64,000 nt of DNA from contig NZ_MUGS01000006.1 of assembly GCF_002222055.1 (NCBI RefSeq), positions 148,701 to 212,700 of the forward strand. Reading direction: 5' to 3'. Shown here piece after piece: positions 1-64,000 of this stretch. Below the pieces are notes generated by a model, which searched no databases, was not told where the DNA came from, and saw only the letters and a list, made by a program, of their open reading frames with translations. The position numbers and the translations under genes are program-made. The stretch is from Flavobacterium araucananum (GTDB taxonomy: Bacteria; Bacteroidota; Bacteroidia; Flavobacteriales; Flavobacteriaceae). How positions within the stretch are numbered: position 1 is the first letter of the stretch; every line of letters starts with the position of its first letter.

Positions 1-1185
1 TTCGGTATTTTTTGTCAAAGCCATCCACGAACTCCACAAAATAATTCCAACGTTTCGCTCTTTTCCGTAAGCGATCAAAGCTTCGAGATCTACATTGTGA
101 TTGTGTTTCATAATATCGTCTTCGAGACTCCAGCCCTCGTCCAGAACCACATATTCGACTTTGTTTTTTGAGGCAAAATCGATGTAATATTGATAGGTTT
201 GCGTATTAATTCCGGCTTTGAAATCGATATTGTAAATATTCCAGTCGTTCCACCAATCCCAGGCTACTTTTCCGGGTTTTATCCACGAAATATCTTTTAT
301 TTTTGAAGGCTCAGATAATTTCTGAACCATATCATTATTAGCTAAATCCTTGTCGTTTTGAGAGATTACAATAATTCTCCACGGAAAACTCCGTGTTCCT
401 TTTGTCTTTACCAGATAATCTGCTCGTTGGGTAATCAAACGGTTGATAGTATTGAAACCTCCGTTTTTTTCCTGCAAAGGATATTTAGAAAAACGAGATT
501 CAAAACCAGATTTAGAACTATTATTGGTAACAAACAATCCCGGATAATCGTCAAGATTCGCTTCCAGAAAAACCGCTTTTTTATGGTTTTTATAATCAAT
601 TAGAAACGGAAGGAAAGCCAGAGTATCTCTAGAAAATTCACTTATTTTTTTATTTTCATAATGAGCTTCAAAAGAGGAAATGTAAGGATCTTTTGGGTTT
701 CTTAAATCCCGAACATAAGGCATTAATGTATGGTAATCCTGATCGAAATTTAAAACAACTTTTTCTGACTTTACGGTAATTTCTTTTTTCTTTTTAGTAC
801 TAAAACGATAGGCAACACCATCATCAAAAGCACGATATTCGATGCTGTAATCATTCCTGCAATTCAAAGTAAGCTGATTGTACTTGTTCTGGATTGCTTT
901 CTTTTTATAAAACGGCGTATCAAACGAAGCATCAATACTTTCTTTTTTTGAGTTTAAAACTACCGCGTTTTGTCCTAAAACCACATTTTCGTCCAAAGTC
1001 ATTGACATTGTCGACGGAGCCAGAATTACCTCTTTTTCATGAGAAATTGCCCAGCTTATTGAATCATTTACAGCAATTTTAATTTCGATTTTCCCGTTTG
1101 GAGAAGTCAGAGTAAAATTCTGTTTCTTTTGCGAAAAAGAAATATTTAGGAGTAAAAGGCAAAGACCAAGAAATATTTTTTTCAT
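1..1185 (-). CDS. GH97 glycoside hydrolase (alpha-galactosidase/alpha-glucosidase), 3' end missing
   Basis: The first 395 residues are visible; the C-terminus lies beyond the window edge. It opens with a signal peptide (MKKIFLGLCLLLLNISFSQ), then a beta-rich N-terminal region, then the start of the catalytic barrel. WIKPGKVAWDWWNDWNIYN (about 301-319) and VVLDEGWS (346-353) are typical of GH97. GH97 has an inverting glucosidase branch (SusB) and a retaining alpha-galactosidase branch. The residues that separate them lie largely past the window edge, so the specificity is open. Position at the end of the leftward mannan unit favours removal of galactose side chains from galactomannan (inference). 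Family call firm, substrate tentative. Confidence 0.85.
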   Translation of the reverse strand, partial: MKKIFLGLCLLLLNISFSQKKQNFTLTSPNGKIEIKIAVNDSISWAISHEKEVILAPSTMSMTLDENVVLGQNAVVLNSKKESIDASFDTPFYKKKAIQNKYNQLTLNCRNDYSIEYRAFDDGVAYRFSTKKKKEITVKSEKVVLNFDQDYHTLMPYVRDLRNPKDPYISSFEAHYENKKISEFSRDTLAFLPFLIDYKNHKKAVFLEANLDDYPGLFVTNNSSKSGFESRFSKYPLQEKNGGFNTINRLITQRADYLVKTKGTRSFPWRIIVISQNDKDLANNDMVQKLSEPSKIKDISWIKPGKVAWDWWNDWNIYNIDFKAGINTQTYQYYIDFASKNKVEYVVLDEGWSLEDDIMKHNHNVDLEALIAYGKERNVGIILWSSWMALTKNTE

Positions 1186-1210
1186 GTTGGAATGTTTTGT
1201 AACCATATAA

Positions 1211-1302
1211 GTGATGTAAGTTCATTTTAGTTTAAACTTTATAAACTATGTTTCTATGTGTTAAAAAATAAGGGCAGTACTTTTTAAATGAACTTATATT
1301 AC
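1211..1302. repeat. Intergenic inverted repeat with CTATGTTTCTATGTGTT end
   Basis: The 136-bp space between the GH97 and GH5 genes holds an inverted pair AAGTTCATTT (1218-1227) / AAATGAACTT (1286-1295). Between them is CTATGTTTCTATGTGTT (1246-1262), the same 17-mer that ends the element at 8563-8696; most of it also ends the element at 59847-59918. Probably a degenerate member of that interspersed family. Confidence 0.6.
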
Positions 1303-1321
1303 TAATAGCGTAAAAATTAAA

Positions 1322-2611
1322 TTATTTTTTTTGTAGCTCTAAGTTATATTTTTTTACAATATCCAAAGTCGATTTGTCACTCGAAAAAACAGAATTTAAA
1401 CCTTGTGGTTCCTGCGGCGGATCTGTTGTTAATGGATCGCCCGGATTCCATTTTCCGTCTTTATTAATTGCTTTGCCTTCGCCACCAAATCCCCAAAAGT
1501 TTGCTGCCTGCAACGGACCATTATTTTTAACGCTTTCTGCCACGCGGCTAAAAATATAGTTATAAAAAATATCCCTATTTGTTACGGATGAACTTGCCAG
1601 TAAACTTTCGTTTTCTCTTGGCAAACCAAACTCTTCGATAATAATTGGTCGTTTTAAGTTATTGGCGACTTTTATATGATCGTCGATATATTTTCCGGCA
1701 TTTTCGAGCGTTGTTGGCAACGTTTTTTCGGCATTATCCGCCTTAAACCAATTCCAGTTTTTAGGCCAGATGTGCATCGTCAGATAATCAATATTCGGAT
1801 TTTTGTGGGTTCTTTCAAAGATTTCCATGCTATCGTTCGAGCTGTTTTTTCCTTCAGAACCGGTAGAAACCAAATGATTTTTGTCTAAACGGTCTATTAA
1901 ATCCACAATATTATTAAGCCATTTTGTGAATTTTGCTTCGTTTTCGGGCGTAAAAGTTCGGGGTTCATTCCCTACTTGCCACGCCATAATCGTATTATCT
2001 TCAGTATATTTCTTTTTAGAATATTTGTTGGTTCTGCCCATAATAAATTTCACATGATTTTCTAATGCTTGCATGCAAGGCGCACAACTATGAAATTGCG
2101 CTGTATACGACATAAATTGCGGCCATGTATTGGGCGGGATCGCCGGAACCGGAACCGCACCTTTGCCATTCCACTCCAGATATTGCGACATTCCGCCAGA
2201 CCATTCCCAGTTATTTGTCAAGTACAAAACGGCATACATCTTGCGTTTGCTCATTTCATTGATCAGGAAATCCAGCCCGTCTAGCAAGTCGTTGTCATAC
2301 TTTCCTTGTTCATATTGCAACGCCGGACGAACCGTAAAATCATACTTTCCGCCATCACCGCCAACAAGGATCCTTAAATTATCGATTCCGTTTTTCTGCA
2401 TCAGGTCCAGTTCACGAAGTAATCTTTTTCTATCGCCTACTTTTTTAGAAGCCAGTAAACTTCCGTACCAATAATTGGTACCAATATAAGCATACGGTTT
2501 ATTGCCCTTGTAAAATTGCGTTCCTTTTACTGTAATTCTTTCCTGCGCCTGACAAGCGATCGCAGAAAAAATTAAAGCTAATCCAAGAGTTTTAAGAAAT
2601 CTATTTTTCAT
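1322..2611 (-). CDS. GH5 subfamily 7 endo-beta-1,4-mannanase, secreted
   Basis: A 429-residue GH5 enzyme that would hydrolyse beta-1,4-mannosidic bonds in mannan or galactomannan. A signal peptide covers about 1-23 (cleavage after Ala-Gln, or a lipoprotein Cys at 20; not resolvable by eye). NYWYG near 46-50 and LRILVGGDG near 79-87 are GH5_7-like. The acid/base is Glu216 in WQVGNEPRTF. The nucleophile is probably Glu327 in IIIEEFGLPRE. Length fits a single catalytic domain with no appended binding module. It lies downstream of the GH26 gene in the same direction, separated by 220 bp containing two repeats, so it may have its own transcript. Confidence 0.9.
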   Translation of the reverse strand: MKNRFLKTLGLALIFSAIACQAQERITVKGTQFYKGNKPYAYIGTNYWYGSLLASKKVGDRKRLLRELDLMQKNGIDNLRILVGGDGGKYDFTVRPALQYEQGKYDNDLLDGLDFLINEMSKRKMYAVLYLTNNWEWSGGMSQYLEWNGKGAVPVPAIPPNTWPQFMSYTAQFHSCAPCMQALENHVKFIMGRTNKYSKKKYTEDNTIMAWQVGNEPRTFTPENEAKFTKWLNNIVDLIDRLDKNHLVSTGSEGKNSSNDSMEIFERTHKNPNIDYLTMHIWPKNWNWFKADNAEKTLPTTLENAGKYIDDHIKVANNLKRPIIIEEFGLPRENESLLASSSVTNRDIFYNYIFSRVAESVKNNGPLQAANFWGFGGEGKAINKDGKWNPGDPLTTDPPQEPQGLNSVFSSDKSTLDIVKKYNLELQKK

Positions 2612-2625
2612 TGGTTATTTTTTTT

Positions 2626-2706
2626 GGAGCTAATCCTGCTATCCATTTCAATCTTTAATTTTTTTGAAGAAAAAAAATTAAAGGATTTCCATTTCTATCA
2701 GGGCTA
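2626..2706 (-). ncRNA. Structured intergenic element, family 1, copy 1 (candidate RNA)
   Basis: The segment shares its flanks with 24577-24653: AGC..AT.CCTGCT.TCC on one side and GGAT.TC...ATCAGGGCTA on the other. In between, each copy carries a different but self-complementary stem; here CTTTAATTTTTTT (2653-2665) pairs with AAAAAAATTAAAG. Conserved ends around a compensating stem suggest a folded RNA or a mobile hairpin. Strand is assigned from the direction of neighbouring genes only. It resembles a common flavobacterial intergenic sequence; a link to a named RNA family is not established. Confidence 0.5.
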
Positions 2707-2730
2707 GGGTTTACGGTTTTAATTCATCAT

Positions 2731-2803
2731 TGCGAGGAACGAAGCAATCTCATTTAGTTTAGTAAGTTTGCTTATTGTTAGCGTGTTTGCTTCGTTCTTC
2801 GCA
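2731..2803. repeat. Long hairpin with TGCGAGGAACGAAGCAA arms
   Basis: GCGAGGAACGAAGCAA (2732-2747) is matched by its inverse TTGCTTCGTTCTTCGC (2787-2802), 15 of 16 positions, around a 39-base loop. It is much less AT-rich than its surroundings. It may act as a transcript-stabilising or terminating hairpin after the GH26 gene at 2832. Confidence 0.65.
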
Positions 2804-2831
2804 CTGACTCACTATGTAAATAGATTATATC

Positions 2832-4067
2832 TTACTTTGGCAATTCGTATATTTTAGGCACAGAATTCAATAATGCCGATTTTGGTTTTGTAGCAAACGT
2901 CTTGAAATCTGCTGTATTCGAAACCGAACCGTTTGGTACATAATACCCGTCTTTAGTATTATTCCAGAACATTACATAACTAATCTGAATATCATTGGCT
3001 GTTAAGGCGCTGTATAAATAAGTCGAAAACCAATCTGTTATTGGTGTTTTTGCTGTTGTAACCTGATAACCGGTTTCTGTCAATGCGGCAATTTTTACTT
3101 TGGTTTTTGCCAGATCAGCTAGTATTTTTAATTTAGAATTTGCTCTTGTAGCGCCCGTTTGTCCCTGATTATCAAAATCACCATAATTATCCATTCCTAA
3201 AATATCTACATATTTATCACCCGGATATCTGCTTAAATAATCAGTTTCTGTGGTATAAGAGTTGTCCGGCGAAAAAGCATACAGGATATTATGAACACCT
3301 TTTGTGTTTTTTAGATAATCGACCGTAAACTTGTAAGCTGTTTTATAGTCCTCCGGCGTGCAAAAACTTGCTCCCCACCAGAACCAACTTCCATCAAATT
3401 CATGAAAGGGTCTAAAGATTATGGGGATCAATTCGCCGTTTGAACCTTTTAAATTTAAAACTACGCTGGCTATTTTATCCAACTTTTTCCTGAACCATTC
3501 ATGATTGGTTCCACCGGGTAAAATACTTTTAAAAGCGGTTGCTTTTTGGTCAGCAGTCATATCTGCAGCATAAAAAGAATCTTCTTTATTGGGTTCTCTC
3601 AAATGCCAGCTAAAAGTATTGATGATGCCTTTTGCGTAAGCGGCTTTTACATCGCTAACCGTTTTTTGTTCCTGCTGATAAAACCAATTATCGGCCTGGT
3701 TATTATTGTTTTTGTCCGTAATAAATATAAAATCAGAACCCAGAAGTGCAGGATCGTAACCCGTATTTTTTTTGATATCAGAATCACCTGCATTATCCTG
3801 ATAAAAACTATTAAAAGCGTCTTGCTGACCAATGGCAACTTTGGTTTTTGAAAGTGTTTTTAAATTATAAAACAAAGCTATTGTTTCTTTCGTAGCAGTT
3901 GCGTCGACCATATAATTGGTAACATTTTGGGTGGTCAACGGATCAATCGCAACCGTAATTGTCGGGGCAACGATACTTTCAGGACTTGATTCTCCGTTTG
4001 AGGAACAGCTTGAAATTGCCAAAATCGAGAGGCTTAAAAATGCTGTTTTTAGAAAAGTAGTTTTCAT
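2832..4067 (-). CDS. GH26 endo-beta-mannanase lipoprotein
   Basis: GH26 (411 residues) that cleaves internal beta-1,4-mannan bonds with retention. I chose the start at 4067, not 4091: it gives a clean lipoprotein signal (MKTTFLKTAFLSLSILAISSC, Cys21) and begins 1 bp after the preceding stop, whereas 4091 would overlap that gene. The acid/base is Glu223 in IIFRPFHEFDGSWFWWG and the nucleophile is Glu331 in IAALTETGYQ. LPGGTNHEWF and GMDNYGDF are typical family segments. It is probably translationally coupled to the upstream binding-module gene. The N-terminal 35 residues after the Cys are a spacer. Likely outer-membrane anchored; surface exposure is inferred. Confidence 0.92.
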   Translation of the reverse strand: MKTTFLKTAFLSLSILAISSCSSNGESSPESIVAPTITVAIDPLTTQNVTNYMVDATATKETIALFYNLKTLSKTKVAIGQQDAFNSFYQDNAGDSDIKKNTGYDPALLGSDFIFITDKNNNNQADNWFYQQEQKTVSDVKAAYAKGIINTFSWHLREPNKEDSFYAADMTADQKATAFKSILPGGTNHEWFRKKLDKIASVVLNLKGSNGELIPIIFRPFHEFDGSWFWWGASFCTPEDYKTAYKFTVDYLKNTKGVHNILYAFSPDNSYTTETDYLSRYPGDKYVDILGMDNYGDFDNQGQTGATRANSKLKILADLAKTKVKIAALTETGYQVTTAKTPITDWFSTYLYSALTANDIQISYVMFWNNTKDGYYVPNGSVSNTADFKTFATKPKSALLNSVPKIYELPK

Positions 4068-4068
4068 T

Positions 4069-4590
4069 TTAAATTTGTTTTGGTGTAGCAATTACTTTAA
4101 TATCATCAAAATAAACAGATCCGCTGGTTTGTGCCAATGCGAGCATAATCCTGATTTTCTTAGCATTTTCAGGAACAGTTAATGTTTTTTTGTACAAGGT
4201 CCATGTGGTTGTTCCTTTTACTTCGGCAATATTTTCTGAGGTAATTTTCTTTTCGCTATTATCCGTAAATTCAGCGATCATGACACCAGCTTTATAAGAT
4301 TCTTTTTTCTCCTCAATACTTTCAGATTTAATCCAGATACTGCATTCTAAGGCAGCTGTGTTTTTAGGAATGTTTATAATCTGATCAATGCCTTTCCAGT
4401 CTTCGCCAACAAATTGATTGATTACAGCGCTTTTTTGCCCTGATTTTATATCATAAGGCGAGATTGTAGCAATTTCTTCGCCACGCCAATTTGTTAAGTC
4501 ACTTTCAAAACCGCCATTTTTTACCAGATTGGTTTGAGCGTTTGTTATTGTAGTGAGAAATAGTAAACTAAAAAAAAGAAATTGTTTCAT
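4069..4590 (-). CDS. Secreted single-domain carbohydrate-binding-like protein
   Basis: A 173-residue protein with a signal peptide (MKQFLFFSLLFLTTITNAQ). It consists almost wholly of one beta-sandwich module of the CBM4/9 (CenC-like) type: it begins NLVKNGGFESDLTNWRGE and ends SGSVYFDDIKVI, the usual first and last strands of that fold. No catalytic domain is attached. The stop is 1 bp before the GH26 start, so the two are likely made together and may bind the same mannan. Fold assignment is by pattern; ligand is inferred from context. It could instead be a non-sugar-binding jelly roll. Confidence 0.7.
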   Translation of the reverse strand: MKQFLFFSLLFLTTITNAQTNLVKNGGFESDLTNWRGEEIATISPYDIKSGQKSAVINQFVGEDWKGIDQIINIPKNTAALECSIWIKSESIEEKKESYKAGVMIAEFTDNSEKKITSENIAEVKGTTTWTLYKKTLTVPENAKKIRIMLALAQTSGSVYFDDIKVIATPKQI

Positions 4591-4635
4591 GATTATTATT
4601 TTTAATACAATAAATTAATTTTTGAGACTAAATGT

Positions 4636-5826
4636 TTAAGTTTTTATTCTGTCAATAAGCTCCATACAAGCGCGACCATTATGATAAGGGCATTTCCAGA
4701 AACCGGCCTTGTCTTTTTCGATCAAAGAGTATTCCTTGTCAATTCCCCAAAACCATTCGCCATTTTGCTTGTCTAAAATGTATTTTTTTATAAACTTCCA
4801 ATTTTTATAAACAATGTTTAAGTAGCTTTCTTTGCCTGTTAATTGGTAGGCATTATAAAACCCAATTAGTGCTTCGGCCTGAACCCACCAATGTTTCTCG
4901 GCAATTATTTTATTTTTTTCAGGATCAAATTCATACCATAAACCACCATCGACATCAATTCCTTCTTTGGTAACTTCGGCCATTTGAATGGCGTGTTTGG
5001 TATAATTTTCTATAAGAGTTTTATCTTCAGAAATTTCGGCACATTGCAACAATAGCCATGCAGCTTCTATATCGTGACCATAGGAGATAACATCTGGTTT
5101 TTCGATCCAGTTTTCATCAAAAAACAAACGTAAATGCCCCGTTTTTGTATTAATAAAATGTTTTTCTATAGTTTCTAATAGCACTATAATATCACTTTGA
5201 AGTGTTGTGTCTTTCCAGACCTTAAACAAGTTTGCATACGCTTCGACAATATGCAAATGTGTATTCATGGTTTTCTTTTCGTTGGCATCCTTATTGCTCA
5301 AACGTAAATCTTCGATAGGTTGCCAATCTCTGGTTAAGGCTTCAAAATAGCCTTTGTTTACAGGATCATAACTGTGTTTTTGTATTTGCAAATATAAATT
5401 TATGGCTATTTCTAAAGCTTTATCTTCTTTAGAAATAGCATAATATTCAGATAATCCGTAGATGGCAAAAGCTAAAGCATAGATCTGATTTTTGGTATCC
5501 TTGGGGGTTTTATCAGCATTAATACTCCAGAATAAACCACCAAATTCAGGATCGTAAAAGTGGTTTGAGAGAAACTCAAAAGCACGTTTGGCGATCTTTT
5601 TATGGTTTTCGTTTTTGGTGTGTTTGTATGCAGACGAAAAAGTCCATAAAATTCGGGCATTCAAAACAGAACCTTTTTCGGTATGGGCAATTATGTGTTC
5701 ATCGAAATCAATTTGACCAACAAAACCGCCATTTTCATTGTCTAAGGTATGTTTGGACCAATATTTTAATATTGCTTCAAGTTCTGCTGATAATTCAGAT
5801 TTAAGTTGCTTTAGTTTTACTGACAC
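4636..5826 (-). CDS. AGE-family mannobiose/cellobiose 2-epimerase
   Basis: A 396-residue cytoplasmic (alpha/alpha)6-barrel enzyme without signal peptide. Three conserved histidines are in place: His190 (MNTHLHIVEAY), His251 (SYGHDIEAAW) and His382 (PYHNGRACME), plus the KHWWVQAEAL motif at 311-320. The family interconverts the reducing-end sugar of beta-1,4 disaccharides at C2. Because GH130 lies 6 bp upstream and the locus is mannan-specific, the likely reaction is mannobiose to 4-O-beta-mannosyl-glucose, as known from the Bacteroides fragilis pathway. Cellobiose activity is also possible. Confidence 0.9.
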   Translation of the reverse strand: MSVKLKQLKSELSAELEAILKYWSKHTLDNENGGFVGQIDFDEHIIAHTEKGSVLNARILWTFSSAYKHTKNENHKKIAKRAFEFLSNHFYDPEFGGLFWSINADKTPKDTKNQIYALAFAIYGLSEYYAISKEDKALEIAINLYLQIQKHSYDPVNKGYFEALTRDWQPIEDLRLSNKDANEKKTMNTHLHIVEAYANLFKVWKDTTLQSDIIVLLETIEKHFINTKTGHLRLFFDENWIEKPDVISYGHDIEAAWLLLQCAEISEDKTLIENYTKHAIQMAEVTKEGIDVDGGLWYEFDPEKNKIIAEKHWWVQAEALIGFYNAYQLTGKESYLNIVYKNWKFIKKYILDKQNGEWFWGIDKEYSLIEKDKAGFWKCPYHNGRACMELIDRIKT

Positions 5827-5832
5827 GGTAAA

Positions 5833-7023
5833 TTAAATTGTATTGTTTTTTTCGATCTGGCTGATGATTGTTTTTACAGACCCGGCAGAAATAAAGGTAT
5901 CTGCGGGTGCATTGGTCACATAATCAACTAGTTTTTCTACAGATGAAACTGCAACATGCATTCTGGTGTCTGATGAAGCATAATAAACATAAACAGTTCC
6001 GTCATGGTCTTCAATCCATCCGTTTGAGAATAAAACATTCGATACATCGCCAACTCTTTCGATTCCTTCAGGCCCCATAAAATGTCCTGCCGGAACGTGT
6101 GTTACTTTGCTAATGTCGTGCAGGTCTGTCATGAACATATATAGAGTGTAGCGCAATCCTGCTGCGGTGTTACGAACTCCGTGTGCCAGATGCAACCAGC
6201 CTTTTTCGGTTTTGATAGGAGCAGGGCCAAGACCATTTTTAAGTTCGTAAATCGTATGGTAGTGTTTTCCAAAAATGATTTTTTCGTCTTTTACGACAGG
6301 GTTTGTCATGTCATCTACATATCCCAGACCAATTCCGCCACCAGCTCCAACATCAATAAAACCATCTTGCGGACGCGTATACAAGGCATATTTTCCGTTT
6401 ACAAATTCCGGGTGCAAAACCACATTGCGCTGTTGTCCTGTATTCGAAATTAAATCCGGCAATCTTTCCCAGTTTACCAAATCTTTTGAGCGAACAATTC
6501 CGGCATTGGCAATAGCGGAGCTCGTGTCTCCTTTTGGAGCTTTTGGATCTTTTCGTTCTGTACAAAAAATACCATAAACCCAGCCATCTTCATGATGAAT
6601 AAGGCGCATATCATATACATTGGTATCCGGTTCTTCGGTTTGCGGGATAACGCACGGTTTTGCCCAAAACTTAAAATTATCTACTCCGTTTGGACTTTCG
6701 GCTATCGCAAAAAATGATTTTCTGTCGATTCCTTCTACACGAACGGCAAGCAAATATTTTCCGTTCCATTTCATGGCGCCGGCATTAAAAGCGGCATTTA
6801 TCCCAATTCGCTCCTGCAAGAAAGGATTGGTTTGCTCGTCTAAGTCAAAACGCCAGTTTAGCGGTACGTGATTAGCAGTAACAACCGGGTGTTTGTAGCG
6901 TTCGTAAATACCGTTTCCGGCATGATCCTGAGGAGCATTTTGAAGCTCGATCAGTGTTTTATGTTCTTTTTCTAATGCTATTTTTCTATCTTGAAATGTA
7001 GCTGAAGAGGTTATTGTTGTCAT
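5833..7023 (-). CDS. GH130 4-O-beta-D-mannosyl-D-glucose phosphorylase
   Basis: A 396-residue cytoplasmic GH130 enzyme. It would split mannosyl-glucose with phosphate into mannose-1-phosphate and glucose, the step after the epimerase encoded 6 bp downstream. The proposed catalytic Asp138 lies in NVYDMRLIHH. Other GH130-like segments are RIGINAAFNAGAMKW, NVVLHPEFVNGKYALYTRP and YYASSDTRMHVA. Length and the N-terminal HPVVTANHVPLNWRFDL fit the mannosylglucose phosphorylase branch rather than the shorter mannan-oligosaccharide branch. The call rests on motifs and on the epimerase-phosphorylase-symporter order. Confidence 0.92.
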   Translation of the reverse strand: MTTITSSATFQDRKIALEKEHKTLIELQNAPQDHAGNGIYERYKHPVVTANHVPLNWRFDLDEQTNPFLQERIGINAAFNAGAMKWNGKYLLAVRVEGIDRKSFFAIAESPNGVDNFKFWAKPCVIPQTEEPDTNVYDMRLIHHEDGWVYGIFCTERKDPKAPKGDTSSAIANAGIVRSKDLVNWERLPDLISNTGQQRNVVLHPEFVNGKYALYTRPQDGFIDVGAGGGIGLGYVDDMTNPVVKDEKIIFGKHYHTIYELKNGLGPAPIKTEKGWLHLAHGVRNTAAGLRYTLYMFMTDLHDISKVTHVPAGHFMGPEGIERVGDVSNVLFSNGWIEDHDGTVYVYYASSDTRMHVAVSSVEKLVDYVTNAPADTFISAGSVKTIISQIEKNNTI

Positions 7024-7052
7024 ATAATTTGATTTCGGTATGGATAATTATT

Positions 7053-8444
7053 TTAATTGCTCTGGTCTCTTTTTGCGTCTAAATCTTGTTCTATGATTTG
7101 AAGTTTTTCTTCGGATAAAGGATAGAACAAAATAAAAGCTACTGATATTACGGCTGCGATCGCAGGGAGTATGCTCAACATTAACTGAATTCCGTTTTGA
7201 GTTACTGCGGTTTGTTCTACATTGGCCTGAAAACCATAATAACCCAAAAGCCATCCGGTTCCGGCACCACCAATGGTCCAGCCAAATTTTTGTGACATTG
7301 ATGAGGCAGAGAAAACCAGTCCTGTTGCTCTGCGGCCTTGTTTCCATTCAGAATAATCGGCACTATCTGCATACATTGACCAGATTAACGGAAAAATGCA
7401 ACCGGCACAAATGCTGATTAAAACCTGAAAACTCATAATGAGCAGCACCTCTTCTTTCCCGAAGAGATAGAAAACCAGGCTCAGAATTGCGGCTAAAGCC
7501 ATTGCGCCAAAAAAGGTGTTCTTTTTACCTATTTTATTGGCAATTGGTGTTGCGATTATTACTCCAATAATATTTGCCGCTTGTCCTAAAACCAGATAAA
7601 TAGAAGTAGGTGTCATGTGAAAATCTGTTCCAAAAAGCGAGAAATCGAAGTTTACGCTGCTGCTTACATAATATTTAAAGTAATAAACGGCAGCTCCGTC
7701 CCGAATAGAATTGAATACTAAAGCGCCGATTCCGGCTCCCAGTAAAATCCACCACGGCTTATTTTTTAATAAATCTTTTAGATCTTCTTTTAGATTGTTT
7801 TTCTCATCAGAGATTGGTTTAACTCTTTCTTTGGTAAAGAAAAAACAACCCCAGAAAAAAGCCGTTGTAAGTACTCCAAACACTGAAATTGTTGCAAGCC
7901 AGCCTGTTTTTGAATTAAGGCTTCCTCCAAAATAATTGACCAAAGGCTCAATTAACCAAAGCGCTAATAAACTTCCTCCAAAGGCAAAAACCATTCGGTA
8001 AGACGATAAAGTAGTTCTTTCTTTTCGGTCAGACGACATTACGCCCAAAAGTGATGCATACGGAACGTTGATTAACGAATAGATCATCATCATGGCAGAA
8101 TAGGTGACATAGGCATAAATTATTTTTCCTTTTTCGTCAAAATCCGGCGTATAAAAAGTCAACACTCCAATTACGGCAAAGGGCACGGCAACCCATAATA
8201 AATAAGGTCTGAATTTTCCCCATCTGGTTTTTGTTCTGTCAGCGATGATTCCCACAATAGGATCAAAGCAGGAATCCCAGATTCGGGTAATCAAAAACAT
8301 GGTTCCTACAACGGCAGGCGCCAGTCCGAAAACGTCGGTATAGAAAAAGAGGAGGTACATACTGAAGATTTTCCAGAACATGGATGATGCAGCATCTCCA
8401 AGACCGTAACCTACTTTTTCTTTTAAACTAATTTTGTCGTGCAT
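7053..8444 (-). CDS. GPH-family (MelB-like) sugar:cation symporter
   Basis: A 463-residue membrane protein with about 12 hydrophobic helices. The start MHDKISLKEKVGYGLGDAAS is a hallmark of the glycoside-pentoside-hexuronide:cation symporters. RIWDSCFDPIVGIIADRT (about 50-67) carries the cation-site acidic residues of the family, and KTRWGKFRPYLLW follows. It lies 29 bp upstream of the phosphorylase and in the same unit, so mannobiose or short mannooligosaccharides moving across the inner membrane is the probable cargo (inference). The same symporter/phosphorylase/epimerase arrangement is known from Bacteroides fragilis. Confidence 0.9.
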   Translation of the reverse strand: MHDKISLKEKVGYGLGDAASSMFWKIFSMYLLFFYTDVFGLAPAVVGTMFLITRIWDSCFDPIVGIIADRTKTRWGKFRPYLLWVAVPFAVIGVLTFYTPDFDEKGKIIYAYVTYSAMMMIYSLINVPYASLLGVMSSDRKERTTLSSYRMVFAFGGSLLALWLIEPLVNYFGGSLNSKTGWLATISVFGVLTTAFFWGCFFFTKERVKPISDEKNNLKEDLKDLLKNKPWWILLGAGIGALVFNSIRDGAAVYYFKYYVSSSVNFDFSLFGTDFHMTPTSIYLVLGQAANIIGVIIATPIANKIGKKNTFFGAMALAAILSLVFYLFGKEEVLLIMSFQVLISICAGCIFPLIWSMYADSADYSEWKQGRRATGLVFSASSMSQKFGWTIGGAGTGWLLGYYGFQANVEQTAVTQNGIQLMLSILPAIAAVISVAFILFYPLSEEKLQIIEQDLDAKRDQSN

Positions 8445-8491
8445 TAGGCTTTTGTTTGGTTAATTATTTTAATGTTTCTGTGTGTTTTTTT

Positions 8492-8696
8492 GACGCGGAT
8501 AAAACGGATTTACTTCGTAAAAACGCGGATAAAAACAGATTTTATTTTGAATACGATATTTAAACACATAGAAACATAGGTTTTTGAACTTAAAAAAGGC
8601 GTTTCACTTGTTTAAATGAACATAGCCAACTATGTGAAAGAAATATGTTTCTTTTTGTATTCTTTTTTAGACTTAAAATCTATGTTTCTATGTGTT
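8492..8696. repeat. Intergenic repeats: GCGGATAAAA tandem and AACACATAGAAACATAG element
   Basis: The 283-bp gap between symporter and GH26 holds two repeat types. At 8492-8545, ACGCGGATAAAA plus a CGGATTT/CAGATTT tail occurs twice. At 8563-8696 lies an element with perfect 17-bp terminal inverted repeats, AACACATAGAAACATAG (8563-8579) and CTATGTTTCTATGTGTT (8680-8696). Its inner AAAAAGGCGTTTCACTTG (8593-8610) recurs inverted at 59871-59888. No promoter was obvious; the symporter may be read through from the GH26 gene. Confidence 0.75.
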
Positions 8697-8727
8697 GAAT
8701 TTTTTTGCACACAGATTTAAGCTGATT

Positions 8728-9855
8728 TTATTTTTTAATATCTTTTTCGAATAAGGTGTTATCCAGTTTATAATACTCTATAAAATCTTTCTCGCTTATC
8801 TGGCCGGAATAAGGCACATAATAATGCATTTTTTGCTCTTTCTCCTGCCAGCCGTGGTTTCTCCATAATAAAACATAAGAAATTTTATAAGAACCAATGG
8901 CTTTAGACAAAGTTCCTGTCCACCAATTTGGGTCCGGAATTGCTTCGTAACCTGCTTCGGCTATCGCAATTAATTTATGTTGTTTGGTACCAATTTCGTT
9001 TAGAATTTTAAGTTGGCGTTGCACTTCCTCAATGAATTTTTTTCCTTCTTTGTCACTAGCATTCTGATAAGAATCAAAACTTAAAAGATCAGCATAATTA
9101 TCACCGGGATAATTGGTTAGAAAATCTTGTTCTGAGCTAAAACCTCCTGTATTATATATGTAAATTAAATTGTGAACTCCTTTTTTCTGTAAATAATCAA
9201 AGGTAAATTTCCAAAGCGTTTTAAATTCTTCCGGAGTACAATTTCCTTTTCCCCACCAAAACCAGCCACCGGTAAGCTCATGAAAGGGTCTGAAGAGAAT
9301 TGGAATATTTTTTCCTTTTTTGTCTTTCAGGGACAAAAAGAACGTAGCAGCTTTGTCTAGCCAGGAAGTAAATTTTTGATGATTTTCTCCACCGGGTAAA
9401 ACCGTTTTTAATGAATTTGGGGTATTATCCCAGGCACTTTTTCCGGTTGCAGGATTATCAAAGTGCCAGCTTACGGTAGAAATTCCGCCTCTTTCATTGG
9501 CTTCTTTAATGTATTGTTTCATCTTATCAAACGGAACTCCGTCGATATTAGTAACAGCATCTTTTTCAAGTCCGGCAATATCCCAGCCATACACTGCGGG
9601 ATAATCGCCAACAACATCTTTTATATCACTGCGGTTGCTTTCATATTTCCAGTTTACACCATAAGCAAGATCATCCTGATGCCCAAATAAATATCCTTTT
9701 TGAGTCAGTTCATTTAGTTTTTTATATAAAGAAACAGTTTCAGGTGTTGCTTTTTTATCTGAAAGTGACAAATTAGTATTAGTGACAATAGGTGCAGCAG
9801 AACACGAAGTCCCTATGAATACTGCCATTATTACTGTTATGATGTTTTTTTTCAT
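8728..9855 (-). CDS. GH26 beta-mannanase lipoprotein, ManA-like
   Basis: A 375-residue GH26 close in pattern to the Bacteroides ManA/Man26A group (YLFGHQDDLAYGVNWKYE at 55-72). Catalytic Glu193 (ILFRPFHELTGGWFWWG) and Glu300 (AIAEAGYE) are both present. The N-terminus ends in IGTSC, giving a probable lipidated Cys18. Bacteroides relatives act on short mannan chains and release mannobiose, which would feed the symporter, epimerase and phosphorylase encoded downstream. It differs in sequence from the GH26 at 2832 and has no spacer, so the two probably work at different places (surface versus periplasm; inference). Confidence 0.93.
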   Translation of the reverse strand: MKKNIITVIMAVFIGTSCSAAPIVTNTNLSLSDKKATPETVSLYKKLNELTQKGYLFGHQDDLAYGVNWKYESNRSDIKDVVGDYPAVYGWDIAGLEKDAVTNIDGVPFDKMKQYIKEANERGGISTVSWHFDNPATGKSAWDNTPNSLKTVLPGGENHQKFTSWLDKAATFFLSLKDKKGKNIPILFRPFHELTGGWFWWGKGNCTPEEFKTLWKFTFDYLQKKGVHNLIYIYNTGGFSSEQDFLTNYPGDNYADLLSFDSYQNASDKEGKKFIEEVQRQLKILNEIGTKQHKLIAIAEAGYEAIPDPNWWTGTLSKAIGSYKISYVLLWRNHGWQEKEQKMHYYVPYSGQISEKDFIEYYKLDNTLFEKDIKK

Positions 9856-10159
9856 TATGAATATACGTGTTGTTCAATGCAATACCTGCAAATTTATAAA
9901 TTGAATGACCTCGAAAAAACGACTAATTTTCTGATCGAATATTCAATATCATTTTTGGACTAAAATTATCAAAACTATAAAAAGATATTGCATTAAAAAT
10001 GATTAATGTTTATTATCAATGTTGTTTTTGTAAAAATGATAATTCTATTTTTCAAAGATAATAGGATGTTTATCGTCTAATTAATATTATTTTATCAATT
10101 ATATATCATATTATTGCAAATAAAAAATCCAATAACGTTTCCTAAAATAGTTTTTTAAG
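9856..10159. promoter_or_regulatory. Divergent promoter region between GH26 and AraC regulator
   Basis: About 300 bp of very AT-rich sequence without a gene. On the minus strand TAAATTTG (9889-9896) fits the Bacteroidota -7 element, 34 bp before the GH26 start. The hexamer TTATCA recurs (near 9967, 10014 and 10093), with the related TTATCG near 10072. These could be sites for the adjacent AraC protein, but in such AT-rich DNA chance matches are likely. Confidence 0.45.
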
Positions 10160-11038
10160 ATGAGTAGTTCCAAAAATTTTTACAGAGAAATCGCTCCGTT
10201 ATCCGCAGGAGATAGTTTTTTAGTTTTCGACAGGGTAAAAGACAGCTTTGATTTTCCGGTGCATTATCATCCGGAATTCGAGATTAATTTTATTTTAAAC
10301 GGTAAAGGCGTAAAGCGTGTTGTTGGAGATAATATCGAAGAAATTGACAATGTCGAATTGGTTTTGATTGGTCCAAATTTATATCACGGTTGGGAATTAA
10401 ATAAATGTACGAGCAAAAAAATACACGAAATAACCATTCAGTTTCATAACGATTTGTTTCATGAATCTTTTTTGTCAAGACGTATTATGAATCCTATCCG
10501 GGACATGTTCAACAGATCTATTCATGGTATTCTATTTTCTAAAAAAGTAGCCGAAGAATTAACACCAAGATTAGTAAGGCTTTCTAAACTAGATGGTATG
10601 GACTATTTTCTTGAAATTACTTCTTTATTATATGATTTGGCAAATTCCAGAAATCAACGTTTGCTTTCGACTTATACAGTAGATTATGATACGTTTGATG
10701 ATTATGATAAAATGAAACTGGTGTATGAATATGTGCAAAAACATTTTGCAGAAAAGATCACTCTTGAAGATGTTGCCAATGTTGCAAGCATGTCTATTAT
10801 CTCTTTTAACAGGTTTATAAAAAAACGTACGGGGAAAACCTTTGTCAATTATATAAATGATATTCGTATAGGATATGCAGCCCGTTGGCTTGTAGAAAAA
10901 GACATGAGCGTTTCTGAGGTTGCATTTAAATCCGGCTTTAATAATATCGCAAACTTCAATCGTAGCTTTAAGGCTACTAAAAATTGTACGCCCAGTCAAT
11001 ATAGAGAAGATTTTTCTGGATTAAAGCGCATTCTGTAA
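10160..11038 (+). CDS. AraC-family transcriptional regulator
   Basis: A 292-residue cytoplasmic regulator. The N-terminal cupin-like sensor has VHYHPEFEINFIL (34-46), the usual sugar-sensing fold of AraC proteins. The C-terminal double helix-turn-helix starts near KITLEDVANVASMS and ends with DMSVSEVAFKSGFNNIANF and the closing TPSQYRE. It sits between the leftward mannan unit and the rightward susCD unit, so it probably activates both when mannooligosaccharides are present. Many mannan loci use hybrid two-component or AraC regulators. The actual ligand is unknown. Confidence 0.9.
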   Translation: MSSSKNFYREIAPLSAGDSFLVFDRVKDSFDFPVHYHPEFEINFILNGKGVKRVVGDNIEEIDNVELVLIGPNLYHGWELNKCTSKKIHEITIQFHNDLFHESFLSRRIMNPIRDMFNRSIHGILFSKKVAEELTPRLVRLSKLDGMDYFLEITSLLYDLANSRNQRLLSTYTVDYDTFDDYDKMKLVYEYVQKHFAEKITLEDVANVASMSIISFNRFIKKRTGKTFVNYINDIRIGYAARWLVEKDMSVSEVAFKSGFNNIANFNRSFKATKNCTPSQYREDFSGLKRIL

Positions 11039-11212
11039 TGATACTTTTTTTGCAGAAACAAATATTATTTTTAACGAAATCGTTTGCTTTTTCGCTGATT
11101 CGTTAATTTTAATTTATAATTTGAAGTGGTTTTATAGGTTGTCTTTGAGAATAATACATTTTTTTTATGCTTTTATTTTGATATGTGTTTTTTTAAAGCG
11201 CTATAGTAAAAA

Positions 11213-11270
11213 TATTATCATTAAATGATATAATACTATCGATTTAATGTTTTCTTGTGTTATAGATTTG
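11213..11270 (+). promoter_or_regulatory. Candidate operator and promoter for susCD unit
   Basis: TAGATTTG (11263-11270) matches the -7 consensus, 82 bp before the susC start. An imperfect dyad, TATTATCATT next to AATGATATAATA (11213-11235), lies about 28 bp upstream of it, a position suitable for an activator. The rest of 11039-11352 is AT-rich with nothing recognised. Confidence 0.4.
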
Positions 11271-11352
11271 TTAAATAATTTAAGAAAATAAATACCACTC
11301 TGTTTTATGACTTGAATTAGAATAACAAATTTAAACTAACCAAACATTTATT

Positions 11353-14300
11353 ATGAAAAAACTAATGACTAACTTCATTCATTGGAATGCTAACCACAGA
11401 GCAGTTCCTTTGATTTTATTTTTGTTACTGACGAGTAATTTTATTACGGCTCAGGTAAAAATATCAGGAATTGTTGCAGATGAAAAAGGACTATCGATTC
11501 CGGGAGCAAATATTTCGGTTGTGGGGCAAAAAACAACTGTTTCCACTGATTTTGACGGAAAATATACCATTGATGTTCCTGCAAATGCTACGTTGGTATT
11601 TTCTTTTATCGGATTCAATACCCAAAAGATAACTGTAGGGACTAACAGAACTATTAATGTAGTTTTAAAAACAAATGCCGAAGACTTAAAAGATGTTGTT
11701 GTTATTGGTTATGGAACTCAGAAAAGAAAAGACATCAATAGTGCTATTTCGAGTATTAGTTCTAAAGATATTGAAAATTTAAAGGTAGTTTCATTCGACC
11801 AGATGATGCAGGGTAAAGCTGCCGGAGTTGTTGTAAGCAGCAATTCAGGAGAGCCGGGAAGTAATGTGTCTGTAAAAATTAGAGGGGTTTCGTCTCTAAC
11901 AGGTACAAATGAGCCGTTGTATGTTATAGATGGTGTGCCAATTTCCGGTGATGCCCGTAACTCTTCGACTTCGGGGAGAAATGCATCCGGAAATTCTAAC
12001 TTTTCGAACTCAGGTAATATTACTTTAAGCCCTTTGGCACTTATCAACCCAAGTGATATTGAGTCTATCGATATCCTGAAAGATGCTTCGGCTACTGCTA
12101 TTTATGGTTCACGAGGTGCAAACGGAGTTGTGATCGTGACTACAAAATCAGGTAAAAAAGGGACAGGCAAATTGTCTTTCGAAAATTCTTATTCTATCAG
12201 CAATCTTCCCAAAAAATTGCATTCCATGAACTTGCAGCAATATGCGACACATCAAAATGCTTTGGCAGATGTTTATGATCCTACTGCAAAACGTCCTGAA
12301 TTTGCTCATCCTGAACTTTTAGGAAAAGGGACAGATTGGCAAGATGCAATTTACGAAACCGGAATTATGACTTCGAACCAGTTGTCTTTTTCAGGTGGTA
12401 AAGAGGGAATCAATTATTATATATCGGGTGGTGTATTAAATCAGGATGGTATTGTAATCGAATCCGGATTTAAAAGATACAATTTTAGAAGTAACATAGA
12501 TGCAAGAGTTAATAAATTCATTAAAGTAGGTGTTAATATTAGTGGTGCGCTTACAGATGAAAAATTAACACTAAACGGACAATTTAATGGTGTTGTTGCG
12601 ACTTCATTATTAGCAACTCCGGATGTAGCTGTCAGAGAGTTATCAGGTGCTTTTGCAGGTCCGCCGGCAGGAGGTGCAACATCGTTTGTAAATCCCGTAG
12701 CAACTTCTTTATTAGGATCTAATACTTTGGTAAGAAAAAATTATTCCGGAAACTTTTATACTCAGATAGATTTACTTAAGGGTTTAGAATATCGTTTTGA
12801 AGCGGGTGGTTATATCTACGATAATTTAGGAAAGCGTTTTGATCCTATGTATTCATTGGGCAATGCTGTAAAAAGTTATGCCAACTTATATTACAACCCA
12901 TCCAGCGGTAATTCATGGAACTTAAAAAACATGCTTACTTACAGAAACACTATTGGTAAACACAACTTTACGGTTTTGGCTGTACAGGAATCTAACAGAG
13001 CACATTGGGAAGGATATTCTATAACAGGTTATGGATATAAAGACAATAATGATAAATCGCTGGCGGCTTCAGATTTGTCTAAAGCAGTAACGAGCGGTGT
13101 TTATTCAGGAACGCAAACATTGGCTTCTTATTTAGGAAGGGTAGTTTATGATTATGGTGATAAATACGGAATTTCGGCAGCTGTTAGAACAGATGGATCT
13201 TCGAAGTTTTTTGTTGGAAACAAATGGGGCGTTTTTAGTTCTGTAGGTGGTTCATGGAAGCTTTCGAATGAGGAATTTATGGAAAGTACTAAAAAATATG
13301 TTGACGGTATAAAAATTAGATTTGGTTGGGGACAAACAGGAAACAATCAAATTGGTAATAATTTATATGATTCTAACTTGCACTTAATCAATAGTTCAAT
13401 GGGAACTTCGTATTTGCCATCGAATACACCAAATAAAGATTTGAAATGGGAAACTCAGGATCAGACCAACTTAGGATTAGATTTTGCTTTGTTTAAATCT
13501 AAACTTACAGCATCGGTAGATTTGTATAAAAAAGTATCTAAAAACTTCTTGTATCAGGTTCCTTTGCCTAACTACCTTTCCGGTGGTGGAGATTATGAAG
13601 GTGGTGTAAACCCTCCGTATTTTAATCTGGGGAGCATGCAAAATAAAGGTATTGAGATTACATTGGGGTACACTGAAAAATTTACAGAGAATTTTTCCTG
13701 GAATGCTAATTTAAACTTTACTAAATATGTAAATGAGGTTACGAATATGGCAGGGTTAAATATTGTAAAAACAATGGGGACACTCGCTTATAATACTGTA
13801 ACAGTTTCAAGAACACAAGAAGGTTTACCAATAGGTTCTTTTGTTGGTTATGAAGCTTTGGGAATTTACAGAACAGATGATGATTTGACAACTTACGGTC
13901 ATAATGATGGTACAGGAACTAAAGTGGTTCTAAAAAACGGAACAAACTCATTATTGCCAAGTTTTCAAAAAGGAGATGTTATTTATAAAGATCAAAACAA
14001 CGATGGTGTTATTGACCTAAAAGATATGGTTGCTATTGGAAACCCAAATCCTAAATTTACTTACGGATTTACCAATAACTTTAGATATAAAAATGTCGAT
14101 TTGTCTGTTTTTGTGCAAGGATCAGCCGGTAATAAACTAATGAACTTAACACGTTTATCCGGTACCATGAATAGCAACTTGGGAACAAATTATTTAGAAG
14201 AAGCGGCAGATTTTTATTCCCCTTCAAACATAAATGCTTCGTTGCCTAGACCCTCAACTTACGATAATATAAATAACGCAATCTCGACACGTTATATCGA

Positions 14301-14550
14301 AAACGGATCTTATTTAAGAATTCAGAACGTGACTTTAGGATATTCTCTACCGTCTGATATGATTTCAAAACTAAAATTATCAAGATTAAGACTTTATGCT
14401 TCGGGACAAAACTTATTTACGTTTACAAAATACAAAGGATATGATCCTGAAGTAGGTTCTTATAACCAGGATGCATTGCTGTCTGGGGTCGATAACGGTC
14501 GTTACCCAACGCCAAGACAAATAACGTTTGGTTTTAATGTTGAATTTTAA
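11353..14550 (+). CDS. SusC-like TonB-dependent outer-membrane transporter
   Basis: A 1065-residue importer for oligosaccharides across the outer membrane, energised by TonB. Order: signal peptide (1 to about 34, ending TAQ); carboxypeptidase-regulatory-like domain (VKISGIVADEKGLSIPGAN onward, 35-110); TonB box region DLKDVVVIGYGTQKRKD; plug with the SusC hallmark PLYVIDGVPI; then a long 22-strand barrel ending GFNVEF. It is 11 bp before susD, and the pair forms the usual pedal-bin complex. Mannan oligosaccharide as cargo is inferred from the flanking GH26, GH5, GH27 and GH130 genes. Confidence 0.95.
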   Translation: MKKLMTNFIHWNANHRAVPLILFLLLTSNFITAQVKISGIVADEKGLSIPGANISVVGQKTTVSTDFDGKYTIDVPANATLVFSFIGFNTQKITVGTNRTINVVLKTNAEDLKDVVVIGYGTQKRKDINSAISSISSKDIENLKVVSFDQMMQGKAAGVVVSSNSGEPGSNVSVKIRGVSSLTGTNEPLYVIDGVPISGDARNSSTSGRNASGNSNFSNSGNITLSPLALINPSDIESIDILKDASATAIYGSRGANGVVIVTTKSGKKGTGKLSFENSYSISNLPKKLHSMNLQQYATHQNALADVYDPTAKRPEFAHPELLGKGTDWQDAIYETGIMTSNQLSFSGGKEGINYYISGGVLNQDGIVIESGFKRYNFRSNIDARVNKFIKVGVNISGALTDEKLTLNGQFNGVVATSLLATPDVAVRELSGAFAGPPAGGATSFVNPVATSLLGSNTLVRKNYSGNFYTQIDLLKGLEYRFEAGGYIYDNLGKRFDPMYSLGNAVKSYANLYYNPSSGNSWNLKNMLTYRNTIGKHNFTVLAVQESNRAHWEGYSITGYGYKDNNDKSLAASDLSKAVTSGVYSGTQTLASYLGRVVYDYGDKYGISAAVRTDGSSKFFVGNKWGVFSSVGGSWKLSNEEFMESTKKYVDGIKIRFGWGQTGNNQIGNNLYDSNLHLINSSMGTSYLPSNTPNKDLKWETQDQTNLGLDFALFKSKLTASVDLYKKVSKNFLYQVPLPNYLSGGGDYEGGVNPPYFNLGSMQNKGIEITLGYTEKFTENFSWNANLNFTKYVNEVTNMAGLNIVKTMGTLAYNTVTVSRTQEGLPIGSFVGYEALGIYRTDDDLTTYGHNDGTGTKVVLKNGTNSLLPSFQKGDVIYKDQNNDGVIDLKDMVAIGNPNPKFTYGFTNNFRYKNVDLSVFVQGSAGNKLMNLTRLSGTMNSNLGTNYLEEAADFYSPSNINASLPRPSTYDNINNAISTRYIENGSYLRIQNVTLGYSLPSDMISKLKLSRLRLYASGQNLFTFTKYKGYDPEVGSYNQDALLSGVDNGRYPTPRQITFGFNVEF

Positions 14551-14561
14551 TACGAATTAAT

Positions 14562-16160
14562 ATGAAAAATATACTAAAAATAAACAGTGCTGTTGCTATG
14601 GCATTGCTATTGCTGATCTCATCGTCTTGTTCTCAGGATTTTCTGGATGTACCGGCAGAAGGAACACCTACAGTAGGTAATTATTACGACTCAGATACAA
14701 AATTGGATAATGCCAGTAACGGATTGTATGGTATTGTATGGTTTAATTTGAATAAATCAGCTTTTTACGGTATTACAGATGTAATCTCCGGTAATATGTA
14801 TGCAAGCCAGTATAATGACTTTGGTAAGTTTACAGATTTGAGTTTTACCAATTCGCAAGCTTTTATTTCTGATGCCTGGAGATCTTGTTTTGGAGCTATT
14901 GCAAACTCTAATGCTTACATTAGTAATTTGCCTCAGAGTGTTGGGCCTAATGTTACCAAAGAAGCCTTGAATAATGCCTTGGGAGAATCTCATTTTATCA
15001 GAGCTTTTTCTTATTTCTTCTTAGTAAGATTATGGGGCAATGTGCCAATTATCGAAAACAATGCAGATTATTCTAAAAACTTCGTGATCCCGAGTAATCC
15101 TACAGAAGATGTTTATAAGTTTATAGAAAACGATCTTAAATTTGCAATAGCCAATTTAAGAAGTAAAAACAGAGGCTCAGACTATGCTGCCAATGCGCAC
15201 GTATCAAGCGGGTCAGCCAAAGCTTTTTTGGCAAAAGTATACTTGTATCAAAAAAAATATGACTTAGCCAGAGCAATGGCTCAGGACGTAATTAGTAGTG
15301 GCGAGTTTAAATTATTAGGTGGGGATGAATTGCCTGCGAAATCTTTTGCTGATTTATTTTTGCAGAAAAACAATAATAACGAAGAGTCAATCTTTTCATG
15401 GCAATGGACAGGAGCAGGAACTTATTTTGAAGGTAATTTTTCGAATACCTTATTTGCTCCGGAAAACAGATTGGTGGAGACTACGTATTCAGGTCAGATC
15501 GCACCATCTCAGGATTTGATCAAAAATGGTTTTGAAAATGGAGACAAACGTAGAATAGAAACCTTTATGTTGCCGGGAGATTACTATCCAAACCTGACCT
15601 ATGCAAAAACGCTTGATGTAGATTCTCCATTGGTTTTAGGGTATACATTTGCAGTAGAAAATGAGGCTCAAAGCTCCGGTGCGGGATTGAAAAAATATGT
15701 AATCGGAAAACAAAATTTACCAATTACAGGTCAGTTTAATCCTCCGTTTAACGGGGAAAGCAGTATGAATAGTTATATGATGCGTTATGCCGAATTGTTA
15801 TTGATTCATGCCGAAGCTATTTTGGGCGGACAATCAGGTAGTACTACAGATGCTTTGGCACTAAAATCATTCAATGCGGTTCGCAAAAGAGCTGGACTTC
15901 CGGCAAAAGCATCCATTTCGTTTGATGATATTTTTAAAGAAAGACGTGCAGAATTAGCCTGCGAAGGCGATTATTATTTTGACCTGGGGCGTTTGCCTTT
16001 TGCTAAAGCCAAAGCAATATTAGAAGCACAAAACAGAGGAGATAAAGTGACAGAAAAACACATCTCAATTTCTGCAACAAACCTTTTATTGCCTTATCCG
16101 GCAGATGATTTAATCAAAAATCCAAAATTGACAGAAGTAGCACCGTATACTTTTAAATAA
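14562..16160 (+). CDS. SusD-like surface glycan-binding lipoprotein
   Basis: A 532-residue partner of the SusC protein. The lipoprotein signal ends LISSSC (Cys23), then SQDFLDVPAEGTP, the standard SusD start. The N-terminal TPR-like helices (RAFSYFFLVRLWGNVPII is the characteristic segment) and the C-terminal RagB/SusD part (SMNSYMMRYAELLLIHAEA, then FKERRAELACEGDYYFDLGR) are complete. It would cap the SusC barrel at the cell surface and bind mannan chains. Length is normal and no defects were seen. Confidence 0.95.
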   Translation: MKNILKINSAVAMALLLLISSSCSQDFLDVPAEGTPTVGNYYDSDTKLDNASNGLYGIVWFNLNKSAFYGITDVISGNMYASQYNDFGKFTDLSFTNSQAFISDAWRSCFGAIANSNAYISNLPQSVGPNVTKEALNNALGESHFIRAFSYFFLVRLWGNVPIIENNADYSKNFVIPSNPTEDVYKFIENDLKFAIANLRSKNRGSDYAANAHVSSGSAKAFLAKVYLYQKKYDLARAMAQDVISSGEFKLLGGDELPAKSFADLFLQKNNNNEESIFSWQWTGAGTYFEGNFSNTLFAPENRLVETTYSGQIAPSQDLIKNGFENGDKRRIETFMLPGDYYPNLTYAKTLDVDSPLVLGYTFAVENEAQSSGAGLKKYVIGKQNLPITGQFNPPFNGESSMNSYMMRYAELLLIHAEAILGGQSGSTTDALALKSFNAVRKRAGLPAKASISFDDIFKERRAELACEGDYYFDLGRLPFAKAKAILEAQNRGDKVTEKHISISATNLLLPYPADDLIKNPKLTEVAPYTFK

Positions 16161-16177
16161 TTTTTAAAAATAAAAAT

Positions 16178-17233
16178 ATGAAAAATATAAAAATTGTTTC
16201 GTTAACAGCATGTATGGCATGGATGTTATCCTTAATGTTTTTTGCTTCATGCTCAAATGATGATGGTGCTTCAGCATATACCGGTGCACCCGTTATAGAA
16301 TCTGTATCGCGTTCCGGTTATGACTTAGATGGTAAAATTTTGCCATCAACACCTGTAACAATAGGCGATCCAAAAAACTATTATATCATTCATGGTAAAG
16401 GACTACTTTCGACGACGAAAGTATATTTTAATGATTTTGACACTTATTTCAGGCCAACTTTTGTAACAGATACAGATATAATCGTATTGATTGATGAAAA
16501 CACCCCTTTTGCAGATGCTTCAAATCAATTAAAAGTAGTTACAGGAAGTGGTACCGCTACTTTTGATTTTAAAGTTGCTCCTCCAGTGCCAACATTCAGC
16601 AGTTTTAATTTTATAAATTGTGCAGAGGGTGATGAGGTAACTATAAAAGGTAAATATTTCTTAGATCCTATTGTAACACTTGCCAAAACAGCTACAGAAC
16701 CTGCTGTTCCTGTTACTGTAATCTCTTCGACATTAGAACAAATCGTTGTAAAAATACCTGCTAATGCAAAATACAGAAACCTTGCCGTAACCAATATATC
16801 CGGAACTGCAACTTCTCTTGAAGCTATCGGGACTGCCTTGTACGATGATAAAATGTATGGTATGCAATGGGGCGGGCCCTGGTCTGGTAAAGGAATTAAC
16901 TTCGATTTTGACGGAGATGCTTATCAGGGCGAAAAATCCTGGCAATGGACTTTTGGACCGTGGGACGGAGGAAATTTTGGTTTTGACTATGATCTTTCAC
17001 CTTATAAAGCAATGAGAATCGCTGTAAAAGGTTCTAAAAATGGTCAGGTTAATTTTAATATCAATGATGGACCTAATTATGTTATACCAGTTACGACAAC
17101 CTGGGTTTATCTTGAAATTCCGTTAAGTAAACTAGGAAACCCTACAAGTGTTACTAAGCTTACGTTTCAGGAATCAAATAACGATGGCGGTAATACAGTA
17201 TTGTTTGATGATCTTGGCTTTGTTCTCAAATAG
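16178..17233 (+). CDS. Surface glycan-binding protein with IPT/TIG domains
   Basis: A 351-residue lipoprotein (MLSLMFFASC, Cys25) of the type that follows susD in many loci. After the anchor come two immunoglobulin-like IPT/TIG repeats (about 40-130 and 135-215; for example PTFSSFNFINCAEGDEVTIKGKYF). A C-terminal beta-sandwich (about 225-351) is rich in exposed Trp, Gly and Asp (MQWGGPWSGKGINFDFDGD, WQWTFGPWDGGNFGFDYD) and ends TVLFDDLGFVLK. The aromatic-rich module is the likely mannan-binding face. No catalytic residues recognised. It ends with a strong terminator 28 bp downstream. Confidence 0.85.
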   Translation: MKNIKIVSLTACMAWMLSLMFFASCSNDDGASAYTGAPVIESVSRSGYDLDGKILPSTPVTIGDPKNYYIIHGKGLLSTTKVYFNDFDTYFRPTFVTDTDIIVLIDENTPFADASNQLKVVTGSGTATFDFKVAPPVPTFSSFNFINCAEGDEVTIKGKYFLDPIVTLAKTATEPAVPVTVISSTLEQIVVKIPANAKYRNLAVTNISGTATSLEAIGTALYDDKMYGMQWGGPWSGKGINFDFDGDAYQGEKSWQWTFGPWDGGNFGFDYDLSPYKAMRIAVKGSKNGQVNFNINDGPNYVIPVTTTWVYLEIPLSKLGNPTSVTKLTFQESNNDGGNTVLFDDLGFVLK

Positions 17234-17260
17234 AGCATTTTTGTTTTGAGTTTTGTTTTA

Positions 17261-17299
17261 AGTATTCCCTAATCCACTCAATTAGGGAATACTTTTTTT
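17261..17299 (+). terminator. Rho-independent terminator after susCD-SGBP
   Basis: Perfect 13-bp stem AGTATTCCCTAAT / ATTAGGGAATACT (17261-17273, 17281-17293) with a 7-base loop and a T run to 17299. It separates the binding and import genes from the GH27-GH5 pair, allowing partial read-through or a separate promoter. Confidence 0.93.
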
Positions 17300-17325
17300 A
17301 ATATAATTAATTTGAATTTTTAAGA

Positions 17326-18561
17326 ATGAAAAAAATCATTTTAGTATTCGCTTTAAGCGTAGTAAGTTTAGGTTTTGGCCAGGGAAATACACATACGCAA
17401 GTTGCCGGAAAGTTCGAAGGTTTGGCAATGACCCCGCCAATGGGTTGGAACTCCTGGAATACTTTTGGGACAAGTATCGATGAAAAACTTGTCAAGGAAA
17501 CGGCAGATATTATGGTTTCGTCCGGAATGGCTGCTGCAGGATATAATTATATTGTACTTGACGATGGCTGGATGACCAGAGAACGTGATATAAACGGTGA
17601 TTTGATTCCTGATCCGGTTAAATTTCCTAATGGTATGAAAGCTGTAATTGATTATGTACACAGTAAAGGGTTAAAATTTGGATTGTACAATTGTGCCGGG
17701 ACGCAAACTTGTGCCGGATATCCGGGAACGCGTGGTTATGAATATCAGGATGCTCGTTTTTATGCAAAACTAGGCATAGATTTCTTAAAATATGATTGGT
17801 GCAATACACAAGGAATTACAGCCAAAGAAGCCTACACAACCATGAGTAATGCGCTTAAAACTGCCGGAAAACCTATCATATTCAGTCTTTGCGAATGGGG
17901 AGATAACAAGCCTTGGGAATGGGGAAAACCAGTTGGCAATTTATGGAGAATTTCAGGAGATATTTATCCTTGTTTCGACTGTGAATACAAACACGAAGAA
18001 GGAAATTGGTCGTCCTGGGGATTTATGAAAATCGTAGAAATGAGAAAAGATATTCGTAAATATTCCGGTCCCGACCATTGGAATGATTTTGATATGATGG
18101 AGGTAGGAAATGAAATGAATGATACCGAAGATAAATCACATTTTTCGATGTGGTGCATGATGGCGTCGCCACTTGTTGCCGGAAATGATTTTAGAAAAAT
18201 GTCTAAAGAAACTTTGGCTATTTTAACAAACAAAGAATTAATTGCAGTAGACCAGGATAAATTAGGGATTCAGGGTTTTAAATATTCTGCTGAGGATGGT
18301 TTAGAAGTTTGGGTAAAACCGTTATCCGACGGAAACTGGGCAGTAACCTTTTTAAACAGAAGTGAAGTCGCTAAAAAAATTAATTTTGATTGGAAAAAAC
18401 ATACGATCAAAGATGCTGATTTTGGTTATGAAGCCAATTTTAGTACAACAATTTTTAAGTTAAAAGATCTTTGGAAGAATAAAGAGGCAGGAAATACCAA
18501 AAAGAATTTTACAGCTGATATTGCTCCTCACGATGTAATTGCGCTACGACTAATTCCTTAA
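17326..18561 (+). CDS. GH27 alpha-galactosidase, secreted
   Basis: A 411-residue retaining alpha-galactosidase that would remove alpha-1,6-galactose branches from galactomannan. Signal peptide about 1-20. LAMTPPMGWNSWNTFG (34-48) is the family start. The nucleophile is Asp157 in FLKYDWCN and the acid/base is Asp212 in LWRISGD. YIVLDDGWM (75-83) binds galactose. The C-terminal beta domain is present. The start lies 27 bp after a strong terminator and 7 bp before the next gene, so GH27 and GH5 form a pair. A pH- or substrate-dependent role is not visible. Confidence 0.94.
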   Translation: MKKIILVFALSVVSLGFGQGNTHTQVAGKFEGLAMTPPMGWNSWNTFGTSIDEKLVKETADIMVSSGMAAAGYNYIVLDDGWMTRERDINGDLIPDPVKFPNGMKAVIDYVHSKGLKFGLYNCAGTQTCAGYPGTRGYEYQDARFYAKLGIDFLKYDWCNTQGITAKEAYTTMSNALKTAGKPIIFSLCEWGDNKPWEWGKPVGNLWRISGDIYPCFDCEYKHEEGNWSSWGFMKIVEMRKDIRKYSGPDHWNDFDMMEVGNEMNDTEDKSHFSMWCMMASPLVAGNDFRKMSKETLAILTNKELIAVDQDKLGIQGFKYSAEDGLEVWVKPLSDGNWAVTFLNRSEVAKKINFDWKKHTIKDADFGYEANFSTTIFKLKDLWKNKEAGNTKKNFTADIAPHDVIALRLIP

Positions 18562-18568
18562 AAGTAAA

Positions 18569-19537
18569 ATGATGAAAACTAAAATAAACCTTTTTACGCT
18601 TACCTTATTATTGATGTTTTCGATTTCGAATGCACAATTTGTAAAACATCATGGGCAGCTAAGCGTTAGCGGAACACAGTTGACAGATAAAAATAATAAA
18701 CCAATTGTCTTGCGTGGTCTAAGTTTTGGCTGGCATAGTATGTGGCCAAGGTTTTATAACGAAAAAGCAGTTGGCTGGCTAAAAAAAGATTTTAATTGCA
18801 ATGTTGTTCGTGCTGCAATGGGAGTCGAGTTAGGGGAGATGGCCTATATAAAGGAGCCACAATTTTCAAAACAAAAAATAGAAGCTGTTATAAACGGGGC
18901 TATAAAAGCTGATATATATGTTATTGTCGATTGGCACAGCCATAATATTAATTTAGAAGAAGCAAAAGCATTTTTTGATGAATTTTCTAAAAAGTACGCC
19001 AAGTATCCTAACATTATATATGAGGTTTTTAACGAGCCTGATTATGAAACCTGGTCAGAGGTTAAGGCTTATGCCGAAGAAGTGATCAAAGTTATTCGTA
19101 AAAATGATCCGAAGAATATTATTTTGGTAGGATCTCCACATTGGGATCAGGATGTTAATCTTCCGGCTGCAGATCCCATAAAAGGATTTGATAATATAAT
19201 GTATACCATGCATTTTTATGCTGCAACACACGGCAAGGAATTAAGAGACAGAACAGATGATGCTATAAAAAAGGGCTTGCCAATTTTTGTTTCAGAATCT
19301 GCCGGTATGGAAGCTTCCGGTGACGGACCTTTGAATATGAAATCCTGGCAGGAATATATAGATTGGATGGAAGCTCGAAAATTGAGCTATATCACCTGGT
19401 CTGTATCTGACAAAGACGAAACCTGTTCTATCCTAAAAAAGTCAGCTAAATCTGAAGGAAAATGGAAAGACGAAGATCTTAAAGAATCCGGAATAAAAGT
19501 TCGTGAATTTTTACGAAAGTACAATACGCAGCAATAG
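18569..19537 (+). CDS. GH5 subfamily 2-like endo-beta-glycanase, secreted
   Basis: A 322-residue enzyme with a signal peptide ending SISNAQ. QLSVSGTQLTDKNNKPIVLRG (30-50) and SFGWHSMWP (52-60) are typical of GH5_2 endoglucanases. Acid/base is Glu156 in YEVFNEPDYE; nucleophile is Glu243 in FVSESAGMEASGDG, where the usual aromatic-Gly after Glu is Ser-Ala-Gly. GH5_2 members mostly cut cellulose but some cut mannan or glucomannan. Next to GH27, a glucomannan or mannan substrate is reasonable. It is unlike the GH5_7 enzyme at 1322, so the locus carries two different GH5 types. Confidence 0.87.
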   Translation: MMKTKINLFTLTLLLMFSISNAQFVKHHGQLSVSGTQLTDKNNKPIVLRGLSFGWHSMWPRFYNEKAVGWLKKDFNCNVVRAAMGVELGEMAYIKEPQFSKQKIEAVINGAIKADIYVIVDWHSHNINLEEAKAFFDEFSKKYAKYPNIIYEVFNEPDYETWSEVKAYAEEVIKVIRKNDPKNIILVGSPHWDQDVNLPAADPIKGFDNIMYTMHFYAATHGKELRDRTDDAIKKGLPIFVSESAGMEASGDGPLNMKSWQEYIDWMEARKLSYITWSVSDKDETCSILKKSAKSEGKWKDEDLKESGIKVREFLRKYNTQQ

Positions 19538-19562
19538 TGATAGTTGTATAAAAGTTAGAAAA

Positions 19563-19592
19563 GCCTGTTTCGTTTTGAGCAGGTTTTTTTTT
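19563..19592 (+). terminator. Terminator after the GH27-GH5 pair
   Basis: GCCTGTTTC pairs with GAGCAGG (one bulge), followed by nine T residues (19584-19592), about 25 bp after the GH5 stop. Confidence 0.7.
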
Positions 19593-19761
19593 GCTTTAGT
19601 TAAAAAAATATAAATCGTTTCTTGAGAAGAGATTTGAAATTGAAGGTTGTTTTAGATTTTTTGAATGTGTTTTTTTTGTAGGAATTATCAGTGTCTGGTT
19701 TTATGGGTTCTATTCTTTTCCAGAGATGTTTTTTATTTTTTATTTTTTAGTGTTTTAATTT

Positions 19762-19788
19762 AATACCCCTATTTTTTATAGGGGTATT
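19762..19788. terminator. Perfect palindromic hairpin in long intergenic region
   Basis: AATACCCCTAT (19762-19772) and ATAGGGGTATT (19778-19788) pair perfectly around TTTTT. AT-rich flanks on both sides would make it work as a terminator in either direction. It lies in a 614-bp gene-poor stretch (19538-20151) whose remainder is AT-rich with only a short possible reading frame at 19973. Confidence 0.7.
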
Positions 19789-19972
19789 TATTTTTAAAGA
19801 TGATTTTATGTTGATTTGTCTTTGTTTTTTATGGGTGTACGTGCTGTTTTGTTGTGTAAAATGTGCCAAAACCATGAAAATTGGTTATTGAATTTTCAAA
19901 AATAAATAAGTATAAATGTCAAATCACGATTATAGCCATGTTAATTTTTGTAATCCATAATTCTTTCCGGAA

Positions 19973-20071
19973 ATGGGCAAAAAAACAGATATCGATTCTT
20001 CTACTCATACAAAAGTTAATAAATTCGCTAATGAAAATGAAGATGTTTTAGAGGCGAATAAGAGGTTTTAG
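19973..20071 (+). CDS. Possible 32-residue small protein
   Basis: Reads MGKKTDIDSSTHTKVNKF and continues NENEDVLEANKRF before a TAG stop. It is charged, hydrophilic and in the same direction as the porin gene 80 bp downstream. Codon choice resembles real genes more than the poly-A/T surroundings do, but a chance frame cannot be excluded. No function is proposed. Confidence 0.25.
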   Translation: MGKKTDIDSSTHTKVNKFANENEDVLEANKRF

Positions 20072-20151
20072 AAATGACTTATACTATTAAGAATAGATAT
20101 ATAAAAGATTAACTAACCAGAATCAATTAATAACTAAAAACCAATTAACAC

Positions 20152-21225
20152 ATGAAAAAAGTATTTCACATTTTAGCCGCGATGTTAACAAGTTCTTTTG
20201 CTTTTGCCCAAGACGATACTGAATCTTCAGTTTCACCGGCAACCACTTGGGGAGGATCAGCAGACGCTTACTATAAATATGATTTTTCAAAACAAATGAA
20301 TGGATTAACGAGCTTTACCAACTCACAAGATTCATTCGAATTAGGAATGGCTTCGATTGAAGCAAGCCACACGTTCGGGAAAGCTTCTGTTTTTGTAGAT
20401 TTAGGTTTCGGAAAAAGAGCAGGAGAGTTCTCCTATAATGAAACAACAGATAAAGATATTGCAGCAAAATTTTTAATTAAACAATTATTTTTCACCTATC
20501 AAATAACAGACAAATTCAAAGTAGTGGCAGGTAGTTTTGGAACACATATAGGGTATGAAGTATTAGATGCCGTAGATAATAAAAACTACAGTATGTCTTA
20601 TGCATTTTCTTATGGACCGTTCTTTAATACCGGAGTAAAAGCACAATATACTTCAGGGAAGTTTACGGCAATGTTTGGGATCACAAATCCTACTGATTTT
20701 AAATCGGCAATGGATGCCGGCTCAAGTCAAAAAACATACATCGCACAAGTAGGATATATTGGTGATACCGGAAGTGCTTATTTAAACTTTACTTCAGGTA
20801 GCAGTAACCCTGCATCTGATGAAAATAAAACGCAAATCGATTTTGTTGCATCAAAAACAATAACGGATGCATTTTCTTTAGGATTTAATGCTACTTATGC
20901 TAAAACTAAAAATGATTTTGATAGTGATTTAGATGGTGATTGGTTTGCATTGGTAGGATATGCTAATTATGCTTTCAAACCCTCTTTGAGCCTGGCATAC
21001 AGAATGGAATATTTTGATGCCAAAGATGCTGCTGCAAGTTTAGGAACATTAACAGGATCAAATGTTTTTGCAAATACGGTTTCATTAAATTATAAAGTAG
21101 GAAAACTGACAATTATTCCTGAGCTAAGATACGATGCTGCATCAGAGGATATCTTTTTAGATAAAGATGCTGCTCCAACAGGAGGATCATTCTTTGGATT
21201 AATTGCTACAACATACTCTTTCTAG
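20152..21225 (+). CDS. Putative OmpL-like beta-barrel porin (BBP2 type)
   Basis: A 357-residue outer-membrane barrel. Signal peptide (MKKVFHILAAMLTSSFAFAQ), then alternating amphipathic strands throughout, with the pattern of the porin-2/OmpL-like family: ADAYYKYDFSKQ near the start, QLFFTYQITDKFKVVAGSFGTHIGYE in the middle, and a final strand ending in the outer-membrane signature Phe (LIATTYSF). No substrate can be read. It stands alone between terminators. Confidence 0.8.
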   Translation: MKKVFHILAAMLTSSFAFAQDDTESSVSPATTWGGSADAYYKYDFSKQMNGLTSFTNSQDSFELGMASIEASHTFGKASVFVDLGFGKRAGEFSYNETTDKDIAAKFLIKQLFFTYQITDKFKVVAGSFGTHIGYEVLDAVDNKNYSMSYAFSYGPFFNTGVKAQYTSGKFTAMFGITNPTDFKSAMDAGSSQKTYIAQVGYIGDTGSAYLNFTSGSSNPASDENKTQIDFVASKTITDAFSLGFNATYAKTKNDFDSDLDGDWFALVGYANYAFKPSLSLAYRMEYFDAKDAAASLGTLTGSNVFANTVSLNYKVGKLTIIPELRYDAASEDIFLDKDAAPTGGSFFGLIATTYSF

Positions 21226-21258
21226 AGATAAAGATTGATATTTTTTTTTTTTTTTTGG

Positions 21259-21296
21259 AGCTGTCAAAATACACTAATGTTTTGGCAGCTTTTTTA
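21259..21296 (+). terminator. Terminator after porin gene
   Basis: AGCTGTCAAAA (21259-21269) pairs with TTTTGGCAGCT (21280-21290) with one G-U pair, followed by TTTTT. A run of 16 T (21241-21256) directly precedes the stem. Confidence 0.85.
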
Positions 21297-21313
21297 TTTG
21301 TATTTTTTTTGCT

Positions 21314-21548
21314 GATTAAAAGGATTTAAAGAGATTGGTTTGTTCTTTTGAAGATTTTTTTAGCCGCAAATTACACGAATTCCCACTAATTTTTAAATAT
21401 TTTCAAGCAAAGGGAATTGTTGCTTGTTGAAGTAAATATTACAATCCAGTTTTAATTCTTTGTGCTAAAAGGATAAAAACAATCTTTTTAAATTCTTTTA
21501 ATCTGTCTCACTGTTTTAATTTGTGCTAATTCGTGTAATTAGTGGCAA
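21314..21548. repeat. Nested degenerate inverted repeat (GATTAAA / GCCGCAAATTACACGAATT type)
   Basis: Two pairs of arms nest in the porin-amidase gap. The outer pair is GATTAAAAGGATTTAAAGAG (from 21314) and its inverse at 21481-21503. The second is GCCGCAAATTACACGAATT (from 21363) and its inverse ending AATTAGTGGC (21518-21546). Similar words occur at 40796-40890 and 41814-41878. No coding frame is seen. Confidence 0.65.
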
Positions 21549-21567
21549 ACTTTTACCAACCAACTAC

Positions 21568-21613
21568 AAATACAAAGCGCGTTTCTAAATTTTTAGAAAC
21601 GCGCTTTGTATTT
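21568..21613 (-). terminator. 22-bp perfect hairpin, probable amidase terminator
   Basis: The arms 21568-21589 and 21592-21613 are perfectly complementary, with core AAAGCGCGTTTC / GAAACGCGCTTT. It lies just after the amidase stop. A long T run is missing on the minus strand (the stem itself ends in GTATTT), so termination strength is uncertain. Confidence 0.65.
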
Positions 21614-21627
21614 TATAAGTTCTCTTA

Positions 21628-22533
21628 TTATTGAATCTGTTTTTTGTAAATCGAATAGATGGTGTCTATTGTTTTTCGATCCAGAGTAGCAGTTACATCG
21701 GTTTGAATATAATGTAGTTTGAATGCCATAATTGCTGCCGAAAGATTTTTGGTATTATAACCAATAATTCTTAACGCCTGTTCGATTTTAAAATCAAAAG
21801 GAGCTTCTTCCAAAACTGGATCCGGCCAGATTCCAAATCCTTTTTCCGCAAGGGTTTTCCATGGGAATAAAGCACTCGGGTCTTGTTTTCTGCCTGGAGC
21901 AATATCTGCGTGACCTAATATATTTTGAGTTGGAATATTGTAGTCTTTTTTTAGTTTTGTCAAAAGAGCTACCAAACTGCTAATTTGTGCTTCTGTAAAA
22001 GGTTTAAAACCATTATTGTCCAGTTCTATACCGATAGAAGATGAATTTAAGTCTGTATTTTTTCCCCAAGTTGATGCTCCTGCATGCCATGCTCTTAAAT
22101 AATCATTTAGCATCTGAACCACTTTTCCGTTTTCAGAAATTACATAATGAGCACTTACTTGTGTTTTAGTTTTAGTAAATGTCTTTATAGTTTGCTGAAT
22201 AGAATCCTGTGCAGTATGATGAATAATAATGAAACTGGGTTTTCTTAAATTGAAGTTTACAGTTCCAATCCATTCTGTATTGATACCGTTTAGTAAATAA
22301 GTAGAGCCTGTTTTTGATAAAGTGTCTTTTACAATACCCAATTGCTGTGCATAAGTAGTGTCTATCACTACAGGGCTAACGGCAGGTATTGGTTGAGCTT
22401 CTTTATTGGTAATTTGATTTTCTAAAGTTTTAAGTTGCTGATCGTAAACCTTTTCTGTTGTTTTGTAAGGGTTTGTCGAGCAAGCAGTAATAATAAGTGC
22501 TAAAATCAGATAACAAAAATGTTTTTTTGCCAT
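21628..22533 (-). CDS. N-acetylmuramoyl-L-alanine amidase lipoprotein (Amidase_2)
   Basis: A 301-residue peptidoglycan amidase that cuts the bond between MurNAc and the stem peptide. Start taken at 22533: it gives a lipoprotein signal (MAKKHFCYLILALIITAC, Cys18); the longer start at 22566 would add a charged, non-signal extension. Zinc ligands are in FIIIHHTAQDS and ILGHADIAPGRKQDP; the AmiD-type segment SSIGIELDNNGF is present. The C-terminal 70 residues (FKIEQALRIIGYN onward) resemble the AmiD peptidoglycan-binding tail. Probably a cell-wall recycling enzyme of the periplasm. Confidence 0.9.
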   Translation of the reverse strand: MAKKHFCYLILALIITACSTNPYKTTEKVYDQQLKTLENQITNKEAQPIPAVSPVVIDTTYAQQLGIVKDTLSKTGSTYLLNGINTEWIGTVNFNLRKPSFIIIHHTAQDSIQQTIKTFTKTKTQVSAHYVISENGKVVQMLNDYLRAWHAGASTWGKNTDLNSSSIGIELDNNGFKPFTEAQISSLVALLTKLKKDYNIPTQNILGHADIAPGRKQDPSALFPWKTLAEKGFGIWPDPVLEEAPFDFKIEQALRIIGYNTKNLSAAIMAFKLHYIQTDVTATLDRKTIDTIYSIYKKQIQ

Positions 22534-22566
22534 GGTTAAGTACATTTTAAGATGAGGTTGAAACAA

Positions 22567-23139
22567 TTATTCTTCGATTTTTTTTGTTTCTGTGTCTTCT
22601 TTAACTTCTTTAGTGTCTTTGTCTTTAGAATCTTTTTTCTTTTTTGATTTAGAAGTTTTTTTAATTTCTTTAAAATCAGCCATAAAGGCAGTGTATTTTT
22701 CTACTTGATCCGGATTCAAAAAAGCAGTTGCCTTTTTAGTAGTACTTTCTCTTAGCGCTTTAATTTGCTCCATTTTTTCATCCTGGCTGCTGCTTTCGTT
22801 TTTCAAAAGAATACCTTGTTCTTTCATACTGTCTGTAAAAACATTCGTGATCGCAATTGCCTGAAGTTCATCAAGATTTAGTACCGGTTTCATTTGCTCA
22901 ACAATTTTAGCTGCAGTTTCTTCCGGTGGTATTTCTTTAGGTTTGCTGGTGTTGCCTTGTGGGCCTCCCATCATACTTCTGTCCATACCCATCCCGCTAC
23001 CTCTTCCGTAGCCATTGTTGCCATATCCGCCGCCGCCGCCGTAACCGCCATTATTGTATCCATTTCCGTATTGAGCCGAAACAGAATTGAAACAGAATAC
23101 AGTAAAAGCCAAAAGAAATAAAGATTGTATAGGTTTCAT
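22567..23139 (-). CDS. Secreted Gly/Tyr-rich protein with Spy-like helical domain
   Basis: A 190-residue protein, starting at 23139 (MKPIQSLFLLAFTVFCFNSVSAQ, a good signal peptide); the longer start at 23223 would run into rimO. After the signal comes a low-complexity stretch YGNGYNNGGYGGGGGYGNNG and a Met/Gly patch. Next is a helical region (about 80-155) with LNLDELQAIAITNVFTDSMKEQ and LNPDQVEKYTAFM, similar to Spy/CpxP-type periplasmic proteins, and finally a Lys/Glu-only tail. A chaperone-like role is possible but not shown. Confidence 0.7.
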   Translation of the reverse strand: MKPIQSLFLLAFTVFCFNSVSAQYGNGYNNGGYGGGGGYGNNGYGRGSGMGMDRSMMGGPQGNTSKPKEIPPEETAAKIVEQMKPVLNLDELQAIAITNVFTDSMKEQGILLKNESSSQDEKMEQIKALRESTTKKATAFLNPDQVEKYTAFMADFKEIKKTSKSKKKKDSKDKDTKEVKEDTETKKIEE

Positions 23140-23182
23140 AAAATTCTTTTTATCTAAAAATTGATAATTGTTTAGCGTAAAT

Positions 23183-24496
23183 TTAAGCAGGTTCTCCGTA
23201 TAAATCAAATTCTGTTGCCTCAATTATTCTTATATTAACAAATTCACCTGTTTTTACATAATGTTTAGAGGCGTCAATCAATACTTCATTGTCTACATCC
23301 GGGCTATCAAACTCTGTTCTTCCAACAAAATGAGCACCTTCTTTTCTGTCAATGATACATTTGAAAACCTGTCCCACTTTTTCCTGGTTCAAATCCCATG
23401 AAATTTGCGATTGCAATTCCATTATTTCATTTGCTCTTGCTTGTTTTACATCGTCCGGAACATCATCTTCCAGTAAATAAGCGTGTGTGTTTTCTTCATG
23501 AGAATACGCAAAACATCCCATTCTGTCAAATTTCATTTCCTGAACAAAATCTTTCAGGATTTCAAAATCTTCCTTCGTTTCTCCGGGATATCCAACAATT
23601 AGAGTCGTTCTGATTGCCATTCCTGGAACCGCAGCACGAAAGTCTTTCAACAATTGAGTCGTTTTTGCCTGAGTAGTACCACGGCGCATTGATTTTAAAA
23701 TAGAATCTGAGATATGTTGTAACGGAATATCTATGTAATTACAAATTTTAGGTTCGCGTTTCATTAATTCCAGAACATCCATCGGGAAACCGGTAGGGTA
23801 GGCATAATGCAAACGAATCCATTCGATGCCTTCTACTTTTGCTAATTCTTCTAAAAGTTCAGCAAGATTTCTCTTTTTATAAATATCAAGACCATAATAC
23901 GTTAAGTCTTGCGCTATTAAAATTAGTTCTTTAACCCCATTTTTGGCTAAGCCTTGTGCTTCTTTAACCAGTTTTTCAATTGGTTGCGAAATGTGAGAAC
24001 CTCTCATTAACGGGATTGCACAAAAACTACAAGGTCTGTCGCAACCTTCGGCAATTTTCAGGTAAGCATAATTTTTAGGAGTAGTAGTCAAACGTTCTCC
24101 TAATAGTTCATGTTTATAATCGGCTCCCAAAGCTTTCAATAATTGAGGTAATTCAGTTGTACCAAAATATTGATCTACGTTTGGAATTTCTTTTTCTAAA
24201 TCAGGTCTGTAACGCTCAGATAAACATCCTGTTACAAAAACTTTATCCACTAATCCTTTGTCTTTTTTGTCGGCATATTCCAAAATCATATTTACTGATT
24301 CGGCTTTAGCGTTATCAATAAAACCACAAGTGTTGATTACGATAATGTTTCCTTCCTCTGCTGCGGGCGCTTCATGAGTCACTTCTTTTCCGTTTGCACG
24401 AAGCTGTCCCATCAAGACTTCACTGTCATATACATTTTTCGAACACCCAAGAGTGATTACGTTAATTTTGTTCTTTTTTAAAGACTTGGTTCTCAT
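23183..24496 (-). CDS. rimO: Ribosomal protein S12 methylthiotransferase RimO
   Basis: A 437-residue radical SAM enzyme that adds a methylthio group to an Asp of ribosomal protein S12. The N-terminal domain has Cys18 (ITLGCSKN), Cys57 (INTCGFI) and Cys91 (VTGCLSERY) for one iron-sulfur cluster. The radical SAM motif is Cys152-Cys156-Cys159 in AEGCDRPCSFCAIP. The C-terminal TRAM domain spans about 370-437. ITLGCSKNVYDSE rather than the MiaB-type start supports RimO. Alone on its strand, start 24496. Confidence 0.96.
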   Translation of the reverse strand: MRTKSLKKNKINVITLGCSKNVYDSEVLMGQLRANGKEVTHEAPAAEEGNIIVINTCGFIDNAKAESVNMILEYADKKDKGLVDKVFVTGCLSERYRPDLEKEIPNVDQYFGTTELPQLLKALGADYKHELLGERLTTTPKNYAYLKIAEGCDRPCSFCAIPLMRGSHISQPIEKLVKEAQGLAKNGVKELILIAQDLTYYGLDIYKKRNLAELLEELAKVEGIEWIRLHYAYPTGFPMDVLELMKREPKICNYIDIPLQHISDSILKSMRRGTTQAKTTQLLKDFRAAVPGMAIRTTLIVGYPGETKEDFEILKDFVQEMKFDRMGCFAYSHEENTHAYLLEDDVPDDVKQARANEIMELQSQISWDLNQEKVGQVFKCIIDRKEGAHFVGRTEFDSPDVDNEVLIDASKHYVKTGEFVNIRIIEATEFDLYGEPA

Positions 24497-24576
24497 AGTT
24501 TTATAAATTGGAGTGCAAAATTACACTTTTTTTATCCAAACACCACTTGTTTCGGTTTCTTTTAGTTGTTTTTTAT

Positions 24577-24653
24577 GAAGCAATTCCTGCTGTCCGTTAT
24601 ATCTTTTCCTTGCTAAAGGAGCAAGAAAAAGGATATCACTCCCATCAGGGCTA
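24577..24653 (-). ncRNA. Structured intergenic element, family 1, copy 2 (candidate RNA)
   Basis: Same conserved ends as 2626-2706 (CCTGCT.TCC.TT and GGAT.TC...ATCAGGGCTA). Its stem is different in sequence but again self-complementary: CTTTTCCTTGCT (24603-24614) against AGCAAGAAAAAG (24620-24631), 11 of 12. It lies just upstream of rimO and abuts the duplicated terminator. Confidence 0.5.
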
Positions 24654-24713
24654 AAAAAAAATCCGCCAGGTAACACCTGACGGAAATTTCAATTCCTCTA
24701 TTTAGTCTTAATT
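24653..24713 (-). repeat. 61-bp direct repeat with terminator, copy A
   Basis: Identical over 61 bp to 25969-26029. It contains a minus-strand terminator: stem CCGTCAGGT / ACCTGGCGG around GTT, then nine T residues. It ends the frameshifted T9SS gene, whose ancestral stop codon (24708-24710) lies inside the repeat. Confidence 0.9.
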
Positions 24714-25883
24714 TTTTATCAATGTCTTAGAAAAAGTTGAGTAGTCAACTTTTAAAAAATATATTCCCGATTGTAAACTCCAAGTATTAACTTCTATTAA
24801 GTTATCAGATTTTTGATTTTTATCTAGGTTTATTTTTTGCTCAAAAGAATCATATTAGATTTATAAGATTAATATCTACCAAACCTTCTATGAAAAAGTT
24901 ATTGATGATTGGGTTAGGGTAAATAGATAAGCTGTTAATATGGAATGTATTTGTACTTGTCAAAGGTTTTGCTGTAATACTTTCCTTGCTATTGCAGAAT
25001 TAAGACTTATCTCTACTCCTTGAAAACTAAATAAAATATTTAAATATGAGGTTGGTGATAAATCTGAAGCCTTTATTTTCAAATTTTTTAAAGTTAATAT
25101 TCCATTAGTTACTATTGGAGTAACGTGTTCCGTTAAAGGTTTAATGGACATGTTGTCGGTTAATTGAATTTCTACACCCGAATAGTAGCCAGCAAGTTTT
25201 GATCCAAATGTACCACTCAAATCAAATGACAGATCAATTTCTCTCGTTCCAATTTCACCATCCTCAAAATCAGGAACAACTATTGTATTATTAAGTATTG
25301 GAGATCCATCGCTATAGGAAATGGTTCTTAAATTTACATTTCCGGTTGTTAGTGTTGATGATTTTTTTCCTGTTTTTGTGCCACCAATTATATTATAAGT
25401 ATTTTTATTTAATACATCAATTGTTGGGTCTTCGCTTATGTGTTTAAATACAATAGTATTTCCAGTATTGTATAAAGTACTTCTTTTAAAATTTAATTTT
25501 TGACTATACGTCACCATATAGTAAGTATGTGCTAAAGATATCATTTTGACTTTTTGGTAAAGAGAGAACGGAGCAGCACCATTATTGTAATATTGAGCAG
25601 GTTCCGAGTGAATGTTTATCTCATAGAAGTAAGGCTTAAAAACATCTTCATCATAACCAATTCCGCTATAGGTTATTTTTACATCAAATTCTATTTCTAA
25701 ATCTTCAACACCATTAAAACTGCTTGTATTATTTGGCAATAGCAATCCATTCGTTACAATATTTAATATTTCGGTATCTATTGTAGGATCAGGGGTGATT
25801 TTTGCATTATTGTTTGTTGCACATAAAGTGAAGCTAAATAGAAAAAATCCGATAAGATAGTTTTTTAATTCCATGATTTGCAA
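24708..25883 (-). pseudogene. Frameshifted secreted protein with T9SS type A sorting domain
   Basis: The open part (24960-25883, 307 residues) starts with a signal peptide (MELKNYLIGFFLFSFTLC is an alternative start at 25874) and beta-rich sequence of no recognised family. After its stop, a second frame reads SITAKPLTSTN and SLSIYPNPIINNFFIEGL. A third reads YDSFEQKINLDKNQK, ending GIYFLKVDYSTFSKTLIKN. Joined, these make a canonical type A sorting domain. One base appears lost near 24987 and one gained near 24856, so the net frame is restored (391 residues). Either a decaying gene or two sequencing errors. As annotated it would lack its export signal. Confidence 0.8.
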
Positions 25884-25968
25884 TTTTATAATTAACTGCT
25901 AACATATATTAAAAAACCTACAAAAAATAACATTAATTGTTAAATGTGAGAAATGTTTTATTTTTAAC

Positions 25969-26029
25969 AAAAAAAAATCCGCCAGGTAACACCTGACGGA
26001 AATTTCAATTCCTCTATTTAGTCTTAATT
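25969..26029 (-). repeat. 61-bp direct repeat with terminator, copy B
   Basis: Copy of 24653-24713. Here it is the natural terminator of the FadL-like gene, whose TAA stop (26028-26030) overlaps the repeat edge. Hairpin arms 25979-25987 and 25991-25999; T run on the minus strand. Confidence 0.9.
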
Positions 26030-27524
26030 ACAATTCAAATAATAAAGTCAAAGAAACATTGTTTAGTTTCGATGTGATGTTAGCGCCATCAGTAAAACCT
26101 GTTGCAAAAAATCCTTGATTCGATTTTCTTTCCAGGTATGAATATGCTAAATCTAATTTGGTTCCTCCAAAATCATAACCTAAACCTCCAGAGTAGCTGT
26201 TTAAGTCTCCAATTGTAGTTCCGTTTTTATAAGGACTTCCTTCATAACGATATCCTCCGCGTAAGCTTAATTGTTTTATTTTGTATTCTGCACCAACTCT
26301 TAATTCGCCGGTATTAGTCAATTGATTACTGATCTGGTTATTTATCCCGTTGAAATCATTTGTTGGTTTGAATTTAGTATTTCCGTAATCTTTGATAGCG
26401 TAATCAACGCTTATTAAACCGGATTTTCCAAAAATATAAGCAGCACTAAAAGTAGTTTTTCCGGGAGTTTGTAAGGTGTATGATTCGTAAACGTTTACAA
26501 TATTCGGATTAACGGGATTGTTTATTGGTTGACCTCCGCTAGCTTGTGTTGTTGTATATAAACTTTGAGAAACTTCATCGTTTAATTCGTACCAGGTATT
26601 AGATTCGTAAGCCAAACCAAGACGGAAAGATTCTGTAACTTTGGCAATTGCACCTACTTGAAAAGAAAATCCATTTCCGTAAGTGTAAAGATTGTTGTTA
26701 AAACGTAAGTTAGAGATGGTTTCTGTTGGTTCAAGAGGATTGCTGTTGTCCTCGTAAAAAGTACTTGTTCTTCTAAAATCAGTAATATGTACATTTAAGT
26801 TGGCACCAAAATAAATTCTGTCCTTATATGAGGTTGCAAGGTTAAAACTTAATTTACTATTATATCCCGTAGTATAACTTTCGTTTTCCTGATAGTAATT
26901 TCCTCCGGCAGGTACGTTTGATGTATATTGAGTATTAGCATCATTATTTGCAACTGGGTTTATTACATAGCCTTTATATCCAAAGTAAGCTTGTTGTTCG
27001 TTGTAAAACTGATCTCTGTAAGGTATATTTTTTATGTCTCCCAACGGAATTCCGTTAGCATAAGCCAAAAAGTATTTATCTATAGAATTTGTTGGATTGG
27101 TTCCTACTGACACCGTATTGTTGTCGAAATTGTTTGTGTTTTCATAAGTAGCACCAATTGCAATTTTTTTCCAGTTATTGCTTGGGTTGTGATCATGAAA
27201 AACAAAAACAGCTCCTGCCTGATTCAATATAAAGGAGTTTTTTTTGTCGCTTGTCTGATTTCCAAAATAGTCAGAATTGTTCTTAATGTTTTGATTGCTA
27301 AGTGTAATTCCGGTTTGGTTGTTAGAGAAAATGGCAGATCCGGCAGGATTGACACTAATAGAAGATAAATCTCCACCAACAGCTCCAAAGGCACCACTCA
27401 TTGCTCTAAATCGTGCAGTTCCGGTTAAGTTGTCTTGTGCATAGCGAACGGCATCTGAAACCTCTTGCGAATGTGAGACGCTAACAGTTAGTCCTGTAAT
27501 CAGTAGGAATAATATTTTTTTCAT
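26028..27524 (-). CDS. FadL/OmpP1/TodX-like outer-membrane transport protein
   Basis: A 498-residue barrel for hydrophobic compounds. Signal peptide MKKILFLLITGLTVSVSHSQ. The N-terminal plug shows the family pattern ARFRAMSGAFGAVGGDLSS and SVNPAGSAIFSNNQ. Many amphipathic strands follow, and the last ends SLTLLFEL. Flavobacterial homologues are often labelled hemin receptors without evidence; a fatty-acid or other hydrophobic cargo is as likely. It precedes its own copy of a strong terminator and follows the lipoprotein gene by 45 bp. Confidence 0.85.
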   Translation of the reverse strand: MKKILFLLITGLTVSVSHSQEVSDAVRYAQDNLTGTARFRAMSGAFGAVGGDLSSISVNPAGSAIFSNNQTGITLSNQNIKNNSDYFGNQTSDKKNSFILNQAGAVFVFHDHNPSNNWKKIAIGATYENTNNFDNNTVSVGTNPTNSIDKYFLAYANGIPLGDIKNIPYRDQFYNEQQAYFGYKGYVINPVANNDANTQYTSNVPAGGNYYQENESYTTGYNSKLSFNLATSYKDRIYFGANLNVHITDFRRTSTFYEDNSNPLEPTETISNLRFNNNLYTYGNGFSFQVGAIAKVTESFRLGLAYESNTWYELNDEVSQSLYTTTQASGGQPINNPVNPNIVNVYESYTLQTPGKTTFSAAYIFGKSGLISVDYAIKDYGNTKFKPTNDFNGINNQISNQLTNTGELRVGAEYKIKQLSLRGGYRYEGSPYKNGTTIGDLNSYSGGLGYDFGGTKLDLAYSYLERKSNQGFFATGFTDGANITSKLNNVSLTLLFEL

Positions 27525-27569
27525 TTGGATAAGTTTTTAATGTGAATTTTTGATTAGTACAAGAAGAAA

Positions 27570-28586
27570 TTATCTTCTTCCGCCACCACCGCCACCGCCG
27601 GATGATCTTCCACCGCCACCGCCTCCGCCGCCGGATGATCTCATGCTTCCTCCGCCTCCGCCGCTATTCATTGAGCGTGATGGGCCAGGAGAGTAGCTTC
27701 TGGAGGAGTTGCCACCGCCGTCGTAACTTCTGGTTGTAGTGCTGCTTGATCTTCTGTTAGAATAGTCGTAACTATTGCTTTGACCCTGACTTGATCCTCT
27801 TCTGTCTGTAAAAGTCGGGTTAGACGAGTTGTATGTTCTTCCGCCTGTAGAAGAGCTTCTTCTAAAATCAGAAAAACCATTTTGTCTGTTTGTGGTATAA
27901 TTGCCCCCTCTGTTTGTAGAAGTGTAATTTCTGTTTGAGTTGTAGTAACTATTTCTGTTTGAACTATAGTTTCTGTTAGAGTTATAGTTTCTGTCAGAGC
28001 CGTAGTTTCTGCCGCCATAATAAGCTGCAGAACCTCTTCTTCCGTAACTGTAAGAATAATTGTTGTATCCGTAATACGGTCTGTAGTATCCAGGATAGCC
28101 CCATCCGCCACCCCAATATCCACCAGGGTAGCCCCAGCTATATCCAGGATAGCCCCAATAGCCTCCTCCGTAACCATAACCATATCCATAATAAGGATAT
28201 CCTAAACCAAATCCAAATCCTACTGACCATGAAGGATCAGAGTAAACATTTACTGAAACATCAGAATTGGCACTTCCCCATGCCGGGTAAGCTGTATTGG
28301 CAGTTTGTATACTGTCATTATCGGCATAATTACCGTAATTATCAACGTCTGTAAAAATTTCAGTTGGTTGATTATCATCTTGCAAAGATTTGAAATAATC
28401 TTTGTATTGATTGTTGGTATTTGTGGTATTTGTTTGAGCATACGTTCTTGGTGAACCACCATATACTCCGTCATTGTCATGATAAGAAGCGTTTTGGTAA
28501 GAACCACACGATGCTAGTAGAAAACTCAATAATCCAATTAAGTAAAAATGACTTGAGTTTTGGCGGAGAGAAATAGAAGTTTTCAT
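27570..28586 (-). CDS. Low-complexity Gly/Tyr/Ser/Arg-rich lipoprotein
   Basis: A 338-residue protein. Lipoprotein signal ends LLSFLLASC (Cys27). An acidic-polar region (about 30-115) is followed by a Tyr/Gly/Pro/Trp-rich stretch (YGYGGGYWGYPGYSWGYPGG), then Asn/Arg/Ser repeats (YNSNRNYSSNRNSYYNSNRN), and a tail of Gly and Ser ending GRR. There is no enzyme motif. Such proteins are common next to proS in Flavobacterium relatives. Likely a disordered or phase-forming surface layer component; this is inference. A minus-strand TATTTTTG (28617-28624) may be its promoter. Confidence 0.75.
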   Translation of the reverse strand: MKTSISLRQNSSHFYLIGLLSFLLASCGSYQNASYHDNDGVYGGSPRTYAQTNTTNTNNQYKDYFKSLQDDNQPTEIFTDVDNYGNYADNDSIQTANTAYPAWGSANSDVSVNVYSDPSWSVGFGFGLGYPYYGYGYGYGGGYWGYPGYSWGYPGGYWGGGWGYPGYYRPYYGYNNYSYSYGRRGSAAYYGGRNYGSDRNYNSNRNYSSNRNSYYNSNRNYTSTNRGGNYTTNRQNGFSDFRRSSSTGGRTYNSSNPTFTDRRGSSQGQSNSYDYSNRRSSSTTTRSYDGGGNSSRSYSPGPSRSMNSGGGGGSMRSSGGGGGGGGRSSGGGGGGGRR

Positions 28587-28687
28587 ATCTGTGGTGTTTT
28601 TTATTGTTGCACATTACAAAAATAGTTAGTTTTGTCAAACTATTTAGTTAAAATTAATAAAACAAAATTTGTGCCAAACTATTCAAT

Positions 28688-30166
28688 ATGAGTAAGAACC
28701 TCACTACAAGATCAGAAGATTATTCAAAATGGTATAACGAGCTGGTTGTAAAAGCAGATCTAGCCGAAAATTCAGGCGTTAGAGGATGTATGGTTATTAA
28801 GCCGTACGGATATGCTATTTGGGAAAAAATGCAGGCTGAGTTAGATAGAATGTTCAAAGAAACAGGACATCAAAATGCGTACTTTCCTTTATTTGTGCCT
28901 AAGAGCATGTTTGAGGCTGAAGAGAAAAACGCAGAAGGATTTGCAAAAGAGTGTGCTATCGTAACACATTACAGATTAAAAAATGACCCGGACAGACCCG
29001 GAAAGTTAATGGTGGATCCTAATGCAAAATTAGAAGAAGAACTAATTGTTCGTCCTACAAGTGAAGCAATTATTTGGTCTACCTATAAAGGATGGGTACA
29101 ATCCTATAGAGATTTACCTTTATTAATAAACCAATGGGCAAATGTAGTGCGTTGGGAAATGCGCACCCGTTTGTTTTTGAGAACTGCAGAGTTTTTATGG
29201 CAGGAAGGACATACTGCACATGCTACAAAGGCAGAGGCTATAGAAGAATCTGAAAAAATGATGAATGTTTATGCTGATTTTGCTCAGGATTTTATGGCAA
29301 TTCCGGTTGTAAAAGGTATAAAAACAGAAACAGAGCGTTTTGCCGGTGCAGATGAGACTTATTGTATTGAAGCTTTGATGCAGGATGGAAAAGCATTACA
29401 GGCAGGAACATCTCACTTTTTGGGACAAAACTTCGCCAAGGCTTTTGATGTTAAGTTTGCAAATGCCGAAGGAAAACAAGAACATGTTTGGGGAACTTCG
29501 TGGGGAGTTTCTACCCGTTTAATGGGAGCTTTGGTTATGACACACTCTGATGATCAGGGATTGGTGTTGCCTCCAAACTTAGCACCTATACAGGTTGTTA
29601 TTGTTCCTATTTATAAAACAGACGAACAATTGGCTGAAATTACAACTGCAGTTAATGATCTAACGGCGAAACTTAAGAAATTAAGAATTTCAGTTAAATA
29701 CGACGACAGAACAACTCAAAAACCAGGATTCAAATTTGCAGAATGGGAATTAAAAGGGGTGCCTGTTAGAATTGCTGTTGGTCCAAAAGATTTGGAAAAT
29801 GGAACTTTTGAAGTTGCCAGACGTGATACACTGACAAAAGAGACAGTTTCGGGCGAAGGAATTGTAACTTATATAAATGACTTGTTAGAACAGATTCAGA
29901 CTGATTTATTTAATAAAGCATTAACGTATCGTGATACGCATATTACTGAAGTAAATAGTTTTGAGGAGTTTAAAGATATTTTAGATGGTAAAGGAGGGTT
30001 TGTATCTGCTCATTGGGACGGTACGGCTGCTACCGAAGAGAAAATAAAAGACTTAACAAAAGCAACAATTCGTTGTATCCCTTTGGATAGTGTAGAAGAG
30101 GCGGGAACCTGTGTGTTTACTGGGAATCCTTCTTCAAGAAGAGTACTGTTTGCTAAGGCTTATTAA
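28688..30166 (+). CDS. proS: Prolyl-tRNA synthetase
   Basis: A 492-residue class II synthetase that charges tRNA-Pro. It is the short, archaeal/eukaryote-like type without the bacterial editing insertion: start [22 protein letters not shown], then [16 protein letters not shown], class II motif 2 in [24 protein letters not shown], and motif 3 with [15 protein letters not shown]. The anticodon-binding domain and the C-terminal zinc-type domain ending [11 protein letters not shown] complete it. The short form is usual in Bacteroidota. Confidence 0.97.
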
Positions 30167-30194
30167 TTTTTTTTATTTTTTTTTGCATCAGGTA

Positions 30195-30224
30195 TTGTAC
30201 ATCTTAAAAATAGTTGTATTTTTG
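30195..30224 (+). promoter_or_regulatory. Promoter of tRNA-Glu cluster
   Basis: TTG (30195-30197) and TATTTTTG (30217-30224) are spaced by 19 bp, the Bacteroidota sigma-A layout. The first tRNA begins 20 bp after the -7 element. Confidence 0.75.
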
Positions 30225-30243
30225 CATCCGCATTAGAGAAGCA

Positions 30244-30315
30244 GGCCCGTTCGTCTATCGGTTAGGACGCATGGTTTTCATCCATGTAAGAGCGGTTCGA
30301 TTCCGCTACGGGCTA
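30244..30315 (+). tRNA. tRNA-Glu (TTC), copy 1
   Basis: 72 bases with a full cloverleaf: acceptor GGCCCGT / ACGGGCT, anticodon stem CATGG / CCATG with loop TTTTCAT (anticodon TTC), T arm GCGGTTCGATTCCGC. No encoded CCA. Confidence 0.95.
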
Positions 30316-30354
30316 CTACTTTTACTGCGAATTAAAGTCATTGAACTTGAAAAT

Positions 30355-30426
30355 GGCCCGTTCGTCTATCGGTTAGGACGCATGGTTTTCATCCATGTAA
30401 GAGCGGTTCGATTCCGCTACGGGCTA
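30355..30426 (+). tRNA. tRNA-Glu (TTC), copy 2
   Basis: Identical over all 72 bases to the copy at 30244, 39 bp downstream in the same direction; presumably processed from one transcript. Confidence 0.95.
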
Positions 30427-30470
30427 CAATAATACCTCTATTTAAATATAGAAAAACTTAGAACGATAAT

Positions 30471-30542
30471 GGTCTGTTCGTCTAGGGGTTAGGACTCCAG
30501 GCTTTCGTCCTGGTAACAGGGGTTCGATTCCCTTACAGACTA
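30471..30542 (+). tRNA. tRNA-Glu (TTC), divergent isoacceptor
   Basis: 72 bases: acceptor GGTCTGT / ACAGACT, anticodon stem CCAGG / CCTGG, loop CTTTCGT (anticodon TTC), T arm with GGGGTTCGATTCCC. Same anticodon as its two neighbours but a different acceptor stem, anticodon stem and T stem. Confidence 0.93.
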
Positions 30543-30697
30543 CTAAAATTAGTTGTGAATAAGTTTTATAAAATAAAAATTGGTGTCTCGATTTTTGTTT
30601 TATTAGTTAAAACCAAAGTGATTGTTTTGCAATTGTGGGAGGTTTTTCTTTTTTAACTAGTATCTATAATAATTATTACATCTAAAATTAAAAAAAA

Positions 30698-30949
30698 ATG
30701 GCAAATCATAAGTCAGCATTAAAAAGAATCAGAAGTAACGAAAAAAGAAGAGTTCTTAACAGATATCAACACAAAACTACTCGTAATGCTATTAAAGCGT
30801 TAAGAATAGCTACTGATAAAACTGATGCAGCTTCAAAATTATCAACTGTAATCTCTATGATTGATAAATTGGCTAAAAAGAACATCATCCATGATAATAA
30901 AGCTTCTAACTTGAAGTCTAAATTAACTAAGCATGTTGCTAAATTGTAA
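30698..30949 (+). CDS. rpsT: 30S ribosomal protein S20
   Basis: 83 residues, very basic and helical: MANHKSALKRIRSNEKRRVLNRY at the start, TRNAIKAL in the middle, and IIHDNKASNLKSKLTKHV at the end, the standard S20 sequence. It binds 16S rRNA. Transcribed after the tRNAs and closed by a strong terminator. Confidence 0.98.
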   Translation: MANHKSALKRIRSNEKRRVLNRYQHKTTRNAIKALRIATDKTDAASKLSTVISMIDKLAKKNIIHDNKASNLKSKLTKHVAKL

Positions 30950-30973
30950 TTAATTACAATTTCCTAAATATAT

Positions 30974-31003
30974 AAAAAAGTCCTCTTTTAGAGGACTTTT
31001 TTT
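30974..31003 (+). terminator. Terminator after rpsT
   Basis: AAAAAAGTCCTC and GAGGACTTTTTTT form a stem around TTTTA. Confidence 0.93.
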
Positions 31004-31290
31004 GTTTGTACTAAAGTGAAAGTTTTAGTTTTCTAAAATTCCAAATTCCAATTTTTGCTGAGATTTTGTTACAGCTAATTGTAGTTTGGGATTTTTGTAT
31101 TTAAATCCTATAACTCCAATTTTTTTGTATTAATCCGGGAAGTTCTGGTTTATTGCTTAAATGGCTTAGGGTTAGGAGGTGGTATTCTTTTGTGATAAAA
31201 AGAGTATTCTGGATTGGTGTGTAAAAAAAAAGGACCGGTACAGAAAATTTAACAGCAGTCTGACGGATATAGAGAAATTTTGGTATTATT
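31004..31290. other. Gene-free spacer
   Basis: AT-rich sequence between the rpsT terminator and the leftward response regulator. A loose inverted pair (AAATTCCAAATTCCAA near 31036; TTTGGGATTTTT near 31086) resembles degenerate intergenic repeats. Nothing else was recognised. Confidence 0.4.
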
Positions 31291-31695
31291 TTAAAGATCC
31301 ATTTTCTTTTTAAGATATTCTAACATTGGTTGTGTGATTGGTTTCGAAAGGAAATCGATGATAATAGGATATTTTTTTGCCTTGGCTAAGTCATCAGGAT
31401 CAATTGTAGACGATAATACAATAACGCGTGCCGTATTAAATTCAGCATAGGCAGGAGAAGTAAAGTGGTCCAGAAATTCCCAGCCACCCATAACAGGCAT
31501 GTTTAAATCTAAAAAAATTAATTCAGGTTTGCTTACTTTGTTTTTGTTGTATTTTAAGGTATTGAAATGATGTAATGCTTCTTCGCCATTTTGAGCAGTG
31601 ATAATTTCTTTTGAAAATGATGATTTAGAAATTACTTTTTTGCATAGCATTAGTGTGATTGCATCGTCATCAATACATAAAATTTGATCGAGCAT
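31291..31695 (-). CDS. Single-domain response regulator (REC only)
   Basis: 134 residues forming one receiver domain. Acidic pocket at CIDDD (7-11), phospho-acceptor Asp63 in LIFLDLNMPVMGG, Ser/Thr at VIVLSS (about 103-108) and Lys in FLSKPI. There is no output domain, so it acts by protein contact (Rcp1/CheY-like). It follows the sensor kinase gene by 6 bp and is almost certainly its partner. Confidence 0.93.
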   Translation of the reverse strand: MLDQILCIDDDAITLMLCKKVISKSSFSKEIITAQNGEEALHHFNTLKYNKNKVSKPELIFLDLNMPVMGGWEFLDHFTSPAYAEFNTARVIVLSSTIDPDDLAKAKKYPIIIDFLSKPITQPMLEYLKKKMDL

Positions 31696-31701
31696 ATAAA
31701 A

Positions 31702-33411
31702 TTAATTTTTAAATGTTATTGTAAAAGTTGTTCCTTTATTGACTTCGCTGTCAATACTAATTGTTCCTCCCATTGTTTCGACTTGCGATTTTACCAGATA
31801 CAAACCTAGTCCTTTGCTGTCAGGATAATTGTGAAATCTTTGATATAGTCCAAAGACCTTATCGCCATTTCTTTCCAGATCAATCCCAATTCCGTTGTCT
31901 TTAAAGGTTAAAATAGCTTTGTGGTCTATTTGTTCAGCAGTTATGGATATTTTTAGTTTTCTGTTTTCTGATTTGTATTTTATAGAATTCGTGAGCAAAT
32001 TAAGCAATATACTTTCGATGTAAGCTTTATTGGTGTTAAGTAAAGGTACTTTTTCAAAATTGAGCTTAATTATGGGTTTGTGCAATTCTATTTGAAAAGA
32101 TAATTGGCTAAAAACGTTCTCGAAAACTTCTTTTAGAGAAACTTCTTCTTTTTGCATCGAAGGATTATCTTTGATGATGATGACTTTTACAAGATCATTA
32201 ATGGTTTCATTTAATAAATGAGTTGATTTTGTAAAGCCGGTTAAAATTTCCTGAAGTTCCGGGTCTTCGATAGGAGTATCTTCTATTAGGTTCAAAAGAC
32301 CAATTAAGTTAGACAATGGTGCTCTCAGATTGTGAGATGTGATATAGGAGAATTGTTTTAGATCTTTATTGTTTTGAGTAAGTTCCCTGATCAGGTGTTC
32401 TTTTTCGGTTTCTAGTTTCTTTTCGTCTGTTATGTCTCTTTGTATAGAGATCCAGTGCGAAATTATGCCTTCATTGTTAAAGATCGGAATCATTGAAAAA
32501 CGTACCCAATATTCTTCTTTTTTCTTTGTGTAGCTAATAGTTTCTATCAGGCATTCTTCTTTGTTTTTTATTGCTCGTAATACTTTTTTTAATTCTTCTG
32601 AATCTGATTTTGGTCCTTTGAAAATATTTGGTGATTTTCCTATTATTTCATGCGAAAGATATCCGGACATGTGCGAAAATGCAGGATTTACATATACTAT
32701 TTTAGGAATTTTACGATCCGGTGCATTTGCTTCTGTGATTAAAATAGAATCTTTAGATTGTGTTATTACAGTTTCTAAGAGTTTTAGTCTTTGTTCTTCT
32801 TCTTTTTGTTTGGTAATATCCTGTATGGCTCCAATCATTCTGATGGCTCTTCCGCTTTCATCTTTTAATAAAAAGCCCCGGTCGAGAACATATTTATAAG
32901 TCCCGTCGGCACATCTAAAACGATATTGATCCTGCCATTTTTCGGTTTTTTGTTCAATAAACGAATATAATTTAATAGACATTCTAATGCTGTCTTCCGG
33001 ATGTATTTTGTCAAACCACCATTTCGATGTTTTTCCCACTTCCTGCGGATTGTAGCCAAACACACTTTCTATTCCTTTGTTCCAGTGAATGCGATCTTCC
33101 TGAATTTTCCAGTCCCAAATGGTGTCACTTGTTGCTTTTGCAACAATGTCATATTTTTCGTTCGATTCTTTGATTTCTTCGTTTGTCTCTTTTAATTTTT
33201 CGAAAATAGAAATATTTCTATTTTCGTTTTTTGCAAGTATGTATTTAAAAATTAGACCTGTAGTCAGTATAAAAAAGATGTCTTTTATAAAGAATAAATA
33301 AAAATATTCGAGTTTAGAAAAGTAGGTAGTAAGTATTTTATGACAGACTGCTGCCATAATTAGCGATATGATAACGTAAATTAGAGTAATTTGGAGAGTT
33401 TTACTTTTCAT
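31702..33411 (-). CDS. Membrane sensor histidine kinase with two PAS domains
   Basis: 569 residues. Two N-terminal membrane helices (about 8-26 and 40-60) with a very short loop, so sensing is probably cytoplasmic. PAS/PAC 1 spans about 85-200 (ESVFGYNPQEVG) and PAS/PAC 2 about 210-330 (SHMSGYLSHEIIGKSPNIF, a phototropin-like pattern but without the flavin-binding Cys motif seen). The H-box has His360 in SYITSHNLRAPLSNLIG. N-box Asn475, DNGIGID (505-511) and GLGLYL (534-539) form the ATPase. Operon with the receiver protein downstream. Confidence 0.92.
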   Translation of the reverse strand: MKSKTLQITLIYVIISLIMAAVCHKILTTYFSKLEYFYLFFIKDIFFILTTGLIFKYILAKNENRNISIFEKLKETNEEIKESNEKYDIVAKATSDTIWDWKIQEDRIHWNKGIESVFGYNPQEVGKTSKWWFDKIHPEDSIRMSIKLYSFIEQKTEKWQDQYRFRCADGTYKYVLDRGFLLKDESGRAIRMIGAIQDITKQKEEEQRLKLLETVITQSKDSILITEANAPDRKIPKIVYVNPAFSHMSGYLSHEIIGKSPNIFKGPKSDSEELKKVLRAIKNKEECLIETISYTKKKEEYWVRFSMIPIFNNEGIISHWISIQRDITDEKKLETEKEHLIRELTQNNKDLKQFSYITSHNLRAPLSNLIGLLNLIEDTPIEDPELQEILTGFTKSTHLLNETINDLVKVIIIKDNPSMQKEEVSLKEVFENVFSQLSFQIELHKPIIKLNFEKVPLLNTNKAYIESILLNLLTNSIKYKSENRKLKISITAEQIDHKAILTFKDNGIGIDLERNGDKVFGLYQRFHNYPDSKGLGLYLVKSQVETMGGTISIDSEVNKGTTFTITFKN

Positions 33412-33552
33412 TACTCAAATATAGTTAAATTAACAATAACTAAACAACAAGCAAAGTTCATTTTGGAGGTAAAATTTACGTTGTTTTAACGAACTAATTA
33501 CTTGTCTATACGCAAACTATCGCAGAAACGTTTTTTATATCAAAATAAAGTG

Positions 33553-33560
33553 TACCTTTG
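33553..33560 (+). promoter_or_regulatory. typA promoter -7 element
   Basis: TACCTTTG fits TAnnTTTG and lies 19 bp before the typA start, so the leader would be very short. Confidence 0.6.
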
Positions 33561-33579
33561 CACCCATTAAAAATCTCAG

Positions 33580-35376
33580 ATGGAATCTATTAGAAACATT
33601 GCAATTATTGCCCACGTCGATCACGGTAAAACCACTTTGGTTGATAAAATTATGTATCACTGTCAATTATTTCGTGACAACGAAAACACAGGTGATTTAA
33701 TTCTTGATAATAACGATTTAGAGCGTGAGAGAGGTATTACTATTACTTCAAAAAACGTTTCAGTTCAATATAAAGGAACAAAAATCAATATTATCGATAC
33801 TCCTGGCCACGCCGATTTTGGTGGTGAAGTAGAACGTGTATTAAACATGGCCGATGGTGTATGTTTGCTAGTTGATGCTTTTGAAGGTCCAATGCCACAA
33901 ACGCGTTTTGTATTGCAAAAAGCGATTGACCTTGGTTTAAAACCTTGTGTAGTTATCAATAAAGTTGATAAGGAAAACTGTACTCCTGAAGAAGTTCATG
34001 AGAAAGTTTTTGACTTAATGTTTGAATTAGGTGCTGAAGAATGGCAGTTGGATTTTCCAACAGTTTATGGTTCTGCAAAAAATAACTGGATGTCTGATCA
34101 TTGGGAAAACGTAACTGATAATGTTGAAGCATTATTGGATATGGTTGTTGAAAATGTACCGGCTCCTAAAGTTTCTGAAGGAACACCACAAATGCTGATT
34201 ACCTCTTTAGATTTCTCTGCCTTTACAGGTCGTATCGCTATTGGTCGTCTTGAAAGAGGAGTTCTTAAAGAAGGTATGCCAATCTCATTAGTAAAAAGAG
34301 ACGGTACGGTATCTAAATCCCGTATCAAAGAACTTCATACTTTTGAAGGACTTGGTCGTAAAAAAGTACAAGAGGTTATTGCAGGAGATATTTGTGCAAT
34401 CATTGGAGTTGAAGGTTTTGAAATTGGTGATACTATTGCTGATTTTGAAAATCCGGAAGGTCTGAAAACGATTGATATCGATGAGCCTACAATGAGTATG
34501 TTGTTTACAATTAATGACTCTCCTTTCTTTGGTAAAGAGGGTAAATTTGTAACTTCTCGTCATATTAGAGAAAGATTGACAAAAGAATTAGAGAAAAACT
34601 TAGCAATGAAGTTAGGTGAAACTGATTCTGCTGATAAATTCATGGTTTTTGGTCGTGGAGTACTTCACTTATCTGTTCTTATTGAAACAATGAGAAGAGA
34701 AGGATATGAATTACAAATTGGTCAGCCACAAGTTATCATTAAAGAAATTGATGGTAAAAAATGTGAGCCAATTGAGGAATTAACAATCGATTTACCAGAA
34801 TCACTTTCAGGTAGAGCGGTTGAGTTCGTTACGATGCGTAAAGGTGAAATGCTAAGCATGGAAACTAAAGGGGAGCGTATGATTGTAAAATTTAATATTC
34901 CATCACGTGGAATTATTGGATTGCGTAACCAATTGCTTACTGCAACAGCTGGTGAGGCTATTATGGCGCACCGTTTTATTGGATATGAGCCTTACAAAGG
35001 AGAAATTGCCGGTCGTAACAAAGGTTCATTGATCTCTATGGAAAAAGGAAAAGCGATTCCTTATTCTATCGATAAATTGCAAGATCGTGGTAAGTTTTTT
35101 GTTGAACCAAATGCTGAAATTTACGAAGGTCAGGTTATTGGAGAAAACTCTCGTGGTGATGATATGTGTGTAAACGTAACTAAAGAGAAAAAACAATCTA
35201 ACGTTCGTTCTTCTGGAAATGATGAGAAAGCAAGAATCATCCCTCCAATTATTTTCTCATTAGAGGAAGCTTTAGAGTACATTCAAAAAGATGAATATGT
35301 AGAGGTAACTCCAAAATCTATTCGTTTGAGAAAAATTTATTTGACAGAAACTGATAGAAAAAGATTTAAAATCTAA
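33580..35376 (+). CDS. typA: Ribosome-associated translational GTPase TypA/BipA
   Basis: 598 residues, a ribosome-binding GTPase of the EF-G family that supports 50S assembly and stress adaptation. G1 is [10 protein letters not shown] (11-20), G2 in [12 protein letters not shown]3 [16 protein letters not shown]4 INKVDKE. The EF-G-like domains II, III and V follow, and the TypA-specific C-terminal domain contains [20 protein letters not shown]. Length is standard. Monocistronic, between a promoter and a terminator. Confidence 0.97.
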
Positions 35377-35398
35377 TTCTTTCAAGAAAATAAATACT

Positions 35399-35436
35399 AA
35401 AAAATCCCAAATTCCTTCCGGAGTTTGGGATTTTTT
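35399..35436 (+). terminator. Terminator after typA
   Basis: AAAAAATCCCAAA pairs with TTTGGGATTTTTT around a 12-base loop. The U-rich end suits the plus strand; the A-rich start would also serve the leftward gene at 35529. Confidence 0.9.
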
Positions 35437-35528
35437 TTATGCCTTTTTAGAAATTAAAACTTCTCGATAGGATTAAAAGAAGTTAGTTTGTGTTGGAATT
35501 TAAAACGTAAAGAAGATTGTTTTATTGA

Positions 35529-37880
35529 TTATCTTTTTAAGCTAAAATGACCTTTTACAGTTCTGCCATTTACAAATTGCAGCGTAAACCAATAATCATC
35601 TGCGGGTAATTGCTGACTGTTAAAAACACCATTCCATCCTGTGCTGTTCTGATCCATTTGTTTTAGTAATTTTCCGTAACGATCAAAAATAGAGACCTTA
35701 TAATCCGGAAGTTGGTCAATGTTTTCAATAAACCATAAATCATTGAATCCATCTCCGTTAGGTGTAAAAAATCTAGGGTAATCTAAAACATATAAAAGAA
35801 AGGAATTAGATAATCCACAACCATTTTTATCTCTGGCAATTGCATTATATATTCCTGCTTTTACACCAGAAAATAAAGGATTGTCCTGAAATGTTTCTCC
35901 GTTTAGTGAAAATTCATAGTTTCCAACTCCGGAATATTTTATTAAAACCGAATTGTCTATTCCGGAAAAATCTTTTACAACAGCATCTGTTATCAAAGCA
36001 GGTTCAGATAAAACCACTTTAAATTTTTTCGTTTTTTCGCAGCCGTTTGCATCTTTTACCTTTACTGCATAATCTCCTGCTGAATTTACTGTTATAGCAT
36101 TATCTGTACCTCCTGTATTCCATACATAACCTGCAAAACCCGTAGCAACACTTAAACTAATTTGATCACCTTTGCATAAATATTCTTGTTCGTCTTCGAA
36201 ATTAGGAGGATCAAAAGTATTTACAACAAGAGTAATTGGTGTTATATCAAAACAATCAGCTCCATTGGTAGCTTTGGCATAAATAATTTGGCTAAAAGGG
36301 GTTGTGTTTTTAAAGATATTGGGTACTGCATTGGCATCATTCAAAGCGTCATTGGCATTTAGATAATACGTAAAAACCAGCCCGGCAGGTAATCCTGTTG
36401 CAAGTTGTGGAGATACTGCAGCACTTAGATCAAATTGATAAAAGCCATCCTGCTTATCGTCTCCATCACAAGTTGCAATTGGATTTTGGTCTGCAATTTT
36501 TGCATTTGAAACCTTTAAGGTTACTTCGACCGTTTTTACACATCCGTATTGATTTTCAATTCTGGCATAAACAATTTGCCCAGAAGTTTTATTAGTATAT
36601 TTTTCAGGATTTAAAATAGGATTTGTTTTTGCTTGGGCATCAGTCAACGATTCATAATATCCTTTGTTTAATGTAGATGAAACATTGTTTTTTATAATAT
36701 TATCTACTTTTGTCAAATTAAAAACTGTAATACCATCTGTATCATCATCACATTGTAATAAAGAAGTATTGGTAGAGAGGATTTCTCCGGCATATTCAAT
36801 TTTAATTTGTCCTGTCGATACACACGTTGTACCAATTAATGTTGCTTCGACTTTATAATTTCCTGTCGCTGTAACATTATAAGTAGCGCCGGTTTGTAAA
36901 GGCGTTATTTCGACATAATTATTAGAGGCGTCCTGCTTAAACCATTTAAAACTATATTGCGCATTGCTTAATTGTGTATCCAGCGTTACGGTTTCTCCAA
37001 AACAGGCAGGATTATTATTAGCAATCGTTTTATCTGCCCCAAAATTTATTGTAGATACAAAACTTCCGGCTTCTATAAAAACAGCCGAGTTGTATTGCCC
37101 TGTTTGATCATCTGCAATGACCAATTTTAGATGATAGGTTTTATTTGGAATTACCTGAGTATGAGCGTTCATTACCACAGTTTGTCCTGCATAATTTATG
37201 GGGCTGTTCTTTGTATTATAACCCTCAAAAAATTCCTCATTTATAGCAGGGCATTGAATTGTAACGCCATTTACTATGACCGGACTAATCAGACTATGTA
37301 CCGTAGTCGATGCAACAGGTGTATTTGTATTGGGTAAAACAGCTAAGTTTTTATACTCGTCTGTGGTATTTGCTTCTTTTATTAAAAAAGCAAATCCATC
37401 AGAGAAGTCACAAGGAAAATAAGTTTGATATTCATTAGAAGCAAAAATGTAGTTAAAACTAATAGAGTTTGTCAAGGCTACAAAATCAAACTCTAAAACA
37501 GTTGCCTGAGTACTTTCGCTATTATTTAATGCCTTATTTAAATCAGTATCGCCCAACCATTTGCTATTAGAATATCCTTCAGAGTTTGTTTGGTCATAAG
37601 GACCCTGAGCATGTTTGCTTGGGGCTGTACTTAAAACGATACCACCCGAAAACGGAAAACTACTTGTTCCGGAATTAAAATAAGCATAACTCTGTCCTGT
37701 ATTAGCAGGGTTTCCAGATGCCTTAACAGTTCCTATGTCGATACAGGAACTGTTTATTAAAATGTTTTTGACTAACTCTTCGGGTGTTTTAGAGGCATCT
37801 ACAGCAATATTTTGTGCCCTCATCTTTGCAGATACGGAACACATTAATATGACAAACAAAAAAACTTTACAATAATTCAT
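35529..37880 (-). CDS. T9SS type B cell-surface protein with choice-of-anchor L domain
   Basis: 783 residues. Signal peptide ends AKMRAQ. About 22-270 matches the choice-of-anchor L pattern (LINSSCIDIGTVKASGNP, SGGIVLSTAPSKHAQGP, NSISFNYIFASNEYQTYFP). Several Ig-like/PKD-like segments follow. The end (about 700-783) is a gliding-motility-type C-terminal domain: FFTPNGDGFNDLWFIENI, VSIFDRYGKLLKQM, GWNGVFNSQQLPADDYWF and final GHFSLKR. This would be exported by the type IX system and fixed at the surface. Possible adhesin; ligand unknown. Confidence 0.9.
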   Translation of the reverse strand: MNYCKVFLFVILMCSVSAKMRAQNIAVDASKTPEELVKNILINSSCIDIGTVKASGNPANTGQSYAYFNSGTSSFPFSGGIVLSTAPSKHAQGPYDQTNSEGYSNSKWLGDTDLNKALNNSESTQATVLEFDFVALTNSISFNYIFASNEYQTYFPCDFSDGFAFLIKEANTTDEYKNLAVLPNTNTPVASTTVHSLISPVIVNGVTIQCPAINEEFFEGYNTKNSPINYAGQTVVMNAHTQVIPNKTYHLKLVIADDQTGQYNSAVFIEAGSFVSTINFGADKTIANNNPACFGETVTLDTQLSNAQYSFKWFKQDASNNYVEITPLQTGATYNVTATGNYKVEATLIGTTCVSTGQIKIEYAGEILSTNTSLLQCDDDTDGITVFNLTKVDNIIKNNVSSTLNKGYYESLTDAQAKTNPILNPEKYTNKTSGQIVYARIENQYGCVKTVEVTLKVSNAKIADQNPIATCDGDDKQDGFYQFDLSAAVSPQLATGLPAGLVFTYYLNANDALNDANAVPNIFKNTTPFSQIIYAKATNGADCFDITPITLVVNTFDPPNFEDEQEYLCKGDQISLSVATGFAGYVWNTGGTDNAITVNSAGDYAVKVKDANGCEKTKKFKVVLSEPALITDAVVKDFSGIDNSVLIKYSGVGNYEFSLNGETFQDNPLFSGVKAGIYNAIARDKNGCGLSNSFLLYVLDYPRFFTPNGDGFNDLWFIENIDQLPDYKVSIFDRYGKLLKQMDQNSTGWNGVFNSQQLPADDYWFTLQFVNGRTVKGHFSLKR

Positions 37881-37895
37881 AGTCCAACAAATATA

Positions 37896-38732
37896 CTATA
37901 AATCTCTATTTTTTAATAGTTTGTAAGAAAAGTATATAAACAAAAATGTCCAGACTAAAACGATAAGAATAGACAGGTAATGTACACCATAATCTTTAGT
38001 GTTTTCAACGCCTATTTGAGTACCGATACTTTTTATAACCGATAGTCTTGTAAAAGGTTCAATGATTAAATTTGACATTGCCTCTAAAGGGAAAAATTGT
38101 GTAATATAACTGCCGGTATTGCTATTTGGAAAAATTTTAAAGACCAATATTCCTTTTAGAATGCCTTCAAAAATGCTCCATACCAAAAGAAATCCAAGTG
38201 CAAAAGCAGAACGTTTTACCAAAATGCCTAAAAATAAACAGAAAGAAAAGAACCCTGTTAATTTTATAAAAAATGCCAAAAGATAGTCGAGATCCATAAA
38301 GACAACATCGAGCTCTGTATAAGACGAAAAAGAGTAGCCTAAAAGTAAAGTCATTACAAAAACAAAAATAGTAGAGCATAAAGAGAACAGCACAACCGTT
38401 AAGAATTTGGACAGGATAAATTCTTTTTTGCTTAAGCCGTCTATTAAATTTTGTTTTAATGTGCCATAACTATATTCGTTTGCCATCATGGAAACGATTA
38501 CTATTGCCAGAAAGAATTTAAGCCAGGCAGCAACATAAGTATTAAAATGCCAGATATAAGGGAAATTGAAAATACCCATTTCGGCGAGATGAAATTTAAA
38601 TACTCCTACATCAAATTTTATCGAAGCAATTAATGCAATGAAAGAAAGTAAAATAAAGTAGGTTAAAGTAAGGACACGACTGGCTTTGTTTTTCCAGATT
38701 TTTTGCAATTCTATAGCTATAAGTCTGTTCAT
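37896..38732 (-). CDS. ABC-2 type transporter permease
   Basis: 278 residues with six hydrophobic helices (first at about 20-37, last at about 250-270) and the start MNRLIAIELQKIWKNKASRV, which is usual for permeases of the Nat/CcmB-like ABC-2 group. It lies 3 bp after the ATPase gene, forming a two-gene exporter. The large loop holds NEYSYGTLKQNLIDGLSKKEF, the conserved motif of the family. Substrate unknown. Confidence 0.88.
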   Translation of the reverse strand: MNRLIAIELQKIWKNKASRVLTLTYFILLSFIALIASIKFDVGVFKFHLAEMGIFNFPYIWHFNTYVAAWLKFFLAIVIVSMMANEYSYGTLKQNLIDGLSKKEFILSKFLTVVLFSLCSTIFVFVMTLLLGYSFSSYTELDVVFMDLDYLLAFFIKLTGFFSFCLFLGILVKRSAFALGFLLVWSIFEGILKGILVFKIFPNSNTGSYITQFFPLEAMSNLIIEPFTRLSVIKSIGTQIGVENTKDYGVHYLSILIVLVWTFLFIYFSYKLLKNRDL

Positions 38733-38735
38733 GGT

Positions 38736-39647
38736 TTAGTTGTTTTGGGTAGTGGCGTTTTTGGTTAATTCTAAAAATTGAGCTTCTAAACTGTTTTTAC
38801 GTTTTACTAAATGACTTAACGTAATGTTCTTAGAAAATAAAAACTGATTTAGTTCTGATGCCGATAGATCTGATTTTAAGTAAACCAAAATTTTGCCATC
38901 TTCTTCAGAAATTCTTTCTATTGCCGAATGTCCTGCCAGAACATTTTTTAGTATTGCATTGTCATCTGCCATAACTTCAAAAAAGCCTTCATTTGCAGAC
39001 ATAGCATCTACTGAACCGGAATAAAGAATTTCGCCTTTGCGTAAAACAATGACATGCGAACAGACTTTTTCGACTTCATCTAACAGGTGCGATGCCAAAA
39101 GAATAGTCGTTCCCTGTGAAGCAATTTTTCTGATAATATCTCGAATTTGATGAATTCCCTGTGGATCTAAACCGTTGGTAGGCTCATCTAAAATTAAAAT
39201 TTCAGGATCGTTTAAAAGTGCCGAAGCAATAGCCAAACGTTGTTTCATCCCTAATGAAAAAGTGCTGAACTTGCTGTCTTTTCTTTCGGTTAAGCCTACT
39301 AAATCAAGTTTTTCGTTGATTTTAGAATAATTGATGCTTTTTATTTTACACACCAGTTTCAGGTTTTCTTCAGCCGTCATGTACGGGTAAAAGTTAGGAC
39401 GTTCTATGATTGCACCAACTTTTTTTAAGGCTTCATGAGTCTGAACTTTTCCTCCAAACCAGCTGTAGTTTCCTGATGTACGGTTTACAACATTGAGGAC
39501 AATGCCTAAAGTAGTCGATTTTCCGCTTCCGTTAGGACCTAAAATGCCATAAACACGGCCTTTTTGTATTTCAAAAGAAACATTTTTTAAGGCTTGAATT
39601 CGCCCGTATCTTTTGTGAAGATTTTCAATAGTAAGTATGGTTTCCAA
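38736..39647 (-). CDS. ABC transporter ATP-binding protein
   Basis: 303 residues. Walker A GPNGSGKST (38-46), signature FSLGMKQR, Walker B LILDEPTNGLDPQ and the switch His in LLASHLLDEVE are all present. The C-terminal extension (about 215-303) is of the type found in bacitracin/Nat-like exporters. It pairs with the permease 3 bp downstream. Possibly antibiotic or peptide efflux, by family analogy only. Confidence 0.93.
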   Translation of the reverse strand: METILTIENLHKRYGRIQALKNVSFEIQKGRVYGILGPNGSGKSTTLGIVLNVVNRTSGNYSWFGGKVQTHEALKKVGAIIERPNFYPYMTAEENLKLVCKIKSINYSKINEKLDLVGLTERKDSKFSTFSLGMKQRLAIASALLNDPEILILDEPTNGLDPQGIHQIRDIIRKIASQGTTILLASHLLDEVEKVCSHVIVLRKGEILYSGSVDAMSANEGFFEVMADDNAILKNVLAGHSAIERISEEDGKILVYLKSDLSASELNQFLFSKNITLSHLVKRKNSLEAQFLELTKNATTQNN

Positions 39648-39716
39648 ATTTATTCGGTTTTAGTTTTTAGTATGACGATTCAACTTGTTTATTGTTACGT
39701 TAAATTTTATTTAATG

Positions 39717-39724
39717 TAAATTTG
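39717..39724 (+). promoter_or_regulatory. -7 element for gene at 39742
   Basis: TAAATTTG matches TAnnTTTG; a TTG (39692-39694) lies 22 bp upstream. The start codon is 17 bp downstream, implying a very short leader. Confidence 0.6.
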
Positions 39725-39741
39725 TACTAAAGATATTCAAA

Positions 39742-40794
39742 ATGAGCGAACCTTTAATGGTTTTAAAAAAACCATCGTACCCTTTATTACCCTCCCTTTT
39801 GAGCTATCTGGAGCGATATGAGCGTATCTCAAAAGTATCTGTGTTCTATGATGATTTATTACGGTTTTCAGGTTCTGTAAATGTATATGATAAAAATGAA
39901 ACCGATACTTTATGGATTAGGGTTTATTATGGCGAATTTGAAAGGAATGAAATCGACCTAAACCTAAAAAAAATCTATTCGCTTTTGCACTCTGATGGAA
40001 ATAGCGAGATTATTCAGTTTCTAAATGTTGATGCAATTGACTATTGTACTTTTGGAAACTCGAAACCTTTTCGAATCAAAGTCCGTAATATCCTCAATGA
40101 TAACTACGTTCATTTTTATATTAAAAAAGCAGATGCTTCGCGAATCTACGGATTGGAATTGGAAGATATTCTTTCGCCGGATAAGATTAACTTTCTGGTC
40201 TATAAAGACACTTTGATCGAAGAACATATTATAGGGATTCCTGGTGATGTTTTTATGGATACTTTGTTGCATAATTGTACCGAGACAGAAAAATCTCAAA
40301 TTGCAAAAGAGTTCGTAAAATTTAATGAGCGCTGCATGATCAGACTTTTGGGCGATATGCGCGCTTATAATTATGTAATTGTGCCTATTCATGATTTTGA
40401 TCAGGTGGTTTATAAAATACGACCAATAGATTTTGACCAACAATGTTACGAAGGGAATTTTAAAGTTTATCGACCACAGTTTTTCAAAGAAAACTACCCG
40501 ATGATTCAATTGATTAAGGAAAAATTAGAAGATAGGTCTATTATCCAGTATAAAGATGAAGAAAGGGCAATTTTGGCTAAGCGTATACATTCTGCCGAAA
40601 ACAGAATTAAAAAGTTATTGAATATAATGTGTCATGATACCATTTCGACAGAAGAACATTTAAATCAACTAAAAATGGAATTGTACCGTTATACAAATGA
40701 TATGAAGTTTAAAAATGCCAGATCGATGGGACATATCATGTTTGCGGCATTTGAATTTATAACACGCAACTTTAAAAACACAAATTTAATCTAG
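39742..40794 (+). CDS. Uncharacterised protein with kinase-like (APH-type) motifs
   Basis: 350 residues, soluble, no signal. Not a recognised named family. Two stretches look like the active site of aminoglycoside/choline-kinase-fold enzymes. LLGDMRAYNYVIV (202-214) has Asp205 and Asn210 five apart, as in the catalytic HGDxHxxN loop. RPIDFDQQ (227-234) resembles the metal-binding IDF(D/E) motif. A preceding KINFLVYKDTLIEEHIIGIPG (148-168) could be the beta strand and hinge. The usual His before Gly-Asp is Leu here. The C-terminus is helical. Divergent from the ABC exporter. Confidence 0.6.
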   Translation: MSEPLMVLKKPSYPLLPSLLSYLERYERISKVSVFYDDLLRFSGSVNVYDKNETDTLWIRVYYGEFERNEIDLNLKKIYSLLHSDGNSEIIQFLNVDAIDYCTFGNSKPFRIKVRNILNDNYVHFYIKKADASRIYGLELEDILSPDKINFLVYKDTLIEEHIIGIPGDVFMDTLLHNCTETEKSQIAKEFVKFNERCMIRLLGDMRAYNYVIVPIHDFDQVVYKIRPIDFDQQCYEGNFKVYRPQFFKENYPMIQLIKEKLEDRSIIQYKDEERAILAKRIHSAENRIKKLLNIMCHDTISTEEHLNQLKMELYRYTNDMKFKNARSMGHIMFAAFEFITRNFKNTNLI

Positions 40795-40795
40795 T

Positions 40796-40890
40796 TTTTA
40801 GCCACAGATTGCACAGATTAAAGAGATTTCTTTTTTAAGAATTTAACTTTGATAAAATCATTTTTAATCATTTAATGTGCGGCTAAAAAA
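40796..40890. repeat. Imperfect inverted repeat TAGCCACAGATT... / ...GTGCGGCTA
   Basis: TTTTTAGCCACAGATTGCAC (from 40796) is mirrored by AATGTGCGGCTAAAAA (40873-40889), with GATTAAAGAGATTT words between. It belongs to the same style as 21314-21548 and fills the 112-bp gap between two plus-strand genes. Confidence 0.6.
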
Positions 40891-40906
40891 ATAAAAAAAT
40901 AATCTT

Positions 40907-41770
40907 ATGAAAAAGTTTTTTTTACTAGGCGTTTCTATTGCTTTATTGGCTTGTCAGGAACAATCAAATACTGATTTTAAGACTCTTTATTCACTTCCCA
41001 AAAAGTTAAAAGAGGTTTCCGGAATTACTTATTTTCCAGAAACCAACCTGATATATACTTTAGAAGACAGCGGAAACAAAAATGCAATTTATGCCATAAA
41101 CGCACAAGGAAAACTGACCAAAACAATTACAATTACAAATGCTACAAACGTAGATTGGGAAGATATTACCAAGGATAAAAGTGGAAATATCTATATTGGG
41201 GATTTTGGAAACAACGATAATGAGCGTAAAGATTTGTGTATTTATAAGGTTAATAAAAACCAATTGAATAAAGATCTGGCTGTAGCCGAGTATAAAATAT
41301 CATTTTCATATCCGGAACAAACAGAATTTCCACCCAAAAAAAAGGAATTGTTTTATGATGTAGAAGGTTTTTTTGAACACGGAAATTACTTTTACCTGTT
41401 TACGAAAAACAGAAGCAAAAACTTTGACGGCACAGCATTTATTTATAAAATATTAAATGCGCCCGGAACCCAAAAAGCAACTAAAATTGGAGAATTTAAA
41501 ACCTGCAATAACTACAATCATTGTGTGCTAACCGGAGCAACGATAAGTCCGGATGGTAAAAAAGTAGTTTTACTAAGCCACGATAAAATAGTTTTGTTTA
41601 AAGGATATAAAGGCGATTTGTTTAATAAAGGCTCTCAAACCGAAATTATGTTAAATCACTTTTCTCAAAAAGAAGCCATCGTTTTTAAAGATAATAATAC
41701 GTTACTAATTGCCGACGAAAAAACAAACAAAGCAATAGGAGGTAAGGTTTATGAGTTTAAACTAAAGTAA
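40907..41770 (+). CDS. SdiA-regulated/propeller-like lipoprotein
   Basis: 287 residues. Lipoprotein signal MKKFFLLGVSIALLAC (Cys16). The body shows repeated strands typical of beta-propellers: LKEVSGITYFPETNLIYTLEDSG, WEDITKDKSGNIYIGDFGNN, FYDVEGFFEHGNYFYLFTKN and LTGATISPDGKKVVLLSH, with conserved E, D and N residues at loop tips. This fits the SdiA-regulated/esterase-like-of-phytase type. Function is not established; a phosphoesterase-like role is possible from the DVEGF pattern. Convergent with the large gene at 41923. Confidence 0.65.
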   Translation: MKKFFLLGVSIALLACQEQSNTDFKTLYSLPKKLKEVSGITYFPETNLIYTLEDSGNKNAIYAINAQGKLTKTITITNATNVDWEDITKDKSGNIYIGDFGNNDNERKDLCIYKVNKNQLNKDLAVAEYKISFSYPEQTEFPPKKKELFYDVEGFFEHGNYFYLFTKNRSKNFDGTAFIYKILNAPGTQKATKIGEFKTCNNYNHCVLTGATISPDGKKVVLLSHDKIVLFKGYKGDLFNKGSQTEIMLNHFSQKEAIVFKDNNTLLIADEKTNKAIGGKVYEFKLK

Positions 41771-41922
41771 AAAAAGGTACTGAGTTGCTAAGTAACTAAG
41801 ACTTCAAAAAAGGTTGCCACGAATTTCACAAATTTATACCAATTAATAATTCGTGTAAATTTGTGAAATTCGTGGCAAAAAAAACTTAGAATCTCAGGAA
41901 CTTAGTACCTCGGGACCTTTTT
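41771..41922. repeat. Nested palindrome between convergent genes
   Basis: The whole gap between two converging stop codons is palindromic. The inner arms 41814-41836 and 41856-41878 are perfect inverses (23 bp; core GCCACGAATTTCACAAATTT), with a 19-base loop. The outer arms AAAAAGGTACTGAG (41771-41784) and CTCGGGACCTTTTT (41909-41922) match 12 of 14. It could work as a two-way terminator. Confidence 0.85.
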
Positions 41923-44900
41923 CTAAAAACTATAAGCAGCTCCAAAAATTACCCTTCCTTCTTCATCAGGAGATTTAAAATAAGAGATTCTGGCTGTTAG
42001 AACATTGATAGCATTCAGCCAAAGTCCACCACCATAATCCTGATGCCATTTTTTAGAACTTTCGCCATCAAGCCAGATTCTGCCATAATCAAAACCACCT
42101 AAGATTCCGTAAGTCAAAGGAGCAATTGTTTTTTGTATTTTACCAATGGTTAAACGTAAATCACTGCTTTGAGAGAAGTACGAACTTCCCAGAAAACGCT
42201 CATTTCTATAACCACGCAAATCAGTATCGCCACCCAAAGTAGCACCTTGATAAAATTCGTAATTATTGTTCAGGATTGCTTTTCCTTTAAACAGAGTTGC
42301 TAATACCAATTTTCCGTTATGATCAATTTTATGAGTAAAACCCAGTAAACTTTCGATAGTCGGAAAGTTTTGTTTCGTGTCATTCAGGTTTGTCATCCAG
42401 GTTAGAGAAGCCATAAAAGCAATTCCTAATGTAGGTTTTGCGGCAAAATCTGCATTCTTAAAAAGATATTTAAGCTTAGCCCCACCATAAACCTGACTGT
42501 CAAAAACAGTAGGATTTATAATATTGGGTAAATCAATAAATCGATTGGCAGTTTCTTCGACCCTCATTTGTTGCAACATAGGCTGGAAACTAAATTCGCT
42601 CCCATAACGCCCTACATGCCTAATTGCTCCGGCAACATTAAATTTTTGAATACGAACACGGTTATAATCCATTCCAAACGCATCCGTATTATTTGCGGTT
42701 TCATTTCCGTACCCAAAATAATTTATGGCAAAATTTGGCGTCGTATATTGCGATTCTACATCAATAACCCATTTACCCAGTAACCCCGGAAAATGTGCCA
42801 CATAGTTAAACTCTAAACCACCGGTCGCAAAGTAATAGAACGCATTTAAAACATGTCTTTGTGTATAAGGATTCTGTTTGAAATTGTTTACCGTATAGTT
42901 TAAATTAACACCTACTTTTACACCGTCATCAGGATTAAAACCTATGTTTGGGAGTCCTGATACAACATTGTATTTCGGTTTTTCATAATTATATAGGTTT
43001 ACATCATAATCATCCGTTAATTCTGTTCTTGTTTTAGAATCCAGATTATAAGTATTTTCTTTTGATTTGAAATCGTAAACAATAACTCTTTTCCCGTTTT
43101 CGATGTTATAAGTGTCATTATTTTGACCACCAATAAGACGAATTTTTATTTTCGATTTCTGATTGCCTGTTACCTGAAAAACATCATTGTCATCTAGACC
43201 ATAAATCCAGAGATTTTTAGTTTTCGAATCACTTATTTTTTTAGTGTAAACAAGTTCATCACCTTCTTTTTTAACTCTTAATACCTGAATTTCGATGCTT
43301 TTTTTCGCATTATGATTGATGATAAACTTATCTTTTTTATCTGTTCCTGCAATCATTACCGTATGGCTTAAAACATCAAAGTATCTTGAGGCATATTTTT
43401 GAAGTTCCTTTTTTCTGTTTTTTAATTTTCGCTTGATGTCTTCAATCGTTTCATCCTGCACTTCTTTTGGTAAGCCTTTAAAAGCATTATCAATATCTGT
43501 ATCGGATAAATTTTCCTGTATGTATTTAGCCTGAGCCAACCAGTCTTTTTCTTCTGTCGTTTTTAAGAAAGCCAAATCCATTGGGTAAGGTTCTCTGTTG
43601 ATCCATTTTACATTATCAATTTCATTTTTAAAACTACGCATGTGGCGCAATGCAGGAATATTCATCAAGAGCGAAAGTAATGTTCCGTCGTATTTCGAAA
43701 AAGCCTGATCGCGATCACGGGGAATAGGAATGTAAGTAACTTTGCCATCTTTTTTGTGTTCTGCCCAACGCCATTGATCGCTATGTCTGTCCCAGTCGCC
43801 AATAAGCATATCAAATAAACGTGCTTTTATATATTCATTTTGGTCAACAGCATATTTTTCGTCCTTATGAAGATTTTTCATCATGTCTTCGGTACTGATA
43901 ATATTGGTTGGATTTCCAAAATTTTTGCCATCCAAATGATTATCAGCCGGCCTTTCTTCGACCATATACAATTGGTCTCCAAAATTTGAATTAAATTCTT
44001 TAAGACCATTTTGTTTCGGAATATAGTATAAAACAGGATTTGTGTGAGCAAGACCAATTTTGTCTGCCATATCTCCAATTACAAAAGGAGTATAAGGGTG
44101 CGAAGTGGTATAAAAGTCTAATAAAAAGTTTTCAGCATACGTATCTTCAAAATCATTTACAACATATTGATCTTTAAAAGCAACAGATTGCAAAAATACT
44201 GTGGCACTTTTTTTCAAGGCACGAAGTACATATTCTCTACCTTTAGGATCTGACATTCTTAACGATACAGATTGATGTCCGCCACCTTCACGAATAGGTT
44301 TTAGACCACCCATTAAGGTGTCTAAAGTTGCTGTCCTGGCTTCAATAGGCAAACTATAATATTTTCTGTAATGATTGCCAAATAAAAATTTATGAACCAA
44401 ACTTTTCTGGGTCATTTTTTCAGAATAGATTGATGTAGTAACAGTTGCAGGGAATTTATTGTCTACAGTTGCAGCCCAGTTAATTTCTTTGGCTTTTATA
44501 ATTTCATGCTCAAAAAGTAGTTTTTCCTTGTTATTTTCATTTCCAAAAAATGAAACTTTTGTATCCCCGCTTTTAAAAATTGTTAATGTTGCATACCCAT
44601 TTCCTCCATACGAAAATTCGGTTGGATTAATTGCTCTGGCGGCTTCAGACTTTGATCCTGCACCACTTATAATTTGCTTGATATTCTCTTTATTCACGTA
44701 TTGCAAATTATGGTCATGCCCGGAAACTACAATTACATTTTTCTGTTTTTGCAAAAGTGTTTTAATACGCTTTGCATAAATAGTATATTGTTTGTTTTGA
44801 ATATCCTGCGGGCTTACGCCGGATGTTTTTCGCAATAAATTGATAAAAGAACCAATTACAGGCAAAGGTATTTTCTGTTCTAAAGGGAATAATTGTTTTT

Positions 44901-45657
44901 CCAACGAAAACTGTCCACCGTGAGTTCCGTTACTCATCAAAGGATGATGAATTGCAAGAATAACAGTTTTTTCCTGATTTTTATTTAAAAGATTTTCCAG
45001 TTCGTCAAAGAAATCTTCTCTCGTTTTAATGTCGCAATTGTCGTTTATGGTAGGGTGATTATCCCAGTCTTCCAGGAACCATTCGCTATCAACAGTAATT
45101 AGGGTTGTGGTACTGTCAATTTTCACATCTTCTATGGCACAACTTTTTCTGGGTAAAAAAGCTTTTTTATCATTAAGATATTTAGTGACAAAGTCAGCCT
45201 GACGTTCCAGACCTTTTATACCATTATACCAATCATGATTTCCGGGAATAACAATTGTTTTTCCTTTAAAACCTTTCGTTAATTTTAATTGATTCGTTAG
45301 TTTGGTTTCAGCCAAAGCTTTCTCTGCAGCATTGTCATCACTTGGATATCCCTTCGGATAAATATTATCTCCCAAAAAAAGTAAAGTTGCCTTTTTATTC
45401 GATTTCTTTAATTTTTGGTGTAATAATTCTAATGTTTGCTGTGCCTGTTCCTCATCTGCGTTTCCGGCATCACCAACTAAATAGATAGTGTGTGCAATTT
45501 TTATGGTATCTGTTGCGTTTTCCGTTTCGTTGGCACTAACATTTTTGCCATATTGCGCTTTGTGAGTGGCACAGGAATAAACCAGCAGCAAAATAACTAT
45601 TGCTAAAGAGTACGTTTTAATTTTAGTAATAAAATGATTATCCAAAAACAATTTCAT
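41923..45657 (-). CDS. Metallophosphoesterase, kinase-like domain and Omp85-type barrel fusion
   Basis: 1244 residues, unusually composite. Lipoprotein-like start (LLLVYSC, Cys29). A metallophosphoesterase spans about 55-375 with all five blocks: GDAG (62-65), GDNIY (96-100), GNHDWY (139-144), IHHP (236-239) and SGHDHN (312-317). A middle domain (about 440-660) has kinase-like features: GGGHQSVSLRM then YVLRALKK (476-483), YMVEERP (564-570), GDWDRHSDQW (620-629) and PIPRDRDQAF (644-653). The C-terminal barrel (about 890-1244) has the Omp85 RGYR motif at 1148 and ends in Phe. Function unknown; likely surface phosphate chemistry at the outer membrane. Confidence 0.8.
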   Translation of the reverse strand: MKLFLDNHFITKIKTYSLAIVILLLVYSCATHKAQYGKNVSANETENATDTIKIAHTIYLVGDAGNADEEQAQQTLELLHQKLKKSNKKATLLFLGDNIYPKGYPSDDNAAEKALAETKLTNQLKLTKGFKGKTIVIPGNHDWYNGIKGLERQADFVTKYLNDKKAFLPRKSCAIEDVKIDSTTTLITVDSEWFLEDWDNHPTINDNCDIKTREDFFDELENLLNKNQEKTVILAIHHPLMSNGTHGGQFSLEKQLFPLEQKIPLPVIGSFINLLRKTSGVSPQDIQNKQYTIYAKRIKTLLQKQKNVIVVSGHDHNLQYVNKENIKQIISGAGSKSEAARAINPTEFSYGGNGYATLTIFKSGDTKVSFFGNENNKEKLLFEHEIIKAKEINWAATVDNKFPATVTTSIYSEKMTQKSLVHKFLFGNHYRKYYSLPIEARTATLDTLMGGLKPIREGGGHQSVSLRMSDPKGREYVLRALKKSATVFLQSVAFKDQYVVNDFEDTYAENFLLDFYTTSHPYTPFVIGDMADKIGLAHTNPVLYYIPKQNGLKEFNSNFGDQLYMVEERPADNHLDGKNFGNPTNIISTEDMMKNLHKDEKYAVDQNEYIKARLFDMLIGDWDRHSDQWRWAEHKKDGKVTYIPIPRDRDQAFSKYDGTLLSLLMNIPALRHMRSFKNEIDNVKWINREPYPMDLAFLKTTEEKDWLAQAKYIQENLSDTDIDNAFKGLPKEVQDETIEDIKRKLKNRKKELQKYASRYFDVLSHTVMIAGTDKKDKFIINHNAKKSIEIQVLRVKKEGDELVYTKKISDSKTKNLWIYGLDDNDVFQVTGNQKSKIKIRLIGGQNNDTYNIENGKRVIVYDFKSKENTYNLDSKTRTELTDDYDVNLYNYEKPKYNVVSGLPNIGFNPDDGVKVGVNLNYTVNNFKQNPYTQRHVLNAFYYFATGGLEFNYVAHFPGLLGKWVIDVESQYTTPNFAINYFGYGNETANNTDAFGMDYNRVRIQKFNVAGAIRHVGRYGSEFSFQPMLQQMRVEETANRFIDLPNIINPTVFDSQVYGGAKLKYLFKNADFAAKPTLGIAFMASLTWMTNLNDTKQNFPTIESLLGFTHKIDHNGKLVLATLFKGKAILNNNYEFYQGATLGGDTDLRGYRNERFLGSSYFSQSSDLRLTIGKIQKTIAPLTYGILGGFDYGRIWLDGESSKKWHQDYGGGLWLNAINVLTARISYFKSPDEEGRVIFGAAYSF

Positions 45658-45683
45658 AATTTAGTGGTGTAAAAATATTCTCT

Positions 45684-46862
45684 ATGAATTTAATAGAACA
45701 ATCCGAAGATTTCGTCAGTAATTTACTCAAAGATAAACTTTCTAATTTATATTCTTATCATAATTTTAACCATACTTTAACGGTAGTAAATGCGGTAAAA
45801 GAGCTCTGTAAAAAGGAAGATGTTAAAGGAGATGATAAAGAACAGCTTATTGTTGCCGCTTGGTTTCATGATACGGGTTATATAGAAGGTTATGAAAATC
45901 ACGAAGAAAAAAGTGTGAAAATTGCTACAGCTTTTTTAAAAGAAAAAGAACAATCAGACGAATTTATAGCAACTGTTTCAAGCTTGATTTTGGCTACCGT
46001 AAAAGAGTACATTCCTAAAACTCATTTAGAAAAAATTATTAAAGATGCTGATTTTGCTCACCTTATGGGAGCAGAATATACAACGACTTGCGAATTATTG
46101 CGTATCGAACTAAAGAACACCTGGAATTTGGATTTCTCGAACGCCGAATGGGCAAAGGAGAATTTGAACTTTTTAAGGAACAAACATCGATTTTATACAG
46201 ATTATGCCCTTAAAAAATGGCAGCCGCTAAAAGAGAAAAACCTACTTGCTGTGCAAAAGAAAATCGATAAGCAACAAAAAAAAGAAGCCGATAAAATAGA
46301 GAAAGAAAATAAAAACAAAGATAAAATCGAAAAACCGGATCGTGGTGTCGATACTTTATTTCGTGTTACGTTAGGAAATCATACGCGCTTAAGCGGAATT
46401 GCGGATAGTAAAGCCAATATTTTATTGTCTGTAAATGCGATCATTATTTCGATTGCACTTTCGTCGATTATTCCCAAATTAGACAGTCCTAAAAATGCAC
46501 ATTTAGTAATCCCTACCTTTATAATGTTGATTTCTAGTGTTGTTACTATCATCTTTGCGATTCTTTCGACCAGACCAAAAGTGACTACAGGAGTTTTTAC
46601 ACGTGAAGATATAGAGGCAAAAAAAATAAATTTACTGTTTTTTGGAAATTTCTATAAAATGCCACTTGAAGAATATGATTGGGCAATGAACGAAATGATG
46701 AAGGATCGCGATTATCTGTACTCGACCATGATCAAAGATTTATACTATCTGGGTTTGGTTTTGCAACGTAAATACAACCTGTTACGAATTGCCTATAACT
46801 TTTTTATGATCGGAATTATCATTACGGTTATAGCGTTTGTAATTGCTTTTAAATCGATTTAA
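45684..46862 (+). CDS. HD-domain phosphohydrolase fused to Pycsar effector (PycTM) domain
   Basis: 392 residues. The HD domain (1 to about 180) has His30 (YHNFNHT), His62-Asp63 (AAWFHDTGY), His73 and the KDADFAH Asp residues at 121/123. A Lys/Glu-rich linker (181-220) leads to a module matching the Pycsar transmembrane effector family (formerly DUF5706): NHTRLSGIADSKANILLSVN (232-251). Membrane helices are at about 245-263, 274-294 and 370-389. HD enzymes hydrolyse nucleotides or phosphodiesters; PycTM effectors respond to cyclic pyrimidine nucleotides. No cyclase gene is adjacent, so immunity is not implied. Divergent by 26 bp from the composite phosphoesterase gene. Confidence 0.85.
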   Translation: MNLIEQSEDFVSNLLKDKLSNLYSYHNFNHTLTVVNAVKELCKKEDVKGDDKEQLIVAAWFHDTGYIEGYENHEEKSVKIATAFLKEKEQSDEFIATVSSLILATVKEYIPKTHLEKIIKDADFAHLMGAEYTTTCELLRIELKNTWNLDFSNAEWAKENLNFLRNKHRFYTDYALKKWQPLKEKNLLAVQKKIDKQQKKEADKIEKENKNKDKIEKPDRGVDTLFRVTLGNHTRLSGIADSKANILLSVNAIIISIALSSIIPKLDSPKNAHLVIPTFIMLISSVVTIIFAILSTRPKVTTGVFTREDIEAKKINLLFFGNFYKMPLEEYDWAMNEMMKDRDYLYSTMIKDLYYLGLVLQRKYNLLRIAYNFFMIGIIITVIAFVIAFKSI

Positions 46863-46885
46863 GCTCAACTAAAATTAGTTGAGCT
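46862..46885. terminator. Palindrome spanning two convergent gene ends
   Basis: AGCTCAACTAA and TTAGTTGAGCT are perfect 11-bp inverses with AA between. The sequence covers the last base of one stop codon and the last codons of the opposite gene. No T run, so termination is uncertain. Confidence 0.6.
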
Positions 46886-49244
46886 CATCTAATAAATCCT
46901 GGTACGTAATTTTTTGTGCTACCGGATTCGCATTATTATTGATAACCTTAACACGAATCGCTCTTAAACCTGAAACACCCTGAAGATCTTCGACCTCAAA
47001 TTGTTCAATCGAAGGTTCTAAGATTTTCTTGTGTTGCAAGTATTTGATGTATTTTAAATATTCAGCTTCTTCGCTGTTTTGAGAGTAGACGATCGTAATT
47101 TTTTCTTTCTCTGTAATTCTCTCTTTTGTACCTTTTATATTCGATTTGTCGATACGTTTTTTAACCACTTCATATCTGGCATTATAAGTGCCGTCAACAT
47201 CAAAACGTTTTTCATCCATTCTAAAACGAATAGAAAGCGGCGAACTAAAGACCAAAATCAATGATGTTACATCCAGTTCATAAGGCAAAGATTCTTTAAG
47301 TTGATGGTGTTCCAGTTCCATCTCGCACAAGGTTTGCAATTGCCACAAACGCAAATTGTGCAAATACATACTATCAAAAGGTCTCGTTGGCGCAATAGAT
47401 GCCCCTATATACAAATTATGCTCGACACCATCTGTTTTAAAACGCTCATAATAATGAGGATAAATTTGTTGGGCTTCGATTTGTTTTTTATCCAGTACAG
47501 AGGCTAATCGTTTATTGATAATAGACATTGCATTATCAAATTTCTTTCTTTCCTGATAAAAAGAGCCTGTTTTTTCGTCCAGACTTTCAAAATACAAACG
47601 TTCCAGTTTTTCATTCTTCTCACTTCCTTTTGTATTCTTTAAAAGAGGATGAATTTCTTCTTCGATATAACGCTGAATCTGCTGTTCTGTATCAGCTTTT
47701 AAAGGAGAATCCAACTCGTCACGAAACGATTCTAACTCAAATTTTCTTTGTTCTAACAGGACCAGATTAGTAGTTGTTTTCTGGGATTCGAAAATCTTTA
47801 AGATCGCCGTTAGTTGATTTTTAAGATCCCTTTTTACCGTTTCGTTTCGGTGCTCAGACGAACCTTTTATATCAATTTGTCCGTATAACGGATATACGTT
47901 TTTAAACACAATTTCTTTAAAAATATAATCCTTCGTATGACCGGAATTTTGGAAATAATTTTGCGATTCTTTCTTAAATTTCCAATATACACTTGGGTGA
48001 ATTGTAGTGTATTCCCGCTGAATAATTGCGGCAATCTGGTGTTGCATATCTGTATTATAGCGATCAATTGTATCTGTAAGATACGGCAGAACCAGCTCAA
48101 GCTTAGTAGCATTCACACTATTCAGATCACGAGGATTTGTAGAAACTAACTCAACAACGCCCAATAAATGCCCGTCTTTAATAACAGGGGCAAAAACGCA
48201 ACTTTGAATGCCTTGTTTTAGCAAATGTTCTCCAAGTCTTTTGTTGGACGATCCTTCAATGAATTTTTTTACATTCGAAATCACAAAAGGTTCTTTGTTA
48301 TCCAGTAAATTTTCAAATGAACAGCCAAAAAAAGCATTTTTACAATCGACTTCCTGCTCTTTAGAAAGTAAGAAGCTTTGAAGTTGGTTATCAAATTTAA
48401 CAGGTCTGATAAATTTTTCTTCTTCCGGATTATAAATGATAAAACCTACTTTTAGATCCGGAATCTTAAAGATTGATTTAAAAATGTTTGTTACAATATC
48501 ATCCGTTGCAACTGTTTTTGCATCCGGTTTAAGCAAATTACTTTTTAAATTTGAAATGGCACTTTCTGTCGTTGCATCAAATAAAGAAACAATTCCAAAA
48601 CCTTTTAATATCCAGCTCCCTTGAGGGAATTTTGATTTCCAAAGCTCTATATCACCGTAATTATCCATCAATAAATCAATGTCGTCCTGAGTAAGGTCTA
48701 AAGCGTTTTCTGTTGGAATTATTTCCATAAAATCAGCATTATACAAAATGCGATAATGTTTCTCGACTCCGTCTTCATCCGGAATATCATAGAAAAAAGG
48801 TTTATTAAAATCTATTTTCTGCTTATAATAAACCCCTAAAATAAGGCAACAGTTGTTGACATAGAACTGGTGATCATCAAAATCACGAATTTCCATATTA
48901 AATTCATCTCCTGCATTGCGCAAAATTTTCTTGAAACGATCTGTATAATTGAATGATATATTTTGAAAAGGAATCGTAACTGCTTTTATTTCATTTTGAG
49001 TTAATGCCGTAGGAAATAAATCAGCCAGTAAATTTTTGATTAAAGCTTCATTGTTTTTAATGATAGAGAAATCCTGGATACCAGTCCTGAATTCAGGAAT
49101 TGGTTCTATTTGTTTTAATATGGCTTTGGCGTAGTTTGCCCGATAATCAACATTTGATAAAGCAATTTCTTCAAAAGATTCTATTAGTTTATGAAATGAG
49201 ATGATAGTGGTAAAGGGACTTTCTTTGTATAAATGAATATCCAT
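46875..49244 (-). CDS. Large GAF-domain protein of unknown role
   Basis: 789 residues, cytoplasmic, no signal or helices in the membrane. One GAF domain is readable at about 260-415 (VGFIIYNPEEEKFIRPVKFD, then IQSCVFAPVIKDGHLLGVVELVS). Regions before (1-250) and after (430-789) match no family I know; the C-terminal half is helical and charged, ending in AQKITYQDLLDELN. No kinase, cyclase, GGDEF or HTH motif was seen. Convergent with the HD-PycTM gene. Possibly a ligand-binding scaffold. Confidence 0.7.
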   Translation of the reverse strand: MDIHLYKESPFTTIISFHKLIESFEEIALSNVDYRANYAKAILKQIEPIPEFRTGIQDFSIIKNNEALIKNLLADLFPTALTQNEIKAVTIPFQNISFNYTDRFKKILRNAGDEFNMEIRDFDDHQFYVNNCCLILGVYYKQKIDFNKPFFYDIPDEDGVEKHYRILYNADFMEIIPTENALDLTQDDIDLLMDNYGDIELWKSKFPQGSWILKGFGIVSLFDATTESAISNLKSNLLKPDAKTVATDDIVTNIFKSIFKIPDLKVGFIIYNPEEEKFIRPVKFDNQLQSFLLSKEQEVDCKNAFFGCSFENLLDNKEPFVISNVKKFIEGSSNKRLGEHLLKQGIQSCVFAPVIKDGHLLGVVELVSTNPRDLNSVNATKLELVLPYLTDTIDRYNTDMQHQIAAIIQREYTTIHPSVYWKFKKESQNYFQNSGHTKDYIFKEIVFKNVYPLYGQIDIKGSSEHRNETVKRDLKNQLTAILKIFESQKTTTNLVLLEQRKFELESFRDELDSPLKADTEQQIQRYIEEEIHPLLKNTKGSEKNEKLERLYFESLDEKTGSFYQERKKFDNAMSIINKRLASVLDKKQIEAQQIYPHYYERFKTDGVEHNLYIGASIAPTRPFDSMYLHNLRLWQLQTLCEMELEHHQLKESLPYELDVTSLILVFSSPLSIRFRMDEKRFDVDGTYNARYEVVKKRIDKSNIKGTKERITEKEKITIVYSQNSEEAEYLKYIKYLQHKKILEPSIEQFEVEDLQGVSGLRAIRVKVINNNANPVAQKITYQDLLDELN

Positions 49245-49399
49245 ACTTTTTGTTTTTAAACCACAAAATTAAGCATAAATTAAGAATGTTTGCCATTTTA
49301 TTATTTGTTTCGTTTATAGTCTTATAGATTTTAGTTGCTGTAAATCAGTGTTTTTAGGGGTAAATATCATTTTAACAAAATATTAACTTCAATAATAAT

Positions 49400-49428
49400 G
49401 GAACGATCGTTCCGTTATTATATCTTTG
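49400..49428 (+). promoter_or_regulatory. TetR operator and promoter of SDR gene
   Basis: Perfect 14-bp palindrome GGAACGATCGTTCC (49400-49413), 7 bp before the -7 element TATCTTTG (49421-49428). The same arrangement stands before the TetR gene (50242), so a bound repressor would cover the promoter. Confidence 0.88.
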
Positions 49429-49471
49429 TACCGTAATAAATGAATAATCAATAATTTTAAAAGAAATAAAA

Positions 49472-50224
49472 ATGAAAAATTTAGAAAACAAAGTAGCAAT
49501 TGTAACCGGTGGAAATAGCGGAATTGGTTATGCAGCAGCGGCTGAATTAACTGCAAAAGGAGCAAAAGTAATTGTAACAGGCAGAAACAAAGAAGCTTTG
49601 GCAAAAGCCGAAACGGAATTAAATGTTACCGGAATTGTAGCAGACCAATCTGATTTAAAATCGATCGATAACCTGGTAGACCAAGTTAAATCTCAATTTG
49701 GAAAAGTAGACATTCTGTTTTTAAATGCAGGAATTGCAGCTTTTGCTCCGGTAGAATCAGCTTCAGAAGAGCATTATGACAGTATTATGAATGTGAATGT
49801 AAAAGGAGTTTATTTTACAGTTCAAAAAGTATTACCAATTTTAAACGATGGTGGTTCAATCATCTTTAATACTTCTGTAAATGCACAATTAGGAATGCCC
49901 GGTTCAAGCGTATATGGAGCAAGTAAAGCAGCAGTTTTATCACTAAACAGAATATTTGCTGCAGAATTAGCACCAAGAAAGATCAGAGTAAATGCAGTTT
50001 CTCCTGGTCCAATTGAAACACCTTTGTATGGAAAAGTAGGTTTAGAAAAAGAAGAAGTAGAAGGTTTAGGAGCTGCTTTGGGACAAAAGATTTTATTGAA
50101 ACGTTTTGGGCAAGCTGTAGAGGTTGCAAAAACAATTAGTTTCCTTGCTTCAGATGATGCTTCATTCATTACAGGATCAGAAATTGTTGTCGACGGTGGA
50201 CTTACAGTAAATACAGTACTATAA
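49472..50224 (+). CDS. Short-chain dehydrogenase/reductase
   Basis: 250 residues, NAD(P)-dependent oxidoreductase. Cofactor loop TGGNSGIGYA (12-21), NAG at 84-86 (LFLNAGIAA), catalytic Ser134, Tyr147 and Lys151 (VYGASKAA), and the late SPGPIETPLYGK typical of the classical subfamily. It ends with FITGSEIVVDGGLTVN. Substrate unknown. Arg38 after the second strand hints at NADP. Controlled together with the downstream TetR regulator through matching operators; probably answers an electrophile or xenobiotic. Confidence 0.93.
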   Translation: MKNLENKVAIVTGGNSGIGYAAAAELTAKGAKVIVTGRNKEALAKAETELNVTGIVADQSDLKSIDNLVDQVKSQFGKVDILFLNAGIAAFAPVESASEEHYDSIMNVNVKGVYFTVQKVLPILNDGGSIIFNTSVNAQLGMPGSSVYGASKAAVLSLNRIFAAELAPRKIRVNAVSPGPIETPLYGKVGLEKEEVEGLGAALGQKILLKRFGQAVEVAKTISFLASDDASFITGSEIVVDGGLTVNTVL

Positions 50225-50241
50225 TTTTTTGCTAAAATTCA

Positions 50242-50270
50242 GGAACAAATGTTCCGTTTTAGTATCTTTG
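50242..50270 (+). promoter_or_regulatory. TetR operator and promoter of regulator gene
   Basis: GGAACAAATGTTCC (50242-50255) carries the same GGAAC/GTTCC half sites as 49400, and TATCTTTG (50263-50270) follows after the same 7-bp spacing. Autoregulation is likely. Confidence 0.85.
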
Positions 50271-50293
50271 TAAAATAATTCAATATTGAAGTC

Positions 50294-50875
50294 ATGGCTA
50301 GAACAAAAGAATTTAATGAAGATCAGGCTTTAGATAAAGCTATCGAAATTTTTTGGCACAAAGGTTACAACGGAACTTCGGCTCAGGATTTAGTAACACA
50401 TTTAGGGTTGAGCCGTTCTAGTCTGTATGATACCTTTGGAGACAAACAAAAACTTTTTTCTCAGTCTTTGCAGCGGTACCAGAAGAATGCACAAAACCAG
50501 ATTGTGGAACTTTTTGATCATTCTGAAAATATAAAGGAAACTTTACACAATATCTTTAAGCAAGCTGTTATAGAAAGTTTGGAAGACCGGATTACAAAAG
50601 GATGTTTTATGGTAAATTCTTCTATAGAACTGGCCATGCATGATGAAGAGATTGCAAAAATTGTAAAAAATAATGCCGTGATAATGGAAGAAGTTTTTAC
50701 AAAAGCAGTACAAAAAGGACAGGATTCAGGACAGATTTCCAAAGCAAACAGTGCAAAAGTTTTAGCCCGGTTCCTTTTTAATAATTATTCCGGAATTCGC
50801 GTTTTGGCACGTGCGGGCGAAAGAGATAAACAAGTTTATGATGATATCCTAAAAGCATTGTTTTCATTATTATAA
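50294..50875 (+). CDS. TetR-family transcriptional repressor
   Basis: 193 residues. N-terminal DNA-binding domain (1-60) with AIEIFWHKGYNGTSAQDLV and the recognition helix LGLSRSSLYDTFGDKQKLF. The remaining helices form the ligand-binding domain (YqhC/AcrR-type, with KGCFMVNSSIELA near 96-108). It probably represses itself and the upstream SDR gene through the GGAAC-N4-GTTCC sites. Inducer unknown. Confidence 0.93.
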   Translation: MARTKEFNEDQALDKAIEIFWHKGYNGTSAQDLVTHLGLSRSSLYDTFGDKQKLFSQSLQRYQKNAQNQIVELFDHSENIKETLHNIFKQAVIESLEDRITKGCFMVNSSIELAMHDEEIAKIVKNNAVIMEEVFTKAVQKGQDSGQISKANSAKVLARFLFNNYSGIRVLARAGERDKQVYDDILKALFSLL

Positions 50876-50902
50876 TGATATTAAAGAGTAGTTTCTTAAA
50901 AT

Positions 50903-50938
50903 AAAAAACGGCAATTACAGATGTAGTTGCCGTTTTTT
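50903..50938 (+). terminator. Terminator after TetR gene
   Basis: AAAAAACGGCAA and TTGCCGTTTTTT form a perfect 12-bp stem. It may also serve the leftward NdpA gene. Confidence 0.92.
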
Positions 50939-50969
50939 GTTTTAAGTAAGTATAGAAAATGAATGACTT

Positions 50970-52028
50970 CTAGCTTTTTTCTTCTTTATTGAAATAAACC
51001 AGATAGTAATACATTTGTTTTTCTTCATCCCAGCCTTTTTCAACAAATTTTTCAGCACTTTCAGGATTGATAAAATCCATTTTAATCTGAATGTGAGTGT
51101 CCAGGTTTATCACGTTTTTAATCGATTTTCTAGCGTCAGAAACTGCTGCATTAGCAATAGGGAATGAGGTTACATCTTCGATGCTGTATTTTTCGCCCTT
51201 ATCAACTTTATAATTTTTGAATTCAGGAATTAAGTCCGGATTGTCTAATACTTCGTTTAAGAAATTTTGCTCTTCAAACTGATCATTTTTAGCGAAATAG
51301 TTCACTGATCTGTTCATAAACATTACTTCTTCTTTTTTGTCTTCTGCCGGCAAAACAACATCTTTTGCGAAGTTCTGACAGAATTTTAAGTATTTTTTTG
51401 TGATGAAGTTTTCATCTTCAAAAGCATCTACAGATAAAAAGTGCTCTAACCAGTAACGGGCATCATAGCGGTTGCTGTCTACTGTTAGTATTTTGTACCC
51501 TTCATCTTTTTTATAATTAAAAATCAAACAACCTTTGTCTAATTTGCTCAGGTTGATACCTTGTTGCAGGATCATTTCCAGATTGCTGTTTTTTTCTTCA
51601 AATTGTAAAAAGTCAGCTTGTAACTCACTTTTAAAAATTCCGATTGCATCAACAACATTATTGTCAATACTCAGATTGGTTAAATAGGTTACATAAACCT
51701 CTCCGTTTTTGATGTGCGGATGATTCGATTGCTCGAATAAATGTGTGGTGATTCTTTTTGAAATCTCCTGTAAGTTACTTGGATTGTCAAAAATCTCCGT
51801 CGCATATTTAAACATGTCGTTATAATCCAAATCGACTTCGTGAGCAAACTGATAATAGTTTTCTTCTTTCTCTCTAAAAGGCTTAAAAAAGTATTCTTTT
51901 ATCAAAGGCACAATTTCATCATTCAGATTAAAGGGTTGTTCCGATAAAAAAATAGCTTCGTTTCTACTTTTGTTTCCTACGCGGTGTATCGCAAGGGTCT
52001 CGATGTGGGTGTTGAAAAGGTTGATCAT
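50970..52028 (-). CDS. Nucleoid-associated protein, NdpA family
   Basis: 352 residues. The start MINLFNTHIETLAIHRVGNK and the body pattern (YVTYLTNLSIDNNVVDAIGIFKSE, INLSKLDKGCLIFNYKKDEGYK, then RYDARYWLEHFL) match the 37-kDa nucleoid-associated family (NdpA/YejK). It binds nucleoid DNA in other bacteria; detailed role is unclear. Single gene, preceded by a repeat arm at 52036. Confidence 0.85.
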   Translation of the reverse strand: MINLFNTHIETLAIHRVGNKSRNEAIFLSEQPFNLNDEIVPLIKEYFFKPFREKEENYYQFAHEVDLDYNDMFKYATEIFDNPSNLQEISKRITTHLFEQSNHPHIKNGEVYVTYLTNLSIDNNVVDAIGIFKSELQADFLQFEEKNSNLEMILQQGINLSKLDKGCLIFNYKKDEGYKILTVDSNRYDARYWLEHFLSVDAFEDENFITKKYLKFCQNFAKDVVLPAEDKKEEVMFMNRSVNYFAKNDQFEEQNFLNEVLDNPDLIPEFKNYKVDKGEKYSIEDVTSFPIANAAVSDARKSIKNVINLDTHIQIKMDFINPESAEKFVEKGWDEEKQMYYYLVYFNKEEKS

Positions 52029-52035
52029 ATATTTT

Positions 52036-52072
52036 AGGTTCAGAGTTGCAGAGACTCAAAGGAACAAAGGTT
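52036..52072. repeat. Left inverted arm beside four-helix-bundle gene
   Basis: AGGTTCAGAGTTGCAGAGAC and the following TCAAAGGAACAAAGGTT match the inverse of 52505-52531 at about 21 of 27 positions. The arm touches the 3' end of the gene at 52071. Confidence 0.7.
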
Positions 52073-52430
52073 ATTTTCTGTCTTTTATTTTTCTGATAAA
52101 AGAACTTAACATACGCTCTATTTCTCTGCTTTCTCCATTTATTTTATTAAATTGATTCTCGTTTAAATATTTTAAATTGAATGAGATTTCAAGTTGGGTT
52201 TGCATCTCGAATAATGATGATATTGAAATATTTAAAAATCTTAAATAATCATTATTTCCTTCCCTGCCATAACCTTCAGCAATATTACTGGGTATTGATA
52301 CTGAACTTCTTCTGATTTGTGAAGATAATCCATAAATTTCTTCTTTTGGAAAAGAATGTGTTAATTGGTAAATTTCAGTTACCAGATTCATTGATTTTTG
52401 CCAGATTAAAAGGTCTCGAAAAGTGTTCAT
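52071..52430 (-). CDS. Four-helix-bundle protein (23S rRNA intervening-sequence type)
   Basis: 119 residues. FRDLLIWQKSMNLVTEIYQL at the start and LSSQIRRSSVSIPSNIAEGY (55-74) are the signature of the S23/IVS four-helix-bundle family, originally seen inside 23S rRNA insertions. Relatives are scattered in Bacteroidota genomes and their function is unknown. Here the gene stands free, but lies between inverted repeat arms (52036-52072 and 52505-52542), which is compatible with a mobile unit. Confidence 0.88.
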   Translation of the reverse strand: MNTFRDLLIWQKSMNLVTEIYQLTHSFPKEEIYGLSSQIRRSSVSIPSNIAEGYGREGNNDYLRFLNISISSLFEMQTQLEISFNLKYLNENQFNKINGESREIERMLSSFIRKIKDRK

Positions 52431-52504
52431 AATTTTGCATTTAAAAAAGTAAATACAAAAATAAGAATATTATTACATTTTTAAACCACAGGTTTTAAAG
52501 AAAA

Positions 52505-52542
52505 GCTTTGAACCTTTGCCACTCAGAACCTTTGAACCTTTC
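52505..52542. repeat. Right inverted arm beside four-helix-bundle gene
   Basis: GCTTTGAACCTTTGCCACTC then AGAACCTTTGAACCTTT. It is the inverse partner of 52036-52072 and also resembles the arms at 59077-59214. Confidence 0.7.
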
Positions 52543-52544
52543 CT

Positions 52545-53084
52545 CTAATTCCAATTCTCTTCAAAACCAAAATCTTCAAAGCTGTCGTCTCCTTCAAACA
52601 TATCAAGATCGTCTTCGTCAAGATCATCTTCAAATTCGCCGTAGATATCGTCATGCATATCTGCTTCAAAGCTTTTTTCGCTGGCTTCGTCGGGCATTTC
52701 TCCGTGAGAGAATAGAGTTTCCGGGTAAGGAACTCCTGCGATTTGATCTTCAATAGCAGCCAATTCTACTAAGAATGTCCACATATTGATAAAATCATAC
52801 ACATATATAATTTTAGTATTTTGTTCGTCTAAGAGATCCGATAATTTATAATCGCTCATGGTTCTTTGTTCTCCCGGAACGTCGCCAGTATCAAAAAGTG
52901 CAATTTCATCTTCCTGATTCCAAGTTTCATCGCAGGTATAAAACGAAGCTACTTCCATTCCGTCAAAACCAAAAGCGTTGAAGATCGCATTGTGTAAATC
53001 CTCAAGAGTATCGTCTTCAAGAATAGCAATGTCTCTAAAAATATCTTCTTCGGCGTCTAGAATTACTCTAAATTTATAAACCAT
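52545..53084 (-). CDS. Plasmid pRiA4b Orf3-like protein with acidic tail
   Basis: 179 residues. VYKFRVILDAEEDIFRDIAI and TLEDLHNAIFNAFGFDGMEVASFY fit the pRiA4b Orf3-like fold, and LLDEQNTKIIYVYDFINMW is the central motif. The last 45 residues are almost all Asp, Glu and Phe. The biochemical role is not known for this family. Single gene. Confidence 0.8.
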   Translation of the reverse strand: MVYKFRVILDAEEDIFRDIAILEDDTLEDLHNAIFNAFGFDGMEVASFYTCDETWNQEDEIALFDTGDVPGEQRTMSDYKLSDLLDEQNTKIIYVYDFINMWTFLVELAAIEDQIAGVPYPETLFSHGEMPDEASEKSFEADMHDDIYGEFEDDLDEDDLDMFEGDDSFEDFGFEENWN

Positions 53085-53172
53085 AATCTTTGTTTTTATT
53101 GAGAGGTCAAAGGTAAAATATAAATAATGATTTACGAATTGTGAAGGGCGATTTGTTGAAAAGATTTTTTTG

Positions 53173-53772
53173 TCATTTTCCCACCAGTCGTTTTCTGATT
53201 TTGTGATAGTGTTTATGGTAGGTACTATGGCTTGGATAACTTCGACTTGAAGTCATATTATTGAAAATTACTGCTGTTACAAATAGAATCAATACACCAT
53301 CTAAAACAGGAGAAAGCACATACATATATCCTAAATCTTTTATTTGAGCAGAACCTGTAACCGCTATTAGCGCCGTAGCTCCTCCGGGAGGATGAAGGGT
53401 TTTGGTAATTTGCATGAATATAATCGAAAGAGAAACAGCCAAAGGTGCGGACAGCCAAACAATATCCGGAATTAATTTGTTGATGGTAACACCAATAATG
53501 GCCGAAATTACGTGACCGCCAATTAAATTACGAGGTTGCGAGAACGGACTTTGAATGATTCCGTAAACTAATACGCTCGAGGCTCCAAAGGAACCTATTA
53601 AAAAAACAATATCGCTACCCGAAAAGCGGATGGATTCCAGATAAGACAAAATTCCAATACCAACAAACGATCCTGTAAACGACCAAAAATGTTCTTTGAA
53701 ATCTATTAGAGTTTCTTTGTAAAGGATGTAACGCGTTTTTCTATAGCTTCTTTTTATTTTTTGAACTTGCAT
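53173..53772 (-). CDS. HPP family membrane protein
   Basis: 199 residues with four membrane helices between about 32 and 170. The HPP-type motif is HPPGGATALIAVTGS (about 126-140), and SFGASSVLVYGIIQSPFSQPRNLIGGH is the other conserved part. HPP proteins are linked to nitrite transport in cyanobacteria and chloroplasts. Here it starts 4 bp after a ClC gene, so an anion-related role with that channel is plausible. Confidence 0.88.
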   Translation of the reverse strand: MQVQKIKRSYRKTRYILYKETLIDFKEHFWSFTGSFVGIGILSYLESIRFSGSDIVFLIGSFGASSVLVYGIIQSPFSQPRNLIGGHVISAIIGVTINKLIPDIVWLSAPLAVSLSIIFMQITKTLHPPGGATALIAVTGSAQIKDLGYMYVLSPVLDGVLILFVTAVIFNNMTSSRSYPSHSTYHKHYHKIRKRLVGK

Positions 53773-53776
53773 TTTT

Positions 53777-55057
53777 TTATTTTAACAAACTTGGCGAATA
53801 AGAGTAAACAGTATAAGGATAGATCATTTTTGCGGTATATTTTGAGATTAAGCAAACCACCAAAATGGGTAAAAACAAGGTATAATCATTGGTAAGTCCG
53901 CAAACTAAAAATATGGCTGTAAAAGGCGCATGAATACTGGCACTTAAAACAGCTGCCATCCCGATAATCATAAAGTTAACCGGAATTACATCTACATGAA
54001 AAAAGGTATTTAAAAATGAGGCCAACAATAATCCTAAAAAAGCACCAATAAAAAGGCTGGGTGCAAAAACACCACCATCGCCTCCAGAGGCTAATGTTAT
54101 TGAGGTTACAATTGGTTTGAGAAGTAAAACCCCAATAAAAGTAAAAGCCAGTGTGAGCGTTAACGGAATTTGATTTTGACTACCAAAAATCCCTTTTATA
54201 GCATGATAACCTTCGCCATATAATTGCGGGAAAACAAATAAGGAAACGCTCAAAACTACTGAACCAATTAAGATTTTATAGTAATGTGTATCGATTTTAC
54301 CAAATTGAGATTTAAAAAATAACACGCAACGTGTTAGATATACCGAGTTTATTCCTGCCAGGATACCCAAAAGAATAAAATACGGGATCGCCTTAAGATG
54401 CCAGGTTGTAATTGAAACGGCAAACAACGGTTCTTCTTTTAAAATAGTAAGTAAACCATAAGCAACAGAAACTGCAATTATATTCGAAATGACAAAAGCA
54501 CGGGTAACTTTTCTGGAAATTACCTCGAGAGCAAATAAAACTCCTGCAATCGGGCTACTGAATAATGCTGTAACACCTGCTGCAACACCAGCACAAATAA
54601 GTTCGGTTTTGTATTTTCGAAATACATTTTCTTTTTGTTGCGCAACAGATCCAATGGTCGCGGTGGCAACAACGGTCGAAACCTCAATTCCTGTCGAACC
54701 TCCAAAAGCTACAGTCAATAAACCGTTTATAAAGTGTGATGGAATTTTGTATGAGGGTAAATTTTTTGAAGTTGATTTTGTGCTTTCAAAAACCTCTTTG
54801 ATTCCTTTGTTTTCTTTTTTCTTAAAAAGGTATTGCCTTAGAAAGTAAATGACAGATAATCCGAAAGCCGGGAAAATGATATAAAAAATTGGATTTACGG
54901 AGACTTCATGAAAAAAGATTTCTTCGTAATATTCTGTTATTTTTTTGAGTGAGATTCCTAAAAAGGCAGAAAGAAAGCCAATTAAAACAGAAACAATAAC
55001 TAATTTTTGAAGGACAATAAATTGATGATTTTTTTTGATTTTCGCCATTTTGTTCAT
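53777..55057 (-). CDS. ClC-type chloride channel/antiporter
   Basis: 426 residues with about 11 helices. Selectivity segments are readable: FGGSTGIEVSTVV (118-130) with the probable gating Glu125, and GGDGGVFAPSLFIGAF, the counterpart of the GxFxP loop. The usual proton Glu cannot be placed with certainty, so channel versus exchanger is open. The start at 55057 may instead be Met4. Operon with the HPP protein. Confidence 0.92.
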   Translation of the reverse strand: MNKMAKIKKNHQFIVLQKLVIVSVLIGFLSAFLGISLKKITEYYEEIFFHEVSVNPIFYIIFPAFGLSVIYFLRQYLFKKKENKGIKEVFESTKSTSKNLPSYKIPSHFINGLLTVAFGGSTGIEVSTVVATATIGSVAQQKENVFRKYKTELICAGVAAGVTALFSSPIAGVLFALEVISRKVTRAFVISNIIAVSVAYGLLTILKEEPLFAVSITTWHLKAIPYFILLGILAGINSVYLTRCVLFFKSQFGKIDTHYYKILIGSVVLSVSLFVFPQLYGEGYHAIKGIFGSQNQIPLTLTLAFTFIGVLLLKPIVTSITLASGGDGGVFAPSLFIGAFLGLLLASFLNTFFHVDVIPVNFMIIGMAAVLSASIHAPFTAIFLVCGLTNDYTLFLPILVVCLISKYTAKMIYPYTVYSYSPSLLK

Positions 55058-55191
55058 CAGATGTGGATTTTTTGGAATTGCATTTTTTTTATGCGGATTA
55101 CAAAATTAAGAATCAAATTCGGTTTTTTATAGAAAAAACGCAATATAATGTGTTAAAACTGATAAAAACAGGAAAATTCTTTCAGTTGGTT

Positions 55192-55308
55192 TTTGCCGCA
55201 AAGGCATTAAGTCGCGAAGGTTTTTCTCATTTTATGTCATTATGACAAATTGGACGTTTAATCATTTAGTTTAAAAAAAACTTGGCGTCTTAGTGCCTTC
55301 GTGGCAAA
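55192..55308. repeat. Inverted repeat TTTGCCGCAAAGGCATTAAG / ...GTGGCAAA
   Basis: Arms 55192-55225 and 55276-55308 match at most positions when inverted (TTTGCC, AAGGCA, TAAG, CGC blocks conserved). It fills most of the 254-bp gap upstream of the ClC gene; no gene is seen in this gap. Confidence 0.75.
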
Positions 55309-55311
55309 CAA

Positions 55312-55701
55312 TTATCGCTCATAAAACTCAATAGGCAACAAATCGGGATCAGCAATAAATGTAAATCGCTTTTGGGTAGTTTCATCAATTCTAATAGGTT
55401 CAGATTCAATTTTTTTTGTATTTAAAAAGGCTATTGTTTCTTCCAGATTAATTACTTCAAAAGCCAAATGACGCAAACCAACGGCTTCAGGTCTTGAAGG
55501 GCGCTGTGGCGGATTGGGGAACGAAAATAATTCGACGATGTAAGTACCGTTTAAAGCCAAATCTAGTTTATAGGACTGGCGTTCTTCCCGATAGATTTCC
55601 CTGATAATTGTTAGACCCAAAACTTCGGTATAAAAAGTTTTAGATTTTTGATAATCAGAGCATAAGATGGCAATATGATGAACTTTGTTTAAGGTAAGCA
55701 T
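55312..55701 (-). CDS. VOC-superfamily (glyoxalase-like) protein
   Basis: 129 residues made of two beta-alpha-beta-beta-beta modules: KVHHIAILCSDYQKSKTFYTEVLG (6-29) and VGLRHLAFEVINLEETIAFL, ending PDLLPIEFYER. Potential metal ligands are His9, Glu58, His77 and Glu127. It looks like the YaeR/GloA2-type group. Substrate unknown. It follows the acetyltransferase gene by 3 bp. Confidence 0.88.
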   Translation of the reverse strand: MLTLNKVHHIAILCSDYQKSKTFYTEVLGLTIIREIYREERQSYKLDLALNGTYIVELFSFPNPPQRPSRPEAVGLRHLAFEVINLEETIAFLNTKKIESEPIRIDETTQKRFTFIADPDLLPIEFYER

Positions 55702-55704
55702 TGT

Positions 55705-56277
55705 TTATTTTGATTCAGGTTCCTGATTTAATTTTCGAATTACTTTTGCCGGATTTCCTACGGCTAATGAATTGTCCGGAATGTTTTTTGTTACAACAGA
55801 TCCTGCGCCAATAACACACCCTTTTCCTATAGTTACACCGGGACAAATTACAGAATTTCCGCCAATCCAGCAATCGTCACCAATAGAAATTGGTAAGGCA
55901 CTTTCGAGTGTTTTTCTTAATTCGGCATCAAGTGGATGAGTTGCGGTGTAAATTTGAACATTTGGAGCAAAAAAAACATTAGATCCAATATGTACAGGTG
56001 CGCAATCTAAAACCACACAATTTACATTAAAATAAACATTGTCACCGCAAGAAATATTATAACCATAATCGCAATGAAAGGGAGGTTCGATATAAAAACT
56101 CTTGCCTGTATTTGGAATTAATTCGGCCAAAATTTCTTTTGCTTTTTTTGTCAAACGATATTCAGTTACGTTCAAACGGTGTAATAAGTTTTTAGCTTTT
56201 CTGCGTTCTTTTACTAAAACGGCATCGCCCGCAAGATAATATTCTCCTGCAATCATCTTTTCTTTTTCGGTCTTCAT
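55705..56277 (-). CDS. Maltose O-acetyltransferase-like sugar acetyltransferase
   Basis: 190 residues, a left-handed beta-helix enzyme using acetyl-CoA. The N-terminal Mac domain (EKMIAGEYYLAGDAVLVKER) precedes hexapeptide repeats: CGDNVYFNVNCVVLDCAPVHIG, then IGDDCWIGGNSVICPGVTIG and GCVIGAGSVVTKNIP. Catalytic His is in YTATHPLDAE. This is the Maa/LacA/NodL group; acceptor sugar not readable. Operon with the VOC gene and 34 bp after DinB. Confidence 0.92.
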   Translation of the reverse strand: MKTEKEKMIAGEYYLAGDAVLVKERRKAKNLLHRLNVTEYRLTKKAKEILAELIPNTGKSFYIEPPFHCDYGYNISCGDNVYFNVNCVVLDCAPVHIGSNVFFAPNVQIYTATHPLDAELRKTLESALPISIGDDCWIGGNSVICPGVTIGKGCVIGAGSVVTKNIPDNSLAVGNPAKVIRKLNQEPESK

Positions 56278-56311
56278 AATTGTTTTTATGTTTTAGGCAA
56301 TTTTTTATGCC

Positions 56312-56770
56312 TTAAAGTAATTTTTTCAAAATAACAATTTGCCCTAAATGATATACATCATGCTGAATGATTCCGTGAATATCTTCATAAAAATTATGAT
56401 TATTGTTTTGATCTATTTTCTCGAAATCAGCATCATTAAAATCACTCAGACAGGCACTCCACAATTCCTGAGATTTTGCCAGACTTTGCAGAGATTGTTC
56501 CCATGCTGCTTCAGAGGAATCCAGAATGGGTACAAAATAATTATGATCCGGAGTAATTACAGTTTCTCCCAGAACACGTCTTAAAATATTTCTTCGCCAT
56601 TGTATCAAATGATTGACAATCTCCCAAATCGTATTTAGATTTGGATTTATCTTTCGGTAAGCCTGCTCTGCACTTACATTTTCTAAGGTATGTGCCAAAG
56701 TAACCTCCAGCCACGGATTTCCATTATATATGGATTGATATAAATTTGAAACTCTTTTGCTTTCTGACAT
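56312..56770 (-). CDS. DinB-family protein
   Basis: 152 residues forming a four-helix bundle. The metal-binding His triad is His54 (IVNHLIQWR), His137 and His141 (IIQHDVYHLGQI). Family members include thiol-dependent transferases, but many have no assigned reaction. It heads a leftward three-gene set with the acetyltransferase and VOC protein. Confidence 0.88.
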   Translation of the reverse strand: MSESKRVSNLYQSIYNGNPWLEVTLAHTLENVSAEQAYRKINPNLNTIWEIVNHLIQWRRNILRRVLGETVITPDHNYFVPILDSSEAAWEQSLQSLAKSQELWSACLSDFNDADFEKIDQNNNHNFYEDIHGIIQHDVYHLGQIVILKKLL

Positions 56771-56881
56771 AATCGATAGTTTTTAAAACTTAAAAGCTAA
56801 GATACAAATAAGTCATTTACAACTCATCCTCGAAATTCTACAATTGGGTTATTTAATATTTTTTAACAAAAACTGTTAAAA

Positions 56882-56889
56882 TATATTTG
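56882..56889 (+). promoter_or_regulatory. -7 element of TonB-receptor gene
   Basis: TATATTTG fits TAnnTTTG, 20 bp before the start codon. Confidence 0.6.
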
Positions 56890-56909
56890 CAGTATCAAAA
56901 TCGAAAACC

Positions 56910-59075
56910 ATGACAACCAAATTACTTTTTACAATTACCTTTTTATTTTTTACCGCATTTATTTTTGCTCAAAATACCATTTCCGGCAAAGTTACAGATC
57001 AAAAAGGAAAACCGGTTCCGGGTGCTAATATTTATTTAGACGGAACTTATGACGGAGCGACAAGTTCTGAAACAGGAGATTTTTCTTTTGAAACTACCAC
57101 AACAGGAAATCAGACTTTAGTAGTGAGTTTTTTATTGTTTGAAACTTTCAAAAAAGAAATTGATATTACGAATTTCAAAGACCAAACGATAAAACTAAGA
57201 GAAAACGTAAATGCGCTTGATGCTGTTGTTATTACCGCAGGAACATTAGAATCTGGTGACAAAGCGAGAGTTTCAGTTTTAAAACCTTTAGATATTGTTA
57301 CAACTGCCGGATCTGCCGGAAATATTATTGCAGCTTTGCAAACTTTACCCGGTACACAAACTGTGGGCGAAGACGGACGTTTGTTTGTTCGTGGTGGTGA
57401 AGCCAGCGAAACTCAGACTTTTGTTGATGGGCTTCGTGTAGCGCAACCTTATGGAGCGACAACGAACAACTTGCCAACCCGAAGCAGATTTTCGCCTTTT
57501 TTGTTTAGCGGAATTGCTTTTTCGACCGGAGGATATTCAGCAGAATATGGCGAAGCTTTGTCTAGTGTTTTATTACTGAATACACAAGATGAACCAGACC
57601 AGAATAAAACAGATATTTCCTTAATGACTGTAGGTTTAGGAGTAGGGAATACGCAAAAATGGAAAAAAAGTTCTTTTAGCGTTAATACCAGTTATGTTAA
57701 TCTGGCACCTTATCAGGCTGTAATTCCTCAAAATTTAGATTGGAATAATCCTTATCAATCTTTGGGTGGCGAGGCTGTTTATCGCTATCATTTTGAAAGA
57801 GGAACTTTTAAATTGTATGCTGCCTTTGATGCTGAAAAATTCGATTTAAACCAAAAAAATGTAAATTTCGTTGATCCGATACGAACAGATTTAAACAATA
57901 ATAATTTTTATTTGAATGCCTCTTACAAAGGAGATTTCGGAACCGGCTGGCAACTTACCACAGGAATTAGTTACGGTTACAGCAACAACAAAATCAAATA
58001 TGATATCAATGATATCGATAGTAACGAAAATGCAGCACAACTGAAATTGAAGTTAAGAAAAAATTTCTCTAATTATTTTAAATTGTCTTTTGGAGCCGAT
58101 TATTTCATTACTAAATTCAATGAAAATTTTGATGATAATATTTCGATAAAAACAGCAAATGGTTACGATTCTAATATCGCAGCTTTTTATACAGAAGGTG
58201 ATATCCTGTTCTCTAAAAATCTGGCAGCAAAAGTAGGTTTAAGACTTTCGAATAATAGTTTATTGAATGAAACTAATATTGCACCAAGAGCTTCACTTGC
58301 TTATAAGATTTCTAAAAGCAGTCAGTTTTCATTTGCGTATGGAGACTTTAGTCAGACTCCCGTGGTTGATTATATTAAATATTCTAAATACCATCAGTTT
58401 GAGAGTGAAAAAGCAAGACATTATATCCTGAATTATCAATTTACAAAACCAGGACAAACTTTTAGGGCAGAGGCTTATTATAAAGATTACAGCAATTTGG
58501 TTCAATACAATACAAGAGACATTCAATACAATTCGGTTTTTAATAATAACGGTTCAGGATATGCAAAAGGATTGGATTTATTTTGGAGAGACAACAATTT
58601 GTATAAAAACTTAGAATATTGGATTTCATACTCCTATATAGATTCTGAAAGACAATACAAGAATTTTCCAACCATGGCAACTCCTAATTTTGTCGCCAAT
58701 CATAGTTTGTCGATCGTAACCAAGTATTTTATTACAGATTGGAAATCGCAAATAGGTTTTACCAACAGTTACAGTTCAGGACGCCCGTACAATGATCCAA
58801 ACCAGACGCAATTCATGAATGGAAAAACAAAATCGTACAATAGTTTGAGTTTTAACTGGGCCTATTTATTAACGACACAAAAAATCTTGTATTTCTCTGT
58901 TTCAAATGTATTAGGTAGCCAAAATGTTTACGGATACGATTATGCAAAACTACCGGATGCAAACGGTGTTTATAACAGACAAGCCGTGGTACCAAACGCA
59001 GACAGATTTTTCTTCGTAGGTTTCTTCTGGACAATTAGTCAGAATAAAAAGGAGAATCAATTGAAGAACTTATAA
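56910..59075 (+). CDS. TonB-dependent receptor with carboxypeptidase-like N-domain
   Basis: 721 residues. Signal peptide ends FIFAQ. A carboxypeptidase-regulatory-like domain (NTISGKVTDQKGKPVPGANI, about 22-95) is followed by a TonB box region (ALDAVVITAG), a plug (AALQTLPGTQTVGEDGRLFVRGGEA) and a barrel. Shorter than SusC and with no SusD partner, so probably not a glycan importer. Cargo may be iron complex, peptide or vitamin; nothing in the sequence decides this. Followed by DUF2141 and TPR-like genes. Confidence 0.9.
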   Translation: MTTKLLFTITFLFFTAFIFAQNTISGKVTDQKGKPVPGANIYLDGTYDGATSSETGDFSFETTTTGNQTLVVSFLLFETFKKEIDITNFKDQTIKLRENVNALDAVVITAGTLESGDKARVSVLKPLDIVTTAGSAGNIIAALQTLPGTQTVGEDGRLFVRGGEASETQTFVDGLRVAQPYGATTNNLPTRSRFSPFLFSGIAFSTGGYSAEYGEALSSVLLLNTQDEPDQNKTDISLMTVGLGVGNTQKWKKSSFSVNTSYVNLAPYQAVIPQNLDWNNPYQSLGGEAVYRYHFERGTFKLYAAFDAEKFDLNQKNVNFVDPIRTDLNNNNFYLNASYKGDFGTGWQLTTGISYGYSNNKIKYDINDIDSNENAAQLKLKLRKNFSNYFKLSFGADYFITKFNENFDDNISIKTANGYDSNIAAFYTEGDILFSKNLAAKVGLRLSNNSLLNETNIAPRASLAYKISKSSQFSFAYGDFSQTPVVDYIKYSKYHQFESEKARHYILNYQFTKPGQTFRAEAYYKDYSNLVQYNTRDIQYNSVFNNNGSGYAKGLDLFWRDNNLYKNLEYWISYSYIDSERQYKNFPTMATPNFVANHSLSIVTKYFITDWKSQIGFTNSYSSGRPYNDPNQTQFMNGKTKSYNSLSFNWAYLLTTQKILYFSVSNVLGSQNVYGYDYAKLPDANGVYNRQAVVPNADRFFFVGFFWTISQNKKENQLKNL

Positions 59076-59076
59076 G

Positions 59077-59214
59077 AGGTTCAAAGGGACAAAGGTTCAA
59101 AGGTTCAAAGGGACATAGCAACAAAGCAACAAAGGCTTCTATAGAATAGTAAGAAATATTATGTGCCACTAAAGGAAAACCTTTGAACCTTTGCCTCTCA
59201 AAACCTTTGTACCT
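59077..59214. repeat. AAAGGTTCAAAGG inverted repeat without gene
   Basis: AGGTTCAAAGGGACAAAGG and neighbouring words (59077-59115) are inverted at 59181-59214 (CTTTGAACCTTTGCCTCTC onward). Same word family as 52036/52505, here with only about 65 bp between the arms. Confidence 0.75.
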
Positions 59215-59308
59215 AAAAAGAAACAATTCAGTCATCAAAATCAACAACTCAGTATCATTTAATTTTAAAACAATAAAAAGCAACATACTTTTGAAGTATA
59301 AATAATGA

Positions 59309-59375
59309 GCTACTAAGTTGTTAAGTCTCTCAGGCAATACGTTTAAAGACTTAAAACCTTAGCAACTCAGAACCT
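59309..59375. repeat. CTACTAAGTTGTTAAG inverted repeat
   Basis: GCTACTAAGTTGTTAAGTCT (from 59309) is loosely mirrored by AACCTTAGCAACTCAGAACC (59355-59374). Similar words occur at 41771-41800. With the previous element it fills the 329-bp gap; no gene is seen. Confidence 0.6.
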
Positions 59376-59404
59376 AAAAAAATTAACTTTTAAAAATAAA
59401 AACC

Positions 59405-59812
59405 ATGACCAAAATTATTACAATAATCACATTATTTATTTGCAGTCTGATATCTGCTCAAAAAGTAAATCTTACTGTTTCAGTTTCAGGCTTAAAAAAC
59501 AATACAGGAATTGTTAAAGTAGGCTTGTACAATTCAGATCAGACATTTCTTAACACTACTTATAAAAGTGTAGTGTCAGAGATTAAAAATAATCAAGCTA
59601 CCGTTACATTTATTGGGATTCCTGCAGGAGAATATGCAATATCGACGTATCACGACGAAAACAATAACGGGAAACTGGATAAAAACATGATGGGAATACC
59701 TTCTGAAGATTATGCAGCTTCAAACAATGCAAAAGGATTTATGGGGCCTCCTGCTTATAAAGATGCTAAATTTGTTATTGACAAAGATTCAAAAATTGAA
59801 ATTATATTATAA
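59405..59812 (+). CDS. DUF2141 secreted protein
   Basis: 135 residues. Signal peptide MTKIITIITLFICSLISAQ. The body is one transthyretin-like beta sandwich: NLTVSVSGLKNNTGIVKVGLYN, IPAGEYAISTYHDENNNGKLD and MMGIPSEDYAASNNAKG, the DUF2141 signature. DENNNGKLD resembles a calcium loop. Function unknown; often found with TonB receptors and LytTR systems in Flavobacteria. Confidence 0.9.
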   Translation: MTKIITIITLFICSLISAQKVNLTVSVSGLKNNTGIVKVGLYNSDQTFLNTTYKSVVSEIKNNQATVTFIGIPAGEYAISTYHDENNNGKLDKNMMGIPSEDYAASNNAKGFMGPPAYKDAKFVIDKDSKIEIIL

Positions 59813-59846
59813 TATCCCGTAGGATACAAGCATAAAAAATTAATTA

Positions 59847-59918
59847 AACACATAGCTATGTTTGTTAATGCAAGTGAAACGCCTTTTTGAGCTCACTAAT
59901 TCGATGTTTCTATGTGTT
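59847..59918. repeat. AACACATAG element, inverted relative of 8563-8696
   Basis: AACACATAG (59847-59855) and ATGTTTCTATGTGTT (59904-59918) bound a core CAAGTGAAACGCCTTTTT (59871-59888), identical to the inverse of 8593-8610. Confidence 0.75.
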
Positions 59919-59987
59919 AAAAAATAATTACGCTCAACAGTTATATAGTAACCAACAAATTAAAATAACCATTTAAATTATTTAAAA

Positions 59988-60611
59988 ATGAAAAAAATTA
60001 TCACTTTGATTGCATTATTTGTAGTAGTAATAAGCTCTGCACAAACACAATTTGAACAAGGAATGGGAAAAGCCTTCGGACTTTGGAAAGAAGGAAAAAA
60101 CACTGAAGCTTCGGCATTGTTTGAAAGAATTGCTGCGGCAGAAAAAACAAGTTATTTGCCTAATTACTATGTAGCTTTAATCAACACTACATCTGCATTT
60201 AGTGAAAAAGACAAAACAAAAGTCGATTTGTTATTGACAAAAGCACAGGACGCTCTTGATGTTGAGTTGATAAAAGATCAAAACAATGCGGAGTTGTATG
60301 CAATGCAGGCTTTGATTTACACTGCCTGGGTAGTTGCAGACCCGATGACAAACGGAATGAAATATTCGGCTAAAGTGATGGAAGCTTACGCTAAAGGAAA
60401 AGCAGTTGATCCCAACAATCCAAGAATCGTTTTTGGTGAAGCAGATTATCAGATAGGCGGTGCCAAATGGTCTGGTGTCGACACAAAACCATTGTGCGCA
60501 CAAGTTGATAAAGCTGTTGAACTTTTTGCTACTTTTAAACCGGCAACTCCTTTTTCGCCAAAATGGGGATTAGACAGGGCTCTGGAAATTCAAAAAAATT
60601 GCAAAAAATAA
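59988..60611 (+). CDS. Secreted TPR-like protein of unknown function
   Basis: 207 residues. Signal peptide MKKIITLIALFVVVISSAQ. The rest is helical with TPR-like pairs (KAFGLWKEGKNTEASALFERI, YVALINTTSAFSEKDK, AELYAMQALIYTAWV, KGKAVDPNNPRIVFGEADYQ). No enzyme motif. It is 19 bp before the LytS kinase gene and may be part of the same transcript. Confidence 0.65.
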   Translation: MKKIITLIALFVVVISSAQTQFEQGMGKAFGLWKEGKNTEASALFERIAAAEKTSYLPNYYVALINTTSAFSEKDKTKVDLLLTKAQDALDVELIKDQNNAELYAMQALIYTAWVVADPMTNGMKYSAKVMEAYAKGKAVDPNNPRIVFGEADYQIGGAKWSGVDTKPLCAQVDKAVELFATFKPATPFSPKWGLDRALEIQKNCKK

Positions 60612-60630
60612 TATATAAGCTAATAGTATA

Positions 60631-61989
60631 ATGAAAGATCATAGAAACGAATTTGCCGATTTGAAAAGTGGAACTATTATATGTTTCAAGATTTCTATGG
60701 TCTTTACAGTAATATTCTCTGCTTTTTTAGGTGCGGATTTAAATGTAAAAAATGTTGTTCTTACGTTTCTTTTAAGCTGTCTTTATTCGTTTGGACTTGG
60801 TTTTGGAAATGGTTTTATCAGCGTTCTTCTGGATAAAAAATGGGATTGGCTGGAACACACTAACCTAAGAGTGTATTACGGGATTTTGGTGACTATTTTA
60901 TATACAGTTCCGGCTGTTTTAGGAATTAACTATATCATTTTTGTAGTGGTACAGGATCTTCCTCTGGATAAGTTTTTTAGTAGCAGAATGATCTGGAATC
61001 ATTTCTTTTATATTATTTTATCTCTTGGGGTTTCTACTTTCATGCAAGCCAGAAGTTTTATGGTAAAGTGGAAACAAGCTTCGAAATTTGAAATAACACA
61101 ACAAAAGATTATTGCGGGAACGGCAAATGCTAAATTCGAAAGTTTAAAAAATCAAATAGATCCACATTTTCTTTTCAATAGTTTGAATGTTTTAAGCTCT
61201 TTAATTGAAGAAAATCCGGATAATGCGCAACGATTTACGACCTCATTATCTAAAATTTATCGGTACGTTTTAGAGCAAAAAGATAAAGAACTCGTTTCGG
61301 TTGAAGATGAATTATCGTTTGCAAAAACCTATATGAATTTGCTGAAAATGCGTTTCGAAAATAGTTTGTTTTACGAATTGCCAACAACCAATATCAACCC
61401 GGATGCAAAAGTGGTTCCGTTATCACTACAACTTTTGCTTGAGAATACAGTAAAACACAATGTAGTAAGTGAACAGAAACCATTGCATATCAGGATTTTT
61501 ATTGATAAAGATTATCTGGCGATACAAAACGATTTTCAGAAAAAAGAAGTTTTGCAGGACAGGCAAGGGGTAGGTTTACAAAATATTGTAAATCGATACG
61601 GAATCATTACCAACAGAAAAGTACTGATCGAACAAAATGAGAAAAATTTTACTGTCAAAATTCCAATTTTAACCAAACAAGTTACAGTCATGGAAACAAG
61701 TGTAGAATATAGCGATGAAAATAAAGCCTATTTCAGAGCTAAAAAAAGAGTAGAAGAATTAAAAGGATTTTATGCTAATATAATATCGTATTGCTGTGTA
61801 ATTCCGTTTTTAATATTTATTAATTTGAGATTCTCACCGGGATTTCAATGGTTTTGGTTTTCGGCTTTAGGCTGGGGATTTGGAATTACGATGCACGCTT
61901 TTAAAGTTTTTGGTTACAGCTCAGATTGGGAAGAACGAAAAATAAGAGAGATTCTGGAAAGAGATAAAAACAAGCAAACCTGGAAATAA
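60631..61989 (+). CDS. LytS-type histidine kinase with C-terminal 2TM module
   Basis: 452 residues. Four membrane helices (about 19-37, 42-67, 81-107, 121-143), then the His_kinase domain with His179 in NQIDPHFLFNSLN and Asn272 in LLLENTVKHN, and a GVGLQNIVNRYG ATP-lid motif. The unusual part is the tail (365-452): AYFRAKKRVEELKGFYANI and HAFKVFGYSSDWEERKI form a 2TM domain with two more helices. Three more genes encode the same module downstream, then a LytTR regulator. Confidence 0.92.
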   Translation: MKDHRNEFADLKSGTIICFKISMVFTVIFSAFLGADLNVKNVVLTFLLSCLYSFGLGFGNGFISVLLDKKWDWLEHTNLRVYYGILVTILYTVPAVLGINYIIFVVVQDLPLDKFFSSRMIWNHFFYIILSLGVSTFMQARSFMVKWKQASKFEITQQKIIAGTANAKFESLKNQIDPHFLFNSLNVLSSLIEENPDNAQRFTTSLSKIYRYVLEQKDKELVSVEDELSFAKTYMNLLKMRFENSLFYELPTTNINPDAKVVPLSLQLLLENTVKHNVVSEQKPLHIRIFIDKDYLAIQNDFQKKEVLQDRQGVGLQNIVNRYGIITNRKVLIEQNEKNFTVKIPILTKQVTVMETSVEYSDENKAYFRAKKRVEELKGFYANIISYCCVIPFLIFINLRFSPGFQWFWFSALGWGFGITMHAFKVFGYSSDWEERKIREILERDKNKQTWK

Positions 61990-61991
61990 TT

Positions 61992-62321
61992 ATGGAAACA
62001 AATTATAACAATGATCCGGAAGAATTTGAGTTGCAAAAAAGAGCAGGTAAAAAAGTAGTCAAACTTAAAGCGTTTTATACACACGCATTTATTTATGTTG
62101 CAGGATTGATTCTTTTTGTTGTGAAAGAATACGCAGGATTACATCTGAATTTCTTTCCGCTAAGATATTTAAATCCTTTTGTAATGGTAATCTGGACAAC
62201 CGCATTTTTAGTTTCTGCGGTAGATTTATTCGCTTCTTTTAAAATTTTTGGAGAAGAATGGGAAGAAAGTAAGCTGAACAGCCTCTTGGAGAAAAAAACA
62301 AAAAAACAAAAATGGGAGTAA
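61992..62321 (+). CDS. 2TM domain protein
   Basis: 109 residues: short charged N-terminus, two helices (about 32-48 and 63-83), and a charged tail with FGEEWEESKLNSLLEKKTKK. It is the same module as the kinase C-terminus (KLKAFYTHAFIYVAGL). Two bp after the kinase stop, so translationally coupled. Possibly a membrane partner that binds the kinase (inference). Confidence 0.9.
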   Translation: METNYNNDPEEFELQKRAGKKVVKLKAFYTHAFIYVAGLILFVVKEYAGLHLNFFPLRYLNPFVMVIWTTAFLVSAVDLFASFKIFGEEWEESKLNSLLEKKTKKQKWE

Positions 62322-62323
62322 TC

Positions 62324-62629
62324 ATGGAAGTAAATTTAAATGAAGAGGATAAATATTACCTGGCAAAAAAGAAGGTAGAGAACATTAAAGGATTTTATGG
62401 AAATCTGACTTCTTTTTTATTAGTGAATGCAATTTTGATTTTTATCAATTTGTATACATCACCGGATCATTTATGGTTTTATTGGCCTTTGATGTGGTGG
62501 GGATTTGGAGTTGTATTTCATGGACTTAAGGTATTTGAAGTATTTCCGGTTTTAGGAAAAGACTGGGAAGAAAGAAAGATCAAAGAATTGATGGAAAAGG
62601 AAAAAGAAGGTAAAAATAAATGGCAATAA
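62324..62629 (+). CDS. 2TM domain protein
   Basis: 101 residues from the Met at 62324; the Met at 62312 would overlap the previous gene, while 62324 keeps the 2-bp spacing seen before. Contains KKVENIKGFYGNLTSFLLVN, helices at about 31-47 and 57-73 with FYWPLMWWGFGVVFHGLKVF, and KDWEERKIKELMEK. It is closest in pattern to the kinase tail. Confidence 0.9.
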   Translation: MEVNLNEEDKYYLAKKKVENIKGFYGNLTSFLLVNAILIFINLYTSPDHLWFYWPLMWWGFGVVFHGLKVFEVFPVLGKDWEERKIKELMEKEKEGKNKWQ

Positions 62630-62645
62630 ATTAAATAGAATTAAT

Positions 62646-63014
62646 ATGGGAAGATATAGAAGATATATGTACGAAGAGCAAGCGCAAAAGGTTAGTACAG
62701 ACGAAAGTTATAATATTGCGTATAGAAAAGTAAAGAGAATTAAAGGTTTTTATTCGCATTTAAGAGTTTATCTTATTGTGAATGTAATTATCATTATTTC
62801 GAGTTTGAATAAAAACTTTGTGGGGAATCATTTTGAAGTGAGAGGTTTTCAGGATTTTGAAATCTATTCGACAGCATTTTATTGGGGAATAGCAGTGCTG
62901 ATACATGCATTTTCAGTATTTGGACCTAATATTTTTTTTAGCAGAGATTGGGAACAAAAGAAAATTCAGCAATACATGGATAAAGATGCACAGAATAAAA
63001 ATAAATGGGAGTAA
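62646..63014 (+). CDS. 2TM domain protein
   Basis: 122 residues. It starts with basic/aromatic MGRYRRYMYEEQAQK, then AYRKVKRIKGFYSHLRVYLIVN, two helices with a longer loop (about 60-75), FYWGIAVLIHAFSVFGPN and RDWEQKKIQQYM. It is the third free copy of the module and 36 bp before the LytTR regulator. Confidence 0.9.
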   Translation: MGRYRRYMYEEQAQKVSTDESYNIAYRKVKRIKGFYSHLRVYLIVNVIIIISSLNKNFVGNHFEVRGFQDFEIYSTAFYWGIAVLIHAFSVFGPNIFFSRDWEQKKIQQYMDKDAQNKNKWE

Positions 63015-63050
63015 TTTAGACTAAATTTTTAAATTTTTGCATCGTATTAA

Positions 63051-63818
63051 ATGACCACATTAATTATAGAAGACGAAAAACCAGCAGCGAGACTCTTACA
63101 ACGAAAACTCGAAAAACTAGATATTGCTGTAGAAACCATGTTGCACTCTGTAGAAGAATCAATTCACTGGTTTACCAATAATCAACATCCGGATTTAATT
63201 TTTCTTGATATTCAGTTATCAGACGGTTTGTCGTTTGAAATTTTCGAAAAAATAAATATTCAGAGTGCTATTATTTTTACAACAGCTTATGACGAATATG
63301 CTTTAAAAGCCTTTAAACTAAATAGTATCGACTATCTTTTAAAACCTATTGATGAAGATGACTTAGAAATAGCGGTGACAAAATTTAAAGCCAGAATACC
63401 AAAAGCAGATTCCGTAAATCAAAACCTTCAGGTCGATTTTGAGCAAATACGCCAAATGCTGTCAAATCCTTTCGAGAAGAATTATAAAAAACGATTTACA
63501 GTTAAAATCGGACAACACTTAAAAGTAATTATGACTGATGAAATCGAATGTTTTTTTAGTGAAAACAAAGGGACCTACATTCATACTTTTGATAATCGAA
63601 ACTATTTAATCGATTCGACTTTAGAAGTTCTCGAACAAGAATTAGATATGAAAGATTTCTTTAGGGTAAGCAGGAAATTTATTGTTCCGCTTACGGCAAT
63701 AAAAGAAATTCAGGTTTATACCAATTCCCGCCTTAAAGTAATTTTACCTACTTATAAAGAAGATGAGGTAATTGTAAGCCGTGAAAAAGTACAAGATTTT
63801 AAAAATTGGTTAGGTTAA
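63051..63818 (+). CDS. LytTR-family response regulator
   Basis: 255 residues. Receiver domain 1-120 with acidic IIEDEKP, phospho-Asp53 (LIFLDIQLSDG), Thr at FTTAYDEYALKAF and Lys in YLLKPID. The LytTR DNA-binding domain (about 148-255) has RFTVKIGQHLKVIMTDEIEC, FFSENKGTYIH and FFRVSRKFIVPLTAIKEI. It would be phosphorylated by the LytS-like kinase encoded upstream. Targets unknown. Confidence 0.94.
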   Translation: MTTLIIEDEKPAARLLQRKLEKLDIAVETMLHSVEESIHWFTNNQHPDLIFLDIQLSDGLSFEIFEKINIQSAIIFTTAYDEYALKAFKLNSIDYLLKPIDEDDLEIAVTKFKARIPKADSVNQNLQVDFEQIRQMLSNPFEKNYKKRFTVKIGQHLKVIMTDEIECFFSENKGTYIHTFDNRNYLIDSTLEVLEQELDMKDFFRVSRKFIVPLTAIKEIQVYTNSRLKVILPTYKEDEVIVSREKVQDFKNWLG

Positions 63819-63823
63819 AAAAT

Positions 63824-63853
63824 AAAAAAATCCTTCAAACGAAGGATTTTTTT
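63824..63853. terminator. Bidirectional terminator between convergent genes
   Basis: AAAAAAATCCTTC and GAAGGATTTTTTT form a perfect 13-bp stem around AAAC, with U-rich ends on both strands. Confidence 0.93.
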
Positions 63854-63869
63854 ATGGTATGATTTTTTA

Positions 63870-64000
63870 TTACTTGCTCAATCGATGCAAGGTAAAAGTC
63901 ATGGCGCTTAAAAGAAAGAAAGCCATAATTTGATGAATTAAACCTAAAGCCAAGGGAACACTGTATAAAAGTGTAAAAACACCTAATGCAAATTGGATAA
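63870..64000 (-). CDS. ctaA: C-terminal end of probable heme A synthase (CtaA/COX15)
   Basis: Only the last 43 residues are visible: IQFALGVFTLLYSVPLALGL, then a helix starting IHQIMAFFLLSAM and ending TFTLHRLSK. The two membrane helices with His in LGLIHQ and a His near the end are the pattern of the last two helices of COX15/CtaA, which turns heme O into heme A. The N-terminus lies beyond the window edge. Confidence 0.72.
   Translation of the reverse strand, partial: IQFALGVFTLLYSVPLALGLIHQIMAFFLLSAMTFTLHRLSK

Follow-up and report, generated by a model that had tools for sequence, protein, structure and literature searches.

The closest described relatives of the protein reported here are the Omp85 proteins of the 'Metallo' subfamily (Heinz and Lithgow 2014, PMC4104836, in part), in which a PF00149 domain is carried on an Omp85 barrel; that text terms the domain a metalloprotease and never uses the word kinase. 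An enzyme domain on an Omp85 barrel is also found in the patatin–Omp85 protein PlpD (PMC11116518, in part), which differs in being a patatin-like lipase with a POTRA domain, without kinase and without phosphatase. A review (PMC10202324, in part) counts a Riemerella metallophosphoesterase (Niu 2021), a possible orthologue, among the T9SS effectors. Regarding the single enzymatic parts, ACP5, the tartrate-resistant purple acid phosphatase, shares the motifs GDxG, GDNxY, GNH, HH and GHDHNLQY...SGAG with the Flavobacterium phosphatase, whereas the latter is bacterial and fused to a kinase and a barrel. CtkA/HipA-type kinases, which have neither barrel nor phosphatase, provide the best Foldseek matches of the middle domain, and the GxxDRHxxxW loop is common to CtkA; the PF07804 (HipA_C) model, however, gives no match for the fusion protein. 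The CotH/Fam20 secretory kinases share the kinase fold and aligning catalytic and metal Asp regions, whereas the Flavobacterium domain has no PF08757 match, possesses a DRH loop nearer to CtkA/HipA and is attached to a barrel and a phosphatase. Fam20 kinases act outside the cytosol, as is proposed below for the Flavobacterium kinase domain. Among the matches listed, the open-access literature describes no kinase joined to Omp85.

In the window, the whole 64,000-nucleotide stretch of Flavobacterium araucananum DNA that was analysed, one reading frame encodes in order a signal peptide, a metallophosphoesterase, a kinase-fold domain, an all-beta linker and an Omp85-type barrel. The reading frame and every motif quoted in the preliminary description are present there. 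Its features, in window positions, are the following:

41923..45657, minus strand: whole fusion ORF (P0001), 1244 aa, with ATG start and no internal stop
45571..45657, minus strand: signal peptide ending in Cys29, a probable lipobox (sequence)
44488..45510, minus strand: metallophosphoesterase, residues 50-390, with a purple-acid-phosphatase/TRAP-like motif set including Tyr100 (PF00149, 9.5e-13)
43348..44460, minus strand: predicted kinase-fold domain, residues 400-770, without a Pfam family (structure prediction, Foldseek, VIA-align, hhalign, conservation)
44263..44286, minus strand: glycine-rich loop GGGHQSVS, residues 458-465 (G458 and G459 in 141/146)
44209..44223, minus strand: basic residues R479...K483 at the strand-3 position, putative nucleotide-binding position with Arg for Lys (143/146 and 141/146)
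43771..43800, minus strand: catalytic loop GDWDRHSDQW, residues 620-629, with D623 as putative catalytic base (D623 139/146, D621 145/146; alignment to CtkA GNFDRHNGNW)
43699..43722, minus strand: putative metal-binding motif PRDRDQAF, residues 646-653 (D648 145/146, D650 142/146; aligned with CotH iPyDyDntfG)
42973..43347, minus strand: all-beta linker, residues 771-895, strands 766-880 (predicted model)
41932..42972, minus strand: 16-strand Omp85-type beta-barrel, strands within residues 896-1242 (model; NF047779 below its cut-off)
42205..42216, minus strand: barrel motif RGYR, residues 1148-1151 (LRGYR; R1148 in 107/108 full fusions)

Along the 1244-aa product, the phosphoesterase motifs are GD63AG, GD97NIY100, GN140HD, H237H238P and GH314DH316, the kinase-like motifs are GGG458-460, R479/K483, E567E568, GD621WD623RH and PRD648RD650QAF, and the barrel motif is RGYR 1148-1151. 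These motifs are not due to chance, because they are near-invariant in relatives and near-full-length homologues occur in other genomes; the same evidence rules out that the middle region is a chance ORF or a frameshift product. Among 60 genomes searched, the one with the window included, a homologue is present in 32 and missing from 28; it is close to full length in every one of the 32 except for one copy cut off by a contig end. Of 395 Bacteroidota genomes in a sample of the phylum, 142 contain the middle domain and 253 do not. A contig scan yielded at least 594 stretches, at least 586 of them confirmed, and 80 were kept. The 146 copies analysed, all sampled via the kinase domain and within Bacteroidota, comprise 108 full fusions, 25 barrel-kinases without phosphatase, 8 kinases with the linker and 5 kinases alone, and in two genomes (L145, L146) the parts occur as three adjacent genes. 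Since the fusion, the phosphatase-less barrel-kinases and the three-gene form all occur, phosphatase, kinase and barrel belong together. The plasmid search returned five records (Hymenobacter 3, Parabacteroides 1, Persicobacter 1) with 30-35% identity; the fusion is therefore rare on plasmids. Judged by eye, the N-termini of these various forms, fused and separate, resemble export signals or an anchor.

The N-terminal domain is inferred from its motifs to be a TRAP-like purple acid phosphatase, with predicted activity. As in purple acid phosphatases, candidate metal-ligand residues are found in five motifs, the Tyr ligand included, and human TRAP is matched at 1.2e-7 with the A3 profile. H237, H238, H314 and H316 are retained in all 108 full fusions, D97 in 107, D63 in 106 and Y100 in 103; we take these residues to have the ligand roles assigned in purple acid phosphatases. 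The PF00149 match and the near-invariant ligands bear out the phosphoesterase that the preliminary description had placed in front of the kinase-like region, and H141, its proposed mutation target, is part of the GNH motif. Cys29 is kept in 100 of the 108 full fusions, and a simple lipobox pattern fits 71/108, with start codons assigned mechanically. At the C-terminal end, the expected Omp85-type barrel is recovered in the model, with 16 strands counted, a TMt of 0.72 to the TamA barrel 4n74 and the RGYR sequence, which we take to be the Omp85 RGF/RGY barrel motif. No POTRA domain is seen in residues 766-880, for which the model predicts strands and no helices; the Omp85 catalogue (PMC4104836, in part) admits POTRA-less members as 'noNterm'. 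With PF00149 and an Omp85 barrel in one chain, the fusion likely belongs to the 2014 'Metallo' set (PMC4104836, in part). The domain identities given at the outset therefore stand, while two remarks need correction. The statement that no such system had been described is no more than half right, since fusions of PF00149 to Omp85 had already been catalogued as 'Metallo', in a text that lacks the word kinase. Furthermore, the combination of a lipoprotein Cys and a barrel, called odd, is ordinary in Bacteroidota, as the Omp85 'Lipo' proteins (PMC4104836, in part) and TamL illustrate.

The middle domain is modelled with a kinase-like fold, whose nearest matches are CtkA, CotH and PI4KII. The AlphaFold2 model reaches a pLDDT of 88.8 and a pTM of 0.88, and Foldseek returns only six chains below 0.001, all of them CtkA (best 3.3e-5; TM 0.42/0.55 at 8 A), followed by HipA 4pu3 (1.2e-3), RIO2 and PI4KII. 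VIA-align, whose stated typical best Z is 7-8 without clear relatives and 14 for mostly helical models, gives PI4KIIb (Z 15.1, rmsd 4.2, 248 aligned), CotH 5jd9 (Z 15.0, rmsd 4.0, 248 aligned) and CtkA (Z 13.3, rmsd 4.4, 230 aligned). In a viral fold library the rows are mostly kinase-named or unnamed, the best being a phage protein named PI3/4-kinase (1.2e-6), which adds nothing further to the assignment. At the profile level, hhalign matches the domain to CotH at 7e-4, five unrelated profiles lying at 0.095-0.62, with a probability of 26% for CotH and 1.4% for HipA. Fold and paired catalytic and metal Asp residues are thus both found in common with CotH, for which D228/D251 serve as the reference pair (PMC7821199, in part). 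A profile HMM aligns GDWDRHxDQW to GNFDRHNGNW of CtkA; by sequence alone, CtkA scores E 0.04, behind two chains of ribosomal proteins. Residues 395-790 of the window's own protein have no Pfam match, and PF08757 (CotH kinase) matches neither P0001 up to E 1 nor anything in its own genome. Forty relatives gave scattered weak Pfam matches (best EnY2, 0.0022, 12 members), judged to be chance. Partial NCBIfam matches to SbcD, GlgX and Lnt were ignored as below their cut-offs, and the pan-kinome family Lani_1194, also present in Flavobacteriales, was rejected as the same family, being a kinase–methyltransferase (PMC9758233 section 8, in part). PADLOC reports weak matches on P0001 to PDC-M03A (0.0037, 604-752) and PDC-S10 (0.0089).

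The proposed kinase fold withstood the refutation test set with it, as the middle region is predicted to fold in this way and its DRH and DRD residues are conserved; D623, a suggested mutation target, fits the catalytic Asp. R613, D616, G658 and R748 are present in all 146 kinase copies; D623 or D648 is lost in seven. A correction concerns the Lys of the preliminary description: the usual Lys position, as placed from predicted strand 475-480, is occupied by Arg479, with Lys483 four residues on, and either of the two may contact the nucleotide.

The gene neighbourhood is as follows:

45658..45683, no strand: intergenic gap of 26 bp separating the start codon of the fusion from that of the divergently oriented HD-PycTM gene (the most frequent length among relatives, 22/74)
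45684..46862, plus strand: P0003, HD domain and PycTM membrane domain, conserved neighbour (domain match and recurrence)
46875..49244, minus strand: P0004, 789-aa GAF-domain protein, conserved neighbour (domain match and recurrence)
40907..41770, plus strand: P0005, 287-aa SdiA-regulated/phytase-like beta-propeller-type protein with a lipoprotein-like signal, conserved neighbour (domain match and recurrence)

Around the divergent gap, a promoter search found consensus-like words only, which carry no evidential weight. Across 49 loci from 21 families, PycTM recurs at 33, the beta-propeller at 27, PPK1 at 14 (8 families) and SixA at 12 (5 families), the last two counted over a shared stretch of no more than 20 kb; with a 4-Mb genome, a single gene would fall within a given 20 kb by chance in an estimated 0.5% or so of cases. 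The 40 loci collected after the pattern was first noticed include 12 with PPK1 and 9 with SixA, and 13 of the 49 have none of the five neighbours (PycTM, beta-propeller, GAF, SixA, PPK1). The PycTM match in P0003 is confirmed by Pfam and PADLOC. PycTM proteins are named for a phage-defence effector; among the five genes scanned, PADLOC found no pyrimidine cyclase (Pycsar defence).

Folds, conserved active sites, modular co-occurrence and gene neighbourhood are established computationally. We favour, with about even confidence, the reading of a bifunctional kinase/phosphatase that is anchored in the outer membrane, faces the periplasm, acts on an envelope substrate and is linked to phosphate/polyphosphate metabolism; its catalysis, substrate, donor and periplasmic side are what we infer. 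The earlier suggestion that phosphate is both added and removed at the outer membrane gains support from the kinase fold, the phosphoesterase and the barrel. The barrel, plus the Cys29 lipid in phosphatase-bearing forms, would fix the protein to the outer membrane. The CotH/CtkA-like domain, with D623 as base and D648/D650 holding the metal, would transfer phosphate to an envelope component, most probably to Ser/Thr residues of proteins bound to or passing through the outer membrane, and the TRAP-like purple acid phosphatase would remove it, which would make the mark reversible. PycTM, beta-propeller, GAF, SixA and PPK1, which recur as neighbours, set this cycle within phosphate/polyphosphate physiology. 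Counted against the bifunctional reading are its weak sequence-only support, the Foldseek TM to CtkA, the Arg for Lys, the 7/146 degenerate copies, the lipobox fit in 71/108, the 13/49 loci with none of the five neighbours, the location of PPK1 on another contig in this genome and the patchy occurrence, and against its kinase half that we know of no ATP in the periplasm. A phosphorylation cycle outside the cytoplasm, if active, raises the question of where the phosphate originates. The periplasmic location of the PlpD enzyme domain (PMC11116518, in part) was counted in favour of a periplasm-facing protein.

Among the alternatives, a PI4K-like lipid or sugar kinase with a phosphatase, acting on a lipid or surface glycan and tuning the charge of the outer-membrane inner leaflet, in a manner resembling phospholipid processing by PlpD under its barrel, is possible, although unlikely. 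PI4KII lipid kinases top the VIA-align rows, tied with CotH, whereas Foldseek puts the protein kinase CtkA first. For PlpD, likewise an enzyme fused to an Omp85 barrel, action on inner-leaflet lipids is assumed (PMC11116518, in part); yet untargeted inspection of the recurring neighbours noticed no lipid-specific gene, and the lipids of F. johnsoniae, mainly sulfonolipids, ornithine lipids and PE (PMC12045153, in part), include no obvious substrate.

We consider it doubtful that the kinase-fold domain takes phosphate from exported polyphosphate instead of ATP, or that the phosphatase trims polyphosphate. Polyphosphate as donor would solve the lack of periplasmic ATP, and the frequency of PPK1 and SixA (14/49 and 12/49 loci versus about 0.5% estimated chance) fits; however, no export route was identified, gene order denotes a relation and not a donor, the window's genome has its PPK1 elsewhere, on another contig, and PPK1 is split in two at one of the 14 loci (L238). 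It is equally doubtful that the kinase fold is inactive and serves for binding only, in a protein that would be a phosphate-scavenging acid phosphatase on a barrel. The Arg for Lys and the degenerate copies speak for it, as does the richness of flavobacterial phosphate scavenging in phosphatases (PMC8115612, in part), but the catalytic Asp (139/146) and the metal Asp (145/146) are kept, and most phosphatase-less barrel-kinases retain both, with 4/25 degenerate. In the phosphate-starvation results for F. johnsoniae (PMC8115612, in part), the protein was not recognised. Least probable is a type-V-like translocator barrel placing the enzymes on the cell surface, as first proposed for PlpD and also raised for the 'Metallo' subfamily (PMC4104836, in part), since later work placed the PlpD domain in the periplasm (PMC11116518, in part) and in 13 of the 146 copies the kinase chain carries no barrel.

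A more far-reaching picture, to which we give little credence, is a new extracytoplasmic system of Bacteroidota, in which a barrel-anchored kinase of a new family and a TRAP-like phosphatase share one chain, exported polyphosphate from the often-adjacent PPK1 replaces ATP as donor, PycTM/HD proteins provide a link to the cytoplasm and, in some lineages, a pseudokinase partner stands beside the active kinase. Fam20A, the pseudokinase partner of Fam20C, is the model for this last element.

We know of no earlier kinase joined to an outer-membrane barrel, so that the Flavobacterium domain, if active, would be the first; if both enzymes work, the fusion would give Gram-negative bacteria a reversible phosphate switch that operates outside the cytoplasm. 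The unexplained 'Metallo' subfamily of Omp85 proteins would gain a concrete, testable activity. Furthermore, a kinase-like family without a Pfam model, present in 142/395 sampled Bacteroidota genomes, is added, and gene order ties it to polyphosphate synthesis and PycTM proteins.

The open reading frame of the fusion is intact and lies exactly where the preliminary description placed it, among the following genes (residue numbers refer to the fusion protein):

39742-40794 (+): 350-aa protein
40907-41770 (+): beta-propeller-type gene
41923-45657 (-): fusion, 1244 aa; phosphatase, kinase domain, linker and barrel
45684-46862 (+): protein joining an HD domain to a PycTM membrane domain of the Pycsar effector type, a kinase-family neighbour phylum-wide
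46875-49244 (-): 789-aa GAF-domain protein

Metallophos (9.5e-13) is the sole Pfam family above cut-off in the fusion protein, and its NCBIfam Omp85 barrel match lies below cut-off (68.3 bits vs 200). The whole-protein model (residues 50-1244 with 35 relatives; pLDDT 83.0, pTM 0.81) contains sixteen barrel strands and an all-beta linker at 766-880; in Foldseek it retrieves GAP50 first, then mitochondrial Sam50-complex, BamA and TamA chains. Human tartrate-resistant acid phosphatase (TRAP) aligns with the A3 profile at 1.2e-7, GHDHNLQY...SGAG included, so the phosphoesterase domain is, judged by its sequence, of the purple-acid-phosphatase type. Its H237, H238, H314 and H316 are present in all 108 full fusions, D97 in 107, D63 in 106, and Y100 and N140 in 103 each.

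The kinase-like fold proposed for the middle region is borne out by structure prediction (residues 395-790 with 39 relatives; pLDDT 88.8, pTM 0.88). Foldseek against the PDB returns six chains at E < 0.001, every one the Helicobacter kinase CtkA (best row 3.3e-5, TM 0.42/0.55, rmsd 8.0), followed by HipA, RIO2 and PI4KII, with Golgi casein kinase at 0.01. Realignment with VIA-align 2 scores PI4KIIb at 15.1 (rmsd 4.2, 248 aligned), CotH at 15.0 (4.0, 248), CtkA at 13.3 (4.4, 230) and HipA at 11.3. Support from sequence comparison is weaker than that from the fold: CtkA reaches E 0.04, under two ribosomal-protein rows, with GDWDRHxDQW sitting on GNFDRHNGNW in the profile alignment. With hhalign, CotH relatives from the same phylum give 7e-4 (probability 26%), PIPRDRDQAF falling on iPyDyDntfG, and HipA gives 0.037 (1.4%), against a background of 0.095-0.62 for five unrelated same-locus profiles; the linker profile, overlapping the query, cannot serve as a control. 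The CotH mutants D228Q and D251A are reported as inactive (PMC7821199).

The invariant columns of a 15-sequence alignment are GGG, R479, K483, EER, D621-H625, DQW, D648, D650, Q651 and F653. Among 146 kinase-domain copies (80 similarity-chosen loci, the window and 58 loci retrieved by position), R613, D616, G658 and R748 occur in all, D621 and D648 in 145, R479, R624 and E567 in 143, D650 in 142, K483, G458 and G459 in 141, and D623 and H625 in 139; the DRH and DRD residues singled out earlier are thus conserved. An arginine at the kinase lysine position (R479) is unusual, yet one is also inferred in a different family of kinases (PMC9758233). In the 350-aa protein, found in 66/80 Flavobacteriaceae genomes (own counted; mostly 57-67% identity), GDMRxYNY...IDFDQQ is invariant across 12 aligned copies and reminiscent of the catalytic loop and metal-binding Asp of kinases; Pfam, NCBIfam and PADLOC gave no family match, and a profile search of the PDB found no kinase.

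A homologue of the fusion is present in 32/60 genomes (own counted; 32-85% identity), one gene being cut by a contig end; the closest named relative among the matches listed is a Flavobacterium sp. SLB02 protein (92%), making a Flavobacterium the most likely source of the window. Searched for with its own profile, the middle domain is found in 142/395 genomes of a phylum-wide Bacteroidota sample. The 146 copies comprise 108 phosphatase–kinase–linker–barrel, 25 kinase(–linker)–barrel, 8 kinase–linker and 5 kinase-alone forms, which is no census, as 80 loci were picked by full-fusion similarity and all by the kinase, leaving kinase-less chains invisible. In two genomes of one genus (loci L145, L146), these parts are split over three neighbouring genes on the same strand, one for kinase–linker, one for the phosphatase and one for the barrel. 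On an 80-tip tree (similarity-chosen loci thinned to every sixth; midpoint-rooted, root state open), phosphatase presence needs 6 changes; most phosphatase-less barrel-kinases fall to one side of the root, and further ones originate inside the phosphatase-bearing side. The N-termini inspected by eye resemble a signal peptide, a lipoprotein signal or a membrane anchor. A simple lipobox pattern occurs in 71/108 full fusions, 1/25 phosphatase-less barrel-kinases and 6/8 kinase–linker chains; the lipid anchor thus seems to go with forms that have the phosphatase in front or lack the barrel.

D623 or D648 is absent in 7/146 copies. Five of these adjoin another, intact copy (L147, L148, L149, L224 and L243, the degenerate copies having lost D623) and two do not (L153, L217). 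The side-by-side arrangement suggests kinase/pseudokinase partners, resembling Fam20C and its pseudokinase partner Fam20A (PMC4421857).

In 80 similarity-chosen loci plus the window, mostly Flavobacteriales, the HD-PycTM gene accompanies the fusion in 74/81, the GAF protein in 70/81, where it is kept near the HD-PycTM gene, and the propeller gene in 69/81; the next most frequent neighbour reaches 20/81. The HD-PycTM gene is divergent and directly adjacent in 70/81. The start-to-start gap has a median of 26 bp and is 0-60 bp in 55/74 and negative in 11/74, with starts called mechanically; the spacing of 26 bp seen in the window (45657-45684) recurs in 22/74 relatives having the gene. Each promoter therefore probably lies inside the opposite gene, so that transcription of the two may be mutually excluding or tied.

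Across 49 kinase–barrel loci (drawn from 21 families, with a single locus for nearly every genus), PycTM occurs in 33, the propeller in 27, polyphosphate kinase (PPK1) in 14 (8 families), SixA in 12 (5 families), GAF in 9, and none of these in 13; none of the five was found in 9 further loci without a kinase–barrel chain. The pattern was first noticed in nine of the 49 (L150-L158), also the source of the profiles for PPK1 and SixA and of the second one for the propeller; the 40 fetched later give PycTM 27, propeller 21, PPK1 12, SixA 9, GAF 9 and none 10. The 34 HD-PycTM-profile matches divide into 22 HD+PycTM, 11 PycTM only and 1 HD only; Pfam confirmation of PPK1, SixA and HD-PycTM covers L150, and PPK1 is split in two pieces in L238. 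An HD-PycTM–SixA–PPK1 cluster, mostly with a propeller gene, recurs in several Bacteroidota families (L150, L152, L225, L239-L241, L243, L246). In the genome that the window comes from, SixA and PPK1 are found on a different contig from the fusion, together with the beginning of an ORF resembling Ppx. With HD-PycTM conserved phylum-wide beside the kinase family, PycTM may serve a purpose other than defence.

The preliminary description knew of no system with this architecture. The PF00149–Omp85 fusion is in fact known (PMC4104836), from a paper whose text lacks the word "kinase". Among the titles listed in open-access literature searches for a kinase on Omp85, no description was found of the kinase-like family, its outer-membrane-barrel placement, the pairing with a phosphatase or the PycTM/propeller/PPK1 neighbourhood. 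A lipoprotein cysteine with a barrel, previously considered odd, is ordinary, lipidated Omp85 proteins being normal in Bacteroidota.

The simplest reading would be a barrel-anchored enzyme pair on the periplasmic side, since the enzyme of PlpD, an Omp85 enzyme fusion, is reported to stay in the periplasm, PlpD loss leading to higher phospholipid levels (PMC11116518). The polyphosphate genes next door in related loci prompt the conjecture of a phosphate donor other than ATP. ATP is not known to occur in the periplasm, the chief problem for a periplasmic kinase; Fam20 kinases are also active outside the cytosol. A lipid or glycan is a possible substrate; a protein would be preferred, given that CtkA and CotH phosphorylate proteins and that phosphatases of the TRAP type have phosphoproteins as substrates. 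Since kinase and phosphatase are both conserved in one chain, the two would mark a substrate in the envelope reversibly, one adding phosphate and the other removing it.
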